Source: a virus
Strand: one strand, 5' to 3'
DNA length: 34,887 nucleotides
IMG/VR virus record: IMGVR_UViG_3300020455_000047
Span: 1 to 34,887 of that record
The translations under genes were made by a program, and so were the position numbers. Position 1 is the stretch's first letter. Each line of letters begins with the position of its first letter. The notes beneath the pieces are model-generated. The model had not been told where the DNA came from. It searched no databases and was given only the letters and a program-made list of their open reading frames with translations. This document shows positions 1 to 34,887 of the stretch, piece by piece.

Positions 1-230
1 AAACTTAAATTATCGTCATCTACCTTAGTTACTATAAACTCTCCATCTACCTCACCACCACTTGTGAAGTCAATGTAAAATTTATCTGTCCCTACAATAC
101 CATGAGCAACCGAAACGATATTACCCACACCAGCTGCAGTTCTACTGTACGTGGCGTTAGTCCAATTTCCTGTCGCTTTAGTCCCGCTAGCTTCAATTCG
201 CTGTTGGTCAGTATTAATCTGAAAACTCAT
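1..230 (-). CDS. Partial virion-protein-like gene (5' end only)
   Basis: An open frame begins with ATG at 230-228 and runs off the low-coordinate end of the window with no stop, giving 76 codons. AAGGAA five bases before the ATG is a good ribosome binding site, and the gene starts 15 bases after the stop of the 177-aa gene. The residues from about 38 on fit the 'AHG...F..FTSG...DG.Y.VT.V...N.SF' beta module that also closes the 4232-aa gp7-type protein (near 18900-19100). This points to another tail or fibre protein. The full function cannot be told from the fragment. Confidence 0.8.
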   Translation of the reverse strand, partial: MSFQINTDQQRIEASGTKATGNWTNATYSRTAAGVGNIVSVAHGIVGTDKFYIDFTSGGEVDGEFIVTKVDDDNLS

Positions 231-245
231 TTCGTTCCTTAAAGG

Positions 246-779
246 TTATGTAACAACGGTTAATTCTAAATTCCCAACCCACTTAACTGTAGATGAGGTT
301 GTCACACTTGATACTTGAAAAGTAAAGAATGGTGCTGCACCAATTGTGATTGCAGCGGGAACTACATTCCAAGTTTCCTGACCTGGTGGATTGTTCCTGA
401 CAATTATCTTCCTTTCAGAAGCAACTGTAGGAGTTCCAGTAGATGAGGTAGTAATTACAAGGTCAAATTTTACTGCATAAACATATATATTGGTCGTTGT
501 CTCTTGCCCAAATATAGTTCCACTTGCAAAAGCAACGGAGTCGTTCGCTAATGGTGGTGTGTTTCCTGCAAGAGGTGTTGTACCATCTAATGATAACTGC
601 TGTGTGTTATTGGCAGCATCGGTTTGCCTTTTAAGAATAAAGATATCTTTGTTTGCATCGGTGAAATGATCACTCACCATGTGCATTGCTGAGATGTTTT
701 TCAGAGCTCTGGAAGTATTCAATACTTCAGTAGAATCTACTGCGTATCCTCCTATAGATGAAAAATTCTTAATCGGCAT
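246..779 (-). CDS. Hypothetical virion protein, 177 aa
   Basis: Complete 177-aa frame with no recognised enzymatic domain. It is rich in Thr, Ser, Val and Ala, has no Cys, no signal peptide and no membrane segment. The N-terminal stretch (VDSTEVLNTSRALKNIS, about residues 14-30) resembles the short 'T.VLD.SRNL.NI' motif common in marine phage fibre proteins. The C-terminal half looks like a beta-sandwich. It follows the 2409-aa fibre gene by 24 bases and has its own late-promoter-like octamer just upstream. By context it is a late structural protein, perhaps a fibre tip or fibre accessory; that is inference. Confidence 0.8.
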   Translation of the reverse strand: MPIKNFSSIGGYAVDSTEVLNTSRALKNISAMHMVSDHFTDANKDIFILKRQTDAANNTQQLSLDGTTPLAGNTPPLANDSVAFASGTIFGQETTTNIYVYAVKFDLVITTSSTGTPTVASERKIIVRNNPPGQETWNVVPAAITIGAAPFFTFQVSSVTTSSTVKWVGNLELTVVT

Positions 780-800
780 GGTCTTAGATTACCTAGAGGT

Positions 801-808
801 TATTTATA
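801..808 (-). promoter_or_regulatory. T4-type late promoter (TATAAATA)
   Basis: The minus strand reads TATAAATA, the T4 late-promoter octamer recognised by gp55-type sigma with gp33 and the sliding clamp. It ends 21 bases before the ATG of the 177-aa gene. The TAA stop of the preceding 2409-aa gene lies inside the octamer. Confidence 0.7.
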
Positions 809-3800
809 CCTTCACCTTTGTAGTTGTGAACCTACCAGTGAAGTTTGATGATGATGTCGCAGCACTAGATTTTGCTAGTGAGATAGTCACGTTACTACCG
901 ACAACACTAATCGTCGCATCCATCAAATTATTGTCAGAAGTTACTGAGTTAGTGACTGTAGAATGTGCAGTAGTTCCGTTAGATGCACATACAGTTGTAA
1001 CCTCAAGCATGTGAACTTTATTGTCATCACTCTCGATGGTTATGAGTGTCTTTGCTCCTTTATATTCATTTCTATCGAATTGAATAATAGATGAAGTTGA
1101 TGGGAACGATGCTAACTGACCACCTTCTACACGACAGTCATCCAACTCCATGAATGTTGCAGTAGAATCAAATACTGTCAAATAACTTTCTGTATTTGTT
1201 GCCCAACCTCTATTAATCTTCCATGCTGTCTCTGATCCATTAGCATCTATAGCAAGGAATGATTTACCATCTGTTCTAGTTACAAAATCCTGAGCAATAA
1301 TATCCATTCTAGCGAATGGTGCTGATGGACTACTGATAGTTGCAACTGGGAATGATATGTCATCGGTAACTGGAGTTCCACCTATTAAGTTTCCTGCAAT
1401 TGTGATAACCTCACCAACCTCATATCCAGTTCCACCAGATACGATTGTTACAGTTGATATACCACCACTTCCATTAGTAACAACAGTGAATGTTGCTCCT
1501 GTTCCTTCAAAGTTTGATGTGGATGCTACAGCAGTATATGTTGCTGATGTTCCATAATTATTTCCATTAGATGTTACTGATCCTATAGTTGCTACGACAC
1601 CCTGTTGTGGAACTTGTCTAAGTCTTAAACCAGATGTAGCACCATCACATATCTCAAAATCTTTCTTATCTCTAAACTTAGCAATAGATGTTCCACCACG
1701 TTGGATATCTACTGGGTCTTGAGATGATGTAACACCATCAATTCTTAAAGTTCCTTGAACATCAAATGTTTTAGCAGATCTAAGTATAAACTTACTTTGA
1801 GATATACTTAATGAATTAACACCAGTATTGAAGAATTCAAATGTGTCTTCGTCAGCACCAGGCGATGATTCGGTTAATACAAATGTATCTTGGTCAACGT
1901 CACGAACACCACCAAGAGATACAAAGTCATTTCCATTGAAACCTTCAAACTGTAACTGTGTAGTATTAAATCTGATAGCACCTGTAATACGATCTAATGT
2001 ATTAGGACGTTGGTTTGTAGTTCCTGATGGAATTACAAGAGATCCAGTTGAATCACATAATACATCGAATCCTCCGCCTGGTTTCAATACAACACCAGAA
2101 CCATCTATGTCACTAACTGTAACTGATACACCTGTACCACCACCTACTGCAGCGATTGTAATTGTATCTCCAACCTTATAGTTTTGACCCTTATCATATA
2201 CAACAACTGATGAGAATGTTCCAGAGGCGACGGTTACATCAACTGTCAATCCAGTTCCACTTCCACCTGTAGTTGCAGTTTGTGTGTATGCTCCATCTGT
2301 ATATCCAGATCCAGTTCCTGTGACTGACAATGTAAGAACCTGACCAAATGATCTAGTTGATGTTGCACTATTATTGCTTACAACGTTTTGTCTAATACGT
2401 AACTTACCCGCATCTAAGTTTCCTAAGAATGTGGCAGTTCCTGTTCCAGAATCTATTGATACAACATCTGATGTTCCATCTGTAATCTTGAAGTCAACGT
2501 TTGCACCACCTTTAAATGTAAAGTCTCCTTCACCTTTGGTGTCAAAATTAAGTGGTACGTTAATATCTGATCCACCTGTACCAATGGTATTTGTACCATC
2601 AATGAATAGATTAGATGTAGCACTTCCTAATTCTAATTTGCTTGTGGCGGTATCAACTACAAAGAATGGATTTGTTTCAGTTATATCTGAGTCAAGTTTT
2701 AATCCTGTAAAGTATAAACCACTAGAATCTATTTTACCTGTTTGGGTTCCTGCAACACTAACACCAACAATGTCTGCACCTTCTCTGAATAAACCAGTTG
2801 TGGTGGAGTTATCAAATGATATACTAGGTGCTGCAGCAGTTCCATCTGTAACTTTTAGAGATGTTTGTGCTATTGAACTGGTTCCACCAGATATTTGAAC
2901 ACCCGCACTTGCAGTGAATACTCCAGAAACACCAAGAGTATCACCAACTGTAAGTCCTTGAGTTACCGCTACATTACCACTAAATGCTCCAGTTACCGCT
3001 GTAATAACACCAGAAGAACTTACGTTCCAGTTTGGTGTTTGTAACTGTCCATTTTTGTTTATAGTTACTTGTTCAGCAGCAGTTGCACCTAATGTTAATA
3101 GACCTTCTTGACTTAATTCTAATCCTTTCTCGGATGCAATACTTGCAATGCTAAGAGCTAATCCATTTCCTTGAACAGAACCAGGTGATCCAACTTCTCC
3201 TATTATTAATGTATCTGCTAATTCGTAAGCACCACCTGCATCACCAACTGTTACTGCAGTTGCAAAACCAACAGCATTAATTGTAAATTGGAATCCACCT
3301 CCACCTCCACCACCGACTGTGGAGTCATCAACACTCAATACCTCTCCTACAAGGTAACCTTCACCAGTTAACGATATGCCTGTAACAGATGATACACCTG
3401 TATTGTTTGATTGTAAAGTATACTCGAATCCACTACCAGTACCGCCAATATCATCTTGATCTGCTACTAATGTATGTCCTACTGAATAATTACCGCCAGT
3501 TCCCTGTGAAGAAATCTCAACAACAGTTACTAAACCACCCGCAATGGTAATGTTTGCTGACATACCAACACCAGATTGTCCTGCAGCACCTGTAGTGTAT
3601 GTAATTACACCACCTTCACCCATAACAGTTCCATGAACTGTACATTGATATGTGCCTGATGATGTAGTAGAAGATACAGAACCAACAACTACCTCAAAAT
3701 ATGAACCAGCTGTACCTGGCGTTCTATATTGCCTAGTTGTAGTTCCTTGTGCAGCACTGAATGCTAGAGGGTGATTAGTGTTTGAAGCATCAGATGTATC

Positions 3801-6800
3801 AAAACGATATGTATTGTCATCTATAAGTGTAAAACTTCCTGCTTCATTACCATCAATAAAGTATCTGTTAACGACTCCAGTTACTAATTCTAGAGTTCCA
3901 CTTGCTCCTGCACCATTTGAGATAGTATCTGTTTGAGCATCTTGGAATATTCCTGTTACATTGCTAAGATATAAGTAATCAGCACCGACAAATGATACGG
4001 TACCTGTAGCATTTGATACAGAACCTGTAACCGTATTTCCTACTGCAAATGTTCCTGTAATACTTGAGAGTTCTAATCTAGCTCTATCTGCAACTGTAAC
4101 TGTAAATGTTGTGGTTGGAGGGTTTCTAAACTCAATGGATACTGGAGTTTCTCCTGTGTCTGTGTATCCAGTTCCTGCGTTAGTAATTGTTCCAGAAAAA
4201 CCAGGTATGGTAATATTTGCTGTTGCTCCTATTCCATTTCCTGTAGTTGTAAATGCAACGTTATTATAAGTTCCTGCAGTATATCCAGATCCTGATGCAG
4301 TTATTGTTCCAGATAATGATTGTACATCTAACTGTGCAGTTCCACCAGATCCTGCACCTCCTACAAATGTAATTGTAGGTGCTGACTCATATCCACTTCC
4401 TGCAGTGTCAAGAGTAATTGATCCAATTCTACCTGTCTTTTCATCTAGTATAGAACTTATAACAGCTTCAACTAAGTTCTCTCCTGCAACTGGTTCGGGT
4501 GTAAGTTTTATAGTTGGGTTTGATCTATATCCTAAACCTTGTGAATCTAAATTTATAGACGCAATAGCAAATCCTAAAGTCGCAGTTGCAGCTGCACCTG
4601 ATCCTGTGGTATCTCCAGTTCCTGCTGTAATTGTTACTGTTGGAGTAGCAGTGTTAGCATAAGTTCCACCTGTGCCTACGATAATTGCGTCAAGATTTTG
4701 ACCCATTGTAACTGATAAGTTTTCGCCAGATCCAGCTGAGTCGGTAATCGTGATTATTGGTGCACCAGTATATCCTGTTCCAGATTCTGTAATAGTAACA
4801 CCAGTAATTGCTCCTGCAGATATCTGGACAGTTCCTAAAGCAGTAACACCTTGGAAGAACATGTTACCAGAACCAGCTCCAGTTATATTAACAGCAGTTC
4901 CATTGTTAGCGTTTGACGCTGATGATGCAACTTTAAAGTTATTTCCATCTACACGGATAGCATAATAAGTTCCTGCAGCAAGACCTGTGGGTGCTACAGC
5001 GTTTGAGTCTAATGTTGTTGTATCTAAGGATATTTGCTGTCCAGTCTCAAATGGGTGATTATCAATATTGATACTATCGTTTGCTAAGTCAACGGTAGCA
5101 ACTCCACCTACAAATGTTTGTTCTGGAGGAGCAGCAAAAGCAGCAGTTGGTGATACAAAAGCACTACCACCCGCATCTACTGATACAGCAATAACTCTTT
5201 GCCCAGAACTTAATTGAGCAGTTCCTGCACCACTACCTGTACCAGAAAGAGTAACGTCTGGAACTGCAGTGTATGACATGTTACCTCTATTGGTAACTGT
5301 AAATTTCTTAATCTCACCAGTTGTAGCAATTGTTGCTGTTGCTGTTGCAATTGTGTTTGGATTTGATGTAAGTTCAACGGTATGAGATCCACCAACGTAT
5401 CCGTTTCCTGCACTATCAAGATTTAATGTACCTAAACCATTTTTAAATACGATAAATGCTCTGGATGAGAAGTTTGCTGCTTCAGACGAACCAAACAATA
5501 AACTATCAGAAAAACCTCTAACTCTTAGAGCACCTTGAACAGAACTACCAAAAGCAATTGATTTATTAACGTCAAAGAATACTGCCTCTTTTACGATTGT
5601 CTCAGCGTTAACAACAAAGTCTTCTTGACCAGAAGGGTCAACGATAACCTGACCTGTAGTAGATGTAAGACTGTTACCCGCAATTCTTAAATTACCAGTC
5701 TCAATAAACGCAGGGAATATATTAGTTGTTCCAGTTGAGTCACTTAATGTGATGTTTGCAGCAGACTGAGCTGTTGATGTAGCAGCAAATGATACATTAC
5801 CTGTCTCTTGGTCTACAGAAAATGCATCGCCAACACGGAAGTCACCGTCTTGGTCTGTAGATGAAAATAATACTTTACCACTATTAAGTTCTTCTACCTC
5901 ATTATTCTGAACTGCAAGTGATGGGTCATTTGTAAAGTCTGCACCAGAACCAACATAACCAAAGTTATGTGCAGTCAATATAAGTTTTACACCAGAACCA
6001 TCTGCCTGTACACCTTTTTGTCCGTATACACATGCAGATGCAACTGAACGCATTTCTGCACCAAACGCAGAATAGTCAGCAGTGATAACAGATGTAGCAG
6101 TATCACCACCACTAGATCTAATATCAGATGTTCCACCAGAGACGTCTGTAAAGGTCGTAGAGGCGTCTGTACCGTTAGCATGGAGCAATAGTACTGTATT
6201 GATATCTGAACCATACTCATTTGTTGTTGGAGTAAATCCTGCAGTAAAACGAGCAGAACCTTTACTGATTCTTACTTCATCAACATGTCCGTTAAATGCT
6301 TGTGTAGGACTTGCTTGATAATCAGAACCTATGATAACAGGTTTTGTTGATCCGTAATCATTAGAGTCTGTATATGTGCCTAACTCAGTTCCATCTAAGA
6401 ATAATTTTGTTGTACCACCACTTCTTGCTACTGCAACATGATAGAATGTGTTTGTTGCTAATGTACCACCACTAATTTGTGATGTATTTCCTACTGCATA
6501 ATGTAATGTAGTTCCATCAAGATACATTGTAGGTGCTGTATCTGTAGCAGAATTATCTCTAAGATCAAATATTCTTTGTACACCTGATACACTGCCAGGT
6601 CTTATGAATGCTTCTAGACACCAGTTTGCTGTACCAAATCCAAAGTCTTCGTCACTTGGAACTTTTACGTTATCCTCAGTTCCGTCTAATAGTATGGATG
6701 CTGTGCCAAACTTTTTCTGTGCTGTATCTAACTGTGAGTCACCAAATCTACTTAATACCTTAACTGGTTTATTGACAGTTGTAAATTCACCAATTCCTTT

Positions 6801-8033
6801 TCCTGTAATGAATACATATGTACCATCATTGCTTGCAACCACACCTCGTGCAACTGCTTTCTTATAAGTGACGTTACCAGATGTTGTGCCAGATGCAGAA
6901 CTGTCTGTATATGTAAAAGTATTGTTATCTACTTTTGTAATCTGATAGAAGTTATCAGTTCCTGCACCACTAATATGATCTGCATAGATGTAGTCATTAG
7001 TCGATAGACCATGTGCAGTTCTTGTCAGTGTAATTGTAGCACTAGATCTTGCATAAGTTCCTGACTGGAAACTATTTTCTAATTGATATGCAACCTCAGA
7101 TGTAGAGAATGTTCCACTAACACCACCTAGTTTCAATCTAGTATTACCAGAACCAGATTTACCAGTTGCACCTTGAACACCTTGAATACCGATAGATGCA
7201 AAATAGTTGAAGCAATTCAACCACTCTACACGCATACCATTAGTAATCTTTACACCAACCTGATTAGGTGTAATGAATGTACACTCATTGAATAATACAG
7301 AACTATGCTGTGATGCAGATGCGACATTTGCACCATCTAATAGAGCACCACGTCCTGCATCTCCCTGTGCATATCCATAAGGATCTGAACCAGATACTAC
7401 ACTACCTTTTGTTAATACAGTAATTCTCTCAACATAAGGACTCTGTGTAGAGTTCATGTTTGATACTACAACAAAAGCATATCCTTTATCGTTGCCACTG
7501 TCGTAGAAAAAATCTTTGATTGTTAAGTCTGAGATATGTGCATCACCAGACAATATAAATGCATTATTATTATTTGTAACAGATGTTGGTTTTACAGATG
7601 TGGATCTTAGATTGGTTCCACGTAATGTAACACCATCAGGAATAGTCATTGGGAAGACTTCCTGATATTCGCCAGGTGCAACTATGATTGTATCACCTGA
7701 TGTGGCAGTTGTAAGTGCCTTTGTAATAGTAAGAAAAGGTGTATCGGGATGTAAACCACCGTTACCACCATTAGGAAGAGTTGAATTATCCGAACCTACC
7801 GATGCAACATAAAAAGTATTGCCCTGACCATTCGTTATGTCAGTAGACAACATAGAAGTAACCACCTCACCCGTGTTGGGTTTCTGGTTTGCTACTTCAA
7901 TTATATTTGATCCGTTTCTAGCGTATAACTTTTTATCCGCTATATTAAGAGCGACTTCACCGTCTTCTAAATTAGAAGTCGTCGGGACTGTCGCTGCTAC
8001 CGTCGATCTCTTTAGTTTGATTCTCGTTGCCAT
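804..8033 (-). CDS. Giant tail fibre / adhesin-like protein, 2409 aa
   Basis: Probably a host-contacting tail fibre or baseplate-attached adhesin. The N-terminus (MATRIKLKRST..., residues 1-50) is the short fibre N-domain also found on the 559-aa neighbour. Residues about 70-300 look like a right-handed parallel beta-helix of the pectin-lyase type (GDTIIVAPGEYQE, IPDGVTLRGTN). Residues about 426-638 form a LamG/concanavalin-like lectin fold with 'SRFG', 'LDGTEDNVKVP' and 'FNGHVDEVRIS'. Then come many GSGY-type beta repeats (about 880-1380) and a cupredoxin-like module (about 1402-1479) with H1421, C1464, H1467 and M1471. The remainder has long-fibre-like segments such as 'GLFREGADIVGVSVAGTQTG'. 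No S74 chaperone is visible at the C-terminus. The start at 8033 overlaps the 68-aa gene by 62 bases and fits the family N-terminus. Whether the helix or lectin part cleaves or only binds glycan is unknown. Confidence 0.85.
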   Translation of the reverse strand: MATRIKLKRSTVAATVPTTSNLEDGEVALNIADKKLYARNGSNIIEVANQKPNTGEVVTSMLSTDITNGQGNTFYVASVGSDNSTLPNGGNGGLHPDTPFLTITKALTTATSGDTIIVAPGEYQEVFPMTIPDGVTLRGTNLRSTSVKPTSVTNNNNAFILSGDAHISDLTIKDFFYDSGNDKGYAFVVVSNMNSTQSPYVERITVLTKGSVVSGSDPYGYAQGDAGRGALLDGANVASASQHSSVLFNECTFITPNQVGVKITNGMRVEWLNCFNYFASIGIQGVQGATGKSGSGNTRLKLGGVSGTFSTSEVAYQLENSFQSGTYARSSATITLTRTAHGLSTNDYIYADHISGAGTDNFYQITKVDNNTFTYTDSSASGTTSGNVTYKKAVARGVVASNDGTYVFITGKGIGEFTTVNKPVKVLSRFGDSQLDTAQKKFGTASILLDGTEDNVKVPSDEDFGFGTANWCLEAFIRPGSVSGVQRIFDLRDNSATDTAPTMYLDGTTLHYAVGNTSQISGGTLATNTFYHVAVARSGGTTKLFLDGTELGTYTDSNDYGSTKPVIIGSDYQASPTQAFNGHVDEVRISKGSARFTAGFTPTTNEYGSDINTVLLLHANGTDASTTFTDVSGGTSDIRSSGGDTATSVITADYSAFGAEMRSVASACVYGQKGVQADGSGVKLILTAHNFGYVGSGADFTNDPSLAVQNNEVEELNSGKVLFSSTDQDGDFRVGDAFSVDQETGNVSFAATSTAQSAANITLSDSTGTTNIFPAFIETGNLRIAGNSLTSTTGQVIVDPSGQEDFVVNAETIVKEAVFFDVNKSIAFGSSVQGALRVRGFSDSLLFGSSEAANFSSRAFIVFKNGLGTLNLDSAGNGYVGGSHTVELTSNPNTIATATATIATTGEIKKFTVTNRGNMSYTAVPDVTLSGTGSGAGTAQLSSGQRVIAVSVDAGGSAFVSPTAAFAAPPEQTFVGGVATVDLANDSINIDNHPFETGQQISLDTTTLDSNAVAPTGLAAGTYYAIRVDGNNFKVASSASNANNGTAVNITGAGSGNMFFQGVTALGTVQISAGAITGVTITESGTGYTGAPIITITDSAGSGENLSVTMGQNLDAIIVGTGGTYANTATPTVTITAGTGDTTGSGAAATATLGFAIASINLDSQGLGYRSNPTIKLTPEPVAGENLVEAVISSILDEKTGRIGSITLDTAGSGYESAPTITFVGGAGSGGTAQLDVQSLSGTITASGSGYTAGTYNNVAFTTTGNGIGATANITIPGFSGTITNAGTGYTDTGETPVSIEFRNPPTTTFTVTVADRARLELSSITGTFAVGNTVTGSVSNATGTVSFVGADYLYLSNVTGIFQDAQTDTISNGAGASGTLELVTGVVNRYFIDGNEAGSFTLIDDNTYRFDTSDASNTNHPLAFSAAQGTTTRQYRTPGTAGSYFEVVVGSVSSTTSSGTYQCTVHGTVMGEGGVITYTTGAAGQSGVGMSANITIAGGLVTVVEISSQGTGGNYSVGHTLVADQDDIGGTGSGFEYTLQSNNTGVSSVTGISLTGEGYLVGEVLSVDDSTVGGGGGGGFQFTINAVGFATAVTVGDAGGAYELADTLIIGEVGSPGSVQGNGLALSIASIASEKGLELSQEGLLTLGATAAEQVTINKNGQLQTPNWNVSSSGVITAVTGAFSGNVAVTQGLTVGDTLGVSGVFTASAGVQISGGTSSIAQTSLKVTDGTAAAPSISFDNSTTTGLFREGADIVGVSVAGTQTGKIDSSGLYFTGLKLDSDITETNPFFVVDTATSKLELGSATSNLFIDGTNTIGTGGSDINVPLNFDTKGEGDFTFKGGANVDFKITDGTSDVVSIDSGTGTATFLGNLDAGKLRIRQNVVSNNSATSTRSFGQVLTLSVTGTGSGYTDGAYTQTATTGGSGTGLTVDVTVASGTFSSVVVYDKGQNYKVGDTITIAAVGGGTGVSVTVSDIDGSGVVLKPGGGFDVLCDSTGSLVIPSGTTNQRPNTLDRITGAIRFNTTQLQFEGFNGNDFVSLGGVRDVDQDTFVLTESSPGADEDTFEFFNTGVNSLSISQSKFILRSAKTFDVQGTLRIDGVTSSQDPVDIQRGGTSIAKFRDKKDFEICDGATSGLRLRQVPQQGVVATIGSVTSNGNNYGTSATYTAVASTSNFEGTGATFTVVTNGSGGISTVTIVSGGTGYEVGEVITIAGNLIGGTPVTDDISFPVATISSPSAPFARMDIIAQDFVTRTDGKSFLAIDANGSETAWKINRGWATNTESYLTVFDSTATFMELDDCRVEGGQLASFPSTSSIIQFDRNEYKGAKTLITIESDDNKVHMLEVTTVCASNGTTAHSTVTNSVTSDNNLMDATISVVGSNVTISLAKSSAATSSSNFTGRFTTTKVKV
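3594..3836 (-). other. Cupredoxin-like module in the 2409-aa fibre
   Basis: Residues about 1402-1479 of the fibre protein contain the motif FDTSDASN, then H1421 in 'NHPLAF', then 'YQCTVHGTVMG' carrying C1464, H1467 and M1471. The order His...Cys-x2-His-x3-Met and the flanking beta pattern match type 1 copper proteins: plastocyanin has C-x2-H-x4-M and amicyanin C-x2-H-x2-M. The fold assignment and metal binding are inferences from motif spacing. Confidence 0.55.
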
Positions 8034-8178
8034 CTAAAGCATTCTCAGATTGTTGGTCAGTGCTCATACTATTTAACTGAGTTTGTAAATCTTGGATTTG
8101 TGCCTCCATCATTACATTTATCAGTGTCAATTCAGAAATTTTCTTTTGTAGTATAGAAATAACAATTTTTGCGTCCAT
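7972..8178 (-). CDS. Small coiled-coil protein, 68 aa
   Basis: Starts three bases after the stop of the 559-aa gene and overlaps the 5' end of the 2409-aa gene by 62 bases in another frame. Residues 1-40 form an amphipathic helix with heptad-like hydrophobic spacing (VISILQKKISELTLINVMM), probably a coiled coil. The last 28 residues are acidic and disordered. Small proteins of this pattern sit among virion genes in marine T4-like phages. The role is unknown; fibre assembly or trimerisation would be a guess. The overlap lowers confidence slightly, but start position and composition favour a real gene. Confidence 0.7.
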   Translation of the reverse strand: MDAKIVISILQKKISELTLINVMMEAQIQDLQTQLNSMSTDQQSENALDGNENQTKEIDGSSDSPDDF

Positions 8179-8181
8179 GTT

Positions 8182-9861
8182 TTAAAACGTACCACCGTCG
8201 ATTGTGTCAGTCCACACAGGTACACCCGCTGCTGTAACTGTAAGCACTTGGAATGATGTTGTCGCATCAGCACCTGTGCCAGGTGAACTCATATTTGCCT
8301 CTGCAGTTACCTGTAAAGGATTTGTACCGTTACCATAAACGATACCATTTGATGTAAATGTACCAGCTCCAGTACCACCGAACTGAACCTCAAGGTCAGT
8401 ATCGAGTTCTAGATCACCTAGTACAACTGTACCACGGTTACCTGTTACACCAAATACAGTGTTTGTATCTGTTGCATCTTCAATAAATGTCCATGCACCA
8501 GCTCCGTCACCACCACCTGTGCGGTCATAACCGAAGAAACCAAACTTATTAGTTCCAGAAGCATTGTAGTGAACCTTAACACCACGATCTAGTGCATCAT
8601 CAGCACCACTTACTGTGACAAGAACAGAACCAGCTGCCATTGTTTGAGATAAGTTGTTGCTTAATGTAACTGTTTTAGTTCCAGTATTAATAGAAGAAAT
8701 AGTTGTGCTGTTAGGAATTCCTGTAGTTGTTGAGGTAACTGAGTCACCAACTTGTAGTTGATCTACAGCATCTACAACAACGTCTGGTTGCCCACCAGTT
8801 GCTTCCGCAGTCAGTGTGACAGGAGTTGTTGGATCTCCTAGTTCGATTGTAGGATCATTAACTGACATTGAAGCAGAGTTCACTGTAGTTGTAGTTCCAT
8901 CAATCTGGAGGTCACCTTTAATAATAACAAGACCACCCGCATCAGTTGTAGGGTCAGGGTCAAGTATTAATTCTTGTACACTGTTTATTGTAGATAATGT
9001 ATTACCATCTAACTTAAGGTTATCAATTTGGATGTCACCAGTCTGTTGTGTACTACCAGAAATATTGGTTTGTCCATTGAAGGTTACACCATTTTGGAAT
9101 GTAGTTGTGGAATTAACTGTTAGAGAATCTCCATTGTTAGTTCCTAATGTAACATTGTCATCTACATTTAGATCCTTGATATGTGCAGTTGCAGCAACAC
9201 CAATACCACCCGCAACTGTAAATGCTGCTGTAGCAACGTTAGAAGCGTCTGTGGTGTCTGCAATATTGACTTGGACACCAGTGCCATAGTTCCAGTCTGC
9301 ACCCTCTACTTGGATCTTGTCAGAAGTTGTCTCATCATATCTGATAGAAGCATCCTTTGTGTTACCAAAGTTTAGTTTCATATCATCAGCGATACGCAAG
9401 TCGGGGGTTCCTGCTACACGCTTGATGTCTAAAACTGCATCTGAGTCGTTGAATGAGAGTTCTACATCTCCTGTAGTTCCAAATTCTAATTCTTGTCCAT
9501 CTTCGATGACCAACTTACCTGTGCCATTTGCACGGAAGATAAGGTCAGCATCTGTTGTGGAAGTTGTTATTACGTTAGCATTTAACTCAATGTCATCTAC
9601 TAACCATTGATCTATCTTTGAATTACTATCTACGATAGCAACAGAACTTCCTGTAAGTGTTCCATGCACATGATCGAGCATGTCAGTAAAATATCTACCA
9701 CCTACAATCTGTGCAGCACCATTGTTATCTCCAACAAATAGTCTATCACCCGCATTTGCTTGGGTTCCGTTTGCTCCAGTAGTAATGGCGAGTTCACCAA
9801 ACGTAATGGTGCCAGGTGCGGTAGAACCTGTACTCCTTTTTATCAGGATATTTGATGCCAT
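8182..9861 (-). CDS. Fibre-like virion structural protein, 559 aa
   Basis: The N-terminus (MASNILIKRSTGSTAPGT, then 'FGELAIT' and 'GDRLFVG') is the same fibre N-domain as in the 2409-aa protein. Residues 80-200 have the pattern 'DLIFRANGTGKLVI', 'FGTTGDVELSFN', 'DLRIADDMKLNFG', typical of repetitive beta segments in marine T4-like fibre proteins. No Cys is present. The C-terminus ends DTIDGGTF, close to the INGGSF end of the neighbouring 73-aa protein. The start overlaps the previous stop as TAATG, and a GGGGG run about nine bases upstream serves as ribosome binding site. Probably a tail fibre or fibre-connector subunit. Confidence 0.8.
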   Translation of the reverse strand: MASNILIKRSTGSTAPGTITFGELAITTGANGTQANAGDRLFVGDNNGAAQIVGGRYFTDMLDHVHGTLTGSSVAIVDSNSKIDQWLVDDIELNANVITTSTTDADLIFRANGTGKLVIEDGQELEFGTTGDVELSFNDSDAVLDIKRVAGTPDLRIADDMKLNFGNTKDASIRYDETTSDKIQVEGADWNYGTGVQVNIADTTDASNVATAAFTVAGGIGVAATAHIKDLNVDDNVTLGTNNGDSLTVNSTTTFQNGVTFNGQTNISGSTQQTGDIQIDNLKLDGNTLSTINSVQELILDPDPTTDAGGLVIIKGDLQIDGTTTTVNSASMSVNDPTIELGDPTTPVTLTAEATGGQPDVVVDAVDQLQVGDSVTSTTTGIPNSTTISSINTGTKTVTLSNNLSQTMAAGSVLVTVSGADDALDRGVKVHYNASGTNKFGFFGYDRTGGGDGAGAWTFIEDATDTNTVFGVTGNRGTVVLGDLELDTDLEVQFGGTGAGTFTSNGIVYGNGTNPLQVTAEANMSSPGTGADATTSFQVLTVTAAGVPVWTDTIDGGTF

Positions 9862-10082
9862 TAGAAGCTACCCCCGTTAATTGTTATGTCGTTTAATACA
9901 TTTGTGGCGATGAATCTTGTGCTTGATGCGTCATAAACGAGCACTGATCCGTTTGCTAGTCCGCCCTGTGATGTGTCTGTCAAATCTACGTCTGACATTC
10001 CGCCAATCGTGCCACCGCCACCACCTGTAGCGACACGTGTGACTCTTGGAACTGATTGGTCTCCAAATCTTAGTCTTGCCAT
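9861..10082 (-). CDS. Small Gly-rich virion protein, 73 aa
   Basis: A 73-aa protein with a basic N-terminus (MARLRFGDQSVPRVTRV), a GGGGG linker and a fibre-type motif 'LANGSVLVYDASSTRF'. The end, INGGSF, resembles that of the 559-aa protein. Its stop overlaps the 559-aa start as TAATG, and its own start directly follows the stop of the 112-aa gene. A GAGGGGG ribosome binding site lies upstream. The pattern suggests a small fibre or collar component co-translated with its neighbour; the precise role is unknown. Confidence 0.75.
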   Translation of the reverse strand: MARLRFGDQSVPRVTRVATGGGGGTIGGMSDVDLTDTSQGGLANGSVLVYDASSTRFIATNVLNDITINGGSF

Positions 10083-10421
10083 TTAAAGTGTTACCCCCTC
10101 AAGAACGCTTACCGATCCTTCTAACACTCTGGACTTAATGCCAGATCCAGAAGTTATTACAACGTCATATACAAACCGTCCACTCTTCATAGCAGCGGTC
10201 TGTGAATTAGTCAGAGATAGTTGTACTCTTCCGCTTGTCGCAGGAGATAAAACTGCAGCAGTCACTGTTTGCGAAGTACTACTTGTGTAGTGCTTTTTGA
10301 TCAAACACGCTGCTGTATATCCAGTTAGGTCAAAATCTGTACCATTATCATTCTCAACCGTAAAGTCGATGATAAAGTCAGCACCTTGATATATTATTAG
10401 ATTGGATACAGCACTTGCCAT
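10083..10421 (-). CDS. Small beta-rich virion protein, BppU-N-like, 112 aa
   Basis: The opening pattern 'IIYQGADFIIDFTVENDNGT' then 'FDLTGYTAACLIKKHY' is typical of the small beta-sandwich found in phage baseplate and fibre proteins, including the N-terminal domain of siphophage BppU. The rest alternates strands ('GRVQLSLTNSQTAAM', 'GRFVYDVVIT') and ends LEGSVSVLEGVTL. It is followed directly by the 73-aa gene (stop and start adjacent). The 37 bases before it hold late-promoter-like sequences. Likely an accessory virion protein that sits between fibre and baseplate; the placement is inference. Confidence 0.75.
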   Translation of the reverse strand: MASAVSNLIIYQGADFIIDFTVENDNGTDFDLTGYTAACLIKKHYTSSTSQTVTAAVLSPATSGRVQLSLTNSQTAAMKSGRFVYDVVITSGSGIKSRVLEGSVSVLEGVTL

Positions 10422-10444
10422 TCTCTAAAAGAATTCCCGTATAA

Positions 10445-10467
10445 TATTTAGCTTAACTTTATTTATC
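10445..10467 (-). promoter_or_regulatory. Weak late-promoter-like pair before the 112-aa gene
   Basis: Minus-strand GATAAATA (10467-10460, one mismatch to TATAAATA, containing the TAA stop of the upstream 73-aa gene) is followed by GCTAAATA (10452-10445, two mismatches). The second ends 23 bases before the ATG at 10421, close to the 21-base spacing at the two best sites. Either could drive the fibre gene set. Confidence 0.4.
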
Positions 10468-10680
10468 CTTCTTCTCTACTAGGGTCTTCAGAAGTGACTT
10501 TACTTCATCAAGTTCTGTTCTTAGGTCTTCTAGTGTTCTATCCTTTTTTCTTGCAGCATCCCTTGCTTTAATATATGCATCATACTGTGATGTGTCTGTA
10601 TTGAGTATTGCATTAGACTCAGGATCCCTGCCGAGAGTTGTATGACCCTCAACAGGAACTAGTTCAATTTCATCTTTCAT
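10459..10680 (-). CDS. Small charged coiled-coil protein, 73 aa
   Basis: A 73-aa protein starting MKDEIELVPVEGHTTLGRD, with 'SNAILNTDTSQYDAYIKARD' in the middle and a charged coiled-coil end (LEDLRTELDEVKSLLKTLV). Proteins with this opening ('IELVPVEGH...L.RD..S.AI.NTD') recur next to virion genes of marine T4-like phages. The start overlaps the stop of the 2221-aa gene as TAATG, so the two are probably translationally coupled. The function is unknown. The coiled coil suggests an assembly factor or a minor virion part. Confidence 0.75.
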   Translation of the reverse strand: MKDEIELVPVEGHTTLGRDPESNAILNTDTSQYDAYIKARDAARKKDRTLEDLRTELDEVKSLLKTLVEKKDK

Positions 10681-13600
10681 TACGCTAGAGCGATTCCTCT
10701 TAAATCTTTGACTCTTGGTATATATGGTTGTGCGTGGTTGAGTAGACTTATCTTAATTTGGAAACCATCAAACTCTTCTACATCCTCAACTGTATACTCA
10801 TAGTCAGTAAATTCAACTAAATCGTTATTTGGAATTAGTGAACCTGTATCTGGTACACCTGTACTATTAAAGAATTGGAATGGCAAATCGTCTAGACTAT
10901 CTGCATATCCAACTGGTACTAATTTAAACATAACCACAATCTTAGATTGTGTCCATATATTAGCAGCAAGCATTACCTTAAGTCCAGTTGCACTCTTTTC
11001 CAATCTTGCAACCTTAGTAATGTAGTTACCCGCACACTCAGTTCCAACATTTGCTGTTGGTTCTATATTGTTAATTACGTTTGATGTAGTTATAACATCA
11101 CATCTAGTTAGGTCAATTACAGGAGATAGGTGTGATACCTCAGAATCCAGATTCAACTCAAGTGTCAATGACTTAACACTATTCATTCTATTAATCTCGT
11201 TAATCTGGTTTGCAACTATTTTAGTAGCAGGGAAGTAATTCTCTTCTCCGATAGTAATGTCTTGGAAGTCACTGTCCTTAACAAAGGATACCTCAGCAGA
11301 TGATCCAGTTGGGAAAGGTCCGCAAGATGTTCCACTAGTTCCTTGAACTCTAGAAATAATGCTAGTACGAGGTTCTACCTGACTCTGTATCTGTGGTGAT
11401 AGAACATCCCATGGAATATTCTGTGACGCAACAACGTTGCCTCCTCCACCAAATATACCTGTGCCCGCATTTACACCACTAATTTGTAAGTTGTAACTAT
11501 GTGGACTGTTTATAGATGTAACACCACTACTGTGTGTCTTATTGATCTTAGTTAAAGGTATACCGTCAAAGTTATAGCATTGAACCACTGCACCTACAAG
11601 GTGTGCTTTACCAGTTGCAGATCCTGCAACTCCATTATGGTTTCTACCATTTGTAGCAAATGTAATTGTATTCGTGGTAGTATTGATTGCCTGATAAGCA
11701 ATAATTTCGTCACCACTACCATCTTCCTCTGTACCAAGTATTCTTATAAAACCAGGATTTGTGTTGCTAACTGAACTACCACCTATGGTTGTATGGAATT
11801 TATCTGGATCTGTAAGAACAACAGATGAACCATCAGCAGCAAGGTTAGATGCAGATATTTGACTGTCTGCCACCTCAGATATAACACCACTTATCTGTAA
11901 GTAGTTAAGTGCTGATTGCATACCATGATTACTGTGGAATACTCTGATCTGATCACTGCCCGCAGTTGTCACAAATGGATTTGTTCTTAGATTAAGGAAT
12001 CCACCATTACTTTCTCCCAACTCACCATTTTCTAGTATAAGTCTAGATGGTGCTGCTGTTGATGGGAGTGTAAATTCTGCCCTGTAAATCTTGAACATCA
12101 AGTCTTCGTACTGTGATGGTGTCCATGTAGATGCGTTCTGTGACTTAAATAGAACACCGATATATGGTTGTTCAGATATCTTCTCTCCAACGTGTGCAGC
12201 ATCAATAGCATCATTACCTAGTAATGAGATGAATACCTTATACTGGTTTGAGTCAGAAGTTACCACCATCGCATGTTCTGTTCTGTATGGTATGAATACA
12301 GGTGCTTTGAATGTAAACGTAGTTGGTTTAGAAGCATCTGTAGATGTAAATACATCTTCTGCCTGTTTTACAACCTTAGAGAATGGTAATATGGTTTGTG
12401 TTGGATTACCGTTTTCTACAGTTCTAATATCTACTGCAACAGGAATCTCTTCATCCTTAGTAAAGAAGAACAAGTCAATCTTAGTTAAGAATACACCACC
12501 TTCTAGGGTAGAGTCCTCAATTAAGAATGTCTGTGCTAGTGGGTCACACCATCTAGTCTCATCTCTAGATGTTTCTGTGACACTAACTAATGTTCTAGAA
12601 TCAAACTGATCCTCAGATGTAACTCTTGCATTTCTTACAGATATAATAGTTTCTTGTGTAGTCTGTAAAATACCTGATGAACTAAATTCTGCTTCACCAC
12701 TAGAATCTGATACACCAACAACTCTACTGTCATTTGATGTGTCACTAAGTCTAAACAGTTTTGTACCAGTCTTGAACTTAAGATTACCAGCTACGTTAGG
12801 TGCATCAATGAAGAATGAACCACGAAGATTACCTTTCTTATCTGTAACTAGATCCTTGCTAGAAACTTTTGCAACTGCACCACTAGTCTCTCCAACTAAG
12901 TAATCATTTAACTTAGGAGAACCATAGTAACTACCTTTAACTTGATCTGCAAGTGACTTGGTATCAATATTAATAAATGTTAGGTTTGAGGTGTAGTCGG
13001 TTGTTGTGCTGATATCAGTCCCATCAAGAGGATTGATTGCAATATTCTCGTTAGGAGCTGATACTCTTGCCTTAAATCTGAATTTACCATTACCTTTTTT
13101 AACATAAACTGTCTCACCAATTTGGAACGGAATGTTATTTGTTTGTGAATCTGTGCTTGGATCTTTTACTAGACCAATAATTTTTGGTGTAATAAGTTTC
13201 TTAGGTATTGCAATACCATCAAAGAATGCAAAGAATTTTGTTCTTGGTTTAAGTTTCTGACATACAAACTCTATGTTTCTAGAACGCATAAACTGGATAT
13301 GCTCTACTGATACAACTTTACTACCAAGTGATTGTTGTTCGATAACAGGAGTGACTCTGTATCTTACACCAGTTCTTGCTTGTTTTGTAGTTGTTGTAGT
13401 TGTAGTTGTAATAGTTCTACGACGTCTTACTCTACCTTTTCCTCCACCACGCCATGAACCAACTTGTCTGTTTACATCAGTTCCTGTCCATGTTGTCTTC
13501 CATGAGTTCCAATGTATAGGAGAGAATCCATTCTGGTCTGCATTGTATTCTCTAACTGTAGTTAAGAAGTTACCTTCTACGACAGGACCTTGGATAGGAT

Positions 13601-16600
13601 TAAGAGATTTTGTATCTACCCAGTTGTCAGACTCTGGATATAACTCTAGATCACCAGTGTATGTGAATACGTTAAATGGGTTTACATTCTCAACAGCAGA
13701 TGCATATGGTTGGTCAATTAGAACAGATGATGTATAAGGTAATGTAATAATATCATCAGTCTGTTGCACGTTTTGTGATGATGTGCTGTATTGTAGAGGA
13801 ACCTGAGTTGTATAGTGTGCAGGACGCATTTGTCCTCTCTCAAAGTCAGTTGATACTCTATAATCAGGATGTAATGTATCTGCAGTAGAAAGAGATGCAA
13901 AGTTATCTACAATAAAACCATTCTTAAATCTGCTAAGACCACTAGAGTCTCTAATCTCCATATTTGCAGTCTCACTTTCCAATAGTGACAACTGTGTATA
14001 GAATTCAAGTGTTTTGATTCTATCTTCTAATACCTGTATATCTCTAAAGGTATATCTCTTGAAGTTTGTCTCTACAATAGTGACATCTTCCTCAACATTA
14101 AACACATATGGAGCATAAGATACTGTTGCAAGAAGCATTGCATCTTCTATGTCCTCTGGTGGTTGTGGTCTAGTATTAGGTGCACCTTTTACTATAGAGA
14201 ATACACTGTCTCTACTGAGGAATAATTTATCAACACGTGGTAGATAATATTGTATGCTTAGTGTTGTTGTATCACTAATGCCAGGTAATCCTACCTCATT
14301 ATTTGTAAATGCTCTATTATTAAAGTCAAAATATTTTGTAGCAGTTAGTGTGTATGGAGATGCTTGTGATCCACTTCCTCCAAACTGTTCTGGTACAATA
14401 GGACGGAAATCAATTACATCTCTAAGTTGAGTTCCCTCGTATTGTGGAATAATTTTATAGTCTGCCTCAGAGTAAGAATCAACTGTATATGGGTTAGATC
14501 CGTTTGATGTAAAGAATCTATCAAAGATAACAAGGATTTTATGAGTTGGTTCTGCAAATCCTGCTTTTCTAACAAGTCTAGAATAATCATAGAACTGATC
14601 TCTCTGACCACTATCAAGATCAAATGTATCTGTGATATCAGTAGAACCTGGTTGTAGTCCACCAGTTACAATTTTCAATGTTGCATTAGGTGCAGTAATT
14701 GTCTCACCATCTGTAAACTTATCGTCCTCTACAGGAATGAAGTAAATCACATTACCAGTTGTAGATACTATTCTCGCTCTAGATCCAGATGCATCACCTT
14801 GAATTACATCGTCTATTGCAAGACTTCCTAGTAAGTTTGTGTATTGTAAGTTAGGTATGACAGCAGAGTTAGAATCTGTAGACTCATATATTGCCTTAAT
14901 TTTAATTACATCAGCACAACCTAAAGATATAGAACTATCTTCAACCCTAGTTCCAAATCCACCAGTTACTTGGTTTAAACCATTTGCTGATCCTAGAGAA
15001 TCATTTATCTCTAGAACTTTCATTCTTTGTGTAGTTTTTGCCTTACCAGATCTATCTGCACTTGATACAGTTCCAATAACATCAATAGAACTTACACCAC
15101 TTAGACCTTGTAGTGCTAAGTCTTCTGTATTTGTTGTATCACCATTAATTGTAAATCCATTGTTAGCAGACATGATATCGCCCGCACCTGATCCTGCAGT
15201 AACAATAACTAAGAAGTCATCGTTATTTGCTCCATTGATCCATTTTAAACCAGATCCTGCAGTAGCAGTAGCATTACCACCACTAACACTAATACCAGTA
15301 ACACTTACTCTAAAACGTCCTGATGGATTGATTGTATTGTTATTATTAGTATTTTTAACAGCAGAATATCCTAAAGGAGTCAATAGTTGCTTCTTATTTG
15401 CTTCTTTTAATTCTGGTCTTGTTCTAACAACAGGACTTGTAAGTGCACCATCAGCAATGTTATTTGATGTTAACGATTGAATAGTAAATGTAAAGTTATT
15501 ATTTACAGTTACAACCTTTGCTCTATGTGCTAAGTTATTGTTTGAGAACTCTACAACGTCTCCTATTCTCAATTGAGACTTAAAGTTAGACAGTGTAGAT
15601 GAGATTGTTCCTGTAGCACTTGTACCAGTTCCTGATACAGAACTAAGAATAGGACCTGAACCAGGCAATGCTACCTTAACATCTAATACTGCATCAGCAG
15701 TTCCACCACCAGTTGCAAAATGATATTGTTTTACATCACCAAATCCAAATGTTCTTATCGCACTAATAGTTCCATAAGTTGCACCTGACGCATTATTTTT
15801 CTTAAGAACTTCTCCTGATACAAATGTACCAGTAACACCATATAAAAATGTTGTAGTGCTTGATGATACTGCTGCAGCAAGGAATCCTGTAGCACCACTA
15901 GTAGCACCTACAACTAGGTCTCCTTGACTACCACTAGTAGATCCAGTGGTTATTTGTGTATAAAACTGTGTATCAATAAAGTTTGCACGATATACTGTAG
16001 AAGAATCTCCTGCAATGTTACCAGACTCAAATGCAAAGTTAACAACTCTTGACCTACCAATTGTTTGCCCTGCTGCTGTGCCAGGTGTTGATGTCTCTAG
16101 ATCTTGTAAATTTATTGTCTCATATAATCTAGGTGCTTCATGTAAATTTGTCATAAAGACAAAGTTACCAAAGTCTGATGTCAGTGTTTTGTTTGATTCA
16201 GTAGTAAAACTTCTTGGTTTATCTACATCTTTATACGTTGTAGATAATCTCTCTGTTCTATAACCTTGTACATATGCACAACCAGAGGATAATTGTAAGG
16301 ATATCTTGTCCTCAGAAGGAGTTGCACCACTAGATGTTAGATCTGCTGCTTCGTATATACCATTATTAAATCCATCATTTAGATTTTCTCTAGCATCTAT
16401 CTTAAATTTCTTAACATAGTAATTACCAGATTCCTCTTTTGTTCTAGTAGCAAGAATATCATTGATAAAACCTAGATCACTACGTTCTACTTTCTTCTCA
16501 ATCTTACCAGTGTCAGTCCTTAGTAATTCTATAAAGTCAGCAGAGTTAGGTGCTGTTGTTAATTTCTTAACTAAGGTAAGAGTAATTTTAAATCTATCTG

Positions 16601-17345
16601 CACCAGGTGCTGAGAAGTTTGTGCTACCAATAGCATTATCATATAAACTTGCGTCTTCATCAGCAGTTATAATTCTCTCTTCTACTTTTAATCCTACTTT
16701 GTATGATGGTTCTGTGCCATACTGATCTAGTATGACTGTCTGTGCTGCAACATTAACAAAATATCCTCTTGTGAAGAATACTCCTGCACCTACACTAGCA
16801 GTAGATCCTCTCGATGTAGAGGATGAGTTAAGCAACTGTGCTAAAGGTGTACCAGAAGCGATAGTTGTCGATGCGTATGTTATATCAGTCTCACAAACAA
16901 ATGTTTCTCCATCTGTAAATGTGCTAGTAACGTTATCTTCCGCTTTTTGTAAGTAGTTAAGATAAAATGTTATCTGACTTTTAGATGATGTATTAGAACT
17001 AATAGAGAATAGAATACGGGCACGAACACCAGAGGTAGATCCTTTAATAATCTGTCCATCTAATGCAGTTCTATAATTCTCTACGTCTAGGTTGAGGTAA
17101 TTGTTCTGAATCAAGATACATGGCACATCCTTGTTCAGAGTAATACCGCCAGGCACCACCATAGAACCTTCTTTATAGACACCTTGACCGAACGTGTCTA
17201 TCTGATCTTGCAATAAAGTTTGCAGTGTTGTAAGTTCTCTTGCTTGGACTGGGAAACCAGGCTTAAAAAGAACCTTTAAGAACCCCTTGCTTTTGTCGAA
17301 ATCATCGAAGTAAGGAGCTATGTTGAGGTTTGTATTCTGTGCCAT
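10680..17345 (-). CDS. Large DUF4815-like virion/baseplate protein, 2221 aa
   Basis: The N-terminus (PYFDDFDKSKGFLKVLFKPG, then 'QARELTTLQTLLQDQID', residues 11-51) is the hallmark of the large DUF4815 proteins of marine T4-like phages. 'APGADRFKITLTLVKK' near 245-265 belongs to the same family. Around residue 1307 is RRRRTI followed by eight Thr, and about 30 residues later 'FMRSRNIEFVCQKLKPRTKF' and 'FFDG', a block conserved in this family. A 'GDEIIAYQAI...ATNGRNHNG' module lies near 1950. The gene directly follows gp8 (TAA then ATG), where T4 has gp9 and gp10. It is probably the outer baseplate or fibre-attachment component, but I cannot show homology to gp9 or gp10. No signal peptide or membrane segment. 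Confidence 0.85.
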   Translation of the reverse strand: MAQNTNLNIAPYFDDFDKSKGFLKVLFKPGFPVQARELTTLQTLLQDQIDTFGQGVYKEGSMVVPGGITLNKDVPCILIQNNYLNLDVENYRTALDGQIIKGSTSGVRARILFSISSNTSSKSQITFYLNYLQKAEDNVTSTFTDGETFVCETDITYASTTIASGTPLAQLLNSSSTSRGSTASVGAGVFFTRGYFVNVAAQTVILDQYGTEPSYKVGLKVEERIITADEDASLYDNAIGSTNFSAPGADRFKITLTLVKKLTTAPNSADFIELLRTDTGKIEKKVERSDLGFINDILATRTKEESGNYYVKKFKIDARENLNDGFNNGIYEAADLTSSGATPSEDKISLQLSSGCAYVQGYRTERLSTTYKDVDKPRSFTTESNKTLTSDFGNFVFMTNLHEAPRLYETINLQDLETSTPGTAAGQTIGRSRVVNFAFESGNIAGDSSTVYRANFIDTQFYTQITTGSTSGSQGDLVVGATSGATGFLAAAVSSSTTTFLYGVTGTFVSGEVLKKNNASGATYGTISAIRTFGFGDVKQYHFATGGGTADAVLDVKVALPGSGPILSSVSGTGTSATGTISSTLSNFKSQLRIGDVVEFSNNNLAHRAKVVTVNNNFTFTIQSLTSNNIADGALTSPVVRTRPELKEANKKQLLTPLGYSAVKNTNNNNTINPSGRFRVSVTGISVSGGNATATAGSGLKWINGANNDDFLVIVTAGSGAGDIMSANNGFTINGDTTNTEDLALQGLSGVSSIDVIGTVSSADRSGKAKTTQRMKVLEINDSLGSANGLNQVTGGFGTRVEDSSISLGCADVIKIKAIYESTDSNSAVIPNLQYTNLLGSLAIDDVIQGDASGSRARIVSTTGNVIYFIPVEDDKFTDGETITAPNATLKIVTGGLQPGSTDITDTFDLDSGQRDQFYDYSRLVRKAGFAEPTHKILVIFDRFFTSNGSNPYTVDSYSEADYKIIPQYEGTQLRDVIDFRPIVPEQFGGSGSQASPYTLTATKYFDFNNRAFTNNEVGLPGISDTTTLSIQYYLPRVDKLFLSRDSVFSIVKGAPNTRPQPPEDIEDAMLLATVSYAPYVFNVEEDVTIVETNFKRYTFRDIQVLEDRIKTLEFYTQLSLLESETANMEIRDSSGLSRFKNGFIVDNFASLSTADTLHPDYRVSTDFERGQMRPAHYTTQVPLQYSTSSQNVQQTDDIITLPYTSSVLIDQPYASAVENVNPFNVFTYTGDLELYPESDNWVDTKSLNPIQGPVVEGNFLTTVREYNADQNGFSPIHWNSWKTTWTGTDVNRQVGSWRGGGKGRVRRRRTITTTTTTTTKQARTGVRYRVTPVIEQQSLGSKVVSVEHIQFMRSRNIEFVCQKLKPRTKFFAFFDGIAIPKKLITPKIIGLVKDPSTDSQTNNIPFQIGETVYVKKGNGKFRFKARVSAPNENIAINPLDGTDISTTTDYTSNLTFINIDTKSLADQVKGSYYGSPKLNDYLVGETSGAVAKVSSKDLVTDKKGNLRGSFFIDAPNVAGNLKFKTGTKLFRLSDTSNDSRVVGVSDSSGEAEFSSSGILQTTQETIISVRNARVTSEDQFDSRTLVSVTETSRDETRWCDPLAQTFLIEDSTLEGGVFLTKIDLFFFTKDEEIPVAVDIRTVENGNPTQTILPFSKVVKQAEDVFTSTDASKPTTFTFKAPVFIPYRTEHAMVVTSDSNQYKVFISLLGNDAIDAAHVGEKISEQPYIGVLFKSQNASTWTPSQYEDLMFKIYRAEFTLPSTAAPSRLILENGELGESNGGFLNLRTNPFVTTAGSDQIRVFHSNHGMQSALNYLQISGVISEVADSQISASNLAADGSSVVLTDPDKFHTTIGGSSVSNTNPGFIRILGTEEDGSGDEIIAYQAINTTTNTITFATNGRNHNGVAGSATGKAHLVGAVVQCYNFDGIPLTKINKTHSSGVTSINSPHSYNLQISGVNAGTGIFGGGGNVVASQNIPWDVLSPQIQSQVEPRTSIISRVQGTSGTSCGPFPTGSSAEVSFVKDSDFQDITIGEENYFPATKIVANQINEINRMNSVKSLTLELNLDSEVSHLSPVIDLTRCDVITTSNVINNIEPTANVGTECAGNYITKVARLEKSATGLKVMLAANIWTQSKIVVMFKLVPVGYADSLDDLPFQFFNSTGVPDTGSLIPNNDLVEFTDYEYTVEDVEEFDGFQIKISLLNHAQPYIPRVKDLRGIALA

Positions 17346-18860
17346 TTAGAATTCAATTACTACTTTTAGCTCTTCGTTTTGGTCTGCCGAACGAGTGATC
17401 GGGATCCTATTATCTAGGTATAATATTTCACCTGAGTTTAGTTCAATTTCTTCGTTGGCATAACCTTGAACAAATGATAAACCTAACTCGTAAACAGATA
17501 CACCAATAGTTATCTGTGTCAACGGAACTGAGGAAGTTCCAAATGTGCTGTCTGGAGTTGCAGTATAAGAGTTTGTAGATCCAGTAATCTGATTAGAACC
17601 AGAAAACGGAATTACATCACCATTGACAGTACCATCAGTCTCATCCTGATAGTATTTTAAGACTTTAGTTATTGTATCATATGATACAACTAATCCTTTT
17701 GCATTAGTTGTTGCTTGAGTGATAGTCTCACCAGCTACAAATGTTCCACTAGGTGTTCCTGCACCTGATTGTGGGAATATCAATGCCTTCACCGCAGATC
17801 TAGTATTCTGACTACAAATAGTTGTTGTGTTATAATCAGTAGGATTTAATACAAGACCAACTCTTCTGTAAGTCAAGTCATTAGGGAAGTCAACAAATGC
17901 ACTAGTAGTTTCTAACTTACTAGCAAACATAAGACGATATGCACCTAATTCTCTTACAGAATCAAAACCATGTCCACCGTTAGGAGGAAGAATAACGTCA
18001 AGATTAGCGTTAGTTCCATTACCAATGTTAGGAATAAGACTTACATCAATAGATGCAAAACTATATCCAGAACCCGCTTGAGTTATTGTGACGGATGATA
18101 CAGAACCAGATACTACAATCACTGTACATAGTGCTTGAGTTCCACCGTTAATATTATAATCACCACGAATAGGAACGTTAGTGAATGTTCCATTGTTATA
18201 ACCAGATCCTGCATTCTCAATAACAACAGTATCAACAGATCCTGAGTTTGCTGCAGATTTTACAAGTGAGTTTGACAATACAGGAATAAATTCTGTAGTA
18301 ACAAACTTTAGAATATTATCAGCATCAATAGTATAAAGATATTTCCAACGATAGGAATATACGCCAGGTGAATCTGATGTCTCAATAATAGTTGTCGATG
18401 TTCCTGTAGGTTCTACCAATGAGGGGCGTCCTCTTGGGAAGTCAGGGTTTTGACCATTGTATAGACACTTGTAGACATTAAAGTCTGAGTTCATAACATA
18501 GAAGTTACTGTCATACAGTCTAGAAGAACCGTTTGCAGTAGTTTTTGTTGGTGCATAATCAGGTTTATACATTGAGTATGTACGTCCTACTCCACCAGTT
18601 GTTTTTGCAGGATCTATCCAGTCAACTCTTGGTATTACCAGAGCAGTATCGGATATGTCAACACGCTTAAATGCAACGGAGTCACCATAAGAAGTTCTCG
18701 CATACTCGAAACTATCAAGAGGTTCTCCTGTAGGTGGTACATCTGTACTACCCCAAGTCTTTGCTCTACCGACAAACATATACACCTTATTGGTGGTCTG
18801 CAAGGTATCTCTAAAGCTTTCAGCAGCGTATATTCTAAAATTGTCTGTAACTAATGCCAT
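17346..18860 (-). CDS. gp8: Baseplate wedge subunit gp8
   Basis: Resembles gp8 of marine T4-like phages: 'MALVTDNFRIYAAESFRD', 'NKVYMFVGRAKTW', 'ALVIPRVDW', 'DSNFYVMNSDFNVYKCLYNG' and 'YRWKYLYTIDADNILKFVTTEF' in that order over residues 1-195. In T4, gp8 joins gp10, gp7, gp53, gp6 and gp25 in the wedge. At 504 aa it is longer than T4 gp8 (334 aa); the extra length includes GSGY beta repeats around residues 210-290 ('ENAGSGYNNGTF', 'TQAGSGYSFASID'). Position after the gp7-type gene fits T4 order. A TATAAATA octamer lies just upstream. No strong ribosome binding site is visible. Confidence 0.88.
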   Translation of the reverse strand: MALVTDNFRIYAAESFRDTLQTTNKVYMFVGRAKTWGSTDVPPTGEPLDSFEYARTSYGDSVAFKRVDISDTALVIPRVDWIDPAKTTGGVGRTYSMYKPDYAPTKTTANGSSRLYDSNFYVMNSDFNVYKCLYNGQNPDFPRGRPSLVEPTGTSTTIIETSDSPGVYSYRWKYLYTIDADNILKFVTTEFIPVLSNSLVKSAANSGSVDTVVIENAGSGYNNGTFTNVPIRGDYNINGGTQALCTVIVVSGSVSSVTITQAGSGYSFASIDVSLIPNIGNGTNANLDVILPPNGGHGFDSVRELGAYRLMFASKLETTSAFVDFPNDLTYRRVGLVLNPTDYNTTTICSQNTRSAVKALIFPQSGAGTPSGTFVAGETITQATTNAKGLVVSYDTITKVLKYYQDETDGTVNGDVIPFSGSNQITGSTNSYTATPDSTFGTSSVPLTQITIGVSVYELGLSFVQGYANEEIELNSGEILYLDNRIPITRSADQNEELKVVIEF

Positions 18861-18881
18861 CGCAATATAAGCTTTATTGGT

Positions 18882-18889
18882 TATTTATA
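18882..18889 (-). promoter_or_regulatory. T4-type late promoter (TATAAATA)
   Basis: Minus-strand TATAAATA ends 21 bases before the gp8 ATG, the same spacing as at 801-808. The TAA stop of the 4232-aa gene lies inside the octamer. Confidence 0.7.
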
Positions 18890-21800
18890 ATGATCTCAGA
18901 CGAACTTCTGGGCAAACACTGGTGTTTCCGCTTGTTGTCCGCGAGAATGGAAACTCTACAGTAAATGTATTGCTTCCAGTAACGGTAACTGTGTAAGTTC
19001 CGTTGATTCCATCACCACTACCAGATCCAATATCAAAGTCTAAGACTATTCTCTGACCTGTAGTGAAATTGTGGTTAGATGATGTAGAAACTGTACATGT
19101 GGTTCCTGACGAATTATATGTACCAGTCAATACTGTGTGAATTGATGCTGTAGTTCCTTCATGTCCTCTACCATTTGTAGCGACTGTCAATGTATTTGAT
19201 GAAGTATTTTTAGATGCATACAATATTCTTTCACATGACCAAACTTGTTCAACAGTATTGTAGAATGGAACTAATACCTCACCTTCGTCAGGGAATCCAT
19301 TTTTTTGTGTAGAATTAAAGTATACATTTTTTAGATTTAATGTAGTTCCACTAGATGATAATGTGGATGTCAAATATGTTATACCAAGTGACAGTGAGTT
19401 GGATAAAATTCTATCTCTTTGTCTTCTTTCTAGTGCTAGAGGATGCACAGCAATAACAGTCGGTGCACTGGTATATCCAGCTCCACCCTTTAGATTTATA
19501 ACTGATAAAACCTTACCACTTCCAGTCTCAATAGTAGTCTCAGCAGACGCACCATCTCCACCTCCACCTTGGAATAATAGGATAGGTGGAACCTCATAGT
19601 TAGATCCTACATTTGTTATATTGACCTGTGTTACTTGTCCGCCAGTAACGACTGCTGTAAATTCTGCAGTGCTTGGTTTTAGACCTGTATACTCGTAACT
19701 GTCAATAGTGGTAGAACTTGATACAGTAGCAACTAAACGATCTGAACCCTCACTAGAGATCTTAACTCTGTCGCCAGGATCTATAGAGTTGAATGTATTG
19801 CTTATCAATATATCGTTTGGACTACCTGTGTAGATGAATAGAATACAATCAGATCCTGCTCTAGGTGCTTCGCTAAACTCAATGATAGATCCTGTCAATG
19901 TATATGCAACGCCAGGTTCTTGATATACACCATTTAAGAATATGAGTAAGTTGTTTTGTGCTTGTACAGCAGCGTTATCACTTTCTAATGAGAATGGTTC
20001 AGTATTCTCTTTCATGGTAAATGTCTTTTTCTTATTATCAAAGAATGGTTCAATAGCATCTAACTGTGTCAATTTACCAAAGTAGAATCCATAGAAGTCC
20101 ATACCCGCTAGAGGTGCCTCAGTAAATGTAATTGTGCTACCTGTGTAGTTGTATGCCTTAGAACTACCCTTAATCTGTAAGGTGCTGTTCAAGAAAATTA
20201 AGAAGTTGTCATTTGCGGGCAATACTTGTGTTGATCCACCAGACAGTGTAGTAAATGTAGTATCACTACCATCAAATGTTACATCACCAACGTTTATCTG
20301 GAAGAATGGTTGTACTGAATTTGTTCTGGTAATACCATTTAAGTTACCACTATTAGTTCCAACATTTACTGTGATTGTTGTCGCTGTAACCGCAGTAATA
20401 GCAACTGCTGTATTATATGCAGGATCGCTTGTTCGTGGGTAAGTATGGTTCGTTGCATTGTTATCATTGGCACATGTGAATGTCATTGAGTTGGCGGAGA
20501 TTGTCACTGTATCACTTGTTGTGAGTGAGTGAGATCCAATCGTCATCTCCATAAGACCTGTAGTATTGTCGTATGTTGTTGGAGCAACAGCAGTGAAAGG
20601 TCCGCTACCACCACCAGTAACTGTGATGTTATTAGATGTGGAACTTACGAATGTGTGAGCACCAGTTCCTACTGCCTGAGTTACAATCGCCCATAATGTA
20701 GATATTGTTGATGCAGTATCGACACAGCATGCCTCGGAGTATGTTGTGCTACCAGAGTCATTACTAATTGTATTGTCTTTGATTTGTGCACCAACAGTGT
20801 CACCATTCGTAGTAACTGTAAGGTTACGCATTACCTGACGACAAATATCTCTAGCATGATTGAATACCTGTACAGACTCACCTTCTTCACCATTTAGATG
20901 AACAGTTCCAACATAGAAATTAGCAGCATCATATGTTGCATCGTTTCCACCAAATTCTACGTTATCTGCAACTGCATCTATTAGTAACTTTGTATCACGA
21001 ATACACTTGGTCTTGTAGATGCCAGAGAATGATGGGTTGTCTGCTTGCATTCTACCATATGCAGTTGTAGCAATAAATTCTTGATTGAGTCTAAGTAGAT
21101 TTCCTGCATCTGCAACTTTGCTATACTTATATACACCATAACTGACAACTGCTCGTGTGACAGCTGTAGAAGTGGCACTCACAAATGTATGTGTTGATGT
21201 ATCAGATGATACACCTACGTTGACTGTAAATGTATCTGCAGTTACAGCGTCAATAGTATGCCATGCACCTTCTGATGGATCTCCAACTCTAGGATATGTG
21301 TGCTGTGTAGCATTGTTGTCTAGACCACATGTAAATGTTAATGAGTTATTAGCAAAGAATATTCTGTCACCTTTGATTAATGGATGACCAGTTACTGTCA
21401 AGACCATTTCACCTGTGCTAGGTGTGTAAGTAATATCTGATGGTTGGAATTGGTATGTTGACAATCCTTGCCATGCGTGTGTGTCAGTGTTTGTAGGTGA
21501 TGTTCCGTTTAATGCATTGACTGTAATCGTAGTGCTTGTTACCGCCTCAACTGGTACATCTTTCATCTTACCTTGTGTACCGATTGGGTCAGTAGCACGT
21601 GGATATGCTGCTGTACCACCACTACCATAGTTGCAACTAAATCTCAATGACTCATTAGCAATCCTTACTGTAGATATTGCAAACTTAACGCTATTTGATG
21701 CTGCTGATATGAATACATGTGGACTTAGATCAGTAGAAGGAATACTATCAAGAACTTGTACTGTAAATGTATTGGTAGTGCAATCAAATGCTTCTAACCA

Positions 21801-24800
21801 TCTATCTGATGCATAGTCTGTAGAACGAGGATATGATTCATTACCTCCACCACCGTAAGTACAACTAAATGTCAATGAACCATCTGCAAACTTAACAAAA
21901 TCACCATTGACACGTCCGTGGTTGTTAATAGTTACCACCATCAAACCAGTATTAGGATCGTATGTTGCATCTGAAGGTGTATGTGTTGTAGGTGCAGATA
22001 AACCATGACCAGATCCTATGGTCAATACCATCTCACCAGATGTAGGAGCATATGTTCCATTTGTAGGAAGAAAATGCTTGACTAGTTGCTCTCCAACACG
22101 AGGATCAGATATACCTAGTACATCTGTATCAGTGTATCCATTACCCGCAGACACTAATGTAACATTTGATACTGCACCATTTGTAACTGTGATGTCAGCA
22201 GTTGCACCGATACCAGAACCTAATCTATTCTTAAGTGGTACTGCAGTATATGTGCCATCACTATATCCTGAGCCAGGTGTAAGACCATTTGCAACATCAA
22301 AGGATTTTATCTCATCACCAATCTGATCTAGTATAAACGAAGTAGTATAATCTGCACGATCAAAATACATTGCAATAATTCTAGTCTCTGCTAATGGAGG
22401 TGTGATAAATGTTACAATGTTATTTGACAGTGTATATGTTGCAGGGTTTGCAATCAATCCATTTACAGATAATAATAGTTGTGTGTTAGATGCAGTCTTA
22501 CCAATTTGAGTATTAAGATCAACACCATTGACTCTTAACTTAAATGAGTCATTGATACCATCTATGAAACATCTCAATGAGTGTCCTACACCTGATCCTT
22601 GAGATGTAAGGTTGATGTCAGCACCACCCTCTGTCAATGATAGTCTTATTGTATTAGCATCTACAATCTTAACGTAATATTTTGCAGCGTTTGTAAGTCC
22701 ACCAATAGGAGTTCCAGATCTATTGTTAGGATAGTTACCAATATCTAATGATGGTAACGCAGCAGTTGGATCTGATATAGCACCTGTAACTATTCCTGCA
22801 AATACAGTAATTGCACTCTTGACATCTGCACAACCGCCAGAATCGTTTGTAATACTTAAGTCTGTCTGTGGCACTATGTTTGTATATGTGCCTACTGGAA
22901 GATCATTTGTAACTGCTAGTAGACATAAATCTCTTGCCTTGTTAAATGCATATATTGTCTCTGTTTCTTCACCAGCTACGTGTTGTACACCAGTTCCATC
23001 TGTGTATGACTGTGCAGCATCTATACTAAAGTAATTACCACCATACTTAAGATCATTAGTCCATGCAGCAACTACAAGTCTAGTATCTCTAGCACATTTT
23101 GCCTGACCATACTGTAATGTTGGATATTGTGCATTTAGGAATCCAATAGTCTCTTCTACAATATAATCAATATTGTTTACAATTAGATCTCTAGCATCTA
23201 AGAATCTATCTCCACCAGAGAAATAAGTTACCTGTTGTCCTTCTACAAGTCCATGATTAGTGATTGTGATTTTGTCATCTACACCATCTACAACAGCAGT
23301 GCTAGATCCATCAAATGTTAAAGTTCTATCACTAATATCATCAATCTTATATGAGATACAAGATAAGATCTTCTGAACGTCTAATAACTGTTTTCCGTAG
23401 ATAGAAACCTCTGTAGGAACCAATGCACTATAATCTGGTTTTGATAAAGCAAAGTTATTAATCTGTGATAACTTACCAGTTGCTTTAGCAGATGGTTTTG
23501 GTGTTATAAATGTCGTGCCATTAAAAGTAGTTCCAATACTGTTTGTATTTGGCACCCACCAGTCAAATGTGTTACTTGGGTTTAAGTTAAGTGTAGATCT
23601 AGGTCTAAAGTCTTTCTTGACTGATTGTGTCAATACTTGTGTACCAACAACCTTAAATCCTGCAGGGTGTGCTGCAAACTTGAGTGGATTCTTCCAATCT
23701 GTGATGTTTATAGGTGATGATATATCATAAGAGAATTCTTGGAACCTATTACTGTCATATACACGTTGTTCGTTAAGATCTAGGAATCCAGTGGTCTTCT
23801 CCCAGTTTGCTGCAGATGTGCTAATAGGTGAAACTACAAATTCGGCATCTGCTCTATCGAACGCATGTATTTGACCAAACGCTGCTGATTCTTCACCAAA
23901 TACAGGTTGACCTACTACAAAGTCACCTTCTACAAGTTCTACACTAACAACACGACCAGATGCGTCCCAATCCTTGATAAATCCAAATGCAGTAAAGGAT
24001 GTAGTAGATGCACCTTGATATATCCTTTCTCCGATAGCAAAAGTGGCGGGTTTGGTATATGCAACAATATTGTCACCTAAGTCTGTTGTCTCAACTGTAA
24101 AGTATGTTTGACCAGTTACAGGATCGCCTATAGGAGCACTTGTAAATGTTATTGTAGTCTCAGTGTTAGCATTGGCAAGACTAGTTGCTAGTTTTATCTG
24201 ACTATCTGCCAAACCATTAGCAGTTGTTGCTGCAACAGCAAAGTAAGTTGTTTCTGTCTGTAATGGTGAAGGAAGTAATCCCGATGTCTCTACAAGTGTT
24301 ACTTTTGTTCCTGTTGGTATTTTTGCATTATATGGGAAGTTTATTGTACTGCTTGACTGTAATGCTACAAATGTGTGACTGACCTTTGCTCTTACCGTTG
24401 GTGATGACGTAAATCCTCTACCCGCATTTTCTACATTGACTGCCTGTATAATTTCGTTTTGGACTATTGGTTTTAAGTCAAATAATGAACCTTGACCACC
24501 CTCTAGTATAATCTCAGGTGTAGATACAAAGTTTGCACCACCATTTACTACATCAAGGTAATCAATGATCTGAGTTCTGATTAATTGTAAATTATAAGTT
24601 GTATTTAACTTAGGTTTAAGTGTTCTATCGTGACTATAGTTAAATGTAATGTTCTCACCACCAATCTTAAGTATCTCTCCCATATTTGATGATTTAAGAA
24701 GTATAGATGCACCAGTTCCAAGTCTTTGTTCAACATTAATAATTGGAGGACTTTGATATTGTTGTCCTGCTGCCAATATGTTGATTGATACTACACCTTC

Positions 24801-27800
24801 ATTCAATATTAGTGCATTCAATGATGCATTGATACCATTACCACCTTGTGCTGTAATATTAGGTGCAGAGAGATAACCAGATCCTTGGTTAGTAACAGTA
24901 ACAGAGTCTATTGATGCATCTAACAATGTTTCTGTTGTTGCTACATCTGTAAATGTCATTGTCGCAGGTTTTAGAACTGCGTCGTCTGCTCCATCGGATC
25001 CACCTAGGTCAGCACCAGAGATTGTAATTTCGTCAGCGATATTATATGATGTGCCACCATCTGTTACTGTTACAGACTCAATAGTTCCGTTACCATCAGT
25101 TACCACAGTGAATACTGCACCAGTAGCACTAGTTCCTGCTATTGATTTTTGTTGGACACCTGTGTATGTCTGAGATGATCCGTAGTTTGTTGAAGATTGA
25201 GTCTTAACTGAGACAGTTGAGATTATACCGTAGTATGGGTCATCAAACAATATTTGAGGAGCAGCTCTATAGTTTGTTCCTGCACCTGTAACATTAACCT
25301 CTGATACTTTACCCGCACCAGATACTGCTGCAGCGACTGTTGCCTGTGATCCACTTATATTCTCAATAGTTGCTACAGAGTTTCCACCTGTGTAAACTAA
25401 AGAACGAATATTAAATGACTGTGTGCCAGTTCCAGAATTGGTTATGGTGATTGCCGTACCCACCTCTGCTAACTGTGGTGTAAGTGCTAACTTCACACGT
25501 CCTGCATCACCTATGTTGATTACATAGTAAGTTTCTCCAACAACCATATTACTGATTGGGTTAGTCTCAGCTGAGACATATTTGACTGGATCTCCTGTTT
25601 TTGCATCATGGACTGCAAACTCAAACTGATCATCGTATCCTACTGCGTCAATTTGTGATGGGTTTATATTGTATGTCTTACCCGCATTAAACATGATATA
25701 TCCTTTCTGACCCGCACCTGTTCTAGTGTTCTGTAATGGTTGTAATCTTAATATTGATGTAATTGGGTTCCAGTTAATAACTTTACCTCTAGCAGTGTTA
25801 TTATCTTGGATTGCCTTACCAATGATGATTTCGTCTGGTAAGAAGTTACCTAATACGTTTCCTAGAGTCAAATCTACAAAATCAGGCATTGTAACAACAC
25901 AAGTGGGCAATGCTGCAGGATTATATCCAGATCCATTGTTTGTTATTGATACATTAGATAATCCACCAGAAATAGTCGCTATGGCAGTAGCACCTGATCC
26001 AGATCTAGTAGAACCGCTTAATTTAGGTAATGATTGGTAGTTTCTTCCACTATCACCAATTGTTATGGTTGCAATACCTCCAGTTGGGTATACTGAGTTT
26101 GTAGAGTAAGTTAATCCGACACTATAACCAGTTTCGGGTGCTGCAGCAAGTTTATAGGTAAATGAAGTGTCAGTTTTCGATATAACTGTATGTGTCCCTA
26201 ATATTGGGTCATTAATGATTGTAAAATACCTACTATTGGTTACATCACTCTTAATTGTGATTGCGTTGCCCATATAAGCGTGGTTTTGACAAACATAGTG
26301 TAATGTGTCAGGAGAAGTGACTGAAGGTGTAATAGAAACGCTTCTAGTAGTCGCACTTGCAAAATTAGAATTATAATCATCCCAAGAAACCACATCTCCG
26401 TTAATTCTGTAAACAACTCCTACCTCATACCTAAGAACACCACCATATGCGTCCTCACTCTCAGAGAAGTAGATAGCATGTGTAACATTTGATACATCAC
26501 TTTGATCAAATGTATAAGTCAATCCACGAGACATTGTGATTGATGGAGATTGCTCAAGAGAACCATACTTATCACCTGTCATCCAATATCCTTTACCAGA
26601 TCCTTGACCGAATAGAGGATGATCTGTTGTTTTAAGTTGAACTGAAACTGTAAATGTGTTTGGTGCAGTAATTTGATGTTTTACATCGTGATAGTAGAAA
26701 ATGCCAGGTAATTCTGTTATTTTTGTTGTAATTGAATTTTGTTCGTTAGTTATAGGGTCTCTAGACTCTTCAATAATGTTTTTGTAAGTAAAGATGTCTG
26801 TATTTGCAGGATCAAGTGTAAATGACAATACTTTACCACTATTACTTGCATCAGATGTGTCAAACACATATGAGTGACCATCTATTACTGATAGATTTGG
26901 TTCTTTGACGAAAACGTCTGCAGGATTGCCACCATTACCTGTTGTAACATTTGCTGAAGTGGTAGAAGCAAAGTTTCTCTTGACAATAAACCTATTGAGT
27001 GAGTCTATCCTATCTACGATGTAATTTGCCTTATTATAAGACACAGGTGAGACACCTGAGATATTGACTAGAGATCCTACACCTAGTTGATGAGCATTAT
27101 TTGTCTTACACTCTACCTCTCTTACAACTTGTGTCAATGTGATGAGGAATCCTGCACCACTTGGGTTGTTTCCTACGTTAAGATTGTCAACACTAATCTG
27201 ATCTCCAACATCATACCCATATCCAAAGTCTGTAATTGTAATTGCTTGAACAGCACCACTACCAATAACTATGGTTGCTTTAGCATCCTTACCATCTCCT
27301 GTTGATGATACTAATGGAACGTTTGAGTAAGTTCCGTCTAGGTAATTAGATCCTCCTGAGTTTGTAGTCCACCCATTTTGATATAAGTTACCATCTGTAC
27401 GTATTCTTATAAACTCCCATTGCATTGCTCCGTCAGATGCTACTCCTGATGTATGTGTAGGTGCATTCGTTCCAGATGTTCCTGCAGGATGCACTGCTCT
27501 ATACACTCTATTTGCAACATGTACTAGATCTCCAGTAGTATATGAAGAAGTGGTTGCGTATGGGTCTAACAACTTCATACTTACTAGATTAAAGTATTTG
27601 AAGTGATAGTTACCATTGATAACTTTACTTGTTAAAGATCTAGTATTGGCATTATCAGTTGCGGATATATTAATAATATCTCCCGCTTGTAGTAAATGTG
27701 CCTCAGCAGTAGTGACAGCTCCGTAGTATAAGTCTAAACCTTCCACAGATACTGAAGCGTACACACTAGCAAGACTACTTACAGTTGTTCCTTCTACTTG

Positions 27801-30800
27801 TGCTACGACAGCACTAACACCTTCTCCGCCAGTTCCTGTATTGTCAAACTGCAATCGGTCATTTACCTTATATCCTTTACCGCCACCCTCTACAAGATAC
27901 TGGTCAATGTTTGCGGAAGAAAACTTATTTGTAGATGATACAACTAGAGAATCCGCTTGACCTCCTCTAATAAACGGATAGTAACTGAAGTATCCAATAC
28001 CATCCTCAATATATGTCAACGTCTCACCAGTCTCCATGACGATAAGAGTTGTACTATCTTCTAATGCAAGGAAGAAGTCAATCTTGTTGTCTAATACTTT
28101 TCTTCTTGCAACAATATTGTCCACACCGATAAATGGTGCTCTGTAACGTATTGCATCTTCTGTAAAGTTTTTCTGCAATCCATTACCATCCCAGTTTACT
28201 TGATCCGCTTCACCATAAAACTCTGATCCAATAAAGTATGGGAATGCGGGATTACCAGTTGTACCTGTAATAGTTGTAAAATACGCATAGACTCCATTTG
28301 GATATTCTGGAGTAACGCAGAATCTACCATTATAACGGTCTAAGTCGCCTAGACCTTCCACATATTCATAATCCTCAAGATAAGTGCCTAGAGGGTCACT
28401 GAGACCGCTTAGAAGAGCATCTCTGGTAGTCTTTACTCTGTAACTACTTCTAATACGTTTGTAAGCATTAAATGGTGCACTATTCTCAGGATCTACAAAT
28501 CCGTAAGGTCCGTATATTGGATGTCCGTCATATGCCCAACCAATAATAGGTGAGTGCACTGTAGGAGGTAATTCCTGTAAGTTTCCGTTATTATCTAAAC
28601 CAATACTATCTTTAAGTAAGAATCTTAGTTGCTTGGGATTATATAAGTATCCATACTCTCCTCCGTAGATCAAGAAGTTTTCTCCTTGGAAACACCCACC
28701 ACCAAAAACGTCTGTAGTCTTAGGTGATACAAATGTACTACTACCTAGTTCTAATCCTGTTGCTGCTTCGTTTACGGATAGTTCCGTCAATCTAGTTTGG
28801 AATCGTGCACCTGAGCCAGGATATACGATGTCAACTCTTGTAGCACCCGCAGTATACCCAATACCTTTACTTGATACAGTAATACCTGTAACGATGTTTG
28901 TGGTTAGGTCAACAGTAGCAAACGCAGTTGCACCTACACCGTCACCAGTAATGATAACGTCTGGAGGACCGAAGTATGCACTACCACCGAATGTTACGAT
29001 TATACTCTCTATCTTTCCATTCAGTATTGATGGATACGCAACAGCTCCGCTTCCACTTATTAAATTGATGGTTGGTTCGTATGTATACTGCGATCCTGCG
29101 TTTGTTATGTTAATAGTTTCTACAGGACCTCGACAAACTGCTACTGCAGTAGCACCAACTCCGCCTCCTCCTGATATTGTTATGGTAGGAATACTTGTAT
29201 ATCCCGCACCACCGTTTACAATAGTAATACCTGTTACGGTACCATCCGTAATTTGTGCGGTAGCATACGCCTGATTTCCGCTTATCGCTCCTCCACCTAC
29301 AATAGAAACGATTGGTTGCGTCTTATATCCCGCACCTCCACTCGTAACGTTGATTGCAGTTACGGAACCTGTAATGACAACCGCAGCTTCTGCACTCTGT
29401 CCTTCATACTCCCAATCAATCAATCCTACAGTTTGTATTCCTGCAGTGTGTAATGGATACAGTGTTGCGGAAGATTTAGCAGGATTAAGTGCTTTATACC
29501 TTCTTCCCTGATATGTTACTCTAATTCCAGACGCATATGTTGTGCTAAGTTTATATTCTGCCTCAAACTCTACAGTAGGAGGGTTTGTAATATCATATCC
29601 GCTTCCACCGTCAATTCTTTCAATATTCTTCAATCCGCCATACTTTGTCTTAGTTTCAGACTTAAATGAGAATAATGGGACACCATTAGTACCAATACCG
29701 ACTTGACCAACAGGAGTTGGTGTTTTTGATGATTTAATACTTGGTTTTAGAGGAATACGTTTTAAATACCTCTGATTGCCAGGATCTAGGTCTGTAGGAG
29801 CAAAAGGTCCTACTTTATGTGTTGGTACACCTGTACTAGCGACTATTGCATGAGTATCAGACTGATATGTGTTCTGTACATCACCAGTAGTGTCTTTTAT
29901 AGCAATATTGATAGAATTGTCGTCACTAGCACCAAATGCAAATTCTCTGGCAATAAAGAACTCAAATCCACTAATACCTTGTGCAGGAGATGATGAGAAG
30001 ACAAACTCAAACGTAAACTCATCAACAACACCTACAACAGTGTGATTATTGTTGTAAATGTCTTCTGGAGCATTTAATATTCTAACAGTGTCATTTCTGA
30101 CCAATCTATGCTTCTCTTTAGTGATTACGGTACATCTAACTGATCCATCGCTTGCGGGTGCTTCTAGCGTCGCTGAGACGCCTCTGAGAGCACGTCGTAC
30201 GTTGTATATAAAACTATCCCATATAGGATCTATGCTATCAAAACCTGGTGCAGCGGGAGTAGTAACTTTTGAGTCTGGTAAGTAGTATCTTCCACCATTA
30301 TTGAGTATTACACCTCTAGTACCACCAAATATCTTTAATTGTATCTCAGAACCGTCTACATTGGAATTACCGTAGATTCTAAACGCAGCAATGACGTCTT
30401 GACCCGCATCATGTGCTACATTGCTTGAATTCTCTCTTGCACGGTTGCAACCAAGGAATTGTGTAACTGTTTTATCGGTATAACTGATTATTTCGTCTTC
30501 TATCCTAAATTTACCGTTTGTTTCAGGCCATCCTAGTGTAGAGTCAACTGTAACAACAGTATCGGTCAAATTAGCACCTAAATCTTGTGCTAGAGTTGTT
30601 TTATACGGAGTTGCAAAGGTTCCGAGTGAATTATTGGTGTCTACGTCAATTTCGTAGATTGTTCCGTTCTCTGTAAAGACTTCTACGACTCCTTTGACGT
30701 AAATTCTCGCAGATCCGATATTTGAGTCGTTTGGATCCGCATCTTGGTACAATACTTCGCCTACAAGTTCTATTGGGTTGCCTTTTATAGGAACTGCACG

Positions 30801-31583
30801 GATAATTTCTCTAGAAGTGTAAAATGCATCACTAGGTTTAAATATTCGCTCTCTAGGATACGATACTTCCGACTCTACGCCAAAAAGTGACCTTAACACA
30901 AACTGGAACGACCTACTTGTGCCTTTTGACGAGTAGAAGTCCTTAATACGTTTAATTACGGTGCTTTCTGTAACACCATCTGCAAAATTCTTCGGAAATG
31001 TGTTTAGGAACTGTTCTTTGAACTTCCCAAGCATGTAAAGTGGGAAAATATTGTTCAAGTTAACAACTTCAGCACCTAGAGCGTGACTTGCAGCGACTGT
31101 AGACTCAAATTTGTAGTCTTCTCGTAATCCAACTGCTTTTACAGCGTTAAATCCACGTGCACAGTCTTGAAACAGCGTAGATCCTTTGCTCTGGTAGTAA
31201 ATTATCTCATCATCTATTAATAATAGTCCTTCTGCAGGAAAATCACGAGTAGATTCAACGTCAACCGATGTAGAAGACGTTGTAAGTGTAGAAATTAGAG
31301 TTGTAGTGGTAACTAATTCGCCATAATTGTCAATATTGTAATAATCCGACCAGTTCTGTATTATATCGAAGCAATATCCCTTTAATTCTTGTGATTTATA
31401 ATATTCTTTGACAAAATCTATAAACGTAGGAAACTCTTCCCGTATAAACTGCGGAAATTGCCCTGATATGCTTGTCGATATTTTTGATCTGGATTCTGGA
31501 CTGACCTCAGACGGTACAGGTGGTTGTGTGACCGTTGTTGTGGGTGTTGTCCACGATCCAACTCTCCATGAACTATTTGTCAT
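18885..31583 (-). CDS. gp7: Giant gp7-type baseplate wedge protein, 4232 aa
   Basis: Residues 1-500 look like gp7 of marine T4-like phages: 'FPQFIREEFPTFIDFVKEYY', 'LLLIDDEIIYYQSKG', 'FPLYMLGKFKEQFLNTFPKN' and 'IKDFYSSKGTSRSFQFVLRS'. The rest is far beyond T4 gp7 (1032 aa). In order: GSGY beta repeats (about 690-940); a YHYH domain (about 1010-1105); a degenerate (about 1565-1640) and an intact (1685-1780) cupredoxin-like module; more GSGY repeats (about 1850-2300); two copies of a Cys-containing 'KC.RDT..L..A' domain (about 2802-2938, 3493-3642); three tandem and one separate 'LTF.C...YPR' repeats; and 'FLNG...F.EAP.AG' modules (about 3790, 3880). It sits between gp6 and gp8 as gp7 does. Start is six bases after the gp6 stop with no clear ribosome binding site, so coupling is likely. 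Confidence 0.85.
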   Translation of the reverse strand: MTNSSWRVGSWTTPTTTVTQPPVPSEVSPESRSKISTSISGQFPQFIREEFPTFIDFVKEYYKSQELKGYCFDIIQNWSDYYNIDNYGELVTTTTLISTLTTSSTSVDVESTRDFPAEGLLLIDDEIIYYQSKGSTLFQDCARGFNAVKAVGLREDYKFESTVAASHALGAEVVNLNNIFPLYMLGKFKEQFLNTFPKNFADGVTESTVIKRIKDFYSSKGTSRSFQFVLRSLFGVESEVSYPRERIFKPSDAFYTSREIIRAVPIKGNPIELVGEVLYQDADPNDSNIGSARIYVKGVVEVFTENGTIYEIDVDTNNSLGTFATPYKTTLAQDLGANLTDTVVTVDSTLGWPETNGKFRIEDEIISYTDKTVTQFLGCNRARENSSNVAHDAGQDVIAAFRIYGNSNVDGSEIQLKIFGGTRGVILNNGGRYYLPDSKVTTPAAPGFDSIDPIWDSFIYNVRRALRGVSATLEAPASDGSVRCTVITKEKHRLVRNDTVRILNAPEDIYNNNHTVVGVVDEFTFEFVFSSSPAQGISGFEFFIAREFAFGASDDNSINIAIKDTTGDVQNTYQSDTHAIVASTGVPTHKVGPFAPTDLDPGNQRYLKRIPLKPSIKSSKTPTPVGQVGIGTNGVPLFSFKSETKTKYGGLKNIERIDGGSGYDITNPPTVEFEAEYKLSTTYASGIRVTYQGRRYKALNPAKSSATLYPLHTAGIQTVGLIDWEYEGQSAEAAVVITGSVTAINVTSGGAGYKTQPIVSIVGGGAISGNQAYATAQITDGTVTGITIVNGGAGYTSIPTITISGGGGVGATAVAVCRGPVETINITNAGSQYTYEPTINLISGSGAVAYPSILNGKIESIIVTFGGSAYFGPPDVIITGDGVGATAFATVDLTTNIVTGITVSSKGIGYTAGATRVDIVYPGSGARFQTRLTELSVNEAATGLELGSSTFVSPKTTDVFGGGCFQGENFLIYGGEYGYLYNPKQLRFLLKDSIGLDNNGNLQELPPTVHSPIIGWAYDGHPIYGPYGFVDPENSAPFNAYKRIRSSYRVKTTRDALLSGLSDPLGTYLEDYEYVEGLGDLDRYNGRFCVTPEYPNGVYAYFTTITGTTGNPAFPYFIGSEFYGEADQVNWDGNGLQKNFTEDAIRYRAPFIGVDNIVARRKVLDNKIDFFLALEDSTTLIVMETGETLTYIEDGIGYFSYYPFIRGGQADSLVVSSTNKFSSANIDQYLVEGGGKGYKVNDRLQFDNTGTGGEGVSAVVAQVEGTTVSSLASVYASVSVEGLDLYYGAVTTAEAHLLQAGDIINISATDNANTRSLTSKVINGNYHFKYFNLVSMKLLDPYATTSSYTTGDLVHVANRVYRAVHPAGTSGTNAPTHTSGVASDGAMQWEFIRIRTDGNLYQNGWTTNSGGSNYLDGTYSNVPLVSSTGDGKDAKATIVIGSGAVQAITITDFGYGYDVGDQISVDNLNVGNNPSGAGFLITLTQVVREVECKTNNAHQLGVGSLVNISGVSPVSYNKANYIVDRIDSLNRFIVKRNFASTTSANVTTGNGGNPADVFVKEPNLSVIDGHSYVFDTSDASNSGKVLSFTLDPANTDIFTYKNIIEESRDPITNEQNSITTKITELPGIFYYHDVKHQITAPNTFTVSVQLKTTDHPLFGQGSGKGYWMTGDKYGSLEQSPSITMSRGLTYTFDQSDVSNVTHAIYFSESEDAYGGVLRYEVGVVYRINGDVVSWDDYNSNFASATTRSVSITPSVTSPDTLHYVCQNHAYMGNAITIKSDVTNSRYFTIINDPILGTHTVISKTDTSFTYKLAAAPETGYSVGLTYSTNSVYPTGGIATITIGDSGRNYQSLPKLSGSTRSGSGATAIATISGGLSNVSITNNGSGYNPAALPTCVVTMPDFVDLTLGNVLGNFLPDEIIIGKAIQDNNTARGKVINWNPITSILRLQPLQNTRTGAGQKGYIMFNAGKTYNINPSQIDAVGYDDQFEFAVHDAKTGDPVKYVSAETNPISNMVVGETYYVINIGDAGRVKLALTPQLAEVGTAITITNSGTGTQSFNIRSLVYTGGNSVATIENISGSQATVAAAVSGAGKVSEVNVTGAGTNYRAAPQILFDDPYYGIISTVSVKTQSSTNYGSSQTYTGVQQKSIAGTSATGAVFTVVTDGNGTIESVTVTDGGTSYNIADEITISGADLGGSDGADDAVLKPATMTFTDVATTETLLDASIDSVTVTNQGSGYLSAPNITAQGGNGINASLNALILNEGVVSINILAAGQQYQSPPIINVEQRLGTGASILLKSSNMGEILKIGGENITFNYSHDRTLKPKLNTTYNLQLIRTQIIDYLDVVNGGANFVSTPEIILEGGQGSLFDLKPIVQNEIIQAVNVENAGRGFTSSPTVRAKVSHTFVALQSSSTINFPYNAKIPTGTKVTLVETSGLLPSPLQTETTYFAVAATTANGLADSQIKLATSLANANTETTITFTSAPIGDPVTGQTYFTVETTDLGDNIVAYTKPATFAIGERIYQGASTTSFTAFGFIKDWDASGRVVSVELVEGDFVVGQPVFGEESAAFGQIHAFDRADAEFVVSPISTSAANWEKTTGFLDLNEQRVYDSNRFQEFSYDISSPINITDWKNPLKFAAHPAGFKVVGTQVLTQSVKKDFRPRSTLNLNPSNTFDWWVPNTNSIGTTFNGTTFITPKPSAKATGKLSQINNFALSKPDYSALVPTEVSIYGKQLLDVQKILSCISYKIDDISDRTLTFDGSSTAVVDGVDDKITITNHGLVEGQQVTYFSGGDRFLDARDLIVNNIDYIVEETIGFLNAQYPTLQYGQAKCARDTRLVVAAWTNDLKYGGNYFSIDAAQSYTDGTGVQHVAGEETETIYAFNKARDLCLLAVTNDLPVGTYTNIVPQTDLSITNDSGGCADVKSAITVFAGIVTGAISDPTAALPSLDIGNYPNNRSGTPIGGLTNAAKYYVKIVDANTIRLSLTEGGADINLTSQGSGVGHSLRCFIDGINDSFKLRVNGVDLNTQIGKTASNTQLLLSVNGLIANPATYTLSNNIVTFITPPLAETRIIAMYFDRADYTTSFILDQIGDEIKSFDVANGLTPGSGYSDGTYTAVPLKNRLGSGIGATADITVTNGAVSNVTLVSAGNGYTDTDVLGISDPRVGEQLVKHFLPTNGTYAPTSGEMVLTIGSGHGLSAPTTHTPSDATYDPNTGLMVVTINNHGRVNGDFVKFADGSLTFSCTYGGGGNESYPRSTDYASDRWLEAFDCTTNTFTVQVLDSIPSTDLSPHVFISAASNSVKFAISTVRIANESLRFSCNYGSGGTAAYPRATDPIGTQGKMKDVPVEAVTSTTITVNALNGTSPTNTDTHAWQGLSTYQFQPSDITYTPSTGEMVLTVTGHPLIKGDRIFFANNSLTFTCGLDNNATQHTYPRVGDPSEGAWHTIDAVTADTFTVNVGVSSDTSTHTFVSATSTAVTRAVVSYGVYKYSKVADAGNLLRLNQEFIATTAYGRMQADNPSFSGIYKTKCIRDTKLLIDAVADNVEFGGNDATYDAANFYVGTVHLNGEEGESVQVFNHARDICRQVMRNLTVTTNGDTVGAQIKDNTISNDSGSTTYSEACCVDTASTISTLWAIVTQAVGTGAHTFVSSTSNNITVTGGGSGPFTAVAPTTYDNTTGLMEMTIGSHSLTTSDTVTISANSMTFTCANDNNATNHTYPRTSDPAYNTAVAITAVTATTITVNVGTNSGNLNGITRTNSVQPFFQINVGDVTFDGSDTTFTTLSGGSTQVLPANDNFLIFLNSTLQIKGSSKAYNYTGSTITFTEAPLAGMDFYGFYFGKLTQLDAIEPFFDNKKKTFTMKENTEPFSLESDNAAVQAQNNLLIFLNGVYQEPGVAYTLTGSIIEFSEAPRAGSDCILFIYTGSPNDILISNTFNSIDPGDRVKISSEGSDRLVATVSSSTTIDSYEYTGLKPSTAEFTAVVTGGQVTQVNITNVGSNYEVPPILLFQGGGGDGASAETTIETGSGKVLSVINLKGGAGYTSAPTVIAVHPLALERRQRDRILSNSLSLGITYLTSTLSSSGTTLNLKNVYFNSTQKNGFPDEGEVLVPFYNTVEQVWSCERILYASKNTSSNTLTVATNGRGHEGTTASIHTVLTGTYNSSGTTCTVSTSSNHNFTTGQRIVLDFDIGSGSGDGINGTYTVTVTGSNTFTVEFPFSRTTSGNTSVCPEVRLRSL
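20335..21995 (-). repeat. Protein-level repeats in the gp7-type gene
   Basis: Three tandem copies of a roughly 80-100-residue unit lie at about 21160-21995 and a fourth at about 20335-20595. Each has a 'TG.M..T...H.L..GD....A..SLTF.C' strand pair followed by 'YPR..DP' and 'A.T..T.TVNV'. A copy of the Cys-containing 'KC.RDT' domain (about 20660-21105) separates the third and fourth units. Boundaries are approximate. Confidence 0.7.
26245..26530 (-). other. Cupredoxin-like module in the gp7-type protein
   Basis: Residues about 1685-1780. 'TYTFDQSDVSN' leads to H1702 in 'THAIYFSES', and 'LHYVCQNHAYMGNAI' carries C1765, H1768 and M1771. Cys-x2-His-x2-Met is exactly the spacing in amicyanin, a type 1 copper protein. 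Metal binding is inferred, not shown. Confidence 0.6.
28270..28560 (-). other. YHYH domain in the gp7-type protein
   Basis: Residues about 1010-1105 contain 'GWAYDGHPIYGPYGF' (His at 1021) and, further on, 'LDRYNGRFCVTPEYPNGVYA', the two signature blocks of the YHYH family. The family occurs in bacterial surface or secreted proteins and in marine phage structural proteins; its biochemical role is not established. Confidence 0.75.
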
Positions 31584-31589
31584 ATTGGA

Positions 31590-33440
31590 TTAATAGCTAG
31601 ATTCTGGAATCACTCCTGTTCCAGAAAGATTTGAACCACTACTGATAGTATCTTCTATTACAGTAATTACTGAGTTATCTATACCCATAGTAATATAAGT
31701 TTCTCGGAGAGAAACCAAGTCATTTGACTTAGGTGTAGCTTTTATCTGCAATGTATTATTTGCTACACTAGTAGATTGTATTATCAAGTCATTAATTACA
31801 ATCTCTCCCATATCATAATCCACAGATCCCCATAATCCATCAATATACTCAAACTCACCAGTTCCTTTGACGTAGTATAGTCTTAATGTGCCTGTACCAT
31901 CGTCATTTAAGAAGTAAGTATTAACATCATCACCTACAATCTTAAATCCGCTTGATAATACAGCGGGATCTGTAGATGTTTGCTTGTTAATTCTGTTACC
32001 ATAGCAAATTTTGTAGTTAACACGAGTGTTTAGATCAACTGTAACGTTCTTTCTCATTGTTACACGAGTAATATTAGACGTAATTGATCTTTCTGCAGCG
32101 TCAATGATGTTTTGAACCTTAGAATATTTGAATTTACCACCAAACTTGTTAAATTCACCACTTGCATTAAGTGCAGTTAGGGTAGTAATCACTAAATTCT
32201 TAATTTCAGCGGGTTCTCTACGTGTATTATTGGGGTTATAGTACACAAAACTCACTAAATCTATGAAAAGAATGGACGGATCAATGATTGTTGGTTGAAT
32301 TGCAGCAACAGAAAACTCTCTGAGTTTCTTTAGAACAGAATTTTTCTCAGAAAGTGATAATTTATCTGCATTTTTAGGTTTGATTGCTAAAAATACCTTA
32401 CCAAATTCGGGAGGTTCCGCTTCTTCTCCACCATAACATGCAATAGATGCGACGTTTGGATAGATTTGTGGTATGATTGCCTCGTAATCCCGCGTAGAAA
32501 CTGCTCTACCAAACGCAGAATAGAATTTTGGTGCACTAAATTTGATAGATTCCGTAGATTCTGGTTCTGCACCTCCGTCTGGGAACTGAACTGCAGAGAT
32601 AGAAATGCCAGAAGTTATCGCATTGTTCAAATTATCACGATAAGTTCCGATATTTTCAAAAACTTTTAGACCATTTGCTCCTCTTCCTGCAGAAGTTGTA
32701 TATTTTACAGTTACAACATCTCCATTTTCTAGAGATTTACCTATCACACCGTCTCCAAATAGGATTTCTGGTATCTGATACTCACTCTCTTCTAAGAAAA
32801 ATACCTTAGATGTAGAATCTATCTTAGTAATATCGGTTGCTTGTAGATATTTTTCTGTAATTGTACCAGAAGTTACCTCTACAATCATGCTTGTAGTGTC
32901 AACTCTCTCGTTAGTAAGTATAAATCTCTGTCTTTGTGTAGTATCTTTTACAAAAGTATCGGTTAAGAACAATCCCTCAAACAAAACTGTATTGTTAAAT
33001 GACGCAATACCTGTCAAACTATCTACAGATTGCGAAATATCAGTCGGAACTGAGAATACAAAGTTATTATTATCTAATCCTGTAAAGTTTAGAACCAGTC
33101 CTGCAGCGATTGTAACTGATTTAGGGTAAGGAAATGCTGTTTGTACAGCAATGTCAACTATGGTACGTGCTGATTTTGCAGAACTAGGTGTGTAACCAAT
33201 CATTCTTGCAAGTTTTACAACGTTTTCTCTTAAAACTGCTGTTTCTAGGAACCCCTCATTGACTGCAAGGTTAGCATTTACACTTGTGTAATATGTGTTG
33301 TATGCTAATGTATCAATTAATACAGTAAGAGACGATCCCTCGAAGTCATAATCACTAAATTGCGACTGTGCCTTCAAATATTCTTTTATTTGTGCCTTGA
33401 TCTGGTTGAACTCAAGGGCATTGACTTGATTAAATGCCAT
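31590..33440 (-). CDS. gp6: Baseplate wedge subunit gp6
   Basis: Matches gp6 of T4-like phages (baseplate J-like superfamily) in sequence character and length (616 aa against 660 in T4). Visible landmarks are 'FEGSSLTVLIDTLAYNTYYT' near residue 39, 'NEGFLETAVLRENVVKLARM' near 62, 'MIGYTPSSAKSARTIVDIAV', the middle 'FGDGVIGKSLENGDVVTVKY', and 'RAVSTRDYEAIIPQIYPNVA' near 310. gp6 forms the inner ring of the baseplate and connects wedges. Its ATG overlaps the gp25 stop as TAATG, and the gp7-type gene follows after six bases, so gp25, gp6 and gp7 probably share one transcript. Confidence 0.92.
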   Translation of the reverse strand: MAFNQVNALEFNQIKAQIKEYLKAQSQFSDYDFEGSSLTVLIDTLAYNTYYTSVNANLAVNEGFLETAVLRENVVKLARMIGYTPSSAKSARTIVDIAVQTAFPYPKSVTIAAGLVLNFTGLDNNNFVFSVPTDISQSVDSLTGIASFNNTVLFEGLFLTDTFVKDTTQRQRFILTNERVDTTSMIVEVTSGTITEKYLQATDITKIDSTSKVFFLEESEYQIPEILFGDGVIGKSLENGDVVTVKYTTSAGRGANGLKVFENIGTYRDNLNNAITSGISISAVQFPDGGAEPESTESIKFSAPKFYSAFGRAVSTRDYEAIIPQIYPNVASIACYGGEEAEPPEFGKVFLAIKPKNADKLSLSEKNSVLKKLREFSVAAIQPTIIDPSILFIDLVSFVYYNPNNTRREPAEIKNLVITTLTALNASGEFNKFGGKFKYSKVQNIIDAAERSITSNITRVTMRKNVTVDLNTRVNYKICYGNRINKQTSTDPAVLSSGFKIVGDDVNTYFLNDDGTGTLRLYYVKGTGEFEYIDGLWGSVDYDMGEIVINDLIIQSTSVANNTLQIKATPKSNDLVSLRETYITMGIDNSVITVIEDTISSGSNLSGTGVIPESSY

Positions 33441-33829
33441 TATGGTTTAAATACTACACTAACATCATCAAATTTCGGTTTTAGACCAATTATCAGATAA
33501 TTAATAGAACAATTTAATGCATTTCGATCTTCTTCAAAGTCTACAGAGACAGTAACACCTGTTACTCTTGGTTCATGTATCTCTATTGCCTCTTCAATCC
33601 TATTTTTGACCTCTAATTCTAATCCAGAAGTAGAATTCTCAAATAATAGACCAATGATATTGCCACCGAAGAACGGATCAAAAGGTTTTTCGTAAAAATT
33701 ATATAAAACTATATTTTTTACTGATTCTTTGATAGCAGCTTCGTTTTTTAGAGACAAGATATCATTAGTCACTGCATTCTTCTCGAACGTTAGTGAAAAA
33801 TCTCTAAAAGATTTTGATATCAAGGACAT
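33440..33829 (-). CDS. gp25: Baseplate wedge subunit gp25 (GPW/gp25 family)
   Basis: 129 aa, nearly the length of T4 gp25 (132). Family features are the N-terminal 'DFSLTFEKNAVTNDILSLKN' and the middle 'IKESVKNIVLYNFYEKPFDP' followed by 'GNIIGLLFEN', then 'RIEEAIEIHEPRV' and a beta end 'LNCSINYLIIG'. gp25 is the conserved wedge subunit that contacts the sheath base and, with gp6 and gp7, forms the core bundle. It opens the wedge operon here. A TATAAATA octamer lies 27 bases upstream; AAGG about 15 bases from the ATG is a rather distant ribosome binding site. Confidence 0.92.
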   Translation of the reverse strand: MSLISKSFRDFSLTFEKNAVTNDILSLKNEAAIKESVKNIVLYNFYEKPFDPFFGGNIIGLLFENSTSGLELEVKNRIEEAIEIHEPRVTGVTVSVDFEEDRNALNCSINYLIIGLKPKFDDVSVVFKP

Positions 33830-33856
33830 TGCGAACGTACTATACCTTCATCAATG

Positions 33857-33864
33857 TATTTATA
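33857..33864 (-). promoter_or_regulatory. T4-type late promoter (TATAAATA)
   Basis: Minus-strand TATAAATA ends 27 bases before the gp25 ATG. The TAA stop of the upstream 66-aa gene is inside it. Likely the promoter of the wedge operon gp25-gp6-gp7. Confidence 0.7.
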
Positions 33865-34060
33865 CTCGTTTCTCGTAATATTTTTTAAGGTATGCATCTG
33901 ACCTTGGATCAGTAATCAAATATCTACAATACTCATTACCATTATCATAGAAGTCATCTGACATATCTACAGGTACGTTTGCATTCCTTCCACCATCTAC
34001 GATTCTATTTGCCTTGCCCACGATACCTCTTCTTTGCTCTGTTTCTAGAGGTTGCACCAT
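33860..34060 (-). CDS. Hypothetical protein, up to 66 aa
   Basis: The C-terminal part 'VDMSDDFYDNGNEYCRYLIT' followed by 'DPRSDAYLKKYYEKRV' is charged, aromatic-rich and looks coding. The start is uncertain. ATG at 34060 makes 66 aa but overlaps the basic 46-aa gene by 56 bases. GTG at 34021, four bases after AGAGG, would give 53 aa and a short overlap. No known domain is recognised. Its location between the PAAR tip gene and gp25 suggests a small baseplate-related or virion protein. Confidence 0.65.
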   Translation of the reverse strand: MVQPLETEQRRGIVGKANRIVDGGRNANVPVDMSDDFYDNGNEYCRYLITDPRSDAYLKKYYEKRV

Positions 34061-34145
34061 ACCTTGTATGCTTTCCTCTACCTTGTGATGTCTTTTTGGG
34101 TTTTGTGTCTACCCCTACTTTACCCATGCTGTATGTTGTTGCCAT
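34005..34145 (-). CDS. Small very basic protein, 46 aa
   Basis: I place the start at ATG 34145 rather than the upstream ATG at 34196. AGGAGG lies six bases before 34145, and the longer version would overlap the PAAR gene. The product begins MATTYSMGKVGVDTKPKKTS and ends RAKKRYRGQGK. It is strongly positive and probably disordered. The Lys/Arg-rich make-up suggests binding to DNA, RNA or an acidic protein partner, but no domain is known to me. It lies two bases after the PAAR stop and overlaps the next gene, so it belongs to the tip-to-gp25 operon. Confidence 0.7.
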   Translation of the reverse strand: MATTYSMGKVGVDTKPKKTSQGRGKHTRYGATSRNRAKKRYRGQGK

Positions 34146-34147
34146 AA

Positions 34148-34438
34148 TTAACCTCCTGCGAAAACGTTTGATGATCCTGCTGCAACTGATGTGCAACCTG
34201 ATATTCCATCCCCTACTCTACCACATCCTTTGCCATTTACAAATACGGTTGTACTCCCTGTTGCAATTGGTGCAGAATGACCAGGACAAGGGGAACCTGG
34301 TAATAGATGTCCAGTATTATTATCGCCCTGACGAGAGATACCTATACCATTACAAAAGACATCAGAAGAACCTCCTGCTCTAGTCATACCAGAACAATGG
34401 GTTACATCTGCGTCTCCTATTCTTGTTACAGCGGGCAT
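34148..34438 (-). CDS. PAAR-repeat spike tip protein
   Basis: 96 aa, the size and pattern of single-domain PAAR proteins. 'MPAVTRIGDADVTHCSG' is the opening strand, followed by 'GSSDVFCNGIGISRQGD' and 'GSTTVFVNGKGCGRVGD', the two PAAR-type repeats, and a closing 'SSNVFAGG'. H14, H44, H54 and C82 are candidate ligands for the metal that stabilises the tip cone. PAAR proteins cap the central spike (gp5/VgrG type) of contractile tails and sharpen the membrane-piercing point. GGAGAG about seven bases before the ATG is a good ribosome binding site. The start overlaps the previous stop as TAATG. Confidence 0.92.
   Translation of the reverse strand: MPAVTRIGDADVTHCSGMTRAGGSSDVFCNGIGISRQGDNNTGHLLPGSPCPGHSAPIATGSTTVFVNGKGCGRVGDGISGCTSVAAGSSNVFAGG
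34152..34157 (-). promoter_or_regulatory. Strong ribosome binding site AGGAGG
   Basis: Minus-strand AGGAGG, six bases before ATG 34145. It also encodes the final Gly-Gly of the PAAR protein. It decides the start of the 46-aa basic gene. Confidence 0.75.
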
Positions 34439-34647
34439 TACTTTCTCTCCCTTGATACTAGTTCTTGTAAGTATTGAGTATACTTGCTCATTTCGTTATG
34501 CTGCTCCTCTGTATGAGGAGGTTCGGGTGACACTGGAGCAAATTCAATCAAATGATCAAACTCGTCGGGAAGGTCACCACATCTATCGTATTCGAGGATC
34601 TTACCCTCGTCCTTTATTACGAACTTTCCTTCCAGATTTTCTAACAT
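34438..34647 (-). CDS. Small acidic protein, 69 aa
   Basis: 69 aa, acidic, beginning MLENLEGKFVIKDEGKILEY, with 'DRCGDLPDEFDHLIEFAPVS' in the middle and a helical charged end (YTQYLQELVSRERK). No known domain. The stop overlaps the PAAR start as TAATG, so it is probably co-translated with the tip gene and could be an assembly partner of the spike, but that is a guess from position. A late-promoter-like TCTAAATA lies 13 bases upstream; no clear ribosome binding site is seen. Confidence 0.75.
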   Translation of the reverse strand: MLENLEGKFVIKDEGKILEYDRCGDLPDEFDHLIEFAPVSPEPPHTEEQHNEMSKYTQYLQELVSRERK

Positions 34648-34660
34648 AATACTTTTTAGG

Positions 34661-34668
34661 TATTTAGA
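34661..34668 (-). promoter_or_regulatory. Possible late promoter (TCTAAATA)
   Basis: Minus-strand TCTAAATA has two mismatches to TATAAATA and ends 13 bases before the 69-aa ATG, closer than the other sites. Plausible because this is the first firm gene after a mostly non-coding stretch, but weak. Confidence 0.4.
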
Positions 34669-34690
34669 GACCTACGCGGTCAGAACGCGG

Positions 34691-34711
34691 TTTTGGGGGT
34701 TTTACCCAAAA
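34691..34711 (-). other. Perfect 7-bp hairpin
   Basis: Inverted repeat TTTTGGG / CCCAAAA with a 7-base loop. On the minus strand it starts just before the stop of a possible 27-40-aa reading frame. No T-run follows on either strand, so it is not a standard intrinsic terminator. It could be a transcript-end or processing structure. Confidence 0.5.
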
Positions 34712-34785
34712 GTCCCTATATTATGTGATTTACGCATTGGTGGATACTTATACTTTAAACGAACTGGAATCGGTCTCTTAGTCAC
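34702..34785 (-). CDS. Possible very small basic peptide, 27-40 aa
   Basis: From GTG at 34785 the frame reads VTKRPIPVRLKYKYPPMRKS and ends HNIGTFG. A TTG start at 34824 would give 40 aa and overlap the preceding stop. The make-up (Lys, Arg, Pro, Tyr) is more protein-like than random AT-rich DNA, but no strong ribosome binding site is visible. Unknown function; may be chance. Confidence 0.3.
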   Translation of the reverse strand: MTKRPIPVRLKYKYPPMRKSHNIGTFG

Positions 34786-34817
34786 CTGTAAGTATATCCG
34801 TAGTAATGTTTCAGTAT

Positions 34818-34886
34818 CTACCAATTGACATCACCATCGCTAGTCCTTTCTATAAGTTGGGTAATGCATTTATCGTGGTCACAAAC
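34818..34886 (-). CDS. Possible 3' end of an upstream gene
   Basis: One minus frame is open from the window edge to TAG at 34818-34820 and reads VCDHDKCITQLIERTSDGDV then NW. The other two minus frames close earlier. Twenty-two codons are too few to assign a family. Suggests that the neighbouring gene beyond the window ends here. Confidence 0.35.
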   Translation of the reverse strand, partial: VCDHDKCITQLIERTSDGDVNW

Positions 34887-34887
34887 A

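Follow-up and report, generated by a model that had tools for sequence, protein, structure and literature searches.

The question raised by this locus is whether the baseplate of a marine phage contains a cupredoxin with a type 1 copper site, and what such a site might do there. The window, by which we mean the whole stretch of DNA analyzed, comprises one entire IMG/VR record of 34,887 bases. It carries a T4-like tail cluster on its minus strand (Table 1), in which the gp8-like gene is followed by genes for large fibre-type proteins. The carrier of the domain, P0001, had been labeled a gp7-type baseplate wedge protein in a first-pass annotation, and this label is borne out. The protein matches PHROG 2885 (“baseplate wedge subunit”), the gene order gp25-gp6-gp7 is common to the window and Prochlorococcus phage P-HM1, and the cupredoxin domain is 70-71% identical to the corresponding domain in gp7 of P-HM1 and P-HM2. 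Assignment to the gp7-type wedge proteins is based on the family match together with the gene order. The virus is a T4-like marine cyanophage close to P-HM1 and P-HM2.

Table 1. Features of the window, with residue numbers of the encoding protein and positions in the window.
Feature	Residues	Positions	Strand	Evidence or remarks
gp25-like gene		33440-33829	minus	
gp6-like gene		31590-33440	minus	
P0001, gp7-type baseplate wedge protein, domain carrier	4232 aa	18885..31583	minus	ORF, PHROG 2885, gene order
gp8-like gene		17346-18860	minus	
YHYH domain (PF14240), P0001	975-1106	28266..28661	minus	Pfam 1.1e-27
Degenerate sister cupredoxin copy, P0001	1561-1637	26673..26903	minus	HMM 67.8 bits
Complete cupredoxin domain, P0001	~1643-1781	about 26241..26657	minus	HMM 123 bits
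Predicted copper ligand	H1702	26478..26480	minus	H in 32/32 gp7 orthologues; aligned to plastocyanin’s His
Predicted copper ligand	C1765	26289..26291	minus	C in 32/32; codons TGT 23, TGC 9
Predicted copper ligand	H1768	26280..26282	minus	H in 32/32; codons CAT 23, CAC 9
Predicted axial ligand	M1771	26271..26273	minus	M 30, L 2 of 32; M, Q or L in wider family
Second complete set, fibre-type protein P0003	H1421, C1464, H1467, M1471	3597..3869	minus	HMM 52.7 bits

Other parts of P0001 also contain recognizable segments. Two short stretches, residues 680-728 (positions 29400-29546) and 1343-1392 (27408-27557), look alike by eye, and the former resembles the carbohydrate-binding module CBM_5_12 (E 0.0017, below the Pfam cut-off). 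Four or more copies of a repeat unit, in which L/M-x-F-[ST]-C precedes Y-P-R, occupy residues ~3200-3760 (about 20300-21990), and every copy has a Cys.

The four residues first proposed as ligands, H1702, C1765, H1768 and M1771, all occur at the claimed positions of the P0001 reading frame. Among the nine proteins of the window, C-x2-H-x2-M is found once. Chance was rejected as its source, as the expectation in P0001 from composition is 0.002 and the motif appeared in 39 of 20,000 shuffles. The span originally assigned to the domain (26245-26530) was correct for the ligands and too short in extent: the shared N-terminal strand, K-T-x2-H-P, starts near residue 1643, so that the domain covers the longer interval given in Table 1.

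An AlphaFold2 model was built from 31 aligned copies and covers residues 1663-1781 (119 residues). It is a beta-sandwich with its strands in order (pLDDT 92.5, pTM 0.85) and with a longer middle stretch that includes a short helix. H40 (H1702) lies directly ahead of strand 42-45, C103 (C1765) is the end of strand 98-103, and H106 and M109 (H1768 and M1771) are in the loop ahead of the last strand, 110-116; as modeled, this ligand layout is the cupredoxin arrangement. With VIA-align, the top solved structure was rusticyanin (Z 6.3, rmsd 2.6, 91 residues), with CueO (Z 5.6), plastocyanin (5.3) and AcoP (4.7) in lower rows. Ranks 1-8 are all cupredoxins, and several more are present at Z 5-6.3. 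Note that these Z values are modest, that dystroglycan and Ig-type rows score close to the cupredoxins, and that Foldseek gave E-values >0.001 with Ig domains ranking high; due to these limitations, structure alone is insufficient to decide. The proposed cupredoxin fold nevertheless stands, as a confident beta-sandwich for which cupredoxins lead the VIA comparison and sequence profiles supply the firmness, and the domain almost certainly has this fold. Matches in BFVD are mostly cyanophage tail proteins and should be taken to indicate spread, not function. Three others (A0A481Z7Q7, A0A481Z6J5 and A0A481YWX9) are “beta-sandwich proteins” of Pithovirus- and Marseillevirus-like giant viruses.

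For the profile comparisons, a broad profile of 31 copies was searched against the PDB and returned plastocyanin 1b3i (1.7e-4), whose own ligands coincide with the His, Cys and His of the family. It also returned antibody chains, which look like chance matches to a Y-x-C strand. Two further profiles had no sequence in common: A4, made from gp7-type copies only, and A5, made from ligand-complete copies of other phages and of cells. Compared with each other, they matched at 99% and E 6e-18, with Cys, His and Met in register. Against the PDB, A5 returned plastocyanin first (3.1e-6), then nitrite reductase, amicyanin (6.7e-4) and others, and copper proteins make up nearly all of the 60 matches listed. 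Homology to the blue copper proteins is given by these two steps, from A4 to A5 and from A5 to plastocyanin. A4 itself reached no PDB cupredoxin significantly, and the link therefore runs via intermediates. An Ig-like domain lacking a metal site was rejected because A5 returns almost only blue copper proteins, and a CuA site was rejected because it requires two loop Cys, which the domain does not have.

Curated models give a corresponding picture for the family. Five relatives match Pfam Copper-bind (PF00127; best 4.4e-7), family members match the plastocyanin model TIGR02656 at up to 1.2e-7, and matches to the plastocyanin/amicyanin-type models (PF00127, TIGR02656, TIGR02657) range from 1e-7 to 1e-4, those of related members to TIGR02656 and TIGR02657 staying below cut-off. 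The window domain matches nothing in Pfam, PF00127 included, and nothing in NCBIfam, including amicyanin TIGR02657 and plastocyanin TIGR02656. Because it has no direct model match and the gp7-only profile found no significant cupredoxin in the PDB, it should be considered a diverged cupredoxin that is neither an amicyanin nor a plastocyanin. Judged from its sequence, the window domain belongs among the true cupredoxins and retains an intact type 1 copper-like site at which metal binding is predicted; its capacity to bind copper is highly probable.

Conservation of the ligands was assessed at two depths. No exception to His, Cys and His is seen across 32 gp7 orthologues, of which 26 are distinct; at the axial position Met is the rule and Leu occasional, and the ligand codons vary silently (Table 1). 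As many as 53 of the 117 columns show no variation in these orthologues, so this result taken alone is weak evidence. The wider family comprises 387 copies in 253 ORFs, reduced to 93 non-redundant copies by clustering at 80% identity. These include 50 with H-C-H-Met, 20 with H-C-H-Gln and 3 with H-C-H-Leu, so that most copies have Met, Gln or Leu at the axial position. Of 86 scorable non-redundant copies, 73 have the full His, Cys and His; the remaining 13 are without Cys and each also misses at least one His, and the combination of Cys without both His was not seen (0/86). All 13 Cys-less copies keep core residues G1687 and F1692, from which it follows that the ligands are dispensable for folding. 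Eight of the 13 belong to one orthologous group, that of the degenerate copy adjoining the window’s complete copy, and a tree built without the ligand columns places about five Cys losses. The all-or-none rule is strong, not absolute, as one IMG/VR copy hidden by clustering reads D-C-H-L.

Using a query of 49 residues with no ligand residue inside, H-C-H-M was recovered at 78 of 79 readable loci, and the result is therefore not an artefact of motif-bearing queries. At least one complete H/C/H set is kept in all multi-copy ORFs (84/84), a count that should be considered biased because most queries contained the ligand motif. A type 1 site is thus found with His, Cys, His and an axial residue at canonical positions and conserved. 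The first-pass annotation had expected the ligands to be kept among homologues and had argued that the site is no mere relic. The former is what we find, and the latter is favored by the near all-or-none retention, the silent codon changes and the restriction of the axial residue mostly to Met, Gln or Leu. In the Gln-axial phage subgroup (L048, L056, L059 and many other loci), the loop reads Y-W-C-H-x-H-T-G-Q-G, as in stellacyanin.

The complete copy in P0001 directly follows the degenerate one and lies about 540 residues past the YHYH domain. In the degenerate copy, the first His is replaced by Lys and the Cys by Asp (ligand state KDH). In a tandem model of both copies it reaches pLDDT <50, too low for the structure to establish its fold. 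P0003 carries the window’s second complete ligand set, with the spacing C-x2-H-x3-M; at residues 450-591 (6261-6686) the same protein has a Concanavalin A-like lectin domain (Laminin_G_3, E 1.6e-18). In related phages, a cupredoxin inside or flanking the YHYH domain recurs. S-ShM2 and S-SSM4 have a complete cupredoxin nested within the YHYH domain of a baseplate wedge protein. Syn19-like phages have a YHYH-nested copy without ligands, an upstream copy that keeps them, and a further kept copy at the end of the neighboring tail-fibre connector; these kept copies are complete in nearly all such phages, the upstream copy of the S-RIM4 type being without Met. Another protein type has the order cupredoxin(Gln)-YHYH-cupredoxin(Met).

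One query found relatives in 203 phage records, another in 72. The carriers are Synechococcus and Prochlorococcus phages, pelagiphages, Methylophilales phages and cyanophage PSS2, in which PSS2_gp080 is a stand-alone copy of 112 residues without the Cys/His ligands. Of the other genome contigs with relatives, many probably represent phage DNA within marine assemblies. Overall, marine phages have hundreds of these domains, distributed over proteins of the baseplate, the fibre connector and the fibres. Stand-alone cellular relatives are short lipoproteins with the full ligand set, including those of Marinifilum and SAR86.

What the site does can be approached from the two classes of copies. Ligand-free copies persist, so the fold must be of use as a module by itself; where ligands are present they are kept as a unit, which argues for a metal-binding use of the site. 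In type 1 sites, copper is bound tightly and rigidly, and it raises cupredoxin stability. Because little copper is available in the cytoplasm in which phage proteins fold, the site is likely loaded after lysis. Taken together, these points lead us to favor a copper lock in an exposed module. While the particle is assembled in the host cytoplasm, the beta-sandwich would form with its His-Cys-His-Met site already shaped and probably empty, and after lysis the site would take up one copper ion. The copper would lock and stabilize the module, which belongs to a set of beta modules that may occupy the rim facing the host, and would protect the Cys against oxidation. Copies needing shape only would have lost the ligand set, and copies at other positions would retain it. 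We give this reading as a whole, a copper-lock cupredoxin module in a gp7-type baseplate protein, an even chance of being correct; its separate elements of rim position, post-lysis loading and stabilizing role are tentative, each at or slightly under evens. The sequences suggest that phage particles with these domains may carry copper.

Three other readings were weighed, and no result here tells the stabilizing, redox and docking roles apart. The module might be a beta-sandwich spacer with ligands kept by descent and no metal in the virion, as the ligand-free copies (e.g., PSS2_gp080 and the YHYH-nested copy of Syn19-like phages) and the window’s degenerate sister copy would allow. Drift is, however, an unlikely source of near all-or-none retention, silent codons at invariant ligands and an axial position held mostly by Met, Gln or Leu, and we consider the spacer unlikely. 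In a redox role at the host surface, electrons would pass between the site and a partner in the envelope or periplasm while the phage adsorbs or injects, and this would help to trigger the baseplate. Electron transfer is the role of type 1 sites in cells, variation among Met, Gln and Leu is a natural potential-tuning set, and copies are located in baseplate and fibre-connector proteins. Each module, however, has one isolated site, for which neither a redox partner nor a second center was identified, and comparable places in other baseplates are occupied by ligand-free copies, making this role quite unlikely.

Copper-dependent docking, in which bound copper is recognized by a metal-uptake or surface structure of the host, would be the copper counterpart of the iron “Ferrojan/Trojan horse”. 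Tail-fibre iron sites and the Trojan-horse idea have been described for marine phages (PMC11705849), and the module does occur in tail fibres and fibre connectors of cyanophages, pelagiphages and Methylophilales phages. Type 1 copper is, however, largely buried and ill-suited to receptor recognition, there is no known host receptor, and the module is common to phages of unrelated hosts; we regard docking as very unlikely. The broader proposal is doubtful. It holds that true blue-copper centers in the baseplate and fibre-connector proteins of marine tailed phages are working virion parts, which take up copper after release and serve redox triggering or copper-dependent attachment. If this were true, ocean phages would amount to a reservoir of copper bound in protein.

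The known cupredoxins are electron carriers, either soluble or bound to membranes, or form domains of oxidases. In the openly accessible literature, we found no description of a cupredoxin in a phage virion (searching phage, baseplate and cyanophage) and no relevant paper linking YHYH with copper, in agreement with the initial remark that a phage-baseplate cupredoxin was not known to be described. The fold is known; what appears to be new is its repeated use, with all ligands in place and in association with YHYH, as a module of baseplates and fibres in marine phages. Should copper be bound as predicted, it would join the metals known in virions, and the phage-iron hypothesis would extend to a second scarce metal. 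The authors of work on pelagimyophages noted YHYH domains in structural proteins and the replacement of T4 gp7 by VrlC, and these remarks on YHYH and VrlC contain no mention of cupredoxins (PMC7029224).

Among known systems, plastocyanin and amicyanin (PF00127, TIGR02656, TIGR02657) share with the window domain the beta-sandwich, the upstream His and, in the last loop, C-x2-H-x2-M, which is the ligand spacing of amicyanin. It differs from them in matching neither model, in its longer middle stretch with the short helix, and in being a module inside a 4232-residue virion protein where they are soluble carriers. Rusticyanin and AcoP, periplasmic proteins of an acidophile, resemble it in structure (VIA Z 6.3 and 4.7) and in having Cys, His and Met within the last loop; identity is, however, 15-18% over aligned residues, and the ligand loop of rusticyanin is longer. 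For the At5g54830-like family (PF25489), a Marinifilum lipoprotein homologue exceeds the cut-off (30.5 versus 27 bits), whereas the window domain has no match, and the name of that family carries no copper role. Axial Met, Gln and Leu are those of common type 1 sites, stellacyanin and some laccases, respectively. The stellacyanin type is approached by the 20 of 93 non-redundant copies with H-C-H-Gln (e.g., L048); unlike these, gp7 copies carry Met or Leu, and umecyanin and mavicyanin were matched weakly. The nearest published idea is that of iron in phage tail fibres, where iron-binding HxH sites are found in T4 gp37 and Alteromonas phage R22Y and are proposed for marine phages too (PMC11705849). 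Both cases would place a metal site within a tail protein, but the tail-fibre sites are short His-x-His motifs with octahedral iron, whereas the window has a predicted single-chain His-Cys-His-Met cupredoxin site.
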